From assembly GCF_000319245.1 (NCBI RefSeq), contig NC_019814.1, forward strand, positions 434,001 through 498,000: DNA of 64,000 nucleotides. The letters run 5' to 3'. Under the pieces are notes generated by a model. It was not told the DNA's origin. It made no database searches and saw only the letters and a list, made by a program, of their open reading frames with translations. This stretch comes from Candidatus Kinetoplastibacterium blastocrithidii (ex Strigomonas culicis). Its GTDB lineage: Bacteria > Pseudomonadota > Gammaproteobacteria > Burkholderiales > Burkholderiaceae_B. The position numbers and the translations under genes are program-made. Shown here one piece after another: positions 1-64,000 of this stretch (position 1 is the stretch's first letter; each line of letters begins with the position of its first letter).

Positions 1-957
1 AGTACTGAAGAAGAGATATTAGAATCATTAGGTCAAGAAGCTAAAGAAATTATTTTAAATTTATCCAAAGGACATCATTCAGAATTGCTGGAGACATCGA
101 GTGGGTTATATATATTTAGATTGAATAAAATATCATCACCTCATATATTACCGCTTAAGGATTCTAAAGATCAGATTGTTCTTGAAATGCAACAAGATAA
201 TAAGAGAAGACGTTTTTATGAAAAAATTGATCGCATAAGAGAATTAATATACAACAAAGATTATGATATTGAGTCTATTGCATTAGATATAGGAATGAAA
301 ACCTCATCTATAAAGGGGTTAACTAAGAGCGGGATTACATTTGATGACAAAAATCATAATGCTATAAAAAATAGCTATTTAGATACTTATCAAGTTCTAA
401 GTGTAATTTTTTCTAATGACTTTTCGTTTGATAAAAATTATTTTGGATTGGTTCAAATATCACCATCAATTTTTATAATAATGAAGGTAGTGAATTATAA
501 TCCTGCTTCTATTTTTTCATTAGAAGATGTTTATAGTAAGATTGAGTCTATTATCATTGATGATAAAGCTAGATTGTTGGCTATAGATTATGTTAATAAT
601 GATATTGAAAACATTCTTAAAAAAAATGGATTTAATAGTAGCGAATTCTCTGAAAAAATTGAGATATATAGATTACAATCAGATTTTAGATTACCAAAAG
701 AGTTAGTAAATTCTGTAATGTCTATGCCTGTAAATAGTTTGCCATATTATGATAAAGTTGTCCTAGATTCAGGAGTTTTATTAGTTTGTTTAGAGGATGT
801 TTTGAGTAAACAAGATGATCCTTTGATAGATAAACAAATAGAGGAGTCGTTACTATATTCTATAGGTAAATCTGAATGGTTAGCATCGTTAAGATTTTTC
901 AAGAATAAATATCAACTCAAATTACTTGATCATGTGGATGATGTTATTAGTAATTAA
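1..957 (+). CDS. ppiD: Peptidyl-prolyl isomerase PpiD, 3' part
   Basis: The reading frame is open from base 1, so the gene starts upstream and only about the last 318 codons are here. The first residues (LSKGHHSELLETSSGLYIFRL) read like the end of a parvulin rotamase domain, where a surface glycine pair precedes the last strand. The rest resembles the long, weakly conserved C-terminal chaperone part of PpiD, ending in a WLASLR segment. PpiD is an inner-membrane-anchored periplasmic folding factor for outer membrane proteins. SurA is the main alternative, but SurA does not normally carry such a tail after its last parvulin domain. The membrane anchor cannot be checked because the N-terminus is missing. 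The gene converges on rsmD with a 15-nt gap. Confidence 0.72.
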   Translation, partial: STEEEILESLGQEAKEIILNLSKGHHSELLETSSGLYIFRLNKISSPHILPLKDSKDQIVLEMQQDNKRRRFYEKIDRIRELIYNKDYDIESIALDIGMKTSSIKGLTKSGITFDDKNHNAIKNSYLDTYQVLSVIFSNDFSFDKNYFGLVQISPSIFIIMKVVNYNPASIFSLEDVYSKIESIIIDDKARLLAIDYVNNDIENILKKNGFNSSEFSEKIEIYRLQSDFRLPKELVNSVMSMPVNSLPYYDKVVLDSGVLLVCLEDVLSKQDDPLIDKQIEESLLYSIGKSEWLASLRFFKNKYQLKLLDHVDDVISN

Positions 958-972
958 TTTAAGTTTTTTTGA

Positions 973-1536
973 TCACAATTTATATTCACAAATCATTAAT
1001 TTTGAGTAAACAATGCCATTTCTGCTGCTCTTTAATAGCTTGTAATTTTCCGGGGTTGTTATATCCAATTCTGATTCTGAATATATCAGTCCATATTTTT
1101 TTATAGTTTTAGGTATGAACATCCATAGTTTTTTTAAAATATTCTGATTAAATGGAGGATCTAATAGGATTAGGTCAAATTTTTTTGTGTTTTTCTTGCA
1201 TATAAAATCAATAGCGTCGCCGTAATAAAAATTTATATTTTTAGCATTAATTTTTTTAATATTCTTCTTTATAAATTGTATAGTTTCTTTATCATTATCC
1301 ACCATTTGTATAAAATTAGCACCCCTAGAAGCAGCCTCAAATCCTAATGATCCACTTCCTGCAAATAGGTCAAGAACATTTTTATCTGTAAAATTATTAT
1401 TCCAATGATTATTTATCCAATTAAATAAAATTCCCTTTACTTTACTTGGAGTTGGTCTTAGTTCTTGCATAGTTGGAAATGTAACTTTAGTATTCTTATA
1501 TTGTCCAGATATAATGCGAATAGAGTTTTTAATCAT
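973..1536 (-). CDS. rsmD: 16S rRNA (guanine966-N2)-methyltransferase RsmD
   Basis: This 187-residue protein is a Rossmann-fold methyltransferase of normal RsmD length that methylates G966 of 16S rRNA in the small subunit. The SAM-binding motif DLFAGSGSLGFEA lies at about residues 56-68 and the catalytic DPPF motif at about 126-129. The N-terminal RIISGQYKN and RPTPSKVKGILFNW segments are RsmD signatures. The start codon is the ATG whose complement is CAT at 1534-1536; it overlaps the ATG of the divergent gene ftsY within one CATG. In many proteobacteria rsmD lies beside ftsY, which supports both calls. Confidence 0.93.
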   Translation of the reverse strand: MIKNSIRIISGQYKNTKVTFPTMQELRPTPSKVKGILFNWINNHWNNNFTDKNVLDLFAGSGSLGFEAASRGANFIQMVDNDKETIQFIKKNIKKINAKNINFYYGDAIDFICKKNTKKFDLILLDPPFNQNILKKLWMFIPKTIKKYGLIYSESELDITTPENYKLLKSSRNGIVYSKLMICEYKL

Positions 1537-2641
1537 GTTTAAATTTTTTAAAAAGAAATCAGTTGGTATTGATAATAGAAAAGAATCACCAGAGGCTATT
1601 GGTTCCGATGATTTTTTAGAAAAAGTATCAGATTGTGGTAAAGCTTATGAAAGCTCTGTTAAGAAGAACAATTTAAATTATACAGGTAATAGTGAACAAA
1701 TATCAGATCAAGAATCAAAATATGTAGTTGTTAATAATAATTGGCTCAGTTTTTTGAGAAAAGGTTTATATAATACGAGTAAAAAGTTAGGTACAATTTT
1801 TTATAATTTTAAAACCAATGAAGAGTTGTTTGATAATTTAGAAGACATATTAATAACATCTGATATTGGTTGTAGAATGACTGAAAAAATCTTATCAAAG
1901 TTAAAAGAACAAGTAAAAAAAGAAAAAAATTCGGATCCAGCGTATATTAAAAGTTTGCTTAGAAATATTTTAATAGATCAATTAAAGCCACTAGAGGGCA
2001 TTATTAATATAGATAAAAAACCTTTTATAATTCTAACATCTGGTTCTAATGGTGTAGGTAAGACTACTTCTATTGCGAAACTAGCATTTCATTTTAAGAA
2101 TAGAGGCTTATCAGTTTTGCTTGTAGCCGCTGATACATTTCGTGCAGCATCTTGTGAGCAACTAAGAACTTGGGGATCAATGAATAATATACAAGTTTTT
2201 TATACTGATTCTTCTGATCCGTCTTCTGTTGTTTTTGATAGTATACATTATGGAAAATCAAAAAATATTGATGTTATTATCATAGATACAGCAGGACGCC
2301 TCGCCTCCAATAAAAATTTAATGACTCAGTTAAGTAAAATAAGGAAAGTCATTTCTAAAATAGATCATGATGCTCCTCATGAATCTATTTTAGTAGTAGA
2401 TGGAAACACAGGGCAGAATGTTTTGCAGCAGTTAGAATATTTTAATAATGCAGCAAATTTAAGTGGGTTGATAATTACTAAATTAGATGGTTCTGCTAAA
2501 GGCGGGATATTAGTTGCTATATCTGATATATGTAAAATCAATAAAGATACCATGCCTGTATACTGGATTGGTTTAGGTGAAGGTATATCCGACTTGTATG
2601 AGTTTAGAGCTGTTGAGTTTGTTGATGCATTATTGAATTAA
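1535..2641 (+). CDS. ftsY: Signal recognition particle receptor FtsY
   Basis: This is the SRP receptor GTPase that docks Ffh-ribosome complexes at the inner membrane for co-translational insertion. The ATG at 1535 gives 368 residues beginning MFKFFKKKS, a typical FtsY start; the in-frame ATG at 1514 would run into rsmD and is less likely. The NG domain has the P-loop GSNGVGKTTSIAKLA (about residue 170), DTFRAAS, DTAGRL and TKLDGSAKGG in the expected order. The acidic N-terminal A domain is short, at about 70 residues, compared with E. coli FtsY. There is no room for a separate promoter between it and rsmD. Confidence 0.95.
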   Translation: MFKFFKKKSVGIDNRKESPEAIGSDDFLEKVSDCGKAYESSVKKNNLNYTGNSEQISDQESKYVVVNNNWLSFLRKGLYNTSKKLGTIFYNFKTNEELFDNLEDILITSDIGCRMTEKILSKLKEQVKKEKNSDPAYIKSLLRNILIDQLKPLEGIINIDKKPFIILTSGSNGVGKTTSIAKLAFHFKNRGLSVLLVAADTFRAASCEQLRTWGSMNNIQVFYTDSSDPSSVVFDSIHYGKSKNIDVIIIDTAGRLASNKNLMTQLSKIRKVISKIDHDAPHESILVVDGNTGQNVLQQLEYFNNAANLSGLIITKLDGSAKGGILVAISDICKINKDTMPVYWIGLGEGISDLYEFRAVEFVDALLN

Positions 2642-2759
2642 TTACTAAATTTATAACACTTTTAGTATTTTGTATTTAAATAGTATTTATAGAATTTATT
2701 TTATTTTATTTTCATATTATCTAGTTGAATGCTAGATTTTAAATTAAAAGAGAGGCGTA

Positions 2760-3800
2760 ATGAGTTTGCACATATCTTCTATTTTAGAACTTATTAATGA
2801 ATTACAATCAGGACGTATGATTATATTGGTAGATGAAGAGGATAGAGAAAATGAGGGAGATCTACTTATAGCATCGGAGTTCGTCTCATCAGAAGCTATT
2901 AATTTTATGGTGACTCATGGTAGAGGTTTAGTATGTATTACATTAACACATGAGCATTGTAGTAAATTAGGATTGTCTATGATGTCAGATCAAAACAGAT
3001 CAAGATATGGTACAAATTTTACCCAGTCTATAGAGGCAGCACATGGTATTGATACTGGTATTTCTGCATCTGATCGTGCTAGAACTATTAGGGTTGCCGT
3101 ATCCCCAAACGCAACTCCTGACGATATTGTACAGCCAGGTCATATATTCCCTCTACGTGCTGTAACAGGTGGAGTATTAGTTAGGGCAGGACATACTGAA
3201 GCTGGTTGTGATCTGACAGCAATAGCTGGCTTAATACCATCTTCTGTAATATGTGAGATTTTAAATGATGACGGGAAAATGGCTAGATTACCAGATTTAA
3301 TAAAATTTTCACAAAAACATAATATAAAAATAGGGGCTATATCTGATTTAATCAAATATAGAATTCAGAATGAGACGATAGTAAGAAGAATAGGGCAGTT
3401 CGATATAGAAACTATTGAAGGAACTTTTAAAGCAGTTTTTTATAAGGATTTATTTCATAGCAAATCTTTGCATATTGCCTTAGTTAGCGGTGATCCTAGA
3501 AAATCTAAAGAAACATTAGTTCATGTTTACGAGTCAATATCTATACTAAATATTATAAATCTCAATGAGAAACCATTAAATTTTAATGATGTGCTAAAAA
3601 ATATAGCTAATTCTTCATCTGGAGTAATAGTTTTAATAAATTGTGAGTCAGTAGAAGGCAATATGTTAGATCAAGTTAATAAAATATTAAACTTAGAAGG
3701 TGCTAATAATGCGAATAGTGATAGCATTAATGGATATAGTTGTGGTATAAGTGATCAAATTCTATATGAGCTAGGAGTTGGTGTTAGAAATTTTATCTAA
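2760..3800 (+). CDS. ribBA: 3,4-dihydroxy-2-butanone 4-phosphate synthase with degenerate GTP cyclohydrolase II-like domain
   Basis: The N-terminal 200 residues are a DHBP synthase that turns ribulose 5-phosphate into the four-carbon riboflavin precursor: DEEDRENEGDL at about 24-34, GTNFTQSIEA, SASDRARTI and RAGHTEAGCDL at about 141-151 are all present. The C-terminal 140 residues follow the GTP cyclohydrolase II fold (it begins RIGQFDIETIEGTF), but the zinc-binding GSxxCDC motif is missing, so this half probably has no cyclohydrolase activity. Fusions with an inactive second half are known in betaproteobacteria, which then need a separate RibA. The gene has a good AGAGAGG-like ribosome site and lies upstream of ribH. 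Confidence 0.88.
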   Translation: MSLHISSILELINELQSGRMIILVDEEDRENEGDLLIASEFVSSEAINFMVTHGRGLVCITLTHEHCSKLGLSMMSDQNRSRYGTNFTQSIEAAHGIDTGISASDRARTIRVAVSPNATPDDIVQPGHIFPLRAVTGGVLVRAGHTEAGCDLTAIAGLIPSSVICEILNDDGKMARLPDLIKFSQKHNIKIGAISDLIKYRIQNETIVRRIGQFDIETIEGTFKAVFYKDLFHSKSLHIALVSGDPRKSKETLVHVYESISILNIINLNEKPLNFNDVLKNIANSSSGVIVLINCESVEGNMLDQVNKILNLEGANNANSDSINGYSCGISDQILYELGVGVRNFI

Positions 3801-3893
3801 TATATATATTTAATATATAGTTTTGATTTCGTAAGTTTTTGATAGTAAGTAGTTTTTATTGATAAATTATAATTATTGGATGTGTTAAATATT

Positions 3894-4376
3894 ATGGATA
3901 TTCATATCATTGATCCTGATTTAAAAGGTAAAGGTCTTAGTATTGGTATAGTAAGATCAAGATTTAATGGTGATATAAGTCAAACTGAATTGGATTATTG
4001 TATAGAAGAGCTTAATAATTTAGGAGTTTCTAATAGTGATATTGTATTAGTTACTGTTCCTGGAGCTTTGGAGATAGGTGTTGCATTATCGCATATGATA
4101 GAAACATATAATTTTAATGCAATGATTGCTTTAGGTGCCGTTATTAGGGGGGATACTTTTCATTTTGAAATTGTTAGCAATGAAATGTCTTCTGCTATAT
4201 CTAATGTTTCACTTAGTACTGGTGTGCCAATAGCTAATGGTGTTTTAACTGTTGATTCCGAAGAACAAGCAAATATCAGAGCTGCTAAAAAAGGTTATGA
4301 TTGTGCTAGGGCGGCGGTAGAAATGTCTAATCTTATAATAAAACTTAGCGCTGATCAGGAATATGAAGATGAGTAG
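3894..4376 (+). CDS. ribH: 6,7-dimethyl-8-ribityllumazine synthase
   Basis: RibH condenses the RibB product with the aminouracil intermediate to form lumazine, the step before riboflavin synthase. The chosen ATG at 3894 gives 160 residues starting [10 protein letters not shown], which matches family N-termini; an in-frame TTG at 3876 would add six residues. Conserved features are the SRFN substrate loop at about 22-25, VPGALEIG and the catalytic-histidine segment [12 protein letters not shown] at about 81-92. The gene follows ribBA by 93 nt and precedes nusB, the usual ribBA-ribH-nusB order. Confidence 0.94.
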
Positions 4377-4405
4377 ATTTTCAATATATATGGAGAACTC
4401 ATCGT

Positions 4406-4837
4406 ATGCGTAATTTTCACAAAGGAGCTCGTAGTCTTGCTCGTGAACTTGCCCTTCAAGGTATTTATGCGTGGCTTATATCTGGTAATATATATAAGAA
4501 TGTTAATGATATTAATAACGATATATATGATAATATCAAAAGTAATTTAGTTGATAATGATTGGTTTAAGATTCTTATAAATGGCGTTTTAGATAATCAT
4601 GATTCACTATGTGAAAGATTCACTCCATATATAGATAGATCATTAGATTCAATATCACCAGTGGAGTATGCAATTTTATTAATTGGGACTTTTGAACTAA
4701 TTAATCACTTTGAAATACCATATAAGGTAATTATAAATGAAGCTGTAGAATTAGCAAAATCTTTTGGTGGCACCGATGGTTTTAAGTTTATAAATAGTGT
4801 TTTAGATAAATTAGCTAGTGATGTTAGAAATAATTAA
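4406..4837 (+). CDS. nusB: Transcription antitermination factor NusB
   Basis: This small all-helical RNA-binding protein works with S10 (NusE) in antitermination of rRNA operons. The 143 residues begin with the arginine-rich KGARSLARELALQGIYAWL helix typical of NusB and end with VIINEAVELAKSFGGTDGFKFINSVLD, its best-conserved block. It sits 29 nt behind ribH, presumably in the same transcript. In related bacteria thiL follows nusB; here the next gene is pgpA after only 103 nt. Confidence 0.94.
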   Translation: MRNFHKGARSLARELALQGIYAWLISGNIYKNVNDINNDIYDNIKSNLVDNDWFKILINGVLDNHDSLCERFTPYIDRSLDSISPVEYAILLIGTFELINHFEIPYKVIINEAVELAKSFGGTDGFKFINSVLDKLASDVRNN

Positions 4838-4874
4838 CTAACAATCTCAATGTCGCAAAAATGTTTTCTAAATG

Positions 4875-4904
4875 TTGACAATTTGTTATTCATATAGTTA
4901 TCTT
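4875..4904 (+). promoter_or_regulatory. Candidate sigma-70 promoter upstream of pgpA
   Basis: A perfect TTGACA at 4875-4880 is followed after 18 nt by TATCTT at 4899-4904, four of six matches to the -10 consensus. It lies in the 103-nt gap before pgpA, in the place where thiL would be in relatives. The -10 match is modest, and AT-rich DNA makes such matches common. Confidence 0.35.
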
Positions 4905-4940
4905 TTTGATTTGTTATATTAAATTTTTTATTGCCATATT

Positions 4941-5438
4941 ATGAAAAATCGTTATTCTGTAGGTTTTCCAAATTTTTCTTGGATTTGTAAGAAACATGAA
5001 AGATTAGTGTCTTTTGGATTTGGTAGTGGTCTTATAAGACCTGGATCTGGCACATGGGGTACTGTTTTAGCATGGTTGTTATGGCATATAATTCCCTGGT
5101 ATTTAATTAGCAATCCTGTAATATTCTTTATAGTATCCTTGGGGTTTGTGTACGGTTGTATTGCCTGCAAAAAGGTTGATGATGAACTTGGCGCTCATGA
5201 TCACGTAGGTATAGTATGGGATGAGATTATTTCTTTTATTATTGTTTTGTTATTCATACCTAATGTTTTTTATATTCAGTTTGTATCATTCATAATTTTT
5301 AGATTTTTTGATACAATAAAGCCATATCCTATCAACAAGATAGATAAAGAAGTGAGCAGTGGCATAGGCATAATGCTAGATGATTTAATAGCTGCATTCT
5401 ATACAATAATACTAGTTTCTTTGATTTTCGGATTATAG
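4941..5438 (+). CDS. pgpA: Phosphatidylglycerophosphatase A
   Basis: PgpA removes phosphate from phosphatidylglycerophosphate at the inner membrane to make phosphatidylglycerol. The 165 residues carry the family blocks FGSGLIRPGSGTWGT at about 27-41, DHVGIVWDEI at about 93-102 and RFFDTIKPYPI, with several hydrophobic helices between them. Length is normal. The last 6 bp overlap the 3' end of the convergent pyrF, so the two transcripts must run into each other. Confidence 0.93.
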   Translation: MKNRYSVGFPNFSWICKKHERLVSFGFGSGLIRPGSGTWGTVLAWLLWHIIPWYLISNPVIFFIVSLGFVYGCIACKKVDDELGAHDHVGIVWDEIISFIIVLLFIPNVFYIQFVSFIIFRFFDTIKPYPINKIDKEVSSGIGIMLDDLIAAFYTIILVSLIFGL

Positions 5439-6278
5439 TTTATTAGCATTCATTTTTTTATTTCTTGATAAGTTTATATCATTCATAAATTTCTTTGCAG
5501 CTGTTGATGATGCTTCTCGCCAGTTATCATTGTTGGAAGCATATATTATTGACCTTGATGAACTTATCATTGCTCCAGAACAGTTACTATTTGTACCTGA
5601 GACTACAGTTGAATATATATCTCCTCCCTGAGCTCCTATTCCTGGAATGAGTAGTGGCATGTCTTCACCGATAGCTTTTCTAATAATGGATAATTCTTTC
5701 GGAAATGTAGCGCCAGCAACTAGTCCAAATTGTGAGTTAGTGTTCCATTCCTTAGACACTACTTGTGCTATGTGTAAATATAGTGGAGTTCCATTTATCA
5801 TTTTCAATGATTGAAAGTCAGATCCTCCTGGATTAGAAGTTCGACAGAGAACTAATACGCCGCGATCTTTCCATTCTAGATATGGTTCTATTGAATCTAA
5901 TCCCATGAATGGATTAACAGTTAATGCATCTGCTTTATATCTATCAAATGCTTCAATTGCATATTTTTCTGATGTGTTCCCAATATCACCTCTTTTTGAA
6001 TCTAAAATAATAGGCAAATATGGATAATTATTTCTTATATATGAGCAGATTTCTTCTAATTCGTCCTCTGCTCTATAGGCAGAAAAGTAGGCAATTTGTA
6101 TTTTGATGCTAGATATATATTCAGCAGTTGCTTCTATTATGCCTTTACAAAACTCTAATATTGATCTTTTGTTTGTGCTTAATTCTTTTGGGAATTGTTT
6201 TGGATCTGGATCTAAGCTAACTTGCAATAGTGAATTATTTCTATCGCATGAGTTTTTAATTTTTTTAATAAAGTTCAT
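5433..6278 (-). CDS. pyrF: Orotidine 5'-phosphate decarboxylase (type 2)
   Basis: PyrF makes UMP from OMP, the last step of de novo pyrimidine synthesis. The 281-residue length and the motifs SLDPD, LDSKRGDIGNTS at about 94-105 and VNPFMGLDSIEPY identify the longer type 2 subfamily found in Bordetella, mycobacteria and relatives; the K and D of DSKRGD are the catalytic pair. It lies 189 nt downstream of spoT on the same strand. The spacer has two AT-only palindromes (6309-6330 and 6331-6348) without a clear terminator tail. Confidence 0.94.
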   Translation of the reverse strand: MNFIKKIKNSCDRNNSLLQVSLDPDPKQFPKELSTNKRSILEFCKGIIEATAEYISSIKIQIAYFSAYRAEDELEEICSYIRNNYPYLPIILDSKRGDIGNTSEKYAIEAFDRYKADALTVNPFMGLDSIEPYLEWKDRGVLVLCRTSNPGGSDFQSLKMINGTPLYLHIAQVVSKEWNTNSQFGLVAGATFPKELSIIRKAIGEDMPLLIPGIGAQGGDIYSTVVSGTNSNCSGAMISSSRSIIYASNNDNWREASSTAAKKFMNDINLSRNKKMNANKL

Positions 6279-6434
6279 TTTTATAGTGTTTTGTAAATTA
6301 TTACTTGGATCTTAATTGTTAAATTAAGATTATTTATTAAAATAAATAAAATCTATATAATAAAATTTATAATGATCATTTAGGTATTTTTAGATTTTAT
6401 ATTAACTTTTTTTAAAATACTTTTACTAGTTATT

Positions 6435-6479
6435 AAAGATATATAACTATGCTGGTAATATTTGTTATTATATATCTTT
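6435..6479 (-). terminator. Long AT-rich inverted repeat across the spoT stop codon
   Basis: A perfect 12-bp inverted repeat (AAAGATATATAA at 6435-6446 and its complement at 6468-6479, 21-nt loop) includes the spoT stop codon. Its position suggests a weak transcription end for spoT, but the stem is nearly all A-T and the T tail on the minus strand is short, so termination is not certain. Confidence 0.35.
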
Positions 6480-8042
6480 TTCATATTCGATCGAGTTTAG
6501 GTATTTTCGAACTTCATATATAGCTTTTATGGATTTTATATGATTAAGCCATTGAATGTCAGGATTTGATCTATTTGATGTTATTATTTCAACCCTATCA
6601 CCACTATTTAATTTTTTATATAATGAGCTCCACTTCCCATTAATTTTAGAGGTTGCTACTTTATTGCCAAGATTAATCTTAATTGCATATGCGAAATCTA
6701 TTACAGTAGAATCTTTTGGAAGATTAATAACTTTTCCTGATGATGAGAAAACATATATAGTATCCTGTAAGAGCTCAGTTTTTATATATTCCAAAAATTC
6801 TTTTGCTTTATAGGTTTCATTATGTATATCTAATGCACAAGGAAATTTATATTTTTCTAGCTGTTTTTGAAATTCTGTATTGTCTTGTTTTTTTATCCAA
6901 TAATTAGCAATTCCATTTTCAGCCAAATTATCCATATTTTTCGTTCTAATTTGAAATTTTATTTTTATCCCATTAGAGCTAATTACTGTTGTATGCAAGG
7001 ATTGGTAGCCATTTATTTTTGGCATAGATATGTAGTCTTTAAATTTCTCATTTATTGGTTTGTAATACTGATGTATAACCCCCATTGTTGAATAACAGTC
7101 AGAGATTTTACTAGTAGTAATAATGAAATAGTATGTATCTGTAATCTCGGAAAAAGTCACCCCGCGTGATAACATTTTTTTATATGAGCTAAATAATGAA
7201 TCTGTACTTCCATTCCTAACTTCAACATCTAAGTTATTTCTTGACGTTTCTTTATATATATCATATCTTATCTTATTGCTTAATTTATTATGTTTTTGTC
7301 GTTCAAATAATATTGCTTTATACATTATTTTGAATCTATGTGGATATATTACGGCAAAACTCAAATCTTGTAATTCTTTACAAGTAATATTTAACCCGAG
7401 TCTATAAGCTATTGGTGCGTATATCTCTAATGTTTCATTTGCCACTCTTCTTTTTTTGATAGGATTGTTTATAGCGTTTATAGTGCGCATATTATGTAAT
7501 CTATCTGCCAGCTTTATAAGAATTACCCTAATATCTTTATCTGTGGCTATTAACATTTTTCGTAGATTTGCCGCTTGTTGTTCAAGTTTATTACTAAAAT
7601 CAAGCTTGTCAAATTTTGATAGGCCATCGACTAATATCGCTACATTTTTACCAAATTTTGTTTCTAACTCAAGTTTTGATATTCCATGATCTTCTATAAC
7701 ATCATGTAATAATGCTGCTGATATTGCCTCTTTATCTAGTTTCCATTGTGAGCATATTTCAGCTACAGCTATAGGATGTGATATGTAAGGAGATCCACTC
7801 TCTCTTTTTTGTCCAGCATGAACTTTATCTGCCAATATAAAAGACTCGCAAACTATCTGCAGGTCTTTTTTAGATAGATACAATTTTAATTTTTTCAGTA
7901 AAGACAAGAAAGAATTATTTTTAATCAGTAAGAATTGACTAAGATTACCATCTAGTCTGAAATAATCTTTATTCCAGAAATTCAGAAACTTAAAGAATCT
8001 TGATAAGCTACTGGAAATAGTCCTGATCTCATTTGAACTCAT
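6468..8042 (-). CDS. spoT: SpoT/Rel family (p)ppGpp hydrolase with damaged synthetase domain
   Basis: Placement behind rpoZ and gmk identifies this as SpoT, the enzyme that breaks down and normally also makes the alarmone ppGpp. The hydrolase domain looks intact: HAGQKR at 75-80, YISHP, LLHDVIED around the HD pair at 113-114, and LADRLHNMR at 178-186. The synthetase domain keeps D302 and GYQSLH (345-350), but the usual FR of DxYxFR is FI (I307), the catalytic Glu of VExQIRT is Lys (K362, codon AAA), and AAHW is ANYW. The protein stops after the TGS domain at 524 residues; relatives have about 700 or more with helical, zinc-finger and ACT regions. Inference: a hydrolase without synthetase activity or ribosome regulation. 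Confidence 0.88.
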   Translation of the reverse strand: MSSNEIRTISSSLSRFFKFLNFWNKDYFRLDGNLSQFLLIKNNSFLSLLKKLKLYLSKKDLQIVCESFILADKVHAGQKRESGSPYISHPIAVAEICSQWKLDKEAISAALLHDVIEDHGISKLELETKFGKNVAILVDGLSKFDKLDFSNKLEQQAANLRKMLIATDKDIRVILIKLADRLHNMRTINAINNPIKKRRVANETLEIYAPIAYRLGLNITCKELQDLSFAVIYPHRFKIMYKAILFERQKHNKLSNKIRYDIYKETSRNNLDVEVRNGSTDSLFSSYKKMLSRGVTFSEITDTYYFIITTSKISDCYSTMGVIHQYYKPINEKFKDYISMPKINGYQSLHTTVISSNGIKIKFQIRTKNMDNLAENGIANYWIKKQDNTEFQKQLEKYKFPCALDIHNETYKAKEFLEYIKTELLQDTIYVFSSSGKVINLPKDSTVIDFAYAIKINLGNKVATSKINGKWSSLYKKLNSGDRVEIITSNRSNPDIQWLNHIKSIKAIYEVRKYLNSIEYEKDI

Positions 8043-8057
8043 AATTTAACATTAAAA

Positions 8058-8261
8058 TTAGCCAGGTACTTTGGATAGCATCTCTAAGCCAGACAATCCT
8101 TTACTTATTTCACGTAGTGCTAGAACAGTAGGCTTGTCCTTGCTTTCTAATTTTGGAGCGTGACCTTGTGCTAATTCACGAGCGCGGTATGCAGCTGCTA
8201 AGGTAAGATCAAATCTATTGTTTATGTTTTTTAAGCAATCTTCTACTGTTATACGTGCCAT
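8058..8261 (-). CDS. rpoZ: RNA polymerase omega subunit
   Basis: Omega binds the beta-prime subunit and helps RNA polymerase assemble. The 67 residues start [33 protein letters not shown], the most conserved part of the family, and contain the expected [11 protein letters not shown] segment. It lies between gmk (73 nt upstream) and spoT (15 nt downstream), the standard gmk-rpoZ-spoT order in proteobacteria. Confidence 0.96.
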
Positions 8262-8334
8262 TTTAGTTCGCTTCTATTGTTAAACATGTAACTTATACTT
8301 CAAGTAATATAGGACAATCCTATCATCTACTAAT

Positions 8335-8964
8335 CTAATTTGTAATACCTAGCTTATTAAATAGATTTTTATTCTTAAAGTACTGGTATTGAAATCTCAA
8401 TTTTGTTGATTTTATGATATGATTCATATCTGATCTCGCTAAGTTGAAATCAGAGTTTATTATAACATAATCATAATCACTAGAGCGCATGATTTCATTC
8501 TTGGCTTCAGATAATCTTTTCTCTATAACTTCCATAGAATCCAGGTTCCTGAGAATTAAACGGTTTCGTAATTCTTCGATTGATGGCGGTAGAATAAAAA
8601 TTCTGATTGCATTTGGATAACAATTTTTTATTTGATCTGAGCCTTGGCAATCTATTTCTATTATAAAATCAGTATCTTTAATTGTTTTATTGTTTATGAC
8701 TGACTTGTGTGTTCCATAGAAATTACTATGCACTTTCGCCCATTCTATGAATTCGTTGTTATTACGCATTTTTAAAAAGTCTTCTACTGACACAAAGTGA
8801 TAATCAATTCCATTTTTTTCGCCAAATCTAGGCTTCCTTGTAGTATAAGATATAGAAAATGTTATTGATTCATTATCATTCAGCAGTGCCTTTATTAGAC
8901 TAGATTTACCTGATCCGCTAGGTGCTGTTACAATAAATAAATTGTTGTTACTCATGTTAATCAT
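8335..8964 (-). CDS. gmk: Guanylate kinase
   Basis: Gmk phosphorylates GMP to GDP with ATP. The P-loop TAPSGSGKSSLIKALL sits near the N-terminus, followed by the GMP-binding SYTTRKPRFGEKNGIDYHFVS and the EWAKVHSNFYGT block. Two Met codons are possible starts (8964 and 8955); neither has a strong ribosome site, so the first three residues are uncertain. Length (209) is normal. It is the first gene of the gmk-rpoZ-spoT run and diverges from amn across a 220-nt gap. Confidence 0.95.
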   Translation of the reverse strand: MINMSNNNLFIVTAPSGSGKSSLIKALLNDNESITFSISYTTRKPRFGEKNGIDYHFVSVEDFLKMRNNNEFIEWAKVHSNFYGTHKSVINNKTIKDTDFIIEIDCQGSDQIKNCYPNAIRIFILPPSIEELRNRLILRNLDSMEVIEKRLSEAKNEIMRSSDYDYVIINSDFNLARSDMNHIIKSTKLRFQYQYFKNKNLFNKLGITN

Positions 8965-9184
8965 TAATTTTATCTTGTGATCCTATCTAATTACTTATTG
9001 ATTTAGTTATCATAATTATTTCACATTATACGAAACAATTATATGAGTTATGTTATATTTAAAGATATATCTTATAGTTTTATTTTAATAATTTATATCA
9101 TAACTGATTTATAGTAATAGGTCGTGGTTGTTTTTTGTAATATTGTAGCTTATTGCTTATTATATTTAAATTTAGGTAGATGAC

Positions 9185-10699
9185 ATGGATTCAATTTTTA
9201 TGGAAAATATGCAGAAGCAAAATTTCAGAACCCCAGATAGTTTTTCATTCGATAACTTTCAGGATGCTGAGTTAGCTGTTAATAGGTTGATTGAAATATA
9301 TGAACGCAATACTGAATTCTTGCGTAATGAATTTAGTAATATTCTGACAAGCAATCAAGGTAATAATATAGATTATAGAGTAAGGGCATGTTATCCAGCT
9401 ATAAGAATACAAGTAAGTACTCATGATTCTATAGATTCTAGATTTTCTTATGGACACGTCGCTGAACCAGGTATTTATCAAACCACTGTTACAAGGCCAA
9501 GGCTTTTTAAATCTTATTTGGTAGATCAAGTTAATCAATTGCTCAACAATCACCGTGTTCCTGTTAGCATTGGAGAGTCTAATTCTCCCATACCATTACA
9601 TTTTGCATTTTCGGAAGGAGCACATGTTAAATATAGTGATGCTAAGTCAATTAATAGGCCATTAAGAGACATCTTTGATGTTCCAGATCTTTCTGTTACA
9701 GATGATGCTATTGTTAATGGTACTTGGAGAGAGAAAGATGGAGATAGCATAAAACCATTAGCTCCATTTACTGCTGCTCGTATAGATTATTCATTACAGC
9801 GTCTACAGCATTATACAGCTACTGCTCCTAATTTTTTTCAAAACTATGTTTTATTTACAAATTATCAATTTTATGTTGATGAGTTTTGTGAAATGGCAAG
9901 GAAATTAGTAATGGATGGGATAGGTGGTTATACTTCTTTAGTAGAACCAGGAAATATCATTACTAGCAATGATGGATCTGATCAGAATCAAAATTTAAAT
10001 ATAAGAGCTCCTCAGATGCCAGCATATCATTTAACCAGACCAAATCATTCCGGAATTACTTTGGTAAATATTGGTGTGGGACCTTCGAATGCTAAAACTA
10101 TAACTGATCATGTTGCTGTATTAAGACCACATGTTTGGCTTATGTTAGGTCATTGCGCTGGTTTGCGTGATTCACAACGCTTGGGAGATTATGTTTTGGC
10201 TCATGGGTATGTGCGTGATGATCATGTTTTAGATGAGGATTTGCCTTTATGGGTTCCAGTTCCAGCATTAGCAGAAGTGCAAGTAGCGCTAGAGAAGTCT
10301 GTTGCGGAAATATCAGGTTTGCAAGGATGGGATTTAAAACGCATCATGCGGACAGGTACTGTAGTTACTATTGATAATAGAAATTGGGAGCTTCATGATC
10401 AGCTTGAGGTTGTGAAACGTTTTGCTCAATCACGTGCTATAGCTCTTGATATGGAATCAGCAACTATTGCTGCTAATGGTTTCCGATTACGTGTACCTTA
10501 TGGAACCTTATTGTGTGTTTCTGATAAGCCGTTACATGGTGAATTAAAATTACCTGGCATGGCTAGTGATTTTTATTTAAAGCAGGTTAGTCAGCATTTA
10601 GAAATAGGTGTAAGAACTCTTGAGTATCTAAGAGACATGCCATCAGAGAAATTACATTCTAGGAAATTAAGAACCTTTATGGAAACAGCATTTCAATAA
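9185..10699 (+). CDS. amn: AMP nucleosidase
   Basis: Amn splits AMP into adenine and ribose 5-phosphate. The 504-residue protein has the N-terminal AMP nucleosidase domain and, from about residue 290, a nucleoside-phosphorylase-like catalytic domain with LVNIGVGPSNAKTITDHVAVLRP, LMLGHCAGLRDSQRLGDYVLA and ALDMESATIAANGFRLRVPYG. It is similar in length to E. coli Amn (about 484). It stands alone on the plus strand among minus-strand genes, so it should have its own promoter in the 220-nt gap before it. Keeping it beside de novo purine genes (purL, purF) suggests a role in balancing or exporting purines; that is inference. Confidence 0.93.
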   Translation: MDSIFMENMQKQNFRTPDSFSFDNFQDAELAVNRLIEIYERNTEFLRNEFSNILTSNQGNNIDYRVRACYPAIRIQVSTHDSIDSRFSYGHVAEPGIYQTTVTRPRLFKSYLVDQVNQLLNNHRVPVSIGESNSPIPLHFAFSEGAHVKYSDAKSINRPLRDIFDVPDLSVTDDAIVNGTWREKDGDSIKPLAPFTAARIDYSLQRLQHYTATAPNFFQNYVLFTNYQFYVDEFCEMARKLVMDGIGGYTSLVEPGNIITSNDGSDQNQNLNIRAPQMPAYHLTRPNHSGITLVNIGVGPSNAKTITDHVAVLRPHVWLMLGHCAGLRDSQRLGDYVLAHGYVRDDHVLDEDLPLWVPVPALAEVQVALEKSVAEISGLQGWDLKRIMRTGTVVTIDNRNWELHDQLEVVKRFAQSRAIALDMESATIAANGFRLRVPYGTLLCVSDKPLHGELKLPGMASDFYLKQVSQHLEIGVRTLEYLRDMPSEKLHSRKLRTFMETAFQ

Positions 10700-10706
10700 T
10701 ATTTAA

Positions 10707-10782
10707 TGGTGGAGCGGAGGAGGATCGAACTCCCAGCCTTCGCATTGCGAACGCGACGCTCTTCCAATTGAGCTACCGCCCC
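10707..10782 (-). tRNA. tRNA-Ala (anticodon CGC)
   Basis: The complement of this 76-nt segment folds as a full cloverleaf: acceptor GGGGCGG/CCGCTCC, D stem GCTC/GAGC, anticodon stem TCGCG/TGCGA with loop TTCGCAA, T stem GGGAG/CTCCT with loop TTCGATC, discriminator A and an encoded CCA. The anticodon at positions 34-36 is CGC, which reads GCG alanine codons. The G3-T70 pair, the main identity element for alanyl-tRNA synthetase, is present. The gene sits between amn (converging) and xthA. Confidence 0.95.
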
Positions 10783-10804
10783 ATTCGTTAATTCTAGTTA
10801 CTAT

Positions 10805-11587
10805 TCATAAAGTATTCAACGTAGCAATTACTGGTGCATGATCAGAAGGTCTTTCAAGACCTCTTAATGATTTATCTATTACGCAGATCTGACATCTTTC
10901 TTTAAGAGAACATGAGATTAATACATGGTCTATTCTGAACCCTATATTGCGTTTAAAAGATGACTTTCTATAGTCCCACCAACTATAAGAGCATTTTGGT
11001 TGCTTAAATAATCTGAAAGCGTCAAATAGACCTAATCCTATAAGATTATTAAATAATTTACGCTCAATTTCTGACGTTAATATCTGATTCTTACAAAGTT
11101 TTGCATTATAAACATCGTCATCGTTAGGGGCTATATTATAATCACCAAGTACTATCAAATGATTATTTTTTATTAACTTGTTTTTTAGTGTTTTTTCTAG
11201 TTTTTTAAACCATTGAATTTTATATTCATATTTTTCGCTGCCTATCGTTTGCCCATTAGGACAGTATACGCATATAACACAAATATTCCCAATTTTTGAT
11301 GGAAGAGTTATTGATATTAATCTTTTTTGTTCCTCATCCTCATCAGGAAAATTATATAAGGTTTTTATAGATTTATACTTACTGACAATAGCAACGCCAT
11401 TGAATGTTTTTTGCCCAAGCCAATAACTATTGTATCCTATGTCATTAAATGATTCATATGGAAATTTATCGTCAGTAATTTTTGTTTCTTGTAGACATAG
11501 CACATCAATATTATTTTTATCTAAGAAGGACAAGACCTGCTCTAGACGCACTTTTAAAGAATTAACATTCCAAGTTGCTATATTCAT
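10805..11587 (-). CDS. xthA: Exodeoxyribonuclease III
   Basis: This is the main AP endonuclease and 3'-to-5' exonuclease of base excision repair. From the ATG at 11587 the 260 residues begin MNIATWNVNSLKVRL; an upstream in-frame TTG is less likely. Catalytic landmarks are N7, the E of CLQETKI at about 34, GDYNIAP at about 148 and RPSDHAPV near the C-terminus, all as in E. coli ExoIII. It follows rpsT by 74 nt on the minus strand. Retaining it fits a reduced genome with a minimal repair set. Confidence 0.94.
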   Translation of the reverse strand: MNIATWNVNSLKVRLEQVLSFLDKNNIDVLCLQETKITDDKFPYESFNDIGYNSYWLGQKTFNGVAIVSKYKSIKTLYNFPDEDEEQKRLISITLPSKIGNICVICVYCPNGQTIGSEKYEYKIQWFKKLEKTLKNKLIKNNHLIVLGDYNIAPNDDDVYNAKLCKNQILTSEIERKLFNNLIGLGLFDAFRLFKQPKCSYSWWDYRKSSFKRNIGFRIDHVLISCSLKERCQICVIDKSLRGLERPSDHAPVIATLNTL

Positions 11588-11661
11588 ATAAAACAATTTT
11601 GTAGCATGTCATAAAATAACAACAAATCATAGATAACTAGGGAAGAAGCATAGTTATCAAG

Positions 11662-11937
11662 TTATTGTTGATTTAACAACATATTTTTTACAGACATTGT
11701 CAGACGACTTTTGTGACGCGCAGCTTTATTTTTATGAATTATTCCTTTATCTGCCACTCTATCTATTATGCTTGTCGCTTTTCTTAAGACATCTTCAGAT
11801 GTACTCTTGTCTTTTGTTTGAATAGATTGAGTTACTCTTTTTATTGCAGTGCGCAGCATAGATCTTAGGCTGGAGTTGTGTTTATTTCTTTCTGATGATT
11901 GACGGGCTCGTTTGCGAGCTTGTGATGTATTAGCCAT
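11662..11937 (-). CDS. rpsT: 30S ribosomal protein S20
   Basis: S20 binds 16S rRNA early in 30S assembly. The 91-residue basic helical protein starts MANTSQARKRARQSSERNKHN and carries the typical KGIIHKNKAARHKSRL near its end. It is encoded between murJ and xthA; rpsT next to murJ (mviN) is a common proteobacterial arrangement, though here both read in the same direction. Confidence 0.96.
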   Translation of the reverse strand: MANTSQARKRARQSSERNKHNSSLRSMLRTAIKRVTQSIQTKDKSTSEDVLRKATSIIDRVADKGIIHKNKAARHKSRLTMSVKNMLLNQQ

Positions 11938-12049
11938 TTTTTCTTAATTCTTTAATTGAAAGTTATAAAGTAGTTAATTATAAAGTTTTTATAATTTAAG
12001 TAAAATATTTTTTAGTTATAAATCTATAATTTGTGTTATTTCAATGTTT

Positions 12050-13639
12050 TTATTTTGTAATAAATAAGCTTAAAAAATCTTTTGATCTCATTCCAAATAT
12101 AAATAATGAAGCAGTGTATATTATAAATCCTACTATTAGTACAAATGATAGTAATGAAAACCTCTGTATTATACTTGATTGTAATTCTATCCAGTTAATT
12201 TTATTTTCGAAGAGGTTTAGAAAAATTCCCATCAAAATGGATGATGGTACTAAACGCAATAGCATGGTTATCCAGCTATTCTTGTATGATTTAAATACTT
12301 TATTTTTAGTTAGAAGAAATAGCATGAATAAGGAATTCAAAGTAGCGCCAACGCTATAAGATATCGCAATTCCTACATGAGAGTATAATGGAACCAGAAA
12401 TATATTTAGTGTTTGCGCAAGAAATAATGATAGTAATGAGGTCTTAGTAGGTGTTATTGTGTCCTGCATGGCATAGAATGCAGAAGACAATATTTTAATG
12501 CTCATCATTCCTAGCAACCCTATTGAATATGCTAGAACAGCCAATTTTGTATTATATACATCTATTTGATTAAATTCTCCATAATGAAATAATACAGTTA
12601 CTAGTCCATTGGGTATTGAAATCATACATACCATTGAAGGTATTCCAAATAACATTATTATTTTTAGGCTATTGTTTATCAATAGTTTGTATTTATCATG
12701 ATCGTTATTAATGTATGATTTTGACAGATCAGGCAACATCACTGTTCCTAATGCCAATCCTATTAAAGCAGTTGGTAAATCTACTATTCTGTCTGCTAAA
12801 GTTAGCCAAGTTAGGCTTCCTGGTGTTAACCAGGTTGCTATATTTGTGTTTATCAGGAGTGAAATTTGAGATACAGAAACACCAAGTAACGCAGGCATCA
12901 TTTTTTTTATTATGTTTTTTACATATTTGTCATTATATGCACTGGTAAAATCAAATGATACAGATGGTTGTAATTTTACTTTTGATATGGCTATCCATTG
13001 TATAGCGAATTGCGCAATTCCTCCTACTACAACGCCTAAAGCTAAAGCATATATAGGCTGAATCGTCTCCTTAGAAAATACTAAGCAAGTTAAAACCATT
13101 GAGATATTAAGTAATGCTGGAGTGATAGCTGGTATAGAGAATTTTTTCCAGGTATTTAATATACAAGATGCAAATGCTGTTAGCGAAATAAGAATTACGT
13201 ATGGGAACATTATTCTTGTCATTAGCACTGTAACATAAAACTGATTATTATTGTTGTTTTTGTATACTCCACTAGCAAATATTTTAATTATAAATGGAGT
13301 AAATATTATGCCTAGTACTGTAATTATTATTAGAGATGTTGTCAGCAGTAGAGCCATCCTAGTAATTAAATTATGGATATTTTCGCTCAGGCTGTTTTCA
13401 TTCCTAGACTCAGTTCTTGCTAGACTTAAAGTTGGTATAAATGCTTGGGCAAATGATCCTTCTGCAAAAATTTTCCTTAACATATTAGGTATTCGGAAAG
13501 CTATCCAAAAAGCATCGCTTAGGGAATTTGCTCCTATGTTTTTTGCTATTACGATATCACGAATAAGTCCGGTTGCGCGTGATACTAATGTAAAAATACT
13601 AACAATTAATACAGATCGTAGAGTTCCCTTCAAAGTCAT
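12050..13639 (-). CDS. murJ: Lipid II flippase MurJ
   Basis: MurJ moves the peptidoglycan precursor lipid II across the inner membrane. The 529 residues form many hydrophobic helices (about 14 expected). The N-terminal block SRATGLIRDIVIAKNIGA followed by DAFWIAFRIPNMLRKIFAEGSFAQAFIPTL is diagnostic for the MviN/MurJ family. Its presence implies that the organism still makes peptidoglycan. It lies 49 nt behind adk and 112 nt before rpsT. Confidence 0.95.
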   Translation of the reverse strand: MTLKGTLRSVLIVSIFTLVSRATGLIRDIVIAKNIGANSLSDAFWIAFRIPNMLRKIFAEGSFAQAFIPTLSLARTESRNENSLSENIHNLITRMALLLTTSLIIITVLGIIFTPFIIKIFASGVYKNNNNNQFYVTVLMTRIMFPYVILISLTAFASCILNTWKKFSIPAITPALLNISMVLTCLVFSKETIQPIYALALGVVVGGIAQFAIQWIAISKVKLQPSVSFDFTSAYNDKYVKNIIKKMMPALLGVSVSQISLLINTNIATWLTPGSLTWLTLADRIVDLPTALIGLALGTVMLPDLSKSYINNDHDKYKLLINNSLKIIMLFGIPSMVCMISIPNGLVTVLFHYGEFNQIDVYNTKLAVLAYSIGLLGMMSIKILSSAFYAMQDTITPTKTSLLSLFLAQTLNIFLVPLYSHVGIAISYSVGATLNSLFMLFLLTKNKVFKSYKNSWITMLLRLVPSSILMGIFLNLFENKINWIELQSSIIQRFSLLSFVLIVGFIIYTASLFIFGMRSKDFLSLFITK

Positions 13640-13688
13640 AATCTCAAGTTGTCTTTTAATTTAATTTGTGAATATTATACACATATGT

Positions 13689-14345
13689 CTAGCCAAGTAG
13701 ACAGGAAAGAATTTTTTTCCTTATTTCATCAACTGATCCAATACCAGTTATCCTTATATATTTGGGAGCGGCAAATTGATCTTTTTCATACCAATTTGAA
13801 TAGTACTCAACTAATGGTCTAGTTTGTTTCTTGTATATTTCTAGTCGATGTTTAACGGTTTCTTCGCGGTCATCTTCTCGCTGCACCAATGTTTCACCTG
13901 TAATATCATCTTTCTCTGGAATTGCTGGAGGATTAAATGTTATATGATAGCTGCGGCCACTTGTTATATGTACTCTTCTTCCACTAATTCTTTCTATTAT
14001 ATTGTTTTCTGGAACTTGAATTTCCACTACATAATTTAGCTCTATTTTTGCATTCTTTAAGGCATCTGCTTGTGGAATAGTCCTAGGAAATCCGTCTAGC
14101 AAATAACCATTTGCACAATCATGATTCTTAAGACGCGCTTTAACTAGCTCTATTATGATCTCATCTGGAACTAATCTACCAGAGTCTATTATCTTTTTTA
14201 ATTCGACACTTAATCCTGTTTCAGCTCTAATTTCTGTACGCAACATATCCCCAGTAGATATCTGTGGAATATTAAATTGCTTTGTTAAAAAAGCGGCTTG
14301 AGTGCCTTTGCCTGCTCCTGGTGGCCCGAGCAATATTAGACGCAT
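13689..14345 (-). CDS. adk: Adenylate kinase
   Basis: Adk interconverts AMP, ADP and ATP. The P-loop [13 protein letters not shown] is at residues 4-16, then [17 protein letters not shown] and the LID domain with its [11 protein letters not shown] and [12 protein letters not shown] segments. At 218 residues it is the usual long form; the LID lacks zinc cysteines, as in most Gram-negatives. It is the last gene of lpxK-ycaR-kdsB-adk, an order shared with Bordetella and relatives. Confidence 0.96.
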
Positions 14346-14385
14346 GAATACTCCTGAATTTTAATATAAATTATTTATAAGAATA

Positions 14386-15180
14386 CTATTGACAACATAT
14401 CTGCATTTTCTTGTTACATATATCTCTTGTTCTTTCTAAATCCTCAAGAGTATCTACTCCTGGACATAATTCTTCATTGATAATTTCAACTATTATTTTA
14501 TAGCCATTTTCTAATGCTCGTAACTGTTCTAATGATTCAGATTCCTCTAATTCACCCTTTTTTATAAATGGATATTTTTTTAAAAATGATGATCTGTAAG
14601 CATACACTCCAATGTGCCCATATCCATATGTATCATTATATCTTTGATTATTCCATGGCACACTAGTCCTCGAAAAGTATAGTGCGTTATTCTTTAGATC
14701 ACAAACTACTTTAACAATGTTTTTATTTAGCATATCTTTTTCATTGTTAATTTTAAATGCACATGTTGATATATGCGCTAACTTAGAGTTCTTTAATTTT
14801 TTTGCAACGGAGTTAATAACCTCTGGATCTATCAATGGTTCATCTCCTTGTACATTTACTATTATTTCATTATTCTTTAGTCTCAATATTCCTACAGATT
14901 CTGATAGTCTATCTGTTCCAGATTCATGATTAGATGATGTCATTATGCTCTTAAATCCGTATTTGTTTACAGTATTACAAATTTGTTCGCTATCTGTTGC
15001 AATATAGACTTCTTTCGCCATAGACAATGATGATTGCTGGGCTACTCTGACTATCATTGGAATGCCACATATATCTTTTAGTGGTTTGCCAGGTAGTCTA
15101 GTAGAGGACATTCTAGCAGGTATAATAACTATAAAACTATTATCTGATACTGTATCTTTTTTAATTGGTTTTATAACCAT
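14386..15180 (-). CDS. kdsB: CMP-Kdo synthetase (3-deoxy-manno-octulosonate cytidylyltransferase)
   Basis: KdsB activates Kdo with CTP for attachment to lipid A. From the ATG at 15180 it has 264 residues, with VIIPARMSSTRLPGKPL near the N-terminus, VQGDEPLIDPE, YGHIGVYAYRSSFL and ESLEQLRALENG. An alternative in-frame GTG at 15213 would overlap the end of ycaR; the ATG leaves a 10-nt gap and is preferred. Neither has a clear ribosome site, and a strong inverted repeat (15206-15261) lies just upstream, so initiation may be coupled to ycaR translation (inference). Confidence 0.93.
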   Translation of the reverse strand: MVIKPIKKDTVSDNSFIVIIPARMSSTRLPGKPLKDICGIPMIVRVAQQSSLSMAKEVYIATDSEQICNTVNKYGFKSIMTSSNHESGTDRLSESVGILRLKNNEIIVNVQGDEPLIDPEVINSVAKKLKNSKLAHISTCAFKINNEKDMLNKNIVKVVCDLKNNALYFSRTSVPWNNQRYNDTYGYGHIGVYAYRSSFLKKYPFIKKGELEESESLEQLRALENGYKIIVEIINEELCPGVDTLEDLERTRDICNKKMQICCQ

Positions 15181-15190
15181 GGTTTTTATT

Positions 15191-15352
15191 CTAGATTTGT
15201 TTTGCCTGATCACATAGCATTATTGGTATACCCTCACGTATCTGAAATGCTATGTGATCAGCATTGCAAATAAGTTCAGTTTTTGTTTTATTGTATTGTA
15301 GTTTCCCACTGCATTTAGGGCAAACAAGGATATCGATAAATTTATCTTTCAT
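15191..15352 (-). CDS. ycaR: Trm112/UPF0434 family small zinc-ribbon-like protein (YcaR)
   Basis: This 53-residue protein begins MKDKFIDILVCPKCSGKLQY and has CPKC followed by single Cys residues near positions 29 and 47, as in the YcaR/UPF0434 members of the Trm112 family. Eukaryotic Trm112 is a methyltransferase partner; the bacterial role is not settled. Identification is backed by position: lpxK-ycaR-kdsB is conserved across proteobacteria. The C-terminal REGIPIMLCDQA also matches. The last 70 bases contain a perfect 16-bp inverted repeat. Confidence 0.9.
   Translation of the reverse strand: MKDKFIDILVCPKCSGKLQYNKTKTELICNADHIAFQIREGIPIMLCDQAKQI
15206..15261. repeat. Perfect 16-bp inverted repeat at the ycaR/kdsB junction
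   Basis: The arms are CTGATCACATAGCATT at 15206-15221 and its exact complement at 15246-15261, with a 24-nt spacer. The repeat lies inside the end of ycaR, about 26-81 nt upstream of the kdsB start. In the mRNA it would form a stable hairpin just before kdsB. It does not look like an intrinsic terminator, since no T run follows on the minus strand. Confidence 0.85.
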
Positions 15353-15389
15353 AATTGTTTATTGTTAATTATTTAAACTGACCTGCATA

Positions 15390-16502
15390 TTATAAATGAT
15401 CTTTTAATTTCATGCTGGCTTGATACATTTGATTTGATAAATAATTAAAAAAAAATTTATCCGAAAATTCCGCATCTACACTTATTTCCCAGATCCTTGG
15501 ATCTTCATAGTTTAGGCATTTAACGGCATCTTTGGATGTTATTAAAATAGCATCAGCTGATATGTTATAGAATAAAGATTTATCAAATTTGCAATGATCC
15601 TTTAATTTTATATATGATGATGGATATATCCAACAATCGTTAAGGGTTTTAATGAATCTTTCGTTATTTCCTATTCCTGATAATGCAACAATTTTTTTAT
15701 AATAATTATTGCAGTTAAAATAACTTATCGGAAAATCCTTCTCTAATCCGCTTATGTTGTAAGCAAATTCTGGTTTTAGATACATGTTTATAGTGTAAGG
15801 CCTATTTTCTTGAAGATATATATTTGTTTCTTGCATTTCTTCGTAATTTATTCTATTGTTTACGATTGTGTTTGCTTGATTAAGCCTGACTGTCTGTTCT
15901 CTTAGTGGTCCAGACGGAATCAATCTGCCATTTCCTATCATTCTATTGTCTTGTACAATAATTTCAAAATCTCTAGCCATTGAAACGTGCTGTAATCCAT
16001 CATCTGAAATGATAATATTAATATTTGGAAAATTATGTAACAGCGATTTTATTGCTATATCTCTTTTAGGATGCACGGAGATTGGGGCTCCTGTTTTTTT
16101 GGTGATTAATGTTGGCTCATCACCAAATTCTGAAAAACATACATTTTTACAGCCTACCTTTGGTCTATCTCCAACATCGATCCCATAACCTCTGCTAATA
16201 ACTCCAGGTTCCCATCCTCTAGATTTTAGCTCTTTAGTTATTGATATAACAACAGGTGTTTTTCCTGTTCCTCCTATATAAATATTTCCTACAACAATAA
16301 CTGGTACCCTGGCTCTAAAAATCCTGAGCATTTTTATTTTATACAAATAATTCTTAATAAATAAAAAAGATTTTGTTATATATGAAGCTGGATATAATAT
16401 ATTACTTATCAATCCCTTTTTCATCCATTGGTTATGTATATATTCAATAACTCTATTACAGTTTATTGATCTCATAACTAAAGCAAAGAAATTCTGCTTC
16501 AT
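15390..16502 (-). CDS. lpxK: Tetraacyldisaccharide 4'-kinase
   Basis: LpxK phosphorylates the lipid A disaccharide at the 4' position on the inner membrane. The Walker A block VGNIYIGGTGKTPVV lies at about residues 72-86, followed by SRGYG and SDDGLQH. At 370 residues it is slightly longer than E. coli LpxK (328), with an extra N-terminal stretch; the Met at 16502 is used but a start some residues later is possible. It begins the lpxK-ycaR-kdsB-adk run. In Bordetella, exbB/exbD stand upstream; here there is a noncoding gap instead. Confidence 0.92.
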   Translation of the reverse strand: MKQNFFALVMRSINCNRVIEYIHNQWMKKGLISNILYPASYITKSFLFIKNYLYKIKMLRIFRARVPVIVVGNIYIGGTGKTPVVISITKELKSRGWEPGVISRGYGIDVGDRPKVGCKNVCFSEFGDEPTLITKKTGAPISVHPKRDIAIKSLLHNFPNINIIISDDGLQHVSMARDFEIIVQDNRMIGNGRLIPSGPLREQTVRLNQANTIVNNRINYEEMQETNIYLQENRPYTINMYLKPEFAYNISGLEKDFPISYFNCNNYYKKIVALSGIGNNERFIKTLNDCWIYPSSYIKLKDHCKFDKSLFYNISADAILITSKDAVKCLNYEDPRIWEISVDAEFSDKFFFNYLSNQMYQASMKLKDHL

Positions 16503-16848
16503 TGAATTAATTCTTTTACCATCATGGTTTGCTTACAAAATAGTAATATTATTATATAACAATTGTATTATTGCATCCCCATAAATTTATATATTAGACA
16601 GAGAAATACAAATGAAAATATATCCACAGATTTTGTGGATAATTCTGTTATTAACTTTACAAACATACTGTATTGCTTATTACTTTAGTAGTTTGTGCAA
16701 TAATTATACACCTTTATAAAAAAAATTATATTTATCAATAAGATAGAATATAATTAGCTGCTTCTTAGCGTTATTTGATTATTTTTTGCTAAGGTATTAA
16801 TAATGTTTATATACTATACAATTCTGTGGATATTTATTGGTTGATTGC
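16503..16848. other. Divergent noncoding gap between lpxK and xseA
   Basis: This 346-nt AT-rich region lies between two genes that read away from each other and must hold both promoters. It has three DnaA-box-like 9-mers (16620-16628, 16634-16642, 16825-16833). I see no gene, tRNA fold or terminator in it. Most genes left of it, back to 5.4 kb, read leftward and most to the right read rightward, so it also marks a switch in gene direction. Confidence 0.7.
16620..16642. promoter_or_regulatory. Pair of inverted DnaA-box-like sites
   Basis: ATATCCACA (one mismatch to TTATCCACA) at 16620-16628 faces TGTGGATAA (exact complement of the consensus) at 16634-16642, 5 nt apart. A third site, TGTGGATAT, is at 16825-16833 just before xseA. 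Such spacing would allow DnaA binding; whether it is an origin, a promoter control site or chance is open. Confidence 0.45.
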
Positions 16849-18189
16849 ATGAAAAATGATAGTAACGATGACTTAGATGATATTTTTACTGTTTCTGGTC
16901 TAAACAAGAAGGTTAGCTTATTACTTGAGAATGAAATTTCTTTAGTCTGGGTAAAAGGTGAGGTTTCTAATTTCATTATTGCTAATTCTGGTCATTGGTA
17001 TTTTACCATGAAGGATAGTATTGCTTCAGTAAAAGTTGTCATGTTTAAGAGCAGGGCAAATGCAATTAAACAAAAACTTAAGGATGGGGATGAGATAGAA
17101 ATTTATGCCAATGCTTCTTTATATGTGCCAAGAGGAGAGTATCAACTACAATCTCTCTTACTAAGAAAGTCAGGGATAGGTAGATTGCATGAGAAATTTT
17201 TGGCGCTAAAAAATAAATTATCTGAAGAGGGGTTATTTAAACAGGCAAATCGTCTGCCGAAATTAATACCAGTATCTATTGGAATAATAACTTCTCTGAA
17301 TACAGCAGCTCTACGTGATGTCCTAGTTTCATTAAATAGAAGAGCTCCTTATGTTAAAATTGTCATATATCCTACCCCTGTCCAAGGAATAGATGCATCA
17401 TTGAAGATATTGGAAAAAATTATCACTATCAATAATAGGATGGAAGTCGATACGTTATTATTAGTTCGTGGCGGTGGAAGCTTAGAAGATTTATGGTGTT
17501 TTAATGATGAATCTTTGGCGCGTGTTATAGCTAATAGCTCAATCCCTATAATAAGCGGCATAGGTCATGAAACGGATTTCACTATAGCTGACTTTGCTTC
17601 AGATTTAAGAGCTCCTACGCCTACTGCTGCTGCTGAGCTCTCTTGTTCTAATATTGTTGATCTAACAAACAAGATTAAATTTTTCTGTAGACATATATAT
17701 AGATCTCAAAGATGTATAATAGATAACTGTTTTCAATGTTTAGATATATTATCCAGAAGGATTGTTTCTCCTTTAATAGATATTAAAATCTTCCTGGAAA
17801 GAATTAATGTTTTAAAAAAACTATTAGCCTCTTGTATTAGAGGCAAATTAGTTGAGCGTCGATCAAAATTTAATTTAATTGTAAATAGTTTGCATTTTAA
17901 TGCTACCAATATTAGTATGGAAGCAAGGAGGTTATTTATATTGTCAGATAAACTTAGGAAAGTTTATCTTGATGGTGTCGCCTCGAGGCAAGCTGTGGTC
18001 CAATCTGCTATGGCTATTATTCATGCTTTTAATCCTGAAAATATTTTACATAAAGGTTATTCTGTAGTTCGTGACATTAATGGCAATGTGATTAAAAGTT
18101 ATGATAGCGTGTCATCCGGACAAAAGCTAGAGATTCAATTATCAGATGGATTTATAGAAACCATAGTATATAGTAGCAAAAACAAGTAA
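16849..18189 (+). CDS. xseA: Exodeoxyribonuclease VII large subunit
   Basis: XseA is the catalytic subunit of a single-strand DNA exonuclease. The ATG at 16849 gives 446 residues, normal for the family. An N-terminal OB fold (VSGLNKKVSLLLENEISLVWVKGEVSNF, then SGHWYFTMKD) precedes the catalytic domain with PVSIGIITSLNTAALRDV, LLVRGGGSLEDLW and ISGIGHETDFTIADFASDLRAPTPTAAAEL. The small subunit XseB is not in this window. sodB follows 35 nt later, as in Bordetella. Confidence 0.95.
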   Translation: MKNDSNDDLDDIFTVSGLNKKVSLLLENEISLVWVKGEVSNFIIANSGHWYFTMKDSIASVKVVMFKSRANAIKQKLKDGDEIEIYANASLYVPRGEYQLQSLLLRKSGIGRLHEKFLALKNKLSEEGLFKQANRLPKLIPVSIGIITSLNTAALRDVLVSLNRRAPYVKIVIYPTPVQGIDASLKILEKIITINNRMEVDTLLLVRGGGSLEDLWCFNDESLARVIANSSIPIISGIGHETDFTIADFASDLRAPTPTAAAELSCSNIVDLTNKIKFFCRHIYRSQRCIIDNCFQCLDILSRRIVSPLIDIKIFLERINVLKKLLASCIRGKLVERRSKFNLIVNSLHFNATNISMEARRLFILSDKLRKVYLDGVASRQAVVQSAMAIIHAFNPENILHKGYSVVRDINGNVIKSYDSVSSGQKLEIQLSDGFIETIVYSSKNK

Positions 18190-18224
18190 AGTCTTTATCA
18201 ATCTTTGAGGAGTTTTTTATAGTT

Positions 18225-18806
18225 ATGAGTTACAATCTTCCGCCTTTACCATATGATGCTAGTTCCTTATCTCCATATATTTCTAAAGAAACGATAGAGT
18301 TTCATTATGGCAAACACCATAAGACTTATGTCGATAATTTGAATAATCTTATTTCTGATAATGAATTAAGTAAATTAAACCTGGATGATATTATTAAGAA
18401 TTCTACTGGTGCCATATTTAATAATGCTGCTCAAATATGGAATCATAACTTTTATTGGAATAGTCTTTCACCTATTTTTAACCAACATCCATCTGATATT
18501 TTATTGAAATCAATAGAGTTGAAGTGGGGCAATTTTGAGAATTTTAAAGAATCTTTTACAAGATCAGCATTAAGTAATTTTGGTTCTGGATGGACTTGGC
18601 TTGTAAAGAAAACAGATGGTTCTTTGGATATAGTAAATACAAGCAATGCAAACACTCCTATTATTACTGAAGATAAGGCATTATTAACTTGTGATGTATG
18701 GGAGCATGCTTACTATATAGACTATCGTAATTCTAGAGCTAAGTACCTGGAAAACTTTTGGGAAATAATAAACTGGAATTTTGTGAGCTCTAATTTTTCT
18801 GGCTAG
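18225..18806 (+). CDS. sodB: Superoxide dismutase [Fe]
   Basis: SodB converts superoxide to peroxide and oxygen in the cytoplasm. The metal ligands are visible: H27 in FHYGKHHKTY, a His in WNHNFYWN at about 75, and the Asp and His of DVWEHAYYIDY near residue 160. The NNAAQIWNHNFYW block with Gln at the second-shell position favours iron over manganese. The 193-residue length is normal. An AGGAG ribosome site precedes the ATG. It is the only oxidative-stress enzyme in the window. Confidence 0.95.
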   Translation: MSYNLPPLPYDASSLSPYISKETIEFHYGKHHKTYVDNLNNLISDNELSKLNLDDIIKNSTGAIFNNAAQIWNHNFYWNSLSPIFNQHPSDILLKSIELKWGNFENFKESFTRSALSNFGSGWTWLVKKTDGSLDIVNTSNANTPIITEDKALLTCDVWEHAYYIDYRNSRAKYLENFWEIINWNFVSSNFSG

Positions 18807-18827
18807 ATGTGTTTTGGTGTTTTATGT

Positions 18828-18871
18828 AAACAAAAGACAACAATATACCAATATAGAGTTGTCCTTTGTTT
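18828..18871. terminator. Bidirectional terminator-like hairpin between sodB and csp
   Basis: Arms at 18828-18841 and 18858-18871 pair over 14 positions with a single mismatch and a 16-nt loop. The A-rich left arm and T-rich right arm give T-rich ends on both strands. It lies between the convergent genes sodB and csp, just where a shared terminator is expected. Confidence 0.6.
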
Positions 18872-18961
18872 GGTCTACGATAAATAGTTATTGAAAGTTT
18901 TCAATCTTAATTTCAATAAATATCCAATTAAGGCAACAACTGAGTAATTTCTCAAATTGTT

Positions 18962-19210
18962 TTAAGCTGATGTAATGTTAAGTGCTTGTTTTCCTTTAGG
19001 TCCTTGAACAGTTTCATAAGATACTTTCTGACCTTCTTTTAGTGTTTTAAAACCATCCATTTGAATTGATGAGAAGTGAGCAAATATCTCCTCCCCGCCG
19101 TTATCTGGAGTAATAAACCCAAAACCTTTAGCATCATTGAACCACTTTACAGTTCCTGTTGATTTGGTTTGGTTATGATCGGTATTAAATGTGTCGTTTG
19201 TACTAGACAT
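18962..19210 (-). CDS. Cold shock domain protein (CspA family)
   Basis: This small nucleic-acid chaperone has RNP1 (KGFGFITP) and RNP2-like (EIFAHFS) motifs after [10 protein letters not shown]. The cold shock domain occupies residues 17-82; a 16-residue polar N-terminal extension ([17 protein letters not shown]) precedes it, longer than in E. coli CspA. The gene has an AGAGG ribosome site and an unusually long leader for this genome, consistent with the post-transcriptional control known for csp genes. Which paralogue it is cannot be said. Confidence 0.93.
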
Positions 19211-19328
19211 GCAGACTGCCTCTTTAAATCACATGCTTGCAGATAAAAAAATAAAAATGAACAGAACCCCATCTAGCTATTACCTACGCAATAAGCTAAA
19301 CAATGAGATTAAGCATTCCAACAACATG

Positions 19329-19358
19329 ATAATGCTACGCTTTCCTTTGTCTAGTCAA
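19329..19358 (-). promoter_or_regulatory. Candidate promoter for the cold shock gene
   Basis: On the minus strand TTGACT (19353-19358) and CATTAT (19329-19334) are 18 nt apart, five and four matches to the sigma-70 consensus. A transcript would start near 19322 and have a leader of about 110 nt before the csp ATG. Confidence 0.45.
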
Positions 19359-19503
19359 TAGAACGAGTGATACTTATAGTAATTTTTCGGTAAATATATC
19401 GTTATTCCAACACTTAAGGTTATTTTTACAACATATCCTGATATTTGCTTTATATTTTAAATATCTGGTAGAATTTTCATTATTTATTTTAGGCTCTAGT
19501 GTC

Positions 19504-19767
19504 ATGAAAAAAAACAAATGGTTTGAGGGACTACAGGAAAATATAGGAAATAGCATTGTTAGCGGTGCTTCTAGCCTAAAGAAAGATATAGAAAACGGTA
19601 TTAATCTCCTAGTAAATAATGCTGTATCTAAATTGGATTTAGTTACTAACGAAGAGCTAGAGTCTCAAGTAGAAATTCTAGAGTTTATTAGAGAAGAAAT
19701 GTCTAGATTGAACAATATAATTGAAAATTTAGAATTACGCATAGAGGAATTGGAAAATAATAAATAA
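19504..19767 (+). CDS. ubiK: UbiK/YqiC family coiled-coil protein
   Basis: This 87-residue protein has an amphipathic N-terminal segment (WFEGLQENIGNSI to VNNAVSKLDLV) and a C-terminal coiled coil (ESQVEILEFIREEMSRLNNIIENLELRIEELE), the layout of the YqiC/BMFP family. The SKLDLVTNEELESQVEIL stretch is its signature. In Gammaproteobacteria UbiK is an accessory factor of aerobic ubiquinone synthesis that associates with lipids; a role in quinone synthesis here is by homology. It stands where infC would precede rpmI in many genomes. Confidence 0.78.
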   Translation: MKKNKWFEGLQENIGNSIVSGASSLKKDIENGINLLVNNAVSKLDLVTNEELESQVEILEFIREEMSRLNNIIENLELRIEELENNK

Positions 19768-19780
19768 ATTTAGGTCTAGT

Positions 19781-19812
19781 TTGTTTATTATTTCTGATGA
19801 TAATGCTATAAT
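19781..19812 (+). promoter_or_regulatory. Candidate promoter of the rpmI-rplT operon
   Basis: A perfect TATAAT is at 19807-19812; the best -35 candidate is TTGTTT at 19781-19786, with a long 20-nt spacer. A start near 19819 would give a leader of about 120 nt holding two hairpins: CACTTAG/CTAGGTG (19820-19826 with 19837-19843) followed by a T-rich stretch, and a near-palindrome at 19879-19897. Such a leader could carry ribosomal-protein autoregulation, but no L20 site is recognisable. Confidence 0.4.
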
Positions 19813-19940
19813 TAAAGAGCACTTAGTCGCAAATGGCTAGGTGTTTAGTTTTTTATGAGAAGCAATTTGGTTAAAGTTTCGTATATTTAATATACGATCA
19901 CCATTTTTGTTATATAACAACAATATTTTTAGGAACAATT

Positions 19941-20138
19941 ATGCCTAAAATGAAAACCAAACGAGGCGCGGCGAAACGGTTTCAGTTTCGCAGTAGTGGT
20001 TCTATAAAGCGAGCACAGGCTTTTAAGCGTCATATTCTTACAAAGAAAAATACCAAGGTGAAGCGTCAATTACGTGGATCTACTGTGGTTCATGATTCGG
20101 ATGTGGCCCTAGTTAGAGCCATGATGCCTTATGCTTAA
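19941..20138 (+). CDS. rpmI: 50S ribosomal protein L35
   Basis: This 65-residue basic protein of the large subunit starts [15 protein letters not shown] and carries the conserved [20 protein letters not shown] block. An AGGAAC ribosome site precedes the ATG. It is followed after 17 nt by rplT, the near-universal rpmI-rplT pair; infC, which often comes first, is not upstream here. Confidence 0.97.
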
Positions 20139-20155
20139 ATTAATGGAGAATTAAT

Positions 20156-20509
20156 ATGCCTCGCGTAAAACGTGGTGTTACTGCACACGCTCGTCATAAA
20201 AAAATTATCAGCGCAGCTAAAGGATATTTAGGTCGTCGTGGCAATGTCTTTAGAATAGCAAAACAAGCAGTCATGCGTGCTGGACAATATGCATACCGTG
20301 ATCGTAGAAACAAAAAACGTACATTTAGATCGTTATGGATTACTCGTATAAATGCAGCAGTAAGAGAGCATGATCTAAACTACAGCACATTCATGTCTGG
20401 TTTAAAGAAAATTATGGTAGAAGTTGATCGTAAAGTGCTATCAGATATGGCCATAAATGATAAAAAAGGATTTTCTTTCTTAGTTCAGAAGGTAAAAGAT
20501 ATCTTATAA
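20156..20509 (+). CDS. rplT: 50S ribosomal protein L20
   Basis: L20 is essential for early 50S assembly and in many bacteria represses its own operon. The 117 residues start [19 protein letters not shown] and include [22 protein letters not shown] and [19 protein letters not shown], all highly conserved. A GGAG ribosome site lies in the 17-nt gap after rpmI. pheS follows 60 nt downstream. Confidence 0.97.
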
Positions 20510-20569
20510 ATTAATCTTTCTCTGTGAATATATTTCATATTACATTTGCAGAGAGAAAGTGTTTAGCAA

Positions 20570-21589
20570 ATGAATTTATCACTAGATAATATTATTAAAC
20601 AGGCTGAGTATGCATTTGAGTCGGCTAAAGATTCTACTGGCCTTGAGAATGCTAAAGCTCATTTTTTAGGCAAGAATGGTGTGTTTGCTTCGTTGCTTAA
20701 GGGTATTAGCAACGTAAGGTTGGAAGATAGAAGAGGTTATGGTTCTAGTATAAATTCTGCTAAGAAAAAGGTAGATTTTTTACTGTCTCGGCATAGGGAA
20801 AGATTGCTAAATAAAGAACTAGAGCTTCGTTGTTCCTCTGAAGAGATTGATGTTACATTACCTGGTAGAGGTTTAGTTTCAGGATCTGTGCATCCTATAA
20901 TGCGTAGTTGGGAGAGAATTGAGAAGATATTTCGCTCCATCGGCTTTGATGTTATTGATGGACCAGAGCTAGAAACTGATTGGAATAATTTTACAGCATT
21001 AAATAGCCCTTTAGGACATCCTGCTCGTTCTATGCAAGATACTTTTTATTTGGATTTAAAAGATAAAAATGATTTGCAACTTCTTTTGCGAACTCATACT
21101 AGTCCTATGCAGGTTAGGTATTCAAGAACTAATAAGCCTCCAATCAAGATTATATCACCTGGTAAAACCTATAGGGTAGACAGCGACTCTACCCATTCAC
21201 CTATGTTTCATCAAGTTGAAGGGTTATGGATAGATAGAAATGTATCATTCTCTGATCTTAAAGGGGTTTATACTAGTTTTTTAAAATGTTTTTTTGAAAA
21301 TGATGATTTGAAAATAAGATTTCGCCCCTCATTTTTTCCATTTACTGAACCGTCAGCAGAGATAGACATGATGTTTACTACTGGATCTAATCGTGGAAAA
21401 TGGTTAGAGATATCAGGTTCTGGGCAGGTTCATCCAAATGTTATTCGCAATTTTGGTTTAAATCCTGAGGATTATATGGGATTTGCATTTGGTTCTGGTC
21501 TAGAACGTCTCACAATGTTGCGCTATGGGATAAATGATTTACGTTGTTTTTACGAAAACGATCTACGTTTTTTGCGTCAAATTAGATAG
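20570..21589 (+). CDS. pheS: Phenylalanyl-tRNA synthetase alpha subunit
   Basis: PheS is the catalytic class II subunit of the alpha2-beta2 enzyme charging tRNA-Phe. An N-terminal coiled coil (residues 1-85) is followed by the catalytic domain with [18 protein letters not shown], motif 2 ([10 protein letters not shown]) and motif 3 ([18 protein letters not shown]). Length 339 is normal. Part of rpmI-rplT-pheS-pheT-ihfA; pheT follows 22 nt later. Confidence 0.96.
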
Positions 21590-21611
21590 ATATTAAAATC
21601 GGTTTTTTATA

Positions 21612-24026
21612 ATGCAATTTCCAGAATCATGGCTACGATCCATTGTTAATCCTAATATTACTAGTGATGATCTAGCTGAAAAGCTAACTATGGCAGGACT
21701 AGAAGTAGAGAACATATCATCTTCTGCAAATGCTTCCTCAAATAAGATTATATCAGTTAAAATACTAGACTTAAGTGCCTTATCTAAAGTTCATGATAAT
21801 TGCTATATATGCACAGTAGACTGTGGTCCTTTGCATGGTATTTGTTATGCAATATCTAATATTTCTTCAGTTAGATCGGGAATGATTGTTCCAATGTTTT
21901 GGATAGAGCCCGACTCTCCTGTTTTTAATAAATATAAATCATCATCACTTAATATAAATTTAAACGGAATTATATGCTCCTCTGAAGAGCTTGGTGTTTT
22001 TAATAATATTAATAATTTATTTACCTTAGACAATGATTTTCTTCTGGGCATAGATCTAAATTATTTACTAAATATAGATAATATATTTACAATAAAATTA
22101 ACTCCCAATAGAGCTGATTGTTTGTCTATTCTTGGTTTAGCTAGGGAAGTGTCTGCTATAACTGATACTAGTATTAATATTCCAAAATATAAATCTATAT
22201 CAGAATCTATAAAGGATTTTTTGCCGATTGATATATCTTCCAATGGATTATGTGGTCATTATTCAGGTAGGGTTATTCGTAATGTAGATGCAAGCCTAGA
22301 CACGCCTATTTGGATAAGATCCAGGTTAGAGAATTCCGGTCAAAAGAGTATTTCGGTATTAGTGGACATATCTAATTACTTAATGTTGGAGTTTGGTATA
22401 CCATCACATATTTATGACCTAGATTCTATTAATGGTAGTTTATCTATTCGTTGGTCTCGCAATGGTGAGAGTATAAGTTTAATAGATGGCAAGAATCTTG
22501 TTTTTGATGAAAAGATAGGAGTTGTTAGTGATAATAATGGTCCTATTTGTTTAGCTGGAATAATGGGAGGTAAAAGGACATCTGTTGATATAGACACCAA
22601 GAATATATTTGTGGAATCTGCTTTTTGGTTTCCTGATGCTATTTTAGGAAAATCTAGGTTATATAAAATAAATTCTGAATCAGCATATAGATTTGAACGT
22701 GGTGTAGATTACTCTAGATCATTAGACTTTATTAATACCTTAACTAGTTTAATAGTAGAAATATGTGGTGGTGTTATTGGTCCTGTTTCTAAGTCAGTTA
22801 GGGAGCTTCCTAATAGAAATCCTGTAAAAATGAGGTTGTCTCGCTGTAAGATGGTTCTTGGTATATACATTACCATTAATGATATTAGTATCATATTTAC
22901 AAAATTAGGTTTTAGCTTCAAGGAGAGTAACGAGGTTTTTATTGTTGACCCTCCAGCATATAGATTTGATATTTCAATAGAAGAGGATTTGATTGAGGAA
23001 GTAGCAAGAATGTATGGTTATGACAATATACCAGTCTCTCCTCCATTAACTTCTATTAAAATTTTACCTGTTTCTGAGAGCAAGTTAGATAGACATTATT
23101 TTAGTCATTTAATGGCTGATAGAGGCTATCAAGAGGTTATAAATTATAGTTTTGTTGATCCGGAATGGGAGCGTATATATTATAATAATCTAAATCCAAT
23201 AAAGATACTAAATCCCATATCTAGTAACTTATCTGTTATGAGATCTGGTCTGATTGCTGGCTTGGTTAATAATATAATACATAATGCTAATAGACAATTG
23301 ATTCGCGCTAGAGTTTTTGAGATAGGAAGGGTCTTTATCCGAGATAGTTCTATCATTGATAGTAATGATGATGTGGCTGGTATCCGTCAATCAGTTTTCA
23401 TGGCAGGTGCTGCTTGGGGATCTGTTTTTGAGGAACAGTGGGGATTAAAGAAAAGATTAGTAGATTTTTATGATGTTAAATCAGACGTCGAATCTTTATT
23501 AGGAGATAATTCTTTAAACATAGAGTTTAAAAAATCTTTCCATAGTGCATTGCATCCTGGAAGAACTGCTAGTTTAGTACTAAGTGATAATAGCATAGCA
23601 GGATGGATCGGAGAGTTAAGTCCTAAAATAACTTTTGAAGCAGGATTATCGGCTCCTCCTATTGTTTTTGAGATTGATTTGAGATACTTAATTAACAGAA
23701 GTATACCTTATTTCAAGGAGTATTCAAGGCAACCAGTTGTGACAAGAGATTTATCTATATGGTTGGACTGTAGTATCGAATTTCAGTCAATTAAGGATAT
23801 AATTAATATTTTAATAAAATCCGATGATAATATTTCAATTGTTAAGGATTTTATAATTTTTGATGTATGGAATGATATTAATGATCCCGTAAAAAAGCAA
23901 AAAAGTATTGCAATGCGCTTCTATATGCAAGACACGAAAACTTTAGATGAAGAAAGGGTTTCTTTGTGTATGAGTCTGATATTAGACAAATTAATACAGG
24001 TTTTTAATGTCAGTCAACGCGCATGA
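21612..24026 (+). CDS. pheT: Phenylalanyl-tRNA synthetase beta subunit
   Basis: PheT binds tRNA-Phe and edits mischarged tyrosine. The 804 residues contain, in order, the N-terminal module (MQFPESWLRSIVNP), a tRNA-binding OB fold up to about residue 150, B3/B4 and B5 domains with ESAYRFERGVD at about residue 355, a catalytic-like core, and the C-terminal anticodon-binding domain (YFKEYSRQPVVTRDLSIWL). Length matches other betaproteobacteria, so there is no reduction here. Confidence 0.96.
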   Translation: MQFPESWLRSIVNPNITSDDLAEKLTMAGLEVENISSSANASSNKIISVKILDLSALSKVHDNCYICTVDCGPLHGICYAISNISSVRSGMIVPMFWIEPDSPVFNKYKSSSLNINLNGIICSSEELGVFNNINNLFTLDNDFLLGIDLNYLLNIDNIFTIKLTPNRADCLSILGLAREVSAITDTSINIPKYKSISESIKDFLPIDISSNGLCGHYSGRVIRNVDASLDTPIWIRSRLENSGQKSISVLVDISNYLMLEFGIPSHIYDLDSINGSLSIRWSRNGESISLIDGKNLVFDEKIGVVSDNNGPICLAGIMGGKRTSVDIDTKNIFVESAFWFPDAILGKSRLYKINSESAYRFERGVDYSRSLDFINTLTSLIVEICGGVIGPVSKSVRELPNRNPVKMRLSRCKMVLGIYITINDISIIFTKLGFSFKESNEVFIVDPPAYRFDISIEEDLIEEVARMYGYDNIPVSPPLTSIKILPVSESKLDRHYFSHLMADRGYQEVINYSFVDPEWERIYYNNLNPIKILNPISSNLSVMRSGLIAGLVNNIIHNANRQLIRARVFEIGRVFIRDSSIIDSNDDVAGIRQSVFMAGAAWGSVFEEQWGLKKRLVDFYDVKSDVESLLGDNSLNIEFKKSFHSALHPGRTASLVLSDNSIAGWIGELSPKITFEAGLSAPPIVFEIDLRYLINRSIPYFKEYSRQPVVTRDLSIWLDCSIEFQSIKDIINILIKSDDNISIVKDFIIFDVWNDINDPVKKQKSIAMRFYMQDTKTLDEERVSLCMSLILDKLIQVFNVSQRA

Positions 24027-24057
24027 ATTCCATTAAATTAATTGGGATGAGACTATA

Positions 24058-24363
24058 GTGCTAAAATCTAACACTCTAACTAAAGCTGAGTTAGTTATTT
24101 TATTGTTTGAGAGAACAGGATTAACTAAACGAGATTCAAGATTTATTGTAGAATGTTTTTTTGATGAAATAGCAAATTTTTTATATGAGGGACATAATTT
24201 CAAATTATCTGGTTTTGGTAATTTTCATTTACTAGATAAAATGCAACGTCCAGGAAGAAATCCTAAAACAGGTAAAGCATTTAATGTTTCTGCGCGTAGA
24301 GTTGTATCTTTCCATGCCAGCAACAAGTTAAAAAAAAAGATAAATAACAGAAATGGATTATAA
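24058..24363 (+). CDS. ihfA: Integration host factor alpha subunit
   Basis: IhfA pairs with IhfB to bend DNA at specific sites. The 101 residues have the HU/IHF fold with LTKAELVILLFERTGLTKRDS and the DNA-intercalating arm GRNPKTGKAFNVSARRVVSF, with Pro at the arm tip. The start is a GTG at 24058 behind a GGGATGAG ribosome site. It follows pheT by 31 nt, the standard pheT-ihfA order, which separates it from HU and from ihfB. Confidence 0.93.
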   Translation: MLKSNTLTKAELVILLFERTGLTKRDSRFIVECFFDEIANFLYEGHNFKLSGFGNFHLLDKMQRPGRNPKTGKAFNVSARRVVSFHASNKLKKKINNRNGL

Positions 24364-24418
24364 TTATAATATTTGTAATCTTGACTGCTAGTTAATATTT
24401 ATTAGATTCGAGTTTTAT

Positions 24419-24799
24419 ATGATATCAAGAAATTTACCATCTATCCCATTGAAATCTTATTTCACAGTAAGAGAAGTATTAGATTTGTGTAAAATTGAGC
24501 AACATATATTAAGATATTGGGATAGCGAGTTTATTCAGCCTAAAATTGGGAATGTAAAGATTAATCGTAGATACTACAATAGAAAAGAAGTCTTTTTGAT
24601 AAGGAGAATAAGAGATTTACTTTACAATAAAGGATTTACAATCCATAGAGTAAAGAATTTATTATCTAATGTTAAAGACTGCTCTTATTACGATCTTAAT
24701 TGTGCTGTAAATTTAACTGGGTCTGAGTTAAATATCTTAAACAAAGAAATAGAGAGCACTATTAGTCTATTAAAAGAAGCAATTATAGATTCTGAGTAA
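24419..24799 (+). CDS. MerR-family regulator downstream of ihfA
   Basis: This 126-residue protein has a MerR-type winged helix: YFTVREVLDLCKIEQHILRYWDSEF, then INRRYYNRKEVFLIRRIRDLLYNKGFTI. No metal-binding cysteine pattern or ligand domain follows; there is only a short helical tail. A MerR-like gene behind ihfA is common in beta- and gammaproteobacteria, but its target is unknown. It is the only DNA-binding regulator of this kind in the window. Confidence 0.87.
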   Translation: MISRNLPSIPLKSYFTVREVLDLCKIEQHILRYWDSEFIQPKIGNVKINRRYYNRKEVFLIRRIRDLLYNKGFTIHRVKNLLSNVKDCSYYDLNCAVNLTGSELNILNKEIESTISLLKEAIIDSE

Positions 24800-24913
24800 T
24801 AATTAAAAATTGCAAAATATTTTAGTTGTCGTTTTCTCTAATATGTATGCTTTTTATAATATAGTATATGAAGCTGTATTCGGGTTTTCTATTTATAGTG
24901 GGGTAGTCATGTT

Positions 24914-25132
24914 ATGTGTTTTTATAGTCAAGACGTATTGGTAGATATATCGACTGCTGCTATGGATACTGGTGGTTATGGTGTGTTTCTAACAATAACA
25001 TCAGACAGCGGTTCTAAAGTTGATAATGTTTTTTCATATTTGGGTGATTGTGAATCCTTATATGAAGCAGTTAGTTTAGCTGAAATATTTGCTAATAAAT
25101 GGATAGATGAGAATTTAATTTCAAATTCTTAA
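24914..25132 (+). CDS. Small conserved-looking protein of unknown function
   Basis: This 72-residue acidic protein (MCFYSQDVLVDISTAAMDTGGYGVFLTI and so on) is not recognised. It reads like one short beta-rich N-terminal half (strands VLVDIST and YGVFLTITSD) and a helical C-terminal half (LYEAVSLAEIFANKWIDENL). There is no signal peptide or membrane segment. A GGGG run lies just upstream of the ATG, and the coding base pattern matches neighbouring genes, so I take it as real. It sits alone behind merR, with a 271-nt AT-rich gap after it. Confidence 0.6.
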   Translation: MCFYSQDVLVDISTAAMDTGGYGVFLTITSDSGSKVDNVFSYLGDCESLYEAVSLAEIFANKWIDENLISNS

Positions 25133-25343
25133 AAGTACTCATCAGATTATAATATCTTTAGTATGCTATTATTTAATTGAGTTCTATTTTCGTTTGCTAT
25201 TATATATCAATACAAAATATCTAATAGTTTTATTTATAAAATCAAATAAAAGTAAAAATAGCATATCCCATGATAAAAGAGTTATCTATTGTTTCGAAAT
25301 TATTTTATTATACTTGATTATGTTAATTGTCATAAATGTTATA

Positions 25344-25394
25344 TCTCTATACATAATCTTCTTGTTATAGTAAATATTTACTAATGTATAGAGA
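25344..25394 (-). terminator. Nested inverted repeats downstream of folD
   Basis: An 11-bp perfect inverted repeat (TCTCTATACAT at 25344-25354 and its complement at 25384-25394) encloses a 16-nt perfect palindrome (25368-25383). It starts 9 nt past the folD stop, so it may end the folD transcript, though the T tail is weak. The rest of 25133-25403 is AT-rich with no gene seen. Confidence 0.45.
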
Positions 25395-25403
25395 ATATAA
25401 TTG

Positions 25404-26261
25404 CTATTGGGTTTTAATTGATCTTTCTGATGATTCAACTGTATTTGTTAAAAGCATTGCTATTGTCATCGGGCCAACTCCTCCTGGAACTGGGGTTATG
25501 TAGCCGGCAATGTTTTTTACTGATGGAAAATCAATATCACCACATATTTTGTTTTCTGAGTTTCTATTTATACCAACATCTATTAATGTAGCTCCATATT
25601 TAATCATTGAGCCATTGATTATTCCTGGTTTGCCGACAGCTGCTATTATTATATCTGCTCTTTTTGTATGCAATTCAAGATTTTTTGTTTTTGAGTTGCA
25701 TATTGTTACTGTAGCGCCTTCTTTAAGCATAAGCATTGCTATAGGTTTTCCTACAATATTGCTTGCTCCAACTACAACAACTTCCGATCCTCTAATGTTA
25801 ATCTTCTCGTTTTTCAAAATTTGCATTATTCCATATGGAGTGCAGGGGCAAAACAACGGATTTCCTGTCATTAATAGTCCTGCATTTATAACATTAAATC
25901 CATCTACATCTTTATTATGATCTATTGCTTCTATTACCTTGTTGGTATCAATATGTTTAGGTAATGGTAATTGTACAAGAATCCCATTTATTTTATTGTC
26001 TTCATTTAATCTATGAATATGATTTAGTAATTCACTTTCTGTTATGTTTTCCGGATAATTTTCTTGTTTTGATAGTACTCCAACTCTTTCACATGCCTTA
26101 ACTTTATTTTTAACATAGATTTGTGAGGCGCTGCTTTCACCAACAAGTATTACAGCCAATCCTGGTGTTGTTCCGATATTTTTTAGTTTTTTTATTCTAT
26201 TTTCTAGATCATCATATATACGTTTTGATAATGCAAGACCATCTATTATTTTAGTATCCAT
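25404..26261 (-). CDS. folD: Methylenetetrahydrofolate dehydrogenase/cyclohydrolase FolD
   Basis: FolD interconverts methylene-, methenyl- and formyl-tetrahydrofolate, supplying one-carbon units for purines and formyl-Met. From the ATG at 26261 (AGGT ribosome site 9 nt upstream) it has 285 residues starting [11 protein letters not shown]; an upstream Met at 26297 is less likely. [13 protein letters not shown] holds the catalytic Lys at about residue 53; [12 protein letters not shown] and the NADP site [17 protein letters not shown] follow, and [11 protein letters not shown] is near the end. Confidence 0.95.
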
Positions 26262-26615
26262 GCTTATTAACCTATTTTGTTGAATGAAAGTATGCATTTA
26301 TTAAGTTAAGTTTATTTAGCATAAGTATTTATTTTATATATTGTAAATAACCGACTGCTTATAGATAATATATCATCTTTCTTATTTAAAATTAAATCAA
26401 AAATAAGATTTTGATTTATAAGTACAATTAAGCTTAAAGATATATAATTATGTGAAATTATAGTTTTTATTTAAAGCTTCGTGTTTGATGTTATTTTTTT
26501 GGTCACAGAGCTATAACGAAAACGTGAGATATTTATCATTATTAGTATTGCTTTTGAAATTATTTTAGAACGATTATTTTATTTGAGATACTAATCAAAC
26601 CTGGAGATATATAGC
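26262..26615. other. Noncoding divergent region between folD and aceE
   Basis: This 354-nt, very AT-rich gap separates two genes reading apart and must contain both promoters. A TATAAT occurs at 26443-26448 on the plus strand without a well-spaced -35. A small 8-bp inverted repeat (26380-26387 with 26401-26408) is present. A GGAG ribosome site for aceE is at 26603-26606. No pdhR-like gene or RNA gene is seen. Confidence 0.6.
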
Positions 26616-29318
26616 ATGTCCTCTTTGTATCAAAATTCAGATAAAACAGAAGATGATAATAATCAAGAACGGAGAGAATGGTTAGAATCATTAGAAGCTG
26701 TTTTGAGTAATAAGGGGCCAGAACAAGCTCGTAGCTTGGTAGAAAGCTTAGTTGAGAAATTACGTAGTGTCGGTATAAAAACACCAATTTCATTGAATAC
26801 TGACTATGTTAATACAATACCTGTTCATTTACAGTCAGTTCATCCTGGCAACTTAAAAATAGAATCTAGAATAAATGCATATATTCGTTGGAATGCTATG
26901 GCAATGGTTGTTAAAGCAAATTGCCATAATCCAGAAGATGGCGGTAGTTTAGGTGGGCATATATCATCATTTGCTTCCTTGGCGACTATGATTGCTTGTG
27001 GTTATAATCATTTCTGGAAATCTGATAGTACAGATAAATGTGGTGATTTAGTGTATTTTCAAGGCCACTCTTCCCCTGGAATATATAGCAGAGCTTATTT
27101 GGAAGGGTTCTTGTCTGAGAAACATCTTGATAATTTCCGTCAAGAGATTTGTGGTAATGGACTTCCGTCATATCCTCATCCACGATTGATGCCTGATTTC
27201 TGGCAATTTCCAACAGTATCTGTTGGTTTAAGTCCAATTATGGCTATATACCAAGCTCGTTTTTTAAAGTATTTGCACGCTAGAGGGATTCTTGATACTA
27301 GTGATCGCAAGGTATGGGTATTTTGTGGCGATGGAGAAATGGATGAGCCTGAGTCATTAGGGGCTATTTCTTTAGCATCAAGAGAAAATCTAGATAATTT
27401 AATTTTTGTAGTAAATTGTAATCTTCAGCGTTTAGATGGACCAGTTCGTGGTAATGGGAAAATAATTCAAGAATTAGAAAGAATATTTATTGGAGCAGGA
27501 TGGAATGTAATAAAGCTTGTTTGGGGAGGTTATTGGGACTCTTTGTTAGACAATGACAAGGATGGAATACTTAGAAAAGTAATGCAAGAGACTGTTGATG
27601 GTGAGTATCAAGCTTATAAGGCTAATGACGGAAAGTTTGTAAGAGATAATTTTTTCTCAAAACATCCAAGACTATTAGAATCTGTCTCGCATATGAGTGA
27701 TAGTGAAATATGGCGATTAAACAGAGGCGGACATGATCCTAATAAGGTTTATGCTGCTTTTGATGCGGCTAATAAACACACTGGACAACCCAGCATTATA
27801 TTAGCTAAAACTATAAAAGGATATGGAGTAGGTCACTTTAGTCAATCTAAAAATGCAACTCATCAACATAAAAAGTTAGATCTAGACTCTATACGCGAAT
27901 TTAGAGATCGTTTTGGCATTCCTGTTCCTGACGACAAGTTAGCAGATTTACCATATTTTAAGCCATCAGAAGATTCTCCTGAAATGAAATATATGAGAGA
28001 TCGTCGACAAGAACTTGGAGGTTATATGCCACGTAGACGACAAGAGTCTGATAATGTTCCTAAGGTTCCATCTTTAGAAAATTTTAGGAGTGTGCTTGAT
28101 CCAACCTCTAATGGTCGTGAAATATCAACAACTCAAGCTTTTGTTAGAATTTTAAATAGCATATTACGTAATAAGGACATAGGCCCAAGAGTTGTTCCTA
28201 TATTGGCAGATGAGTCACGAACTTTTGGCATGGAGGGTTTATTTAGACAACTAGGAATATACACACCTGGTGGGCAACAATATGAGCCTGTTGATAAAGA
28301 TCAAGTTATGTATTATAGAGAAACTAGTGATGGGCAGCTTTTGCAAGAAGGTATTAATGAGGCTGGTGCAATGAGTTCTTGGATTGCTGCTGCCACTTCC
28401 TATTCTACGAACAATTATACAATGATTCCATTCTTCATTTATTATTCTATGTTTGGTTTTCAGAGAGTTTGTGATTTAGCATGGGCCGCTGCTGATATGA
28501 AAGCAAGAGGATTTTTACTTGGCGGAACTTCTGGCAGGACTACCCTTAATGGTGAGGGCTTACAGCATGAGGATGGACATAGTCATATAATAGCATCCAC
28601 AATACCAAGCTGTGTTTCATATGATCCTGCTTTTGCACACGAGCTAGCAGTTATTATACAAAGTGGCCTAAAGCGCATGGTAGAGGATCAGGAAGACGTT
28701 TATTACTATATAACTCTTATGAATGAGAATTACTCACAACCAGGTTTGATTGACGGTGATGAAGATGGTATATTGAAAGGGATGTATAAGTTTCGTTCTC
28801 TAGGATCTTATAAAAATAGAGTTCAATTATTAGGATCAGGTGCTATATTAAGGGAGTCTATTGTTGCTCAAGATTTGCTAGAAGAGGATTGGAGTATTTC
28901 TTCTGATGTTTGGAGTGTAACTAGTTTTACAGAATTAAGACGTAATGGCTTAGATATAGAGCGTTATAATTTGTTGCAAAAGTCATTAGATTCTTATAAG
29001 GTTCCTTATTTTACAGAAAAACTTTTAGATTCATCAGGTCCTATTATAGCTTCTACAGATTATATGAAATCTTTTGCTGATCAAGTAAGACCTTTTATTC
29101 CTAAAGGTAGGGATTATTATGTTCTTGGTACTGATGGTTTTGGAAGATCAGATTTTAGATTTAAATTAAGAGATTATTTTGAGGTAGATCGTTACTATAT
29201 TGTCTTAAGTGCTTTGAAAGCACTTGCTTATAATGGGGTAATAGGATCTGATATTCCATATAAAGCTATCGTAAAATATGGTATCAATCCTGATAAAATT
29301 AATCCTCATAGGGTTTAG
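26616..29318 (+). CDS. aceE: Pyruvate dehydrogenase E1 component
   Basis: AceE decarboxylates pyruvate with thiamine diphosphate and hands the acetyl group to lipoyl-E2. The 900-residue homodimeric type is normal for beta- and gammaproteobacteria. GGSLGGHISSFAS near residue 110, the ThDP motif CGDGEMDEPES at about 235, and GGTSGRTTLNGEGLQHEDGHS at about 640-660 are as in E. coli AceE. It opens a tight aceE-aceF-lpdA operon that feeds acetyl-CoA to fatty acid and lipid A synthesis. No regulator of the PdhR type is next to it. Confidence 0.97.
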   Translation: MSSLYQNSDKTEDDNNQERREWLESLEAVLSNKGPEQARSLVESLVEKLRSVGIKTPISLNTDYVNTIPVHLQSVHPGNLKIESRINAYIRWNAMAMVVKANCHNPEDGGSLGGHISSFASLATMIACGYNHFWKSDSTDKCGDLVYFQGHSSPGIYSRAYLEGFLSEKHLDNFRQEICGNGLPSYPHPRLMPDFWQFPTVSVGLSPIMAIYQARFLKYLHARGILDTSDRKVWVFCGDGEMDEPESLGAISLASRENLDNLIFVVNCNLQRLDGPVRGNGKIIQELERIFIGAGWNVIKLVWGGYWDSLLDNDKDGILRKVMQETVDGEYQAYKANDGKFVRDNFFSKHPRLLESVSHMSDSEIWRLNRGGHDPNKVYAAFDAANKHTGQPSIILAKTIKGYGVGHFSQSKNATHQHKKLDLDSIREFRDRFGIPVPDDKLADLPYFKPSEDSPEMKYMRDRRQELGGYMPRRRQESDNVPKVPSLENFRSVLDPTSNGREISTTQAFVRILNSILRNKDIGPRVVPILADESRTFGMEGLFRQLGIYTPGGQQYEPVDKDQVMYYRETSDGQLLQEGINEAGAMSSWIAAATSYSTNNYTMIPFFIYYSMFGFQRVCDLAWAAADMKARGFLLGGTSGRTTLNGEGLQHEDGHSHIIASTIPSCVSYDPAFAHELAVIIQSGLKRMVEDQEDVYYYITLMNENYSQPGLIDGDEDGILKGMYKFRSLGSYKNRVQLLGSGAILRESIVAQDLLEEDWSISSDVWSVTSFTELRRNGLDIERYNLLQKSLDSYKVPYFTEKLLDSSGPIIASTDYMKSFADQVRPFIPKGRDYYVLGTDGFGRSDFRFKLRDYFEVDRYYIVLSALKALAYNGVIGSDIPYKAIVKYGINPDKINPHRV

Positions 29319-29326
29319 GATAAAAT

Positions 29327-30601
29327 ATGACTGAAGTAATACAATTCAATATGCCAGATGTTGGTGATTCTAAAGATTTTGAAGTAATTGAGATAATGGT
29401 TTCAGTTGGAGATAAAGTTTGTGTAGAACAAAGCTTGATAACAGTTGAATCAGAAAAAGCTTCAATGGAAGTTCCTTCTACAGTGGAAGGTATAGTTAGG
29501 TCTATTATTGTAAAGATTGGAGATAAAATATCAGAGAATTCTCCTATTTTGTCGTTGGAGGTTGAAACAATCAATGATTTAAATGTTTCTAATAACAGTT
29601 TTATTGATAGTAAAAGTAAATATAAACCAAGTAAGCATTCAGATGAAATTCTTGAGAATAGTAATAGTTATACTCAAAATATTACTATTCCTAATGAAGA
29701 TATTAGTGTTTACGCATCTCCTTCCATTAGAAAATTAGCTAGAGATCTTGGCATCGATATATCATTGGTAATTGGAACAGGAAAAAAAGGTCGTATACTA
29801 CGTGAAGATATTAATAAATTTATAAGGAATAAACTTCTTAAAGATAGTTCTAATAATCTCAACAAAAGCTCTTACAATGTTCCTAGTATTGATTTTTCAA
29901 AATTTGGTGATATAAATATTAAAGCATTGAGTCGCATTGGAAAAATTTCTGCCTCAAAATTACATAGCAATTGGGTTAACATACCACATGTTACTAATAA
30001 TGATGAAGCAGATATAACTGATCTTGAATTATTCCGTAAAAAGATAAATGAGGAAAATTCCAATGAAGGTAATAATACAAAGCTTACGTTGCTTCCATTT
30101 ATAGTAAAAGCAGTTATTTCCTCATTAAAAAAATTCAAAAATATAAACTCATCTCTGGATGGGGATAATATTGTACTAAAAAATTACTATAATATAGGGA
30201 TAGCGGTCGATACTGATCATGGGTTAGTTGTTCCTGTAATTCGGAATGCAGATAAAAAAGGGTTGTTTGAGCTATCTGCAGATATTGTTTCATTATCAAA
30301 AAAAGCTCGTAGTGGGTCGTTATTACCAGCAGAAATGCAAGGTGGTTGTTTCTCCATATCTTCTTTAGGTGGGATTGGAGGAACTTCATTTACTCCAATA
30401 ATTAATGCGCCTGAGGTGGCTATACTTGGTATTTCTAAAGCTTTTATTAAACCAATATGGGATGGAAAGCAGTTTATTCCAAAGTTAATAATGCCAATAT
30501 CATTATCCTATGATCATAGAGTTATTGATGGAGCACTAGCTGCTAGGTTTAATGTTTATTTATGTAATCTCCTGAATGACTTTCGTCGTGTGTTTTTGTA
30601 A
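29327..30601 (+). CDS. aceF: Pyruvate dehydrogenase E2, dihydrolipoamide acetyltransferase
   Basis: E2 forms the core of the complex and transfers acetyl to CoA. A single N-terminal lipoyl domain has its lipoylated Lys in [11 protein letters not shown] at about residue 44; E. coli has three such domains. A flexible linker, the E3-binding domain ([16 protein letters not shown] to [11 protein letters not shown], about 128-165) and the catalytic domain with YDHRVIDGA near residue 394 follow. Length is 424. It starts 8 nt after aceE, implying translational coupling. Confidence 0.95.
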
Positions 30602-30618
30602 ACAATATATTAATTAAC

Positions 30619-32337
30619 ATGAACAATATTTATACAATAAAAGTACCAAGTTTGGGTGATATAACCAAGGCCCATGTAATAGAAGTTCTAGTTTCAGTAG
30701 GTGAATCTATAGATAATGGCCAGGATTTGATAATTTTGGAGTCTGAGAAATCAGTAATGAGTGTTCCATCTACTTGCAAAGGGATTATTAAGAATATAAG
30801 CGTACAGAATGGAGACATTGTACAATCTGGTACTACTTTTATGGAAGTTATTGTTGATCGATATGTTGGTTCTAGTAATGAATATAATAATATCTCAGCC
30901 CATAATACTAGTAATGTTTCTGAAGTATATTGTGATGTGCTAGTACTCGGTTCAGGTCCAGGTGGTTACTCTGCAGCATTTCGCGCTGCAGATCTAGGTC
31001 TAACGACAGTTATGGTAGAAAAACATTCTTCTTTAGGTGGTGTGTGTTTGAATGTCGGTTGTATACCAACTAAAACTTTATTACATAGTGTTTCTTTGTT
31101 GGATAGTGCAAAACATTTAAATAATATGGGTATTAGTATTGGTGAAATTAATATAGATGTAGAGAAACTAAATGACCATACAGATTCTATTAAATCAAGA
31201 CTTTCTGATGGTTTGACTAGCATGTCAAAAATAAGGAAGGTTAATGTAATTAAAGGAACTGGAGAATTTATTGATTCAAATAGTTTGTATGTTAAATCTA
31301 AGGATGAATCTCCTGATAGTATGATTCATTTTCAGTATGCAATTATAGCCACTGGTAGCAATCCAATAACTATGCCATTTCTTCCAAAAGATGAGAGGGT
31401 AGTAGATTCTACTGGAGCTTTAAAATTATCAAAGATACCTGAAAAAATGTTGTTGATCGGAGGTGGTATAATAAGCCTTGAGATAGGAACTATTTATTCT
31501 TCATTGGGAGCTAATATTGATTTAGTTGAAATATCTGATAGTTTAATATCTGGAGCTGATAGGGATTTAGTAAATGCATGGTATAAGGTTAATTCTAAGC
31601 GTTTTGGTAATTTAATGCTAAATACTAAGGTTACCGGAGCTAAGTCTACAGAAAATGGCATTGAAGTTTATTTTGATGGGAAAGATGTTAAAAATAGCAT
31701 TCGCTACGACCTCATTTTACAGGCTATTGGCAGAAAACCTAATAGTTCTAATATAGGAATAGAAAAGATTGGTATTGTGGTAGATGATTGTGGTTATATT
31801 ATTGTTGATAGTCAAATGCGTACAAATGTGAATAATATATTTGCTATAGGTGATGTAACTGGCAATCCAATGTTAGCTCATAAGGCAGTTCATGAGGCAC
31901 ATATTGCAGCTGAGAATGTTTCTGGGAAAAATGTATTTTTTGATGCCAAGGTTATTCCTTCTGTCGCTTACACCAATCCAGAGATAGCTTGGGTTGGCTT
32001 AACTGAAGATGAAGCTAAGAAAAGAGAGATAAAGATAAAAAAAGGTATTTTCCCTTGGGGTGCTTCTGGTAGGGCTATATCCATGGGTGCAGATCAAGGA
32101 TTAACAAAACTGATATTCGACTCTAAAGATGATCGTATACTTGGTGGTGGTATTGTTGGGGCTCATGCTGGTGATTTAATTGGTGAAATAGCATTAGCAA
32201 TTGAAATGGGATCAGATGTTTTTGATATAGCCAAAACAATTCATCCTCATCCTACTTTAATTGAATCTATTTGCATGGCTTCTGAGTCAGCTATGGGCAC
32301 TTGTACTGATTTACCACCATCATTAGCTGGCAAATAG
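30619..32337 (+). CDS. lpdA: Dihydrolipoamide dehydrogenase (E3) with N-terminal lipoyl domain
   Basis: E3 reoxidises dihydrolipoyl groups with NAD+. Residues 1-80 are a lipoyl domain (Lys in ESEKSVMSVPS), a variant found in several betaproteobacteria; the E3 body begins near residue 102 with the FAD motif VLGSGPGGYSAAF. The redox cysteines are in GGVCLNVGCIPTK (143 and 148), NAD binding is at LIGGGIISLEIG, and HPHPTLIE near the C-terminus holds the catalytic His-Glu pair. At 572 residues it is full length. The mechanosensitive channel gene starts only 4 nt after the stop. Confidence 0.96.
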   Translation: MNNIYTIKVPSLGDITKAHVIEVLVSVGESIDNGQDLIILESEKSVMSVPSTCKGIIKNISVQNGDIVQSGTTFMEVIVDRYVGSSNEYNNISAHNTSNVSEVYCDVLVLGSGPGGYSAAFRAADLGLTTVMVEKHSSLGGVCLNVGCIPTKTLLHSVSLLDSAKHLNNMGISIGEINIDVEKLNDHTDSIKSRLSDGLTSMSKIRKVNVIKGTGEFIDSNSLYVKSKDESPDSMIHFQYAIIATGSNPITMPFLPKDERVVDSTGALKLSKIPEKMLLIGGGIISLEIGTIYSSLGANIDLVEISDSLISGADRDLVNAWYKVNSKRFGNLMLNTKVTGAKSTENGIEVYFDGKDVKNSIRYDLILQAIGRKPNSSNIGIEKIGIVVDDCGYIIVDSQMRTNVNNIFAIGDVTGNPMLAHKAVHEAHIAAENVSGKNVFFDAKVIPSVAYTNPEIAWVGLTEDEAKKREIKIKKGIFPWGASGRAISMGADQGLTKLIFDSKDDRILGGGIVGAHAGDLIGEIALAIEMGSDVFDIAKTIHPHPTLIESICMASESAMGTCTDLPPSLAGK

Positions 32338-32341
32338 TTTT

Positions 32342-33571
32342 ATGGCAATTATTGAGTTTTTTATATACTACATTACGAAACAATGCTGGTTTCAAAGCTT
32401 TTTGGGTATTTTGATACTAATACTAGTGTCACTATTACTACAGGTTATTTTAGGACATTTAATCTTAAACATCGCTAATAGATTGTTGTTTTTTGGTGGG
32501 CATGATGACTGGAATAATTCTCTGGTCAAACATAATATATATAAGTATATAAGATGTCTAGTGCCGCTATTTGTTGTTTCAGGAGGCATAGGACTTATTC
32601 CTCATATAGATAAGTTTGCTGATTTGGTAGGACGTTTGGCTAGAGCTTCTGTTTGTATATGTTTTTTTCTGATTTTGGGAGGAATTTTAAGTGTAGTGCA
32701 GGATAGATATTCTTTTAGTACTATGGCCCAAACACGTTCTATTAAAGGATATATACAGATAGGTAAATTATTACTTGCTGTTATATGTATTATATTGGTT
32801 TTATCTATATTGATAGATCGTTCTCCTTTATTAATGATTTCTGGTTTGGGTGCTTTATCTGCAGTGTTGTTATTAGTATTTAAAGACACTTTGTTATCAT
32901 TAGTTGCTAGTACTCAACTTATAAGTAACGATATGCTCAGGATAGGTGATTGGATTGAAATGCCTCAATCTAATGCTGATGGTTTTGTGAGAGATATAGC
33001 ATTGCATACAGTTAAAGTTCAAAATTGGGATAATACATTTACCACTGTTCCAACTTATAAGTTGTTTTCTGAAAGCTATAGAAATTATAGACAAATGTTT
33101 GAGTCTGGCGGCAGACGTATAAAAAGAAGTATAAATATTGATATCAAAAGCATAAAATTTTTAAATTTCAATGAAATTAGATATTTAATGCATTTTAAGT
33201 TATTAGATGGATATTTTAACTCTAGATCACATGAGCTGGGATCATTAGATTGTAATTATGATAATCTTGATAAAACAGATAAAACAAATATTACTAATAT
33301 CAGTATTTTTAGGCATTACGCCCTAGCTTTCTTAAAATCACACCATGAGTTACGTAAGGATATGACTATGGTTGTACGCATGTTGGACCCCAAGCCTGAA
33401 GGTGTTCCATTAGAAATATATTGTTTTACGTCGCTAACAGCTTGGATCGAACATGAACGTATACAGGGTGATGTTTTTGATCACTTAATTACAATTTTAC
33501 CTGAGTTCAAATTGCTAATGTATCAAAAACCTTCTGGGTCTGATTTTGTAAATTTTAGATGTATAGCTTAA
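32342..33571 (+). CDS. ybdG: YbdG-type (MscS family) mechanosensitive channel
   Basis: The 409-residue membrane protein has about five hydrophobic segments in residues 1-190 and then an MscS beta domain with GDWIEMPQSNADGFVRDIALHTVKVQNWDNTFTTVP. The extra SGGRRIKRSINIDI block and long C-terminal region match E. coli YbdG (MscM, 415 aa) better than MscS itself. It releases solutes at hypo-osmotic shock. It lies 4 nt after lpdA and so is probably translated from the PDH message, which is an odd partnership. Confidence 0.87.
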   Translation: MAIIEFFIYYITKQCWFQSFLGILILILVSLLLQVILGHLILNIANRLLFFGGHDDWNNSLVKHNIYKYIRCLVPLFVVSGGIGLIPHIDKFADLVGRLARASVCICFFLILGGILSVVQDRYSFSTMAQTRSIKGYIQIGKLLLAVICIILVLSILIDRSPLLMISGLGALSAVLLLVFKDTLLSLVASTQLISNDMLRIGDWIEMPQSNADGFVRDIALHTVKVQNWDNTFTTVPTYKLFSESYRNYRQMFESGGRRIKRSINIDIKSIKFLNFNEIRYLMHFKLLDGYFNSRSHELGSLDCNYDNLDKTDKTNITNISIFRHYALAFLKSHHELRKDMTMVVRMLDPKPEGVPLEIYCFTSLTAWIEHERIQGDVFDHLITILPEFKLLMYQKPSGSDFVNFRCIA

Positions 33572-33615
33572 TTATATTATTTGATTTTTTATTTAATTAT
33601 AGGTCGAGTTAATTC

Positions 33616-35238
33616 ATGGATACTGTTAAGATAGCCATAGCACAAATAAATTCTTGCGTTGGGGACATTAGTGGTAATGCTGCTAAGGTATTATCATCAG
33701 CAGATTCTGCTTGTAATGATGGGGTTGATTTGCTGCTTACTCCGGAGCTTGTAATTACAGGATACCCTCCAGAAGACCTATTATTTAACATTGATTTTAT
33801 TGAGAATCAAAATATTGCTTTAAATAATTTAATAAACGAATCCAGGAAATTTAAAGAATTATATTTATTGATAGGTCATGTTAGTTTGATTTCTAACTCA
33901 TTATATAATTCTGCATCGTTGATATATCAGGGCAATTTGATATTGACGTATTATAAGTGTGCCTTGCCTAATTATTCTATTTTTGATGAGAAAAGATATT
34001 TTAGTAATGGTAATAGACCATCTACATTTTCTATTAGGGGCATTAGTATTGGTATAATGATATGCGAAGACTTATGGTCCGATGATGTTATAAAAATGTA
34101 TAACGGCATTAGTATTGATGTTTTAACTGTCTTAAATGCTTCTCCTTTTAATGTTGGTAAAGATGATAAAAGAATTGCTATTGCTAAAAAATCTGCCAAA
34201 GAGCTAAATTGTGATGTTGTATATGCTAATAGTGTAGGAGGTCAAGATGATCTTGTTTTTGACGGATCTTCTTTTATAATTAATAGAACAGGTAATTATT
34301 TAAGGAAACTACATTCATGGCGGGAAGATTATGGTTATTATGAAGTAGGAATTACTAAGGATATTTCTTATATTAAGAATGATTCTGAAGAATCTCAACT
34401 ATGGAGCGCATTAGTTTTAGGCCTCAGGGATTATGTATATAAAAATAGATTTCCTGGTGTATTGCTTGGATTATCAGGTGGTATAGATTCAGCATTAGCA
34501 CTATCAATAGCAGTAGATGCTATTGGTTTTGATAAGGTTAGTGCTATTATGATGCCATCTTTTTATACATCAGATATTTCCATAGAGGATTCATCATCTC
34601 TAGCGAGTAATTTGAAAATAGATTATAGAATTATTAATATCGATGATATAGTTTTATCATTCATTAAAGCCTTGTGCTTAATTCAACCTGATAATCTAAT
34701 AGAAGAGAGAGAAAATTCTACATATGAAAATATCCAGGCCCGCATTAGAGGAGTATTATTAATGGCAATTTCTAATTCCAGTGGGAAATTAGTTTTAAAC
34801 ACTAGTAATAAGTCTGAAATTAGTGTTGGTTACTGCACTTTATATGGTGATGCAATAGGTGGTTTTTCTGTTCTTAAGGATATTTCTAAAGGCATGGTAT
34901 ATCGTTTAGCTAGGTGGTACAATAGAGATAAAGGAATTATACCAGAAAGAATTATATCAAGAGCTCCATCAGCTGAGTTAAGGCCTAATCAAACTGATCA
35001 AGATAGTTTGCCTCCTTATGATCTATTAGATAAGATATTAATGTTACATATTGAGAAAGGAAAAACCAAGAAAGAAATAATAGATTCTGGTTATAGTAGA
35101 GATATTGTTTTAGAAGTATTTAATCTATTACGTTCTAGCGAATATAAACGTTATCAATCACCTCCAGGAACAAGAGTAAGTGAACGTTCTTTTGGAAAAG
35201 ACTGGCGATATCCTATAACAAATAATTTTAATGAATAA
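33616..35238 (+). CDS. nadE: Glutamine-dependent NAD+ synthetase
   Basis: NadE amidates nicotinate adenine dinucleotide to NAD+. The N-terminal nitrilase-type glutaminase (1-270) shows the Glu in LTPELVITGYPPEDLL, the Lys in YYKCALPNY and the catalytic Cys in MICEDLW near 150. The C-terminal synthetase has the PP-loop GLSGGIDSALALSIA at about 289 and NTSNKSEISVGY. Length 540 is normal for the two-domain form. It converges with recJ across only 8 nt. Confidence 0.96.
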   Translation: MDTVKIAIAQINSCVGDISGNAAKVLSSADSACNDGVDLLLTPELVITGYPPEDLLFNIDFIENQNIALNNLINESRKFKELYLLIGHVSLISNSLYNSASLIYQGNLILTYYKCALPNYSIFDEKRYFSNGNRPSTFSIRGISIGIMICEDLWSDDVIKMYNGISIDVLTVLNASPFNVGKDDKRIAIAKKSAKELNCDVVYANSVGGQDDLVFDGSSFIINRTGNYLRKLHSWREDYGYYEVGITKDISYIKNDSEESQLWSALVLGLRDYVYKNRFPGVLLGLSGGIDSALALSIAVDAIGFDKVSAIMMPSFYTSDISIEDSSSLASNLKIDYRIINIDDIVLSFIKALCLIQPDNLIEERENSTYENIQARIRGVLLMAISNSSGKLVLNTSNKSEISVGYCTLYGDAIGGFSVLKDISKGMVYRLARWYNRDKGIIPERIISRAPSAELRPNQTDQDSLPPYDLLDKILMLHIEKGKTKKEIIDSGYSRDIVLEVFNLLRSSEYKRYQSPPGTRVSERSFGKDWRYPITNNFNE

Positions 35239-35246
35239 ATATGATC

Positions 35247-36956
35247 TTATATAGTATATATATGCTCAAGCAATAGTTGTAAATTACTTTTACCATCCCA
35301 TATGTTTTCATCGATTCTATATGTTGCTTTTATATTTTCTGGTAAATATTCCGTATGATTAAACCAAATGGCATCAAATTTCATTTTTTCTCTCATCAAT
35401 ATGAGCTTTTTATGAGTATCTTTAATGGTTTTTTGTGATATAACTTTAAAGCTATCAATAAATATAGGAGAAGGAAATCCCGATCCCCATACTTGTTTTT
35501 TTAATAAACGAGATATATCTAAATTTATATATTCAGTCTTAAGAGAGCCATCAGTTTCAATTGTTGGGGTTATTTTACTGTTGCTGGTTATTGTTTTAAC
35601 GACGTTTTCAAATATTTCAGTAAATTCAAAATAGTTATTACTGTTTATTGTTAGTCCTGCAGCCATTGCATGTCCGCCAAATTGTTTTATTATATTGGGG
35701 TGATTTTTAGCAATTATATCCAATATATCTTTTATATTTAAATCCATTACGGACCTTGCCGATCCTCTTATTTCATTGTTTTCAGAATCTGCAAATACTA
35801 TTGTTGGCTTCCAAAATCTTTCTTTTAATTTTGAGGCAACTAATCCAACTATTCCAGTATGCCATTTTTCATTATAAATACATATGGTATTTTTTCCTTC
35901 AAATTCATAATCAGCTATATCTGATAATGCTTCTTCATTCATCTTATTTTCTATGCATCTACGGCATTTATTAATATTATCTAGTTCTGTTGATATTTTT
36001 AGTGCTTCATCATAATTGTCTGTTATTAAGCATAATATACCCAGGCTCATATCATATAAACGTCCTGCTGCATTTAAACGTGGAGCTATATAGAATCCTA
36101 AGCTAGAGCTATCAGCATTATTTGTTTGTTTATTTGCTACTTTAAATAATGCTTTTATTCCTGGCTGAGCGCAACCATTCCTTATTCTATTTAAACCCTG
36201 TGTAACTAGCAAACGGTTATTAGCATCTAGTTTAACCATGTCCGCAATAGTTCCTAATGCTACCAGATCTACTAATTCATTTAGTTTGGGGCCTGTATTA
36301 TTTCTATATATTTTACGCCTACGCATTTCCGCTCTAAGTTCTATCATTAGATAAAATATTACGCCTACACCTGATAAATTTTTAGATGGGAAGTTACAGT
36401 TAGGGTGATTAGGGTTTACAATCGACAATGCATTAGGAAGTTTTATTCCAGGTAGATGGTGATCTGTAACAATGACCTGGATGTTATTTTTATTAGCATA
36501 TTCTATTCCATCAATACTTGATATCCCATTATCTACTGTGAGAATTATGTCAGGCTTAGATAGCTTATTTGATAATATTTGTTCTACAATATCTATTGAC
36601 AGTCCATAACCATTTTTAAATCGATTAGGAACTATGAAATCAACATTTGCCCCCATTGCTCTCAGCGCCCTTATTCCTACAGCGCATGCTGTTGCCCCGT
36701 CACAATCATAATCTGCTACTATCAGTATTTTTTCACTTTTTGTTATAGCATCAGCTAAATGTCTTGCAGCTTTATTTGCTTGATTTAAATAGTTTGGTGG
36801 TATTAGTGATATCCATTCATACTGGACTTGGTTTATGTCTTTAATTCCTCTTGATGCCAATAATTTTGCTAAAAGAGGGTGTATCCCAAATTTTTCTAGC
36901 ATGTTAGATAATTTTTTTTCTACAGGTCTTATTGTTACCCTAGGTAGTATTGCCAT
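35247..36956 (-). CDS. recJ: Single-stranded-DNA exonuclease RecJ
   Basis: RecJ is a 5'-to-3' ssDNA exonuclease of recombination and mismatch repair. The DHH-family motifs are present: VADYDCDGATACAVG near 80, LTVDNGISS, VTDHHLPG near 160, GVGVIFYLM, and DHHA1-domain GGHAMAAGL. At 569 residues it is full length. Its first 22 bp overlap the end of the rpfE-like gene, implying one transcript. RecJ next to rpfE and lolCD matches Bordetella and Xanthomonas-type order. Confidence 0.95.
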   Translation of the reverse strand: MAILPRVTIRPVEKKLSNMLEKFGIHPLLAKLLASRGIKDINQVQYEWISLIPPNYLNQANKAARHLADAITKSEKILIVADYDCDGATACAVGIRALRAMGANVDFIVPNRFKNGYGLSIDIVEQILSNKLSKPDIILTVDNGISSIDGIEYANKNNIQVIVTDHHLPGIKLPNALSIVNPNHPNCNFPSKNLSGVGVIFYLMIELRAEMRRRKIYRNNTGPKLNELVDLVALGTIADMVKLDANNRLLVTQGLNRIRNGCAQPGIKALFKVANKQTNNADSSSLGFYIAPRLNAAGRLYDMSLGILCLITDNYDEALKISTELDNINKCRRCIENKMNEEALSDIADYEFEGKNTICIYNEKWHTGIVGLVASKLKERFWKPTIVFADSENNEIRGSARSVMDLNIKDILDIIAKNHPNIIKQFGGHAMAAGLTINSNNYFEFTEIFENVVKTITSNSKITPTIETDGSLKTEYINLDISRLLKKQVWGSGFPSPIFIDSFKVISQKTIKDTHKKLILMREKMKFDAIWFNHTEYLPENIKATYRIDENIWDGKSNLQLLLEHIYTI

Positions 36957-37873
36957 TTGTTTTTTCTACTATAGATTATTCTTTTGAATATGTTTAGATT
37001 TTTCAATGGTGATATTTCAATAGATCTATTTGTGCCAAATAACGTTAATTTTATATCCTTTTTTTGTTTATTATTTTTATCGTAAAGATGATTTTTCAAT
37101 GAAAGGTCAATATCCTCTAATTTTTTTATCCATAATTCTATATTTTCATATATTTTTATATTTTCTAGATCATCTAATATTATACTTTCATGTTTATTGA
37201 AATCCCATGATAAAGCTCCACCGTATAGCCATAATGAGTTTATTGTTTCTAAGCCATTTTTGTTTCTATTAGTATTTACAGGATGCTTATTCCATACAAT
37301 CTCTATCTCGTTTAGTAATTTTCTCCAGTTTCTTAGTTTATCGGTATAATCTAAAAAATTATTTATGTTTTTACCCGCTATTGCTTTAGGGCTAAATGAT
37401 TTAGTATTAATACTATTTAATGGGAATATACGCCATCTTTCATTGGATATGAATTCAATTCTAAATTCAGATTTGAATATAGTAGGAAGTATGCTCTCAT
37501 ATAGAGATAAGCTTTCTTTTTTATTTAAATTTTCTATTGTTGGGTTTTGAATTACTGCTCCATTAATGCCAATTTCTAAATGAACTAGTTCTATTATCCA
37601 AACCGGATCAGGATCATTTGCTTTTGTTTTAGCGAGAAGAGGTCCTAGACCTGATGAAAATAACTTATTTTTATCATTCTTAAATCCACATCTCTTTAAC
37701 TCCCATGTCTCAAAAGCTGTGCATCCATTTTCTTCTATATAGTTAGATAAATTTGATTCAGCATATGATTCGTTTATAAATCTATATAAATTAGGAGCAT
37801 GAGATTGAATTAGGTCTAATAATTTGATATTCATTTCATTAGAAAAGATAAGCTCTGGTATTATAATATTCAT
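36935..37873 (-). CDS. RecJ-linked protein of the RpfE/phosphoglycerate-mutase-like family
   Basis: This 312-residue protein has no signal peptide or membrane helices. The segment NGLETINSLWLYGGALSW resembles the NSLWxxGGG block of a conserved family found next to recJ in beta- and gammaproteobacteria (RpfE of Xanthomonas), distantly related to cofactor-independent phosphoglycerate mutases. Other similar parts are DPDPVWIIELVHLEIGING and ISNERWRIFPLNSINTKS. Several metal ligands of true mutases are not visible, so enzyme activity is uncertain. It overlaps recJ by 22 bp. The family call is from position and motif only. Confidence 0.55.
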   Translation of the reverse strand: MNIIIPELIFSNEMNIKLLDLIQSHAPNLYRFINESYAESNLSNYIEENGCTAFETWELKRCGFKNDKNKLFSSGLGPLLAKTKANDPDPVWIIELVHLEIGINGAVIQNPTIENLNKKESLSLYESILPTIFKSEFRIEFISNERWRIFPLNSINTKSFSPKAIAGKNINNFLDYTDKLRNWRKLLNEIEIVWNKHPVNTNRNKNGLETINSLWLYGGALSWDFNKHESIILDDLENIKIYENIELWIKKLEDIDLSLKNHLYDKNNKQKKDIKLTLFGTNRSIEISPLKNLNIFKRIIYSRKNKWQYYLG

Positions 37874-37977
37874 TTATAGTAATATATTATATTATTGAAA
37901 ATATCTCTTACATTATCATAAAGTTAGTGTTTTATATTACTTTATTGATTTCTTATTTGGTTAGTAGTGAGCATATT

Positions 37978-39252
37978 GTGTTTAAATTGCCTTATGAGTT
38001 GTGGATAGCAGCAAAATATGTAGGAGTAATTAGAAGAACTAATGACAAATTTATTTCTTTTATTTCTATTGCTTCAGTGATAGGAATATCACTATGTGTT
38101 GCGTCCCTAGTAATAGTAGTTTCTATTATGAATGGGTTCCAAAAGGAAATAAAAGACAGGGTTCTTTCTATAACGCCTCACATTGAAATTTCTTCTAATA
38201 AATCTCAGTTTAATGATCTAAAAAATGATTTTATAGATAAAATTCTTGGCAGAAATACATATAATGCTATTGCGGCATATTCCCCATTTATAGCTTCTCA
38301 GGCAATGTTAGTATCTGGACTATCTAAATTCAGAGGTATTCAAGTTAACGGTATAGATTTTAATAGCTATCGTAATGTCTACCCTTTAGAAAAAAATATC
38401 ATTCTTGGTAGCTTAGAAAATCTTACTTCGAAAAACCATAATAGTATTATTATTGGTTATGAACTTGCCATAATGATGAACTTACATATAGGGGATAAAT
38501 TGGGCATTTTATCACCAGATTTTGCATTAGATATAAATTCTTTTATTCCAAAAATAGAACAGTTTATTGTAATAGGTATATTTAAATCTGGATACTATGA
38601 GTATGATGCAAATGTTGTGTTTATAAATTTGGACAATGCTTATAAATTATTTTCGGATAATTGCAAATGTGGAATTCGCATACTTCTACATGATACACAA
38701 GTAGCTCCATATGTAGGGAATAAAATTAGAGATGATTTGGATTGGAAATTTTTAGTACAGGATTGGGCTAGCAGTAATAAGAATTTATTTATTGCAGTTA
38801 AAACAGAAAAACGCATGATGTTTATAATTTTATCTATGATTATTACTGTTTCTGCTTTTAATCTTTTCTCTTCTTTAATTATGGTTGTTAAAGATAGAGC
38901 TAGTGAAATAGCTATTATGAGAACCATAGGCATTAGTTCATATAGTATATTAATTATATTTATCTTAGCAGGGTTAATAATCGGTTTAATTGGTACATTT
39001 ATGGGTATTATCTCTGGTATTTTTATATTATGTAATTTGGATGCTCTTGTCGCTTTTATTGAGAATAGTATGCGAATAGATTTCTTACCGTCAGATATTT
39101 ACTTTATTAATAAGTTTCCTGTTGATATGAGAATCAAAGATATATTTGCAATATCTTTTTTATCTATATTATTATCATTGTTTGCTACTATTTTACCAAG
39201 TTATAAAGCATCTAAATTACAACCAGCTAGAGTGTTGAGTCATGTTAAATAA
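37978..39252 (+). CDS. lolC: Lipoprotein-releasing ABC transporter permease LolC/E
   Basis: LolCDE extracts outer-membrane lipoproteins from the inner membrane and passes them to LolA. The GTG at 37978 gives 424 residues starting FKLPYELWIAAKY after the initiator, a typical N-terminus; a farther GTG at 37927 adds 17 hydrophobic residues and is less likely. One TM helix near residue 35 (GISLCVASLVIVVSIMNGFQ) is followed by a periplasmic domain and an FtsX-type three-helix C-terminus with REDRASEIAIMRTIG-like sequence (KDRASEIAIMRTIG). One permease seems to serve for both LolC and LolE. Overlaps lolD by 11 bp. Confidence 0.9.
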   Translation: MFKLPYELWIAAKYVGVIRRTNDKFISFISIASVIGISLCVASLVIVVSIMNGFQKEIKDRVLSITPHIEISSNKSQFNDLKNDFIDKILGRNTYNAIAAYSPFIASQAMLVSGLSKFRGIQVNGIDFNSYRNVYPLEKNIILGSLENLTSKNHNSIIIGYELAIMMNLHIGDKLGILSPDFALDINSFIPKIEQFIVIGIFKSGYYEYDANVVFINLDNAYKLFSDNCKCGIRILLHDTQVAPYVGNKIRDDLDWKFLVQDWASSNKNLFIAVKTEKRMMFIILSMIITVSAFNLFSSLIMVVKDRASEIAIMRTIGISSYSILIIFILAGLIIGLIGTFMGIISGIFILCNLDALVAFIENSMRIDFLPSDIYFINKFPVDMRIKDIFAISFLSILLSLFATILPSYKASKLQPARVLSHVK

Positions 39253-39925
39253 TGGTGATTGTATACTAAGGGTAGTTAATTTATATAAATCCTACGATGA
39301 TCTTAATAATATGTCTATTATTTTGGACAATATTAATTTCTCATTATATAGATCTGAAATAATTGCTATCATTGGTTCCTCTGGGTCAGGAAAAAGTACT
39401 TTATTGCATATAATTGGTCTCTTAGATTTTCCTGATTCTGGATCAGTTTTTATGAATAATATGGATGTAACTAATTTTTCTGAAAATGAGAGAGATAGAT
39501 TTCATAATTATAATATTAGTTTTATTTATCAATTTCATCATTTGCTATCAGAATTTAATGTATTAGATAATGTTGCTTTGCCCGTAATTATTCGCAATAA
39601 TTCATATGAGGAGGCTCGTTGTCTTGCTAAAGAACTAATAGAAAAGTTAGGACTAAACGGCAAGGAAAAAAAATTTCCATGTGAATTATCGGGAGGAGAG
39701 CGTCAGAGAGTTGCATTAGCAAGATCTTTAATTACTATGCCAGATTGTATAATTGCTGATGAACCAACTGGAAATTTAGATAAAAAAACTTCTATGATGA
39801 TGTTTGATTATTTTTTGAAGATGAAGAATGAATACGGTACTTCTTTTATAATAGCAACTCATGACTTAGAGATTGCTTCTATGGCTGATAGAAAGATGTG
39901 TTTAGAGCATGGTAATTTATTTTAG
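39242..39925 (+). CDS. lolD: Lipoprotein-releasing ABC transporter ATPase LolD
   Basis: LolD powers lipoprotein release. Walker A (GSSGSGKST), the Q-loop with the FIYQFHHLLSEFNVLDNV block typical of LolD/MacB-type ATPases, the signature LSGGERQRVALARSL, Walker B IIADEPTGNLD and the H-loop ATHDLEIA are all intact in 227 residues. The ATG lies inside the end of lolC (11-bp overlap), so the two are co-translated. tatD follows 16 nt later. Confidence 0.95.
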   Translation: MLNNGDCILRVVNLYKSYDDLNNMSIILDNINFSLYRSEIIAIIGSSGSGKSTLLHIIGLLDFPDSGSVFMNNMDVTNFSENERDRFHNYNISFIYQFHHLLSEFNVLDNVALPVIIRNNSYEEARCLAKELIEKLGLNGKEKKFPCELSGGERQRVALARSLITMPDCIIADEPTGNLDKKTSMMMFDYFLKMKNEYGTSFIIATHDLEIASMADRKMCLEHGNLF

Positions 39926-39941
39926 TTCGATAATATATTAA

Positions 39942-40748
39942 ATGTTTTTTATTGATACCCATTGTCATCTTGATGATACTAGCTTTGGAAATTTTGCTAG
40001 TAATATTTATCAGAAAGCAAGACTTTCTGGAGTAGAGGTTGTTATCAATCCTTCTAGAAATATTAACGGTTTTAATAAAATTAAAACTTTATCAAATAGT
40101 AACAACGGTATTTTTTACTCTTTTGGTATACATCCACTAGATATTAGTTTAAATTTTCGTAGTGATTTGGATTTTTTATATAAATCTGTAACAGATGTTA
40201 TTGATGATAAAAAATTTATAGGCATTGGAGAAATAGGATTAGATTTTAGAAATATTTATGACAATACGAATATTTATGTACAAAAAGAGTGTTTTATTAG
40301 ACAGCTTTTAATAGCTGAGGAATTTAGTCTACCTTTAATTATACATTCAGTGAAATCACATGATATAGTTCTTAGTTTCTTGAGAAAAAGACATAATAGC
40401 GGTGGTATTATTCATTCTTTCAGTGGTAGCTATCAGCAAGCACATAGTTTTATTGATCTTGGTTTTTTGCTTGGTTTTGGTGGGGCCATTACATATAAAA
40501 GAAATATGAAGGTTCGCTACAATGCAAGTGCTTTGCCATTGGATTCTATAGTTTTAGAGACTGATTCTCCATATATGTTGCCAAGCTGGCTAAATCGAGA
40601 TAAAGGTGTTTTGAATAGCCCCTGTGAGCTAATATCAATAGCTTTTACATTGGCAAAGTTACGCAATTGTAGTCTTGGTGAAATTGCAAATATAACAACT
40701 AAGAATGCATTCAATATAAGTTCTAAACTAAATTATAAAAGCTATTAG
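39942..40748 (+). CDS. tatD: TatD-family metal-dependent DNase
   Basis: TatD-type hydrolases are 3'-to-5' exonucleases with a TIM barrel. Metal-binding landmarks are FIDTHCHLDD at the N-terminus, GEIGLDF near 95, IHSVKSHD near 132, IHSFSGSY near 158 and LETDSPYMLP near 206. Length 268 is normal. The lolC-lolD-tatD order is shared with Bordetella. Which of the TatD paralogues (YcfH-like by position) is uncertain. A 212-nt noncoding gap follows before purL. Confidence 0.9.
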   Translation: MFFIDTHCHLDDTSFGNFASNIYQKARLSGVEVVINPSRNINGFNKIKTLSNSNNGIFYSFGIHPLDISLNFRSDLDFLYKSVTDVIDDKKFIGIGEIGLDFRNIYDNTNIYVQKECFIRQLLIAEEFSLPLIIHSVKSHDIVLSFLRKRHNSGGIIHSFSGSYQQAHSFIDLGFLLGFGGAITYKRNMKVRYNASALPLDSIVLETDSPYMLPSWLNRDKGVLNSPCELISIAFTLAKLRNCSLGEIANITTKNAFNISSKLNYKSY

Positions 40749-40867
40749 GAAATTAATTACAATATACTTATGCAAGCAGTTCTAATTAAATAAGTGATTT
40801 GTAATAAAATAGTTTAAGATTAAAAATCTATTTATATATATTGTGTATAAGATATAGTCGTATTAGG

Positions 40868-40936
40868 GTATTATTTTATAAGCTATATGTAGATTTTGCT
40901 GATAGAATAATCAGTTATAGAAGTATTATTTTATAA
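40868..40936 (+). repeat. 14-nt direct repeat upstream of purL
   Basis: GTATTATTTTATAA occurs at 40868-40881 and again at 40923-40936, 55 nt apart, in the 212-nt gap before purL; the second copy ends 24 nt before the GTG start. Both copies contain a TATTTTATAA stretch that could act as a -10 element. In such AT-rich DNA a chance repeat is possible. Confidence 0.4.
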
Positions 40937-40960
40937 TGTACAGAAGGTAAAGATAATATC

Positions 40961-43900
40961 GTGTCAACAGTACAATATTTTCCAGGTTCTGCTGCTCTTT
41001 CAAGTTTCCGCATAGATCAGCTTTTAAATAAATTCAAAGATTTTGGTCTTTGTGTTTCTAACATTTCATCTTACTATGATCATTTTGTTTGTGTTGAGGA
41101 AGTTTTAGATTTTAGAAAATCAGCTAGACTTAATGATTTATTGACATATGGGGGTAATGTTTTTGATAGAAAGTCGATAGATGAAGATAAAAACATATTG
41201 GAGTTAATAGTAATTCCTAGGATAGGTACTGTTTCTCCTTGGTCTAGCAAAGCAACAGAAATAGCCCATAACTGTGGTTTCTGTGAAGTTAATCGGATAG
41301 AACGAGGGGTTCATTTTATAGTTGAATCGGATCAAAAGGTTAGTTTTAATGATCAAGATCTAGATAAATTATTTAGTCTCTTGCATGACAGGATGACTGA
41401 GATTATCATCAGAAATGATTTTGATATTAATTTATTATTTAAAGATTCTGGCATCTCAAAACTAAAAATTATTCCTTTAATTAATGAAGGAATTGTTGCC
41501 TTACAAAAAGCTAATTATGATTTAGGTTTAGCTTTATCAGAAGAAGAAATACATTATTTAAGCAACTCTTTTGCTGCTCTTGGTAGAGATCCTACTGATG
41601 TTGAGTTAATAATGTTTGCTCAGGCCAATAGCGAACATTGTAGACATAAAATATTTAATGCTTCCTGGGTAATTGATGGTGAAAGAAAAGATTTTTCGCT
41701 CTTTGAAATGATTAAATCAACTCATTTAGCCCAGCCTAAAGGGACCGTTGTTGCTTATTCTGATAATGCTGCAATTATGAACGGCAGGAACATTTCTTTT
41801 TTCCATCCAGAGATTCCCAATGATTCTGGAATGGCAAAATATGTTGCTTCAGATTTAGACATGAATATCTTAATGAAGGTTGAGACGCATAATCATCCTA
41901 CAGCGATAGCTCCTTTTCAAGGAGCTTCTACTGGAGCTGGTGGTGAAATTCGGGATGAAGGGGCTACCGGTCGTGGATCTAAACCTAAAGCTGGTTTAAC
42001 TGGTTTTACTGTTTCTCATTTAAGAATTAGTGATTCAATTCAGCCTTGGGAGTTTTCTTATGAAAATACTCCAAAAAGGGTTTCTTCTCCTCTTTCTATC
42101 ATGATAGATGGACCATTAGGTGGTGCTGCTTTTAATAATGAATTTGGTAGGCCTAATATTTTAGGGTATTTTAGGGTTTTTGAACAAAAGGTTTGTGACA
42201 TTCATTGGGGATACCACAAGCCTATAATGCTTGCTGGTGGATTAGGTGTTATTGATGACAAGTTGTCTCATAAAAAAAATATCCATGACGGAGCGCTATT
42301 AATACAGCTTGGCGGGCCAGGTTTTCGTATAGGTATAGGTGGTGGCGCTGCTTCCAGTACTGATATAGGCAGCAATTCTGAAGATCTTGACTTTAATTCT
42401 GTGCAAAGAGGCAACCCTGAAATAGAGAGAAGGGCACAAGAGGTGATAGATCGTTGTTGGCAACTAGGAGAAAGAAATCCGATTATATCTATTCATGATG
42501 TTGGTGCTGGTGGACTTTCAAATGCATTCCCTGAATTGGTAAATGATTCTAAAATGGGGGCTATCTTTAATATTAGAAAAATTCCAATAGAAGAAAATGG
42601 TATGTCTCCATCAGAGATATGGACCAATGAATCGCAAGAGAGATATGTTCTTGCAATCAACAAAAAAGATTTAACTTTTTTTGATTATATAGCAAAAAGA
42701 GAGCGTTGTCCTTATTCTGTAATCGGTATTGCTACGACAAATCGATTGCTTAAAGTTCTTGATATTGATAAAAATATAAAAATTGATGATCTCCCTAATA
42801 TAACTGATTCTTTTGACAATAATCCTGTGGATATATCATTAGAAATAATTCTAGGGAAGCCACCTAAATTACAACGTACAGTTAATAGAGTTGTTAGGAT
42901 TAACAAAAAACTGGTCTTTGACGGAGTCTTAATTAAAGAAGCTATTTCTAGAGTATTAAGGCACCCTACAGTATCAAATAAATCCTTCTTAGTCACTATA
43001 GGGGATCGTAGCGTTGGCGGAATGGTATGTAGAGATCAAATGGTTGGCCCATGGCAGGTTCCTGTATCAAATTTTGCTGTAACAGCATCTGATTATGAGA
43101 GGTATTCTGGGGAGGCGATGGCAATTGGAGAGCGTTCTCCGATAGCTATAATTAATGCTCCTTCATCTGGTCGCATGGCATTAGCAGAGGCTATTACTAA
43201 TTTAATACCTGCTGGGGTAGATAAATTTGAAGATATAAAATTATCGGCTAATTGGATGGCGGCATGTGGTTTCGATGGGCAAGATGCAGATTTATATGAT
43301 ACTGTTGAAGCAGTTAGTGATTTTTGTAAGCATATAGGTTTATCTATACCTGTTGGTAAAGATTCATTGTCTATGAAGACTGTTTTTGAGCATGGAGGCA
43401 ATAGAAAACAGGTTGTTTCACCAATATCACTTATAGTAACAGCTTTTGCAAATATCAGTGATGTGCGCAAGAGTTTGACCCCTCAACTCAGGAATGATGT
43501 TGATAGCCTATTAATGTTTATTGATCTTGGTGATTTTAAAAATCGCATGGGCGGCTCTATTTTTGCCCAAGTATATGATCAGATTGGAAATGATTCACCT
43601 GATATATCTCCTGATAAATTAGCTTCTTTTTTTAATTTTATAAAATTATTATCCAGCAAGAATCTAATTTTATCTTATCATGACCGCTCTGATGGCGGTT
43701 TAATTACAACTCTCATTGAAATGTCTTTAGCTAGTCATTTTGGCTTGTCAATAAATCTAGATTCTATTATAAATAATTTAGAAAATGTTGATTATGAAAG
43801 TCTTAATGAATTATTGATAAGAGTTTTATTTTCAGAGGAGATAGGAGCTGTTATCCAAATACCTAAGAGAGATAAAAATGAAATTGTTAATTTCTTGGGG

Positions 43901-44950
43901 AAATTTAATTTAGGGTCTTCAGCTCACATTATAGGGAGTATAAATAACAGTAATACTTTAGATATAAATTATCAAAACAAATTGGTATGGTCTGAAAAAT
44001 GCTCTTTGTTAGGAAAAATATGGAGTGAAGTAAGCTATAACATTTCTATAAGAAGAGATAATCCATTATGTGCCCAATCTGAATTTGATACATGGGATGA
44101 TATTTCTGATCCTGGAATAAATCCATTTTTATCATTTGATATGAAGGATATAGATGCTCCTTTCATTTCTAAAGGATCTAGACCTTCAGTAGCAATACTT
44201 AGAGAACAAGGTTGTAATAGTAATATAGAGATGGCCTGGGCATTTGACAAGGTTGGTTTTAATGCCATTGATGTTCATATGAGTGATTTATTATCGGGTC
44301 GTATTAATTTATCTTCATTTAAAGGTTTAGTTGCTGTAGGTGGGTTCAGTTATGGTGATGTTTTAGGGGCGGGTGAAGGTTGGGCCCGTACTATATTATT
44401 CAATAATTTGATGTGTGATCAATTCTCTGAATATTTTTCTAGAAAAGATACTTTTTCCTTGGGAGTATGTAATGGTTGTCAAATGATATCTGCATTGTCT
44501 TCAATTGTCCCAGGTGCTACAGATTGGCCACGTTTTACTAGGAATAAATCAGAGAGATATGAGTCTCGTTTATCTACTATAGAAATATTGAAATCTCCTT
44601 CTATCTTATTCAATGGAATGGAAGGATCTAAAATACCTATTGTTATTGCACATGGCGAAGGATATGCAGATTACTCAAAATGTGACAGTATGGCAAATTC
44701 ATATGTATCTGCATGTTTTGTAGACAATTATGGAAACAAAACAGAGAAGTATCCATTTAATCCTAATGGTAGTCCTGGCGGTATTACTGCTGTTACAACT
44801 TTGGATGGCCGCTGCACTATTATGATGCCTCATCCAGAAAGAGTAACGAGGAATGTAACACTATCATGGGCTCCAGCAGAATGGGTAAATAGATATAAAT
44901 ATAGCCCATGGATGAAAATGTTTTATAATGCTCGTATCTGGGTAGATTAA
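40961..44950 (+). CDS. purL: Phosphoribosylformylglycinamidine synthase
   Basis: PurL makes FGAM from FGAR, glutamine and ATP in de novo purine synthesis. It is the large single-chain type (1329 aa) usual in proteobacteria: N-terminal PurS-like part, linker with [15 protein letters not shown] near 222, two AIRS-like halves ([27 protein letters not shown] and LPVGKDSL-type [13 protein letters not shown]), and a C-terminal class I glutaminase with the Cys in [11 protein letters not shown] near 1168 and HPERV. Starts at a GTG behind AGAAGG. Intact synthesis of purines contrasts with the purine auxotrophy of trypanosomatid hosts. Confidence 0.97.
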
Positions 44951-44953
44951 CAA

Positions 44954-44994
44954 TAGATTAAAGCTCGTTAGTTTTACTGTCGAGCTTTAATCTA
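44954..44994 (+). terminator. Terminator-like hairpin behind purL
   Basis: A perfect 14-bp inverted repeat (TAGATTAAAGCTCG at 44954-44967 and its complement at 44981-44994, 13-nt loop) starts 3 nt after the purL stop. The GC-containing base of the loop end and position fit an intrinsic terminator, though the following T tract is broken (GTAAGTTTATAC). Confidence 0.65.
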
Positions 44995-45071
44995 GTAAGT
45001 TTATACTTGTATTTTACCTTGTTTTTATCGCATAAATGTTTTTATCAATGTTTTGTTTTAATTGAAATTAT

Positions 45072-45797
45072 ATGAAATATAATCGTGCTTTTAATCGCTC
45101 ATGCACTCAATTACGTAATTTTGAGATTATAAGAAATTTTACTAGTCAAGCAGTGGGTTCAGTTTTTATTAAGGCAGGTGATACATACGTTTTATGTACC
45201 GCTACTATTGTGGAAAATGTACCTGATTTTATGAAAAAACAGAAAGATTGTGGATGGGTTACAGCAGAATATAGCATGTTGCCTGCTGCTACACATATTA
45301 GATCTAATAGAGAATCTGTTTATGGTAAACAAACAGGAAGATCACATGAAATACAACGTTTTATAGGTCGAAGTATCAGGTCTATGTTTGATTTGTCTTT
45401 GTTAGGGTCACGCACTATTCACTTTGATTGTGATGTTATACAGGCAGATGGCGGTACTAGATGTGCAAGTATAACTGGAGCTTGTATTGCTGCTTTTGAT
45501 GCCGTGAGCTATTTGATTGACAACGGATTTATAAATAAAAATCCTATTTTTAATTACATAGCAGCAGTTTCTGTCGGTAAAGTAGGAGATAAATTATTAT
45601 TAGACATGGATTATACTGAAGATTGTAATTGTGATGTTGATATGAATGTGGTTATGGACGCAAAAGGCAGATTTGTAGAAATTCAAGCGACTGGAGAAAA
45701 ATCATTATTTTCTATGAATGATATGAATGATATGATTGTTTTAGCGCAGGAAGGCATCTCAAAGCTCATTAATTTACAAAAAGAATGTTTTAGTTAA
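45072..45797 (+). CDS. rph: Ribonuclease PH
   Basis: RNase PH trims tRNA 3' ends using phosphate. The 241 residues include GSVFIKAGDTYVLCTATI, GWVTAEYSMLPAATH, the phosphate-site arginines of GRSIRSMFDLSLLG, and DCDVIQADGGTRCASITGA. Length is normal with no truncation. In relatives rdgB comes next; here folC follows 24 nt later. Confidence 0.95.
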   Translation: MKYNRAFNRSCTQLRNFEIIRNFTSQAVGSVFIKAGDTYVLCTATIVENVPDFMKKQKDCGWVTAEYSMLPAATHIRSNRESVYGKQTGRSHEIQRFIGRSIRSMFDLSLLGSRTIHFDCDVIQADGGTRCASITGACIAAFDAVSYLIDNGFINKNPIFNYIAAVSVGKVGDKLLLDMDYTEDCNCDVDMNVVMDAKGRFVEIQATGEKSLFSMNDMNDMIVLAQEGISKLINLQKECFS

Positions 45798-45821
45798 ATT
45801 GCTCTTTATAAGATTTTTATA

Positions 45822-47090
45822 GTGAATAAAAACAATTCATCATTACAGGAATGGCTAAGTTACATTGAGTCAATTCATTCGGTTAGTATAGATCTAAATC
45901 TGGATAGGGTTAGATTGGTCGTTTCACTCATGGGTATAAGTATAGATGGGATAGTATTTACTATTGGTGGAACAAATGGTAAAGGATCTACTTGTAGTTT
46001 TTTAGAAAGTTTTTCATTAGAGGCGGGTTATACTGTAGGATTATATACTTCTCCGCATATAATATCTTTTAATGAAAGGTTCAGAATCAATGGTATTAGT
46101 GCAAGTGATAATGATATTATTGAGTCTCTAGATTTCATAGATAAAGTTAGGGGTGAAATCTCCTTATCCTATTTTGAGTTTACCACTCTAGCGGCTATAT
46201 ATTTATTTTCAGTAAGAAAACTAGAAGTATTAATCTTTGAAATCGGTATGGGTGGTCGTTTAGACGCTGTTAACATTATAGATCCTGATTGCTCTATTAT
46301 TACTAATATTGGTCTTGATCATGTTGAGTGGTTGGGAGAATCTAGGGAGGCTATAGGTTTTGAGAAAGCTCATATCTACAGAAAAAATAAACCAGCTATT
46401 TGTGGTGATATTAGCCCGCCATCATCTTTGCTAAATTATGCTTATAGAATAGATTCAGAGTTATTATTGATTAATAGAGATTTCAAATATTCAATTCATA
46501 ATAACACCTGGTCCTATTATGGAAAATATAATAACTTTGATGGATTGCCATATCCTAAAATGTTGGGTAAATATCAATTATTAAATGCTTCAATGGCTTT
46601 AACGGCAATAGGTTCAGTCAAAGATAGGTTAAAGGTTTCATATAAAAACATAAGTGATGGGATATCAAATTCATTTTTACCTTGCAGATTTCAGATTGTA
46701 CAAGAAAATCCTACAGTTATTCTTGATGTTGCTCATAATGCACATGCAGCTGTTTCCTTAGCAGAAAATCTAGCAGATAACGATAATTTTTCTAAAACAC
46801 ATATAGTAATCGGGATGTTAAAGGATAAGAATATAATAGAAGTTGCAAAAACATTGAATCCTTATGTTGATTACTGGTATTGTTGTAGCACTTTTGGCCC
46901 TAGAGGTTTGTCTTCAGATTTTCTCTTCGATATTATTAAAAATAATTTGAAATCAGACAATATATCTTGTTTTCCTAGTGCTATTAGTGCATTTAATTTT
47001 TCGCTTAGCAATTCTAATCAATGTGATAGGATACTGGTTTTTGGATCTTTTTTAACTATCTCTGATATTTATCAGTTGTATTCTAATTAG
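45822..47090 (+). CDS. folC: Bifunctional dihydrofolate/folylpolyglutamate synthase
   Basis: FolC adds glutamate to dihydropteroate and to folates. The P-loop GGTNGKGSTCSFLE is at about residues 47-60, followed by YTSPHIISFNERFRING, the Mg site FEIGMGGRLDAVN and VILDVAHNAHA in the C-terminal domain. Starts at a GTG (45822). The 422-residue length is normal. In E. coli and Bordetella the next gene would be dedD (a SPOR-domain division protein); here cvpA follows after 32 nt. Confidence 0.94.
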   Translation: MNKNNSSLQEWLSYIESIHSVSIDLNLDRVRLVVSLMGISIDGIVFTIGGTNGKGSTCSFLESFSLEAGYTVGLYTSPHIISFNERFRINGISASDNDIIESLDFIDKVRGEISLSYFEFTTLAAIYLFSVRKLEVLIFEIGMGGRLDAVNIIDPDCSIITNIGLDHVEWLGESREAIGFEKAHIYRKNKPAICGDISPPSSLLNYAYRIDSELLLINRDFKYSIHNNTWSYYGKYNNFDGLPYPKMLGKYQLLNASMALTAIGSVKDRLKVSYKNISDGISNSFLPCRFQIVQENPTVILDVAHNAHAAVSLAENLADNDNFSKTHIVIGMLKDKNIIEVAKTLNPYVDYWYCCSTFGPRGLSSDFLFDIIKNNLKSDNISCFPSAISAFNFSLSNSNQCDRILVFGSFLTISDIYQLYSN

Positions 47091-47122
47091 TTTTATTAGT
47101 AGTTTATTAATTTGGTAATAAA

Positions 47123-47587
47123 GTGGATTTTTTTGATTATATACTAGCCTGCGTATTATTGGCTTCCTGCATTATTGGATATTTTCGTGGTTTCATGAGG
47201 GAGTTATTATCGTTTCTTTCTTATTTTATATCATTTTTAATAACTGTGTTATTAGTACCAGATGTTAATGATTTTATTGAAAAATACCTAGATTCTCAGT
47301 TGTTTAGTATTTGTTTATCGTGTTTTATAGTGTTTTTGTCTATATTATCAGCATGTGGTTTTATTAATATATTAATATCATTCTTTGTCATTAAATCAGG
47401 AATGACATCTACTGATCGTGTGCTAGGTATTGTCTTTGGGGCATTGCGTGGATTATTATTAACACTGTTAGCACTATTATGTTGTAGTATGTTGTCCACA
47501 GAGTGTTGGTTTATGGATTCAGTTATCATAAAGCCAGCTATGGATTTAGTTTATAAAATCAAGGAATTACTCCTATCTGATATTTAA
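47123..47587 (+). CDS. cvpA: CvpA family membrane protein
   Basis: This 154-residue inner membrane protein has about four hydrophobic helices. The N-terminal DYILACVLLASCIIGYFRGFMRELLSFLSYF and DRVLGIVFGALRGLL segments are CvpA signatures. It starts at a GTG (47123). CvpA lies upstream of purF in most proteobacteria and is linked to colicin V production and envelope stress; its molecular action is not clear. Spacing to purF is 43 nt. Confidence 0.9.
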   Translation: MDFFDYILACVLLASCIIGYFRGFMRELLSFLSYFISFLITVLLVPDVNDFIEKYLDSQLFSICLSCFIVFLSILSACGFINILISFFVIKSGMTSTDRVLGIVFGALRGLLLTLLALLCCSMLSTECWFMDSVIIKPAMDLVYKIKELLLSDI

Positions 47588-47630
47588 AAATTCAAATAGT
47601 GGTATTCTTAATATCATTAGGAATTATTTT

Positions 47631-49088
47631 ATGTGTGGAATAGTTGGTGTAGTTGGTCGTAGTCATGTAAATCAGCTGTTATATGATAGTTTATTGCTTT
47701 TGCAGCATAGAGGTCAGGACGCTGCAGGCATAGCTACATCTGATAATAGACAATTCTATCTGCATAAGTCTCATGGTCTTGTGCGGGATGTGTTTCGTGC
47801 ACATAATATGCTTTCTTTACCAGGATATTGTGGTATAGGGCAAGTGAGGTATCCTACATCTGGTTCTAATGTTAATGAACAAGAGGCGCAACCATTTTAT
47901 GTTAACGCTCCTTTTGGTATTATGTTTGCTCACAATGGCAATTTAACCAATTGGAAAGAATTAAGAGAGTCATTATTTAAAGTTGATCTGCGACATATAA
48001 ATACTAATTCTGATTCAGAAGTTTTGCTTAATGTGTTCGCTAATGAGCTTCAATCAGCTGTTCATGGAGTTTCTCTTGATGAAAATTCTATATTCCAAGC
48101 TATCTCCGGAGTTCATAGAAGGGTAAGAGGTGCATATGCTGTTGTATCAATCATATCTGGTTATGGTTTAGTAGCCTTCCGTGATGTTAATGGTATACGT
48201 CCACTTTGTATTGGAAGACAAGAAACAAATAGTGGTACCGAATGGATGGTAGCATCAGAATCAGTAGCTCTAGAAGGGAATGGGTTTACTTTTGTACGTG
48301 ATGTTGACCCAGGAGAGGCTATATTTATCGATATGGATAGTAATTTATTCAGTAAACAATGTGCAGATAATCCTAAACTTTCTCCATGTATATTTGAATA
48401 TATATACTTCTCACGCCCTGATTCTTTTATTGATAAGGTTCCTGTATATGATGCTAGACTAAGAATGGGTGAGTACTTAGCAAAAAAATTAACTAAATAT
48501 GTAAGAACAGGCGATATAGATGTTGTTATACCTATACCAGATTCTTCACGTCCTGCGGCAATGCAATTAGCCCATTCTTTAAATATTAATTATCGTGAAG
48601 GTCTTATAAAGAACCGATATGTAGGAAGAACTTTCATTATGCCTGGTCAGGCTATGCGTAGAAAATCAGTTAGACAAAAGTTAAATACTATAAATATGGA
48701 ATTTAAGAATAAAAATATTTTATTAGTAGATGACTCTATTGTTCGAGGCACTACCAGTAAGGAAATAGTAGAGATGGCGCGTTCATCTGGTGCAAATAAA
48801 GTATATTTTGCATCAGCTGCCGCTCAAATAAAACATCAGAATGTTTATGGTATCGATATGCCTACTCAGAGCGAACTTATAGCTTCTAATAGAACTGATG
48901 AAGAAATTGCAAAATTTATAGGAGCAGATGCGTTAATTTATCAGGATCTTGATGACATGAAGAAGTCTATTACTGATATTAATAACTCTCTTACTGATTT
49001 CGATGCTTCTTGTTTTGATGGTATATATGTAACTGGAGATATAGATTCTATATATTTATCAAATCTAAGTAATAGTAGGGTTTCGTAA
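47631..49088 (+). CDS. purF: Amidophosphoribosyltransferase
   Basis: PurF makes phosphoribosylamine, the first committed step of purine synthesis. Cys2 after the removable Met (MCGIVGVVG) is the glutaminase nucleophile; HRGQDAAGIAT and AHNGNLTN follow. The PRPP-binding motif LLVDDSIVRGTTSKE lies near residue 365. Length 485 is a little below E. coli (505), with the shortening at the C-terminus. It closes the folC-cvpA-purF run and ends at a clear bidirectional terminator. Confidence 0.97.
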   Translation: MCGIVGVVGRSHVNQLLYDSLLLLQHRGQDAAGIATSDNRQFYLHKSHGLVRDVFRAHNMLSLPGYCGIGQVRYPTSGSNVNEQEAQPFYVNAPFGIMFAHNGNLTNWKELRESLFKVDLRHINTNSDSEVLLNVFANELQSAVHGVSLDENSIFQAISGVHRRVRGAYAVVSIISGYGLVAFRDVNGIRPLCIGRQETNSGTEWMVASESVALEGNGFTFVRDVDPGEAIFIDMDSNLFSKQCADNPKLSPCIFEYIYFSRPDSFIDKVPVYDARLRMGEYLAKKLTKYVRTGDIDVVIPIPDSSRPAAMQLAHSLNINYREGLIKNRYVGRTFIMPGQAMRRKSVRQKLNTINMEFKNKNILLVDDSIVRGTTSKEIVEMARSSGANKVYFASAAAQIKHQNVYGIDMPTQSELIASNRTDEEIAKFIGADALIYQDLDDMKKSITDINNSLTDFDASCFDGIYVTGDIDSIYLSNLSNSRVS

Positions 49089-49097
49089 ATTAATAAA

Positions 49098-49130
49098 AAC
49101 AGCATGTATTTTTCACAATTACATGCTGTT
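49098..49130. terminator. Bidirectional terminator between purF and dsbB
   Basis: AACAGCATGTA at 49098-49108 pairs perfectly with 49120-49130 across an 11-nt loop. On the minus strand a TTTTTATTA tail follows directly, a good intrinsic terminator for dsbB; on the plus strand the tail (ACTTTATATTTTT) is weaker but usable for purF. Confidence 0.75.
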
Positions 49131-49167
49131 ACTTTATATTTTTAAGTGTGAAAGCATAAAGTAAATA

Positions 49168-49653
49168 TTAGTTAATATTTCTTATAGCTGCTGATATTGC
49201 TATAACTGCTAGTATTATGAATAATGATAGGCTCCATATGAAATACTCAACGCCAAATAAGAAAACAGGATCATCTGCACATGATGAATACACACTAAAT
49301 AACCATGGAATTAATGAATCAAATCCTGTGCTATTAATTATAGAATCAGCCGGTGTTATCATCATGCAAGACAAATTTTCTGAATAGGATATTTTTTGCA
49401 TATATACAGCTAATATGCCTAATATGCTTAGAATCGATATAATTATCGCAACCATTCTAGATAATATATCACTTCTTATATAGAAACCTATGAATGAAAC
49501 GATTCCGATTATAAAAAAAATAAGGCGTTGAACAATACACCAAGAGCAAGGCTTCATATCAAACACATGCTGAGATATAAGAGCTGCTGATATTGAAGTG
49601 AAGCAAAGTATAGAAACCAAAATAAATAATTTATTGCGGTAGGTTGTTTGCAT
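49168..49653 (-). CDS. dsbB: Disulfide bond formation protein DsbB
   Basis: DsbB reoxidises periplasmic DsbA and passes electrons to quinone. The 161 residues form four membrane helices; the first cysteine pair is the CSWC at about 36-39 (MKPCSWCIVQR) and the second pair is SCMMI and SSCADDP in the second periplasmic loop. It ends in an AADP-like DDPVFLFGVEYFIWSL stretch typical of the family. Cysteine-rich BamA and other exported proteins in the window would be possible users. Confidence 0.92.
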   Translation of the reverse strand: MQTTYRNKLFILVSILCFTSISAALISQHVFDMKPCSWCIVQRLIFFIIGIVSFIGFYIRSDILSRMVAIIISILSILGILAVYMQKISYSENLSCMMITPADSIINSTGFDSLIPWLFSVYSSCADDPVFLFGVEYFIWSLSLFIILAVIAISAAIRNIN

Positions 49654-49707
49654 AATGGTCTCTATAAACTCAGTGTATAAATAGTCATTTATGTTGAAAA
49701 TTTCAGA

Positions 49708-50388
49708 TTATAGAAAAGTTCTAATTAGCTCATTTGCACCAGCCCAACAGATTTGAACTCCAAGACAAAGCATAATAAAAGAAGAAAGTTTCATAAACAC
49801 GGCAGTACCACTTTCTCCTAGTTTATTTAACATCTGGGCTGAAAATTTCATGCATATATAGAGTATAGATGATAACAATAGTATAGCTAACACAGATCCT
49901 GAAAATTTCATTGTAATTGAATTAATACTGTTACTATCAATTAGATAAATTCCTACGGCTATAGCCCCTGATATTGCACCTGGTCCAAATGCAACTGGAA
50001 AAGTCAGTGGGTAAAATGCACGAGAATTAGCTATTTCTAGACTCATTAATTCTTGTTTTTCATTTCCATTAGAATTACTTTCATCAGAAGAGTTTATAAG
50101 GTTCCAGGCACTAAATATTATTAATGTTCCACCGCCTAGTCGTACAATTGGTAAAGATATTCCAAATAATGCTAATATTGCATTCCCAATTAATAATGTA
50201 GCTATTAGCATAATAGCTACATTGCTAGCAATTTTTTTAGCTAGCATTAACCTAGTATCTGGTGATGCATTTTCTGTCATAGAAAGAAATATTGGAGCAA
50301 TTGCTGGTGGGTTTAAAAAAGGAAGCAATGTTCCAAAAGTGAATAAAAAACTTTTTGTTAGAGGAGATAAAAATTCTGGAAGTAGCAT
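49708..50388 (-). CDS. MarC/SnatA family membrane protein
   Basis: This 226-residue protein has about six hydrophobic helices and the MarC signatures FGTLLPFLNPPAIAPIFLSMT, FGISLPIVRLGGGTLIIFSAW and PLTFPVAFGPGAISGAIAV. Members were first named for multiple antibiotic resistance; some (SnatA) move small neutral amino acids. Substrate here is unknown. A short charged insert (NSSDESNSNGNEKQE) is in the central loop. It lies between map and dsbB on the minus strand. Confidence 0.88.
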   Translation of the reverse strand: MLLPEFLSPLTKSFLFTFGTLLPFLNPPAIAPIFLSMTENASPDTRLMLAKKIASNVAIMLIATLLIGNAILALFGISLPIVRLGGGTLIIFSAWNLINSSDESNSNGNEKQELMSLEIANSRAFYPLTFPVAFGPGAISGAIAVGIYLIDSNSINSITMKFSGSVLAILLLSSILYICMKFSAQMLNKLGESGTAVFMKLSSFIMLCLGVQICWAGANELIRTFL

Positions 50389-50571
50389 AATTTAAGTAAA
50401 TTGAAAATTAAATGATTATTCGGTGTCATTAGATATCTTGCTAATTACGAATTAATTAAAATTCTAGAAAGAATACATATTAACAATTTCTCCAGGATCA
50501 TAATAAATATTTATCGTATTTAAAATCTAATCAAGTCATTTGACATGACGGCTTCATTATAACAGATTTAT

Positions 50572-51384
50572 TTAAAATATATCTTGATTATCAATAAATG
50601 ATGGGGGCTTAGGTGCTCCTGGTGACAATGTTAGAACCTCATATCCGTCATCCGTTACACATATTGTATGCTCCCATTGGGCAGAGAGGCTATGATCTTT
50701 TGTTACTATAGTCCATCCATCTGAAAGTTGTTTTATTTCTTTTTTCCCTGCATTTATCATTGGCTCTATTGTAAACAACATTCCAGTGCGTAATATTTCC
50801 CCGGTATTAGGTTTTCCATAGTGTAGCACTTGTGGATCTTCATGAAATTTTCTTCCAATACCGTGACCGCAGAATTCTCTTACTACCGAGAAACCTGCTT
50901 CTTCAGCATGTTTTTGTATTGCGTGCCCTATGTCTCCTAATCTTACAGAATTTTTCACTTTTTGTATGCCTTTCCACATACATTCATAAGTTATTTCTGA
51001 CAATCTTAAAGATTGTATCGATTGATCCCCAATATGGTACATTCTACTGGTATCTCCATACCATCCATCTTTTATAATAGTGACATCTATATTTAAAGAA
51101 TCTCCGTTTTTTAGAATTTTATCGTTTGGGATCCCATGACATACTTGATGATTCACAGAAGTGCATATAGATCCTGGGAAAGGAGAATGTCCTTGCGGAG
51201 CATATCCAATAGTTGCCGATTTGACTTTAAGCTCATTTGTCAAATACTCTAGACACAACTTATCCAGGTATCTTGTTGTAACACCTGGTTTTACATAACT
51301 TGTTATAAAATCTAATATTTTTGCTGCATCTTTGCAAGCAGATCTCATTTTATTTAGATCGTTTTCGTTATTGATAATGCTCAT
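50572..51384 (-). CDS. map: Methionine aminopeptidase, type I
   Basis: Map removes N-terminal Met from new proteins. The two metal-binding Asp residues are in LNIDVTIIKDGWYGDTSRMY at about 93-112, the His in FCGHGIGRKFHEDP near 171 and the two Glu in TIEPMIN near 205 and WEHTICV near 236. Length 270 is normal for the bacterial enzyme. It diverges from rpsB, the usual map/rpsB arrangement. Confidence 0.97.
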   Translation of the reverse strand: MSIINNENDLNKMRSACKDAAKILDFITSYVKPGVTTRYLDKLCLEYLTNELKVKSATIGYAPQGHSPFPGSICTSVNHQVCHGIPNDKILKNGDSLNIDVTIIKDGWYGDTSRMYHIGDQSIQSLRLSEITYECMWKGIQKVKNSVRLGDIGHAIQKHAEEAGFSVVREFCGHGIGRKFHEDPQVLHYGKPNTGEILRTGMLFTIEPMINAGKKEIKQLSDGWTIVTKDHSLSAQWEHTICVTDDGYEVLTLSPGAPKPPSFIDNQDIF

Positions 51385-51698
51385 TTTATGTTTTTAAAAA
51401 AAATTTATTTTTGTATAGTGTTAATACAATAATTCGTTGCAAATTATTATATTGTGTGATTGATATTAAATCCCAATGTTATTGATTGCAATAGCTATTT
51501 TATTTTGCGTATAAACAATTGTTATTTATATAAAATAAATTAATTATTATTTTAATTCTTAAAGCCATATCTATCTTGTTTGTGTATAATTATCAGCTAT
51601 AAATAATTATATAAATTTATAAATCGCACAATACGTTATCAGGGGTGTCTTTTTGTAGATGCTTATGTATTGTAAGAAATTAACCCTTGGAGATTTTT
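51385..51698. other. Noncoding divergent region between map and rpsB
   Basis: This 314-nt gap separates divergent map and rpsB. TGTGTATAAT at 51591-51600 includes a perfect TATAAT -10 for rpsB; no clear -35 goes with it. The roughly 90-nt leader has AATAC (about 51632) pairing with GTATT (about 51668) around CAGGGGTGTC, so a folded S2-responsive leader is possible but not shown. A TTGGAG ribosome site at 51687-51692 precedes the ATG. The map-proximal half is AT-rich with no features. Confidence 0.55.
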
Positions 51699-52439
51699 AT
51701 GTCTATGATGAGAGAAATGTTGGAAGCTGGTGTCCATTTTGGGCATCAAACAAGATACTGGAATCCTAAAATGGCTCAGTATATTTTTGGGCAAAGAAAT
51801 AAGATACATATAATAAACCTTGAAAAAACAGTAGAAAAATATCTAGAGGCATTAAAATTTATCAAGAAATCAGCATCTGCCAGCAGTAATATTTTATTTG
51901 TAGGAACAAAAAGAGCAGCTCGTGAATTCATTGCTAGCGAGGCTAGTAGATGTAATATGCCTTATGTTGATTCTAGATGGCTCGGTGGAATGTTGACTAA
52001 TTTTAAAACAGTAAAATCCTCTATCAAAAGGTTGAAAGAAATGGAGATTATTGTTGCTAATGGCAATGCTGATAAAATGATAAAAAAGGAAGGTTTATTA
52101 TTTTATCGTGAGCTTGATAAGCTTAATAAAGCTATTGGTGGTATTAAAAATATGAATAACCTTCCAGATATAATGTTCGTCATAGATGTTGGTTACCATA
52201 AGATTGCCATATCTGAGGCTAGAGCCTTAGGGATAAAAGTAGTTGCGGTTGTTGATACAAATCATTCTCCTGATGGGGTTGACTATGTTATTCCTGGAAA
52301 TGATGATTCTGCTAAGGCTATAGCTTTATATTGCAAAGGGATATCAGATGCAGTATTGGAAGGACGTAAAAAAAATGTAGATGATATCGTTGATAACATG
52401 AAAGAAAATTCTGAAGATTTTGTTGAGGTTGCTATTTGA
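51699..52439 (+). CDS. rpsB: 30S ribosomal protein S2
   Basis: S2 is a large, late-joining small-subunit protein needed for initiation with S1. The ATG at 51699 gives 246 residues starting [25 protein letters not shown]; an upstream TTG is part of the TTGGAG ribosome site and is rejected as a start. [24 protein letters not shown] and [19 protein letters not shown] are all conserved. It heads the long rpsB-to-lpxB gene run. Confidence 0.97.
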
Positions 52440-52501
52440 TAGAATTTCTAGATTGGTTTTTGTTTATTTAAAATTTAATTGTTCGGTATTTTAGGAATTA
52501 T

Positions 52502-53377
52502 ATGTCCAATATTAATGCTTCTCTTGTAAAAGAATTAAGAGAAAAGACTGATGCTCCTATGATGGAATGTAAAAGAGCACTTATTGAGTCTAATGGTGAT
52601 ATAAAAAAAGCTGAAGACCTCCTTAGAATTAAGCTTGGAAATAAAGCTAATAAAGCTGCTTCTCGTGTAGCAGCTGAGGGTTTAATAGGTTTATACATCT
52701 CAGATAATTTAAAGTTTGGTGCTTTAATTGAAGTGAACTGTGAGACTGATTTTGTTGCCAAAAACAAAGAGTTTATTTCTTTTGCAAACAAATTGGCAGA
52801 AATAGTAGCAAATAATAATCCGTCTGACTTGCTAGGCTTGAGTAATTTAGTTTTCGATGAGAATGATACTGTTGATAGTACTAGAAAGTCTATGATTGGT
52901 AGGATTGGTGAAAATATTTCTATTAGACGTTTTGCCAGAGTAGTTGCAAATGGATCTTTATCTGGATATAGTCACAATGGTCGAATATGTGTATTGGTAG
53001 ATCACTCTGGTAATGATGATGTAGGTAAAGATGTTGCTATGCATATAGCTGCAGTAAGACCAAGATCTATAGATGCTTCTGGTGTCAGTATAGATGAAAT
53101 CAATTCTGAGCGTTCAATTGCAATGGAAAAAGCAAAAAAATCTGGCAAGCCAATTGATATAATAGAGAAAATTGTTGATGGATCGGTACAGAAGTTTTTA
53201 AAAGAAGTTACATTGATGTCTCAAGCATTTGTCAAGGATGAAAAAAAGACTGTTAAACAAATGCTTGATGAGAAATCATCATCAGTTAATAGTTTTATAT
53301 TTTATGTTGTTGGAGATGGTATAGAAAAAAAAGAGGTAGATTTTGCCGCCGAAGTTGCAGCAGTCAGTGCCATGTAG
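52502..53377 (+). CDS. tsf: Elongation factor Ts
   Basis: EF-Ts recharges EF-Tu by expelling GDP. The N-terminal UBA-like part has [20 protein letters not shown], followed by AAEGLIG and the Tu-binding CETDFVAKN motif at about 79-87. The two core subdomains and the coiled coil extend to residue 291, normal length. tsf directly follows rpsB in nearly all bacteria. Confidence 0.97.
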
Positions 53378-53474
53378 TTTTATCTTCCATTACGAAATAT
53401 TTTTATGAGTTTATTGTTTTGCTTGGATTGTTGAATTGTTTATTATTGGTAGGTAAACCATCGGAATGTGAATC

Positions 53475-54191
53475 ATGTACAGTAAACCATACAAAAGAGT
53501 TTTGTTAAAGCTTTCTGGTGAAGCGCTTATGGGTGATGATTCTTTTGGTATAAATAGATCAACCATTTTGTGTATCACTAAAGAAATAGTAAAGGTTATT
53601 GAATTAGGCATAGAATTAGCTATTGTGATAGGCGGTGGTAATATTTTTCGTGGCCTTGCTCCAGGAGCTCAGGGTATGGATCGTGCTACCGCTGATTATA
53701 TGGGCATGATGGCTACTATTATGAATGCTCTTGCTTTACAGGATTCTCTTAAATGTCTTGGTATAGATGCTCGTGTGCAATCTGCTTTGAATATAGATCA
53801 GGTGGTAGAGCCTTACATAAGATCTAAGGCTCTACGGTATTTAGAAGAGGGCAAAGTAGTAATTTTTGCAGCCGGTACTGGCAATCCATTTTTTACTACT
53901 GATACAGCAGCTGCGTTACGTGGCGCAGAAATTGGGGCAGAAATTGTATTAAAGGCTACTAAAGTCGATGGTATATATAGTTCTGATCCAAAAAAAGATC
54001 CTACAGCTACTAGGTACATGCGCATATGTTTTGATGAGGTTATTGTGCGCAGAATTGAAGTTATGGATGCTACCGCTTTTGCGCTGTGTCGTGATCAAAA
54101 ATTACCAATTAATGTATTCTCTATTTATAAATCTAGTGCACTAAAGCGTGTTGTAATAGGTGAAAATGAAGGAACATTAGTTCATCTTTAA
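53475..54191 (+). CDS. pyrH: UMP kinase
   Basis: PyrH phosphorylates UMP to UDP and is the bacterial hexameric type unrelated to other nucleoside monophosphate kinases. [48 protein letters not shown] and [20 protein letters not shown] are all present. Length 238 is normal. It acts directly after PyrF of this window in the pyrimidine route. Confidence 0.97.
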
Positions 54192-54205
54192 TAGGATAAT
54201 TTTTT

Positions 54206-54763
54206 ATGAATATGGATATTTGTAGTTCTTTTGAAAGCAAAATGTCTAAATCTGTTGATGTGTTAGTATCTAATTTGGCAAAAATTCGCACGGGTCGTGC
54301 TCATATTGGCATTCTTGATCATATTTCTATTGATTATTATGGTTCTTTTACCTTAATAAATAAAATAGCAAACATTAATCTGTTGGATGCTAGGAATATA
54401 CAGGTCGTTCCTTATGAAAAAAGAATGATTAATGCAATAGAGAAATCCATAAGAGAATCTGATTTAGGTCTTAATCCAATTTCATTTGGTGATAGTATTA
54501 AAGTTCCCATGCCTCCTCTAACTGAAGAGCGTCGTAAAAGTTTAGTCAAGGTTGTAAAATCTGAAGGCGAAGATACAAAAGTGGCTATACGTAATATTCG
54601 TCGTGAAGCTAATGATCTTTTAAAGAAAATGGTTAAAGATAAAGATATATCAGAGGATGAGGAGAAAAGGCTACAGGATTCTATACAAAAAATAACAGAT
54701 CAGAAAATTATATTAATAAGCCAGATAATATCTAAAAAAGAGACTGAAGTCATGGCAATATAA
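54206..54763 (+). CDS. frr: Ribosome recycling factor
   Basis: Frr splits post-termination ribosomes with EF-G. The 185 residues have the two-domain layout: LAKIRTGRAHIGILDHISIDYYG, domain II in the middle, and PMPPLTEERRKSLVKVVKSEGEDTKVAIRNIRREAND near the second half of the long helices. Starts 14 nt after pyrH, the usual pyrH-frr pair. Confidence 0.96.
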   Translation: MNMDICSSFESKMSKSVDVLVSNLAKIRTGRAHIGILDHISIDYYGSFTLINKIANINLLDARNIQVVPYEKRMINAIEKSIRESDLGLNPISFGDSIKVPMPPLTEERRKSLVKVVKSEGEDTKVAIRNIRREANDLLKKMVKDKDISEDEEKRLQDSIQKITDQKIILISQIISKKETEVMAI

Positions 54764-54821
54764 TACGATATAATAATTTTTTGCAATGCAATATTAAACT
54801 GGTTTGTCAGATATATGAGTC

Positions 54822-55553
54822 ATGTTGAGTAATAAAAAGCTTCCAAGGCATGTTGCTATTGTTATGGATGGTAATGGTCGATGGGCGAATAAAAGATTTC
54901 TACCAAGGTCTTCGGGTCATTTTAAAGGGGTAAGTTCTGTAGGTCAAATTATAGATAAAGTTACTCAGTTAGATATTCGTTATCTTACTCTGTTTGCGTT
55001 TAGTTCAGAAAATTGGCGTAGACCCGCAGATGAGATTGAATATCTAATGAGCTTATTTATAAAAACATTAGAAAATGAAGTCGATAGAATGATAGATAAG
55101 GGGATAAATTTACGTATAGTTGGTGATATTACTGTGTTTGGTAGCTACCTTCAGGATTTAATAAAGAGTGTCATTTATAAAACATCACATAACAACAGTC
55201 TATATCTTACCATAGCGGCAAATTATGGTGGAAGGTGGGATATATTACAGGCTATAAAAAAAATGTTAATAAAAGAGCCTGATGTTTTAAATAATATAGA
55301 TCTTATAAATGAAGAACTGTTATCTAGTTATTTATCAATGTCTTGGGCCCCTGAGCCAGACTTGTTAATAAGAACTGGAGGTGAGAAGCGTCTTTCTAAT
55401 TTCCTGATATGGCAATTAGCATATACAGAATTATATTTTACAGATATTTATTGGCCTGATTTTGGTTCTAATGAATTAGAAGAGGCATTTAGGTGGTATT
55501 GCTCTAGAGAACGTAGATTTGGAAGAACAAGTGCACAACTAAAAAAGATCTGA
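54822..55553 (+). CDS. uppS: Undecaprenyl diphosphate synthase
   Basis: UppS builds the C55 lipid carrier for peptidoglycan and other envelope polymers. The catalytic Asp lies in [16 protein letters not shown] at the N-terminus, with [13 protein letters not shown] near 65 and [23 protein letters not shown] near 190. Length 243 is normal for the cis-prenyltransferase. Together with dxr and murJ it shows that isoprenoid-linked wall synthesis is kept. Confidence 0.96.
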
Positions 55554-55579
55554 TGCTATGAAACTAAGTGAGTTATTGA

Positions 55580-56428
55580 ATGCTGAAACATAGATTTTTA
55601 ACTGCAATAATGCTGATACTAGTATTTTCTTTATCTTTAATCTCAGAAAACGATAAAAATTTCATGGTTTTCTTGTCTATTGTTATATCGTTAGTTTTAT
55701 GGGAATGGCTACTTATGTCTGTTCCTGTTTATGTCTCAAAAAAAAAATGTACAGCAGTAGCAATTTTTCTATTTATGGCAATGATGCTGTCATTAACTTT
55801 TATAAGTATAAATAACATTATTAAATATAAATATATTATTTATAGAGTAATATTAATTATTAATATAATTTGGTTATTCATATCTTTTGTTTCTGTGTTT
55901 CTTGCTAGAATATTTTCCAATATAGAGCGCTTATTAATATCTATTTTCTCAGTTATTTTATGTTCTGTTGTTTGGTTTATTTTGATATTCTACTACATTA
56001 GCTACAACTCATGGTTTATAATATCTTTGTTAATTTTTATATGTTTAATAGATACATCTGGATATTTTGTAGGTAAATATATTGGTAAAAAAAAATTAGC
56101 ATATAAGATCAGTCCAAATAAAACTATTGCTGGTGCTGTATCTGGGATTTGTTTTTCTGTTATATGGTTTTATATAAGCAGCTTCATTAGCGATAGTTTT
56201 TCCAGTGTATTGATATATAAATGGTCATTATTCTTGGCGTTATTATTTTCAATAATATTATCTTTTCTTGCTATATTTGGTGATTTATTTGAATCATTGT
56301 TAAAAAGAAATTCAGGTATTAAAGATTCAAGTAATCTCCTACCTGGACATGGTGGGGTTTATGATAGATTTGATGGAATAATTTCAGTTATTCCTACAAT
56401 GTTTTTATTATCAGAGGTATCGTTTTGA
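55580..56428 (+). CDS. cdsA: Phosphatidate cytidylyltransferase
   Basis: CdsA makes CDP-diacylglycerol, precursor of phosphatidylglycerol (see pgpA) and phosphatidylethanolamine. The 282-residue protein has many hydrophobic helices and the C-terminal signature GKKKLAYKISPNKTIAGAVSG and FGDLFESLLKRNSGIKDSSNLLPGHGGVYDRFDG. The stop overlaps the TTG start of dxr by 4 bp (TTGA). Confidence 0.95.
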   Translation: MLKHRFLTAIMLILVFSLSLISENDKNFMVFLSIVISLVLWEWLLMSVPVYVSKKKCTAVAIFLFMAMMLSLTFISINNIIKYKYIIYRVILIINIIWLFISFVSVFLARIFSNIERLLISIFSVILCSVVWFILIFYYISYNSWFIISLLIFICLIDTSGYFVGKYIGKKKLAYKISPNKTIAGAVSGICFSVIWFYISSFISDSFSSVLIYKWSLFLALLFSIILSFLAIFGDLFESLLKRNSGIKDSSNLLPGHGGVYDRFDGIISVIPTMFLLSEVSF

Positions 56429-57627
56429 GTGCGTTACGTCGCGTTTTTATTTTTGGGTCTACTGGATCAATTGGTAAAAAAACCCTTGAGATTATTGATG
56501 CATTTCACGGAGAGATTGAGGTTTTTGGTCTTAGTGCTTATAGCAAAATAGATGATTTAGTTGCTCAAGCTATTAAATATAAAGTCAAGGTTGTTGTCGT
56601 TCCTAATGTTAGAGCCAAGGAACATTTTTATGAAAAATGGATTGATAAGAATTCTATTCCAAAGCTGTTATTAGGCCCTGAATCTCTTGTAGACATGGCT
56701 TATGATACTAGCTATGACACAGTTATTGCTGCAATTGTAGGTATAGCTGGTTTAGCATCTGCTTTGGCAGCAGCTAAATCTGGGAAACGTATTTTATTAG
56801 CAAATAAAGAAGTTTTAGTGGTAGCAGGAAGCCTCTTTATGCAATATGTTGCTGATAATAATGCAGAAATAATTCCTATAGATAGTGAGCATAATGCTAT
56901 TTTCCAATGTTTATGTGATAACAACATTGGAATTGATTTTAAAAAAATAGAAAATACTATTAGACGTATAGTATTAACTGCTTCCGGTGGCCCATTTCGT
57001 ACGCATGACCTAGAAAGATTGCAAGCTATAACTCCAGAACAGGCATGTTTACATCCAAGTTGGGATATGGGTCGTAAAATATCTGTAGATTCATCAACCA
57101 TGATAAATAAGGGGTTTGAGGTTATTGAGACACATTGGCTATTTCATATTCCAATAAAAAAAATTGAAATAATAATACATCCACAAAGTATAATACATTC
57201 TATGGTTGAATATATTGATGGATCAATATTAGCGCAATTAAGCAAACCTGATATGGGTATTCCTATATCTTATGCTTTAGGTTTTCCAAATAGAACAAAA
57301 AATGAAGTGGGTTTTATAGATTTTATAGATCTTAGAAAACTTGAGTTTTATCCTCCTGATTTTGTAAAATTTCCATGTTTATCCTTAGCTCTTGAAGCTT
57401 TAAAATTAGGACAAGCTCATTGTATCGTTCTAAATGCTGCTAATGAAGTAGCAGTAGAGTCTTTTCTTAATGGAACCATAAAATATATAAACATTCCAAA
57501 GATAATAGAAAATTCTATAGAGTGGTATGAACAAAAAATTCCTTATCTCTTAAACAATCTAGATGATATATTGCATTTAGATATGATTTCTCGTAGTTTT
57601 GCGTATAAGATCTGTCATGAAGAATGA
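56425..57627 (+). CDS. dxr: 1-deoxy-D-xylulose 5-phosphate reductoisomerase
   Basis: Dxr makes MEP in the non-mevalonate isoprenoid pathway. The chosen TTG start (56425) overlaps the cdsA stop and gives 400 residues; the first motif is FGSTGSIGKKTLEI (NADPH site), then LLANKEVLVVAG, the metal-binding PIDSEHNAIFQCL, and SVDSSTMINKGFEVIETHWLF. It implies the MEP pathway is complete elsewhere. In relatives rseP follows dxr; here the next gene is bamA. Confidence 0.95.
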   Translation: MSALRRVFIFGSTGSIGKKTLEIIDAFHGEIEVFGLSAYSKIDDLVAQAIKYKVKVVVVPNVRAKEHFYEKWIDKNSIPKLLLGPESLVDMAYDTSYDTVIAAIVGIAGLASALAAAKSGKRILLANKEVLVVAGSLFMQYVADNNAEIIPIDSEHNAIFQCLCDNNIGIDFKKIENTIRRIVLTASGGPFRTHDLERLQAITPEQACLHPSWDMGRKISVDSSTMINKGFEVIETHWLFHIPIKKIEIIIHPQSIIHSMVEYIDGSILAQLSKPDMGIPISYALGFPNRTKNEVGFIDFIDLRKLEFYPPDFVKFPCLSLALEALKLGQAHCIVLNAANEVAVESFLNGTIKYINIPKIIENSIEWYEQKIPYLLNNLDDILHLDMISRSFAYKICHEE

Positions 57628-57733
57628 AGAAATCACAACAGGTGCTGTATTAATATCTTAGAACTATATTGTTAGTTTTTGATATCGTGTCTTTTATTAT
57701 TAAATCTCTTTAACCTATTAGGGTCAGTTTACG

Positions 57734-60034
57734 ATGTCTTTATCTAGAGTAAATATATTATTAATAGCTTTTGCTGCATTATTTATAGTTCCAAGTGTCT
57801 CTTATTCTTCCAATCTTTCAAACTTACATAATATATGCATCAATGGAAACAATAAAGTTGATAAATCTGTAATTGTTGAAAAATTACCTTTTAAAACAGG
57901 AGATAAGATAACGGAAGAATTATTATCGAGAGCCATAAGTAATTTATATGATACCGGTTGTTTTGATGATGTTTCTATTAAGATAGAAAATACTACTATT
58001 TTTGTTAGTGTTAGGGAAGTGCCTATCATACATTCAGTAAATTTTTATGGGTCTAATCAATTTAGTAATGATTATATGCTAAATATATTAAACAGATTTA
58101 ATTTTACTCAAGGGTCTTTCTTTAATCAAAACTCTCTAAATAATGTTAAAAAAGAGATAGAGCTTAGTTATCATACTAAAGGCATGCACTGTGTGGAAAT
58201 ATCTATAGATAAAACAATTACTGCTGAATTTATTGATATAGGTTTTAATATTAAGGAAGGACCTTTAACTAAGATAAGAAATATTAGTATAGTAGGCAAT
58301 AAAAGTTTTCCAGAAAAATCATTGTCAAAATTATTTAAGTCTAATTCTACGAACCTATTTTCTTTTTATACTAAGAATGATGTATTTATAAAAGAAAATC
58401 TAGAGTCGGATTTAGAGAAATTGCATATTTTTTATATGGATAAAGGTTATGCCAACTTTAAAGTACGTGAACAAAAGATTACTTTTTCTTGCTCTAAAGA
58501 CATAGTTGATATAGTTATATCAATTGATGAGGGATCATTATATAAAATAAATGATGTGAATTTATTATGCAACTCATACGAATTTTATAAAAAAATTATT
58601 GATTTAATAGATATTAAAAAAGGTGATGTTTACTCTATATCTAGTATAAATAATACAATTCTTTCAATAAAAGAATATCTAGGAAATCAGGGATTTGCTG
58701 TTGCAGATATAAATTTCGCTATAGAAACGAAGAATAAAGAATCAGAAAATTTGATTGATATTGTTTTTAATATAGATGTCGGAGACATTATATATGTTGA
58801 TAAAATAAATATCACCGGTAATTCTTATACCCTTGATAAGGTAATAAGAAGAGAATTACGTCAATTTGAGACATCCATGTATAATTATCAAAAAATTAAA
58901 TCATCCAAGGAAAAGCTAGACCGATTAGGTTTTTTTAGTAAGGTTTCTATGGGATTTAATCCATCTCCTGATTCAAGTGATCTTGTTGATATAAATATAG
59001 ATGTTGAAGAAAAGAAAACAGGTATTTTTAATGTTGGATTTGGCTATGGCTCGTCAGATAAAGCTGTCTTCTCTGCTGCTATAAGTGATGATAATTTATA
59101 TGGAAATGGCTCTGATATAACCTTGCAGCTAAACCATAGCAAAGCAAATAGTTCAGCTATGATTTCATATACTGATCCATATTTCTTAGATAAAAAAATT
59201 AGGAATACTATAGTTTTTGATTATAGAATTAATAATCAGAATGGCAGAAGCGACAATTATAAAATAAGATCCATGCGGCAAGGAATAGATCTTGGTATTC
59301 CTGTTTCAGAATCAAGTACATTATCATTTGGTTTTTTTTTAGAAAATAATAATATTATTTCCTTTAATAAATTATCATCAGTATATAATAGATTCCTAGA
59401 TCAATATGGTTGTAATACAAAATCATTTAACATAAATCTAGGATTATCAGATGACACTAGAAATAATGTTATTTCACCAAGCACAGGATCATTTAAATCT
59501 GTGAAGCTAGATTTTTCTTTTATGGATTTAAAATATCTTATTGTGACTGCTAATTACCAACGTTATTTATTGTTTGCTGATAAGTATATAGTGTTTATTA
59601 ACGGATTAGTTGACTATGGATTAAGTTATGGAAGTAAAGATTACCCATCTATAAAAAACTTATATGCAGGTGGCATAGGTAGTGTTCGTGGTTATAGGAC
59701 ATCATCTGTAGGACCAAAGGATCTTTATACTGGGGAGTATACTGGTGGCTCTAAACGAGTTATAGCCAATGCTCACTTTTATATACCTATTCCTGATAAT
59801 TATATAGATAAAATGTTAAGGCCTTTTATATTTATAGATGCTGGTAAGGTTTTCAATAAAAGCATTAAAAAATATAATGATTCTGTTAGATGTGGATGGC
59901 GCTGTTCTACTGGCCTAGGAGTTTCCTGGAAGTCTCCTGTTGGTATTGTGCAGATTTCTTATGGCTTGCCTTTAAATAGACATATTGATGATGATATACA
60001 GAACCTACAGATACAGATGGGATCTGTTTTTTAG
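57734..60034 (+). CDS. bamA: Outer membrane protein assembly factor BamA
   Basis: BamA inserts beta-barrel proteins into the outer membrane. A signal peptide (LLIAFAALFIVPSVSYSS, cut near residue 25) is followed by five POTRA domains (about 27-430) and a C-terminal 16-strand barrel. The lid-loop VRGF motif appears as VRGY in GSVRGYRTSS near 655, a conservative change. The protein ends in Phe (QMGSVF), the usual outer-membrane targeting residue. Length 766 is near normal. The gene rseP expected just upstream is absent. Confidence 0.96.
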   Translation: MSLSRVNILLIAFAALFIVPSVSYSSNLSNLHNICINGNNKVDKSVIVEKLPFKTGDKITEELLSRAISNLYDTGCFDDVSIKIENTTIFVSVREVPIIHSVNFYGSNQFSNDYMLNILNRFNFTQGSFFNQNSLNNVKKEIELSYHTKGMHCVEISIDKTITAEFIDIGFNIKEGPLTKIRNISIVGNKSFPEKSLSKLFKSNSTNLFSFYTKNDVFIKENLESDLEKLHIFYMDKGYANFKVREQKITFSCSKDIVDIVISIDEGSLYKINDVNLLCNSYEFYKKIIDLIDIKKGDVYSISSINNTILSIKEYLGNQGFAVADINFAIETKNKESENLIDIVFNIDVGDIIYVDKINITGNSYTLDKVIRRELRQFETSMYNYQKIKSSKEKLDRLGFFSKVSMGFNPSPDSSDLVDINIDVEEKKTGIFNVGFGYGSSDKAVFSAAISDDNLYGNGSDITLQLNHSKANSSAMISYTDPYFLDKKIRNTIVFDYRINNQNGRSDNYKIRSMRQGIDLGIPVSESSTLSFGFFLENNNIISFNKLSSVYNRFLDQYGCNTKSFNINLGLSDDTRNNVISPSTGSFKSVKLDFSFMDLKYLIVTANYQRYLLFADKYIVFINGLVDYGLSYGSKDYPSIKNLYAGGIGSVRGYRTSSVGPKDLYTGEYTGGSKRVIANAHFYIPIPDNYIDKMLRPFIFIDAGKVFNKSIKKYNDSVRCGWRCSTGLGVSWKSPVGIVQISYGLPLNRHIDDDIQNLQIQMGSVF

Positions 60035-60074
60035 ATGATTTAGTTTTTATTTTATTAAGAGTGATATTTATATT

Positions 60075-60665
60075 ATGTTTAACTTTATGATTGATAAATT
60101 TATTTGTAATTTTTCTGATAATTTAAAGAGAAGATTTACTATTACTACTCTTTTATTTTTTGTTTGTATTCCTATTATTCCTATGAATTCTTTTGCTGAA
60201 GAAACAAATGAAACAAATGAAATAAAGGAAATAAAGGAAATAAAAATAGGTTTTGTAAATACCGATCGTATTTTAAAGGAGTCTAATCCAGCTAAGGCCT
60301 CACAAAAAAAAATTGAAATTGAATTTAAAAAGAGAGATGAAGAACTACAGAAACTAAGTCTAAGCTTACGTTCTCAGATTGAGAAATTTGATAAGGAATC
60401 TTTGGTTATATCAGAAAATGATAAGATACATCTCCAAAGAAATTTGAATAACTTGGATGTGGATCTTCAACGTAAACGTCGTGAATTTCAAGAAGATTTT
60501 AATAGGAGAAGGAATGAGGAGTTTTCTTCTATTATTTCTATAGTCAATGATAGTATTAAAAATATTGCTGAACAAGATAACTTTGATCTAATATTGCAGG
60601 ATGCCATAGCTGTAAATCCTAGAATTGATATTACAGATCAAGTTATTAGAGCATTAAATAAATAA
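60075..60665 (+). CDS. skp: Periplasmic chaperone Skp/OmpH
   Basis: Skp holds unfolded outer membrane proteins in the periplasm. A 20-residue N-terminal stretch precedes a signal peptide (about 21-41, ending NSFA). Residues 43-57 are a lysine-glutamate-rich repeat (ETNETNEIKEIKEIK) encoded by five 9-bp units, then the OmpH domain from KIGFVNTDRILKE. The coiled-coil arms and C-terminal body follow. The N-terminus before the signal peptide is longer than usual; a start at the Met of residue 5 is possible. Follows bamA by 40 nt. Confidence 0.9.
   Translation: MFNFMIDKFICNFSDNLKRRFTITTLLFFVCIPIIPMNSFAEETNETNEIKEIKEIKIGFVNTDRILKESNPAKASQKKIEIEFKKRDEELQKLSLSLRSQIEKFDKESLVISENDKIHLQRNLNNLDVDLQRKRREFQEDFNRRRNEEFSSIISIVNDSIKNIAEQDNFDLILQDAIAVNPRIDITDQVIRALNK
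60201..60245 (+). repeat. Five 9-bp tandem repeats inside skp
   Basis: Two copies of GAAACAAAT (60201-60218) are followed by GAAATAAAG, GAAATAAAG and GAAATAAAA (60219-60245), all in frame, encoding E-T-N, E-T-N, E-I-K, E-I-K, E-I-K between the signal peptide and the mature OmpH domain. Being 9 bp, changes in copy number would keep the frame. Confidence 0.9.
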
Positions 60666-60670
60666 TATAT

Positions 60671-61759
60671 ATGCCTACTTTATTAGATAAAGATCAATCT
60701 ATAGATCTAGGTAGATTATTATCTTTAGTTGACACCTCTAATATAGATTTACAATTAATATTAGCAGATGATTCTGCATTTATAATGGGAATATCTAGTT
60801 TATCTAAAGCTATTAGAGGTGATATCACTTTTTTAAATGATATTAGGTATATAAAGTATGTAAGCGACACTAATGCTTCGGCAATTATTGTAAGCGATAA
60901 GATTTATTCAGATCTTATAATGAGAAATAGCATGCCTGATTGTAGTTTTATAGTATGTAATAATCCATATCTGTTATATGCTAGAGTAACTCATTGGTTT
61001 AATAAACAATTATCTAAAAACATATCACAAAATATTCATTCATCTGCTATAGTCTCAACAGATTCTATTATAGGGCATAACGTAGAGATAGGACCACACT
61101 CTGTAATTGGTCCTGGAGTTGTTATTGGCAGAGATGCTAAAATCGGATCTGGATGTGCAATAGGAAAGAATTCAGACATTGGTGATAATTGCCTAATACA
61201 TTCGAGAGTTACATTATATCCAAACACTACAATTGGTTCTAGATCTCTTATTCATAGTGGGGTTGTATTAGGCGCTGATGGTTTCGGTTATGCTCTAGAT
61301 AAATCTAGTAGTTGTTTTATTTGGAATAAAATTTATCAATTTGGGCGTGTTGAGATTGGTAGCGATGTTGAAATAGGAGCTAATACTACTATTGATAGAG
61401 GAGCTCTAGATAATACTGTTATTGGCAATGGTGTAAAATTAGACAATCAGGTTATGATAGGACATAACGTGATAATAGGGGATGGTACGGCGATAGCGGC
61501 TTGTGTTGGTATAGCAGGGTCAACTAAAATAGGGAAAAGGTGCAGTATAGCAGGCGCTGCTATGGTTTCTGGTCATATAACCATAGTAGACGATGTTCAT
61601 ATATCTGGGGCTACTGCAATTATATCAAATATTATAAAATCTGGTCGTTATACTGGTATTTATCCCTATTCTACTCATTCTGAATGGCAGCATAATGCTC
61701 CTATTATTTCAAAATTATCGAAAATAAGAAAGCTTATTAAGTCGTTTTTTAAGAAATAA
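60671..61759 (+). CDS. lpxD: UDP-3-O-(3-hydroxymyristoyl)glucosamine N-acyltransferase
   Basis: LpxD adds the second acyl chain in lipid A synthesis. An N-terminal domain (1-110) precedes a left-handed beta-helix of hexapeptide repeats with IGHNVEIGPHSVIG, GADGFGYAL and the catalytic-His segment QVMIGHNVIIGDG near 260. Length 362 is close to the usual 340. Starts 5 nt after skp. Confidence 0.95.
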   Translation: MPTLLDKDQSIDLGRLLSLVDTSNIDLQLILADDSAFIMGISSLSKAIRGDITFLNDIRYIKYVSDTNASAIIVSDKIYSDLIMRNSMPDCSFIVCNNPYLLYARVTHWFNKQLSKNISQNIHSSAIVSTDSIIGHNVEIGPHSVIGPGVVIGRDAKIGSGCAIGKNSDIGDNCLIHSRVTLYPNTTIGSRSLIHSGVVLGADGFGYALDKSSSCFIWNKIYQFGRVEIGSDVEIGANTTIDRGALDNTVIGNGVKLDNQVMIGHNVIIGDGTAIAACVGIAGSTKIGKRCSIAGAAMVSGHITIVDDVHISGATAIISNIIKSGRYTGIYPYSTHSEWQHNAPIISKLSKIRKLIKSFFKK

Positions 61760-61801
61760 TAAAATAGTAATTTTATCTTAGAAAATTTTAGGATTTTATA
61801 A

Positions 61802-62254
61802 ATGGAATTAAATATACAGGATATAATGAAAAGATTACCACATCGTTATCCTATGTTATTAGTCGATCGTGTGGTTGAAATGATTCCAGGCAAGTCCATA
61901 GTAGCGATTAAAAATGTGTCTATGAATGAACATTTCTTTAGTGGTCATTTCCCGCATTTTCCTGTTATGCCAGGAGTTTTGATCATAGAAGCATTGGCGC
62001 AATCAGCAGCTCTATTTTCTTTCGCAGATGATGGCAATCTTGGAACAATTGGTAGCAACACAGCGTATTATTTAGTTGGTATTGATGAAACTCGTTTTAG
62101 ACGTCCGGTTGTGCCCGGCGATCAGTTGCGTTTAGAAGTATATGCTGAACGCTTGAGCCGTTCTATTTGCAAATACAAGGCACGTGCATTAGTAGATTCT
62201 CATATTGTAGCTGAGACTAAATTGATGTGCGCAATTCGTGAATTTGAAAATTAA
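61802..62254 (+). CDS. fabZ: 3-hydroxyacyl-[acyl-carrier-protein] dehydratase FabZ
   Basis: FabZ dehydrates beta-hydroxyacyl-ACP in fatty acid elongation and competes with LpxA/LpxD for hydroxymyristoyl-ACP. The hot-dog fold signature [14 protein letters not shown] and the active-site helix with [20 protein letters not shown] are intact (His and Glu). Length 150. Its stop is directly followed by the lpxA ATG with no spacer. Confidence 0.96.
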
Positions 62255-63046
62255 ATGAATAGGAATATACATCCAACTGCTATTGTAGATATTTCAGCTA
62301 GCATTGATAGTTCCGTAGTGATAGGTCCGTATGTAGTAATAGGTCCTAAGGTTTGTATAGATTCAGGCACAGTAGTAGGGTCACATTGTGTTATTGATGG
62401 AGATACTACTATAGGAAAAAATAATCAATTATATCGTTTCTGTTCTATTGGAGGAGTTCCTCAAGACAAAAAATACAAACTAGAATCTACAAAATTGATT
62501 ATAGGTAATCATAATACTATAAGAGAATTTACAACTTTTAATATTGGTACGGTTCAGGATGAGTCTAAAACTATCGTTGGTGATGGTAATTGGATAATGG
62601 CTTATGTTCATATTGCTCATGATTGTTGTATTGGGAATAACGTAACATTAGCAAATTCAGTCCAATTAGGTGGTCACGTAACTATAGATGATTGGGCTAT
62701 AATAGGTGGGTTAACAGGCATTCATCAGTTCTCAAAAATAGGAGCTCATGTTATGGTTGGAAGTAATAGTTCTTTGATTCAGGATGTTCCTCCCTTCGTT
62801 TTATGTGCTGGAAACCCTTCTCGCCCTTTTGGAGTGAATATAGAAGGATTGAAACGTAGAAATTTTTCAGATGATGTAATACTAGAAATCAAAAAAGCCT
62901 ATAAAACAATTTATCGTCAGGGATTGTCTTTAATTGATGCTAAATCTAAGTTGCAGTTATATTGTGGTAATTCTATAAAATCTTCTTTGTATCTAAAAAT
63001 TATTATAGATTTTTTAGATAATTCGAGCAGGGGTATTATTAGGTAA
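62255..63046 (+). CDS. lpxA: UDP-N-acetylglucosamine acyltransferase
   Basis: LpxA starts lipid A synthesis. The beta-helix of hexapeptide repeats includes the catalytic-His segment MAYVHIAHDCCIGNNV near 120 and GGLTGIHQFSKIGAHVMVG; the C-terminal helical part contains EGLKRRNFS. Length 263 is normal. It starts at the base right after the fabZ stop, so translation must be coupled. Confidence 0.96.
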   Translation: MNRNIHPTAIVDISASIDSSVVIGPYVVIGPKVCIDSGTVVGSHCVIDGDTTIGKNNQLYRFCSIGGVPQDKKYKLESTKLIIGNHNTIREFTTFNIGTVQDESKTIVGDGNWIMAYVHIAHDCCIGNNVTLANSVQLGGHVTIDDWAIIGGLTGIHQFSKIGAHVMVGSNSSLIQDVPPFVLCAGNPSRPFGVNIEGLKRRNFSDDVILEIKKAYKTIYRQGLSLIDAKSKLQLYCGNSIKSSLYLKIIIDFLDNSSRGIIR

Positions 63047-63051
63047 AAATA

Positions 63052-64000
63052 ATGGTTCTTAGAATTGGTCTTGTAGCTGGTGAGCCTTCTGGAGATTTAT
63101 TAGCTAGTTATATGGTTAGAGATATAAATAAATACATTAATAATATATCTTATGATGGAATTGGTGGTAAAAATTTAATAGATTTAGGATTTAGTTCACT
63201 TTTTGAAATGGAAAATTTATCTGTTTTCGGATATGTTGATGCTTTTCTAAGACTTCCTAAGATATATTATATATATAAAAGTTTAATAAATAGATGGATT
63301 AATAAAAATCCTATTTCTATTTTTATTGGGGTAGATCTACCAGATTTTAATCTAAGAATAGAGAATATACTTAAGAGATCAGGTATTCCTACAGTCCACT
63401 TTGTAAGTCCATCTATATGGGCATGGCGTTATAACAGAATAAATCAAATTCGTGAAGCAGTATCTCATATGTTGGTAGTCTTTCCTTTTGAGAAATCTAT
63501 TTATAAAAAAGAAGGTATTCCTGTAACTTATGTAGGTCATCCTTTAGCTTCGAAAATTCCTTTAAATCCGGATAGAGATAAAGCTAGAAATATTTTAAAT
63601 ATCAATGCAAATAAAAATGTTTTGGCTATATTACCTGGCAGTAGAATTTCAGAGATAAAAAATTTAGCCCCACGCTTTTTAGAAACAGCGAAGTTGTTAT
63701 ACAAGAAAGATAGTAGATTGGAGTTTTTAGTGCCGATGGCAAATGAGACAATGAGATTTGAATTTGAGAAAATATTACATAAATTCCCTGTTCCCAATAT
63801 AAGGTGCATGAGTGATAGAGATTATATTAATTCTAAAGATATAATTAAGAAGCCTATATCTTGGTATGCTATTGAGGCTAGCGATGCTGTTTTATTATCA
63901 AGTGGAACAGCGACTTTAGAGAGTGCTTTATTTAAAAAACCTATGGTTATTTCTTATGTCTTATCATCATTTGCTAGGAAAGTAATGTCATGGAAATCAG
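63052..64000 (+). CDS. lpxB: Lipid A disaccharide synthase, 5' part
   Basis: LpxB joins the two glucosamine units of lipid A. The frame is open from the ATG at 63052 to the window end (316 codons). It starts MVLRIGLVAGEPSGDLL and contains IGVDLPDFNLRIE, HFVSPSIWAWRYNRI, YVGHPLA and LPGSRISEI, and LLSSGTATLESALFKKPMV, all GT-B LpxB signatures. About 70 residues and the stop lie beyond the window. It begins 5 nt after lpxA. Confidence 0.94.
   Translation, partial: MVLRIGLVAGEPSGDLLASYMVRDINKYINNISYDGIGGKNLIDLGFSSLFEMENLSVFGYVDAFLRLPKIYYIYKSLINRWINKNPISIFIGVDLPDFNLRIENILKRSGIPTVHFVSPSIWAWRYNRINQIREAVSHMLVVFPFEKSIYKKEGIPVTYVGHPLASKIPLNPDRDKARNILNINANKNVLAILPGSRISEIKNLAPRFLETAKLLYKKDSRLEFLVPMANETMRFEFEKILHKFPVPNIRCMSDRDYINSKDIIKKPISWYAIEASDAVLLSSGTATLESALFKKPMVISYVLSSFARKVMSWKS

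Follow-up and report, generated by a model that had tools for sequence, protein, structure and literature searches.

The spoT locus and its product

The window analysed here is a stretch of 64,000 nucleotides (positions 434,001 to 498,000 of contig NC_019814.1) from the single-contig genome, 820,037 bases long, of Candidatus Kinetoplastibacterium blastocrithidii (G000); Candidatus Kinetoplastibacterium is a betaproteobacterial obligate endosymbiont of trypanosomatids. On the minus strand of the window, gmk for guanylate kinase (8335..8964) is the upstream neighbour of rpoZ (8058..8261), which encodes the omega subunit of RNA polymerase with its N-terminal MARIT, in the site 1 contact region, present, and of spoT (6468..8042), an open reading frame with an ATG start that encodes a protein of 524 residues. 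The order gmk-rpoZ-spoT is that of E. coli, and in a FastTree phylogeny of the synthetase (SYNTH) region a branch with support 1.000 has every SpoT, including that of E. coli, on the same side, so that both gene order and clade placement identify the protein as a SpoT ortholog.

Pfam recognises HD_4 (153.5 bits), RelA_SpoT (90.1 bits) and TGS (residues 429-488) in this protein and detects nothing C-terminal to TGS; the NCBIfam model spoT_relA scores 483.6 bits, under its cut-off of 499.2. Of the long-RSH architecture (HD, SYNTH, TGS, HEL, ZFD/CC and ACT/RRM) only HD, a SYNTH-like domain and TGS are left. The HD hydrolase domain spans residues 46-217 (7392..7907), the putative pseudo-synthetase residues 218-400 (6843..7391), and a linker with TGS, residues 401-524 (6471..6842), forms the C-terminal end of the protein, all on the minus strand. 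An AlphaFold model built with eight Bacilli Rel rows reached a mean pLDDT of 71.4, with values below 50 at residues 1-38, 164-168, 332-346, 386-426 and 520-524. Its top fold matches were B. subtilis Rel (6yxa) and A. baumannii SpoT (7qpr), with modest whole-chain TM.

Alignment with E. coli SpoT and relatives (E. coli SpoT numbering) revealed that five synthetase residues are replaced: E319 by Lys, R236 by Ser, K238 by Asp, R264 by Ile and H338 by Tyr. The catalytic Glu position is taken by the AAA codon 362 (6957..6959), within IKFQIRT; the GRxK loop has degenerated to NGSTDSLFSSYKKM (7173..7214), with a one-residue insertion; the Arg of DxYxFR is lost in DTYYFI (7122..7139); and the His of AAHW/ASHW is lost in ANYW (6897..6908), all read from the minus strand. 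K246, D259, Y303, H307, Q321, R323 and W339 are kept. A small shift of the alignment does not restore the Glu, as there is none nearby. In the HD domain, R80, H89, H113, D114, E117, D118, D180, H183 and N184, which we take to be the catalytic residues of SpoT, are invariant in an alignment with eight Bacilli Rel proteins. An earlier sequence-only reading of this DNA had singled out the Lys at the catalytic Glu, the Ile in DxYxFR, ANYW, the intact HD motifs and the stop at 524 residues after TGS, and each of these features holds up in the alignments, the open reading frame and the Pfam matches. Intact HD and lost SYNTH catalytic residues make up the pattern designated SpoT[Hs]. This protein is very probably unable to make ppGpp and would retain hydrolysis only, which is also what that reading had proposed.

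The synthetase changes are shared and old

Eight genomes of the genus were compared. Besides G000, we take G001 to be K. oncopeltii, G002 K. galatii, G004 K. desouzaii and G003 K. sorsogonicusi, the last being presumably the Kentomonas symbiont. G006 is the Angomonas deanei symbiont (PMC3616161) and G005 the symbiont PNG-M02 (PMC8229890). Only G000, G001, G002 and G004 carry spoT, and the changes seen in the window recur in the three others. AAA stands at the catalytic Glu position in all four genomes, and the four SpoTs also have in common the insertion in the GRxK loop and the loss of the HW His. In G000-G002 the catalytic Glu, the Arg and Lys of GRxK and the Arg of DxYxFR are gone; in G004 the Glu, both Arg and the Asp. 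The tRNA-contact His of TGS is Lys in G000-G002 and Ser in G004. Codon 362 might have been suspected of being a sequencing or assembly error, since AAA differs from GAA by one base, but the same Lys codon in four genomes, along with several further catalytic losses, refutes this explanation.

Because the changes are common to all four SpoTs, a single loss of the synthetase, before the symbionts of Strigomonas and Angomonas diverged, is the simplest account. The four genus SpoTs have an identity of 0.63-0.68 with the relative G010 in HD versus 0.40-0.50 in SYNTH, whereas in larger-genome relatives the two domains are about equally similar to it (HD/SYNTH 0.68/0.67 in G020, 0.80/0.80 in G011 and 0.85/0.82 in G008). 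Among 33 genomes outside the genus, no SpoT-length frame had a match as weak as those of the genus SpoTs (91-94 bits); in two of the 33, a short frame gave a further weak match (86.8 bits, 327 residues; 48.6 bits, 351 residues).

The lengths of the proteins differ within the genus. SpoT has 752 residues in G004, 524 in G000 and 525 in both G001 and G002, while RelA, the other RSH of these genomes, has 734 in G004, 340 in G000, and 308 and 345 in G001 and G002, where stop-to-stop frames were taken (the first ATG would give 279 and 330). The end points of SpoT and RelA are nearly identical among G000, G001 and G002, and no relics of the missing C-terminal tails were legible by eye in three frames over 260 bases downstream. 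G004 appears as an intermediate stage, with both long RSHs at full length and the SpoT synthetase residues already lost.

A shortened RelA keeps the synthetase residues

The sequence-only reading had envisaged breakdown of the alarmone without any synthesis, a strange state were there no other synthetase in the genome. This part did not survive a search of the full genome, which revealed a second RSH that could explain the loss in SpoT: a shortened RelA of 340 residues, encoded outside the window at about 657,724-658,746 of contig C1 (1453-2475 of locus L001). SpoT and this RelA are the only PF04607 matches in G000, a third being absent, and the RelA_SpoT model scores 141.9 bits for RelA versus 90.1 bits for SpoT.

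The synthetase residues checked (R, K, K, D, R, Y, H, E, Q, R and HW) are present in all four genus RelAs. The G000 protein has a motif of the EXDD type, EEFDD (EEFDDY from residue 271), and GRLK in place of GRPK. Its HD_4 score, 11.4 bits, lies below the Pfam cut-off of 27.2, and Pfam finds no TGS match in it. Intact SYNTH residues, the EXDD motif and a dead HD are the features of RelA[hS]; the ribosome-sensing TGS, ZFD and RRM of that type are missing, as the protein stops after SYNTH. SpoT of the SpoT[Hs] pattern, as judged from residues, would accordingly co-exist with a RelA that looks competent for synthesis.

The shortness of this RelA might suggest one of the SAS, which are tetrameric short synthetases. 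The data place it nearer the long-RSH families: the order pncB-relA-trpB is found in G000 and likewise in G004 and the larger genome G011, the NCBIfam RelA model scores 189.0 bits versus 37.6 bits for the YjbM model, and the best PDB matches are long Rel/RelA, with SAS much weaker.

Live domains are held and dead ones looser

The NG86 estimates of dN/dS among the three Strigomonas symbionts (G000, G001 and G002) differ by region, although the ratios are rough because dS was above 1 in several pairs and could not be computed in one. In SpoT they are 0.07-0.09 for HD, 0.11-0.14 for the pseudo-synthetase and 0.14-0.27 for the TGS part; in RelA, 0.07-0.13 for SYNTH versus 0.34-0.55 for the N-terminal part. 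Against G004, SpoT gives 0.13-0.16 (HD) and 0.28-0.44 (pseudo-synthetase), and RelA 0.10-0.19 (SYNTH) and 0.60-0.79 (N-terminal part). With a codon model and IQ-TREE likelihood ratios, omega = 1 was rejected for every region tested, including the RelA N-terminal part (p = 4.7e-07). Therefore, the live domains are under strong constraint, and the dead ones are under weaker constraint but not released from it; the RelA N-terminal part, with omega below 1, is probably translated and has some function.

The constraint on the pseudo-synthetase could be taken to mean that SpoT still synthesises weakly through some other geometry and is thus bifunctional, the more so as positions Y303, H307 and K246, along with the KFKD motif, are kept. 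We regard this as very improbable, given the catalytic residues missing from both the Strigomonas symbionts and G004. Moreover, a constrained pseudo-synthetase fits a structural or allosteric role of the kind reported for A. baumannii SpoT (PMC9974481).

Joint loss of relA and spoT

Both genes are present in four of the eight genus genomes and both are missing from the other four; none has a single one. In the four RSH-less genomes (G003 and G005-G007, of which G007 is a ten-contig draft), the SpoT query had no match even at E <= 10. In the rpoC tree the losers are the basal G003 and a clade of G005-G007, sister to G004, which implies two loss events, each removing both relA and spoT. In G003 the spoT slot, from rpoZ to pyrF, measures about 50 bp and the relA slot, from pncB to trpB, about 100 bp; in G005-G007 the two measure about 330-425 bp and 450-660 bp, respectively. 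At E <= 1, tblastn found no RSH remnant in either slot; the few matches (E 0.09-0.92) were on the wrong strand or at other sites. All eight genus genomes, the RSH-less ones included, retain a DksA-family match. GppA/Ppx had no match in any of the eight.

This pattern bears on the question of whether the SpoT HD domain acts chiefly on another nucleotide, in which case the pair would not be a ppGpp cycle. HD-only relatives with different substrates do exist, and MESH1, whose type of HD acts on NADPH, appears among the weaker fold matches of the SpoT model. However, the HD of SpoT aligns with Rel/SpoT over its whole length, SpoT is retained together with a competent-looking RelA in all four keepers, and the two are jointly absent from all four other genomes. 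In addition, RelA is reported to be toxic in E. coli when SpoT, that is, the hydrolase, is missing (PMC12742793). Taken together, these observations leave the other-substrate explanation with very little probability. By analogy, the joint loss would be in line with the same toxicity. The basal place of G003 in the rpoC tree agrees with that published for K. sorsogonicusi (PMC8229890), and symbionts lacking RSHs were already known (PMC3153485).

RNA polymerase site 1 where the enzymes are gone

In E. coli, site 1 of RNA polymerase holds the ppGpp phosphates through beta' R417 and K615 and residues 2-5 of omega (PMC7676912). Position 615 of beta' is Arg or Lys in all 36 outgroups of the order, every one of which has RSH matches, and Arg in all four keepers. 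In the RSH-less genomes (rpoC loci L053 in G003, L056 in G005, L057 in G006 and L061 in G007) it is His in G005-G007 and Glu in G003. Across the 88 beta' columns with Lys or Arg in every one of the 36 outgroups, the keepers have no change, G005-G007 have changed only at 615, and G003 at 535 and 615. By simple arithmetic, the chance that two lineages with one and two changes share a column is about 2/88, for a pattern that was found post hoc and is based on two events. As a control, 565 well-conserved beta' columns show 14-16 changes in keepers versus 15-17 in losers, which is about equal.

The other residues inspected do not track the loss of the enzymes: beta' 362, 417, 619 and 622 are identical in all eight genus genomes, and 417 varies in two of the 36 RSH-bearing outgroups. 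The site 2 residues 680, 681 and 684 are likewise identical in all eight. In G003 the omega N-terminus (L084, L109) reads MDSVT instead of MARIT, which alters the segment that contacts site 1; G005-G007 keep MARIT. Such residues of the binding site might show whether a reduced genome still uses ppGpp.

The results as a whole also have to be set against plain decay, that is, the possibility that both genes are remnants in a shrinking genome, that ppGpp is irrelevant and that loss is merely incomplete on the G000 branch. Half of the genus genomes have indeed lost both genes, and domains are being shed, with the pseudo-synthetase, TGS and the RelA N-terminal part all looser. Yet the live domains retain their catalytic residues and low dN/dS over three species, omega = 1 is rejected, and in this genus Arg at beta' 615 is confined to genomes that still have the enzymes. 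We therefore consider decay improbable, if less so than a bifunctional SpoT or another substrate.

A proposed two-enzyme ppGpp cycle

A dead SpoT synthetase in the same genome as a RelA with its synthetase residues in place suggests that RelA probably makes ppGpp and SpoT removes it. We propose, with a probability of roughly 0.83, that the ppGpp cycle of the symbiont is split between two enzymes, each with a single activity: SpoT, consisting of HD, pseudo-synthetase and TGS, would hydrolyse (p)ppGpp, and a separate short RelA, a synthetase core with an eroded N-terminal part, would make ppGpp. The EXDD motif has been tied to GDP preference in RelA (Atkinson 2011, PMC3153485), and a RelA with EEFDD would on this basis yield ppGpp directly. 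The SpoT synthetase would have died before the symbionts of Angomonas and Strigomonas diverged; the regulatory tails of SpoT and RelA and the RelA HD would have been lost later, on the branch of the Strigomonas symbionts.

With neither protein having all the parts by which long RSHs sense ribosomes and tRNA, the pair may set a basal ppGpp level and not a starvation-triggered burst, the steady level being determined by expression and substrate and read at least partly through RNA polymerase site 1. We are less sure of this steady level than of the division between RelA and SpoT itself. Its fullest form, in which ppGpp in Strigomonas symbionts is no longer a starvation alarm and the stripped pair holds it constant, as a fixed growth brake acting at site 1, is a tentative idea that we would put somewhat short of even odds. 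If true, a constant-ppGpp state would perhaps be a stage on the way to losing both enzymes, as in the symbionts of Angomonas deanei and Kentomonas.

Two reports on related enzymes bear on how well such a pair might work. Hydrolysis by A. baumannii SpoT is reported to be five-fold lower without RRM and ZFD and 42-fold lower when TGS-HEL is also removed (PMC9974481), so the naturally truncated symbiont SpoT may be less active. Activation of synthesis in E. coli RelA is aided by the pseudo-HD (PMC8012599); by analogy, the eroded pseudo-HD of the symbiont RelA would count against the proposed cycle, as would its GRLK in place of GRPK.

The genus offers a further test of the RSH division of labour, as its stages are visible side by side: full-length proteins with the SpoT synthetase dead (G004), both proteins stripped (G000-G002) and both gone (G003; G005-G007). 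Two related symbiont lineages thus go beyond a RelA/SpoT split by losing both enzymes together. This raises the question of why a symbiont that divides in step with its host retains a ppGpp cycle at all.

Comparison with known systems

In Moraxellaceae, the full SpoT[Hs]/RelA[hS] division of labour has been known since 2011 (PMC3153485), with a biochemical demonstration following in 2022 (PMC9974481). The likeness to the Moraxellaceae system, as reported for Acinetobacter (PMC3153485, PMC9974481, PMC12742793), is close: the SpoT synthetase is dead, HD is live as judged by residues, and RelA is the synthetase. Even the tRNA-contact His of TGS is lost in both, being Ser in A. baumannii SpoT (PMC9974481) as in G004, and Lys in G000-G002. 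The HD site of A. baumannii SpoT is scaffolded by TGS and Core and regulated by the pseudo-synthetase (PMC9974481); the constrained pseudo-synthetase and TGS of the symbiont SpoT would agree with these roles. As the symbionts are betaproteobacterial, their loss of the SpoT synthetase was probably independent of that in Moraxellaceae. Unlike Moraxellaceae, the Strigomonas symbionts truncate both proteins, SpoT after TGS and RelA after SYNTH with HD eroded, and sister species of G000 have lost both genes, with no third PF04607 match in G000 itself.

In the open-access literature we found no RSH split in which an obligate symbiont has both enzymes without their ribosome-sensing parts, nor any stepwise RSH stripping within one genus or matching site 1 change. 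The same literature yielded nothing on Strigomonas and the stringent response, or on Kinetoplastibacterium and ppGpp among the matches listed, and the words ppGpp and SpoT do not occur in the symbiont papers searched.

The short RelA resembles SAS such as RelQ and RelP in being a synthetase core with no HD above cut-off and no C-terminal domains. It differs from them in deriving from a long RelA, as synteny indicates, in being nearer to long RelA in sequence, and in keeping the long-RSH EXDD motif and an N-terminal part of roughly 155 residues.

Proteins that end where the symbiont SpoT ends are known or encoded elsewhere. Rel frames in Bacilli/Tenericutes MAGs (L085-L090, L092 and L093; eight of nine loci, L091 being set aside) have 480-501 residues and stop right after TGS. 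These frames and RshC, which is truncated in the helical domain (PMC3153485), stop at a similar point to the symbiont SpoT. Unlike the latter, RshC carries the bifunctional notation RshC[HS] in the paper describing it (PMC3153485), and the eight Bacilli frames, coming from MAGs, are known from sequence alone. The closest counterpart is a laboratory construct, SpoTAb 1-454, which lacks RRM, ZFD and HEL and is left with the same HD, pseudo-synthetase, Core and TGS (PMC9974481). In the symbiont SpoT, by contrast, the truncation is natural and common to three species.
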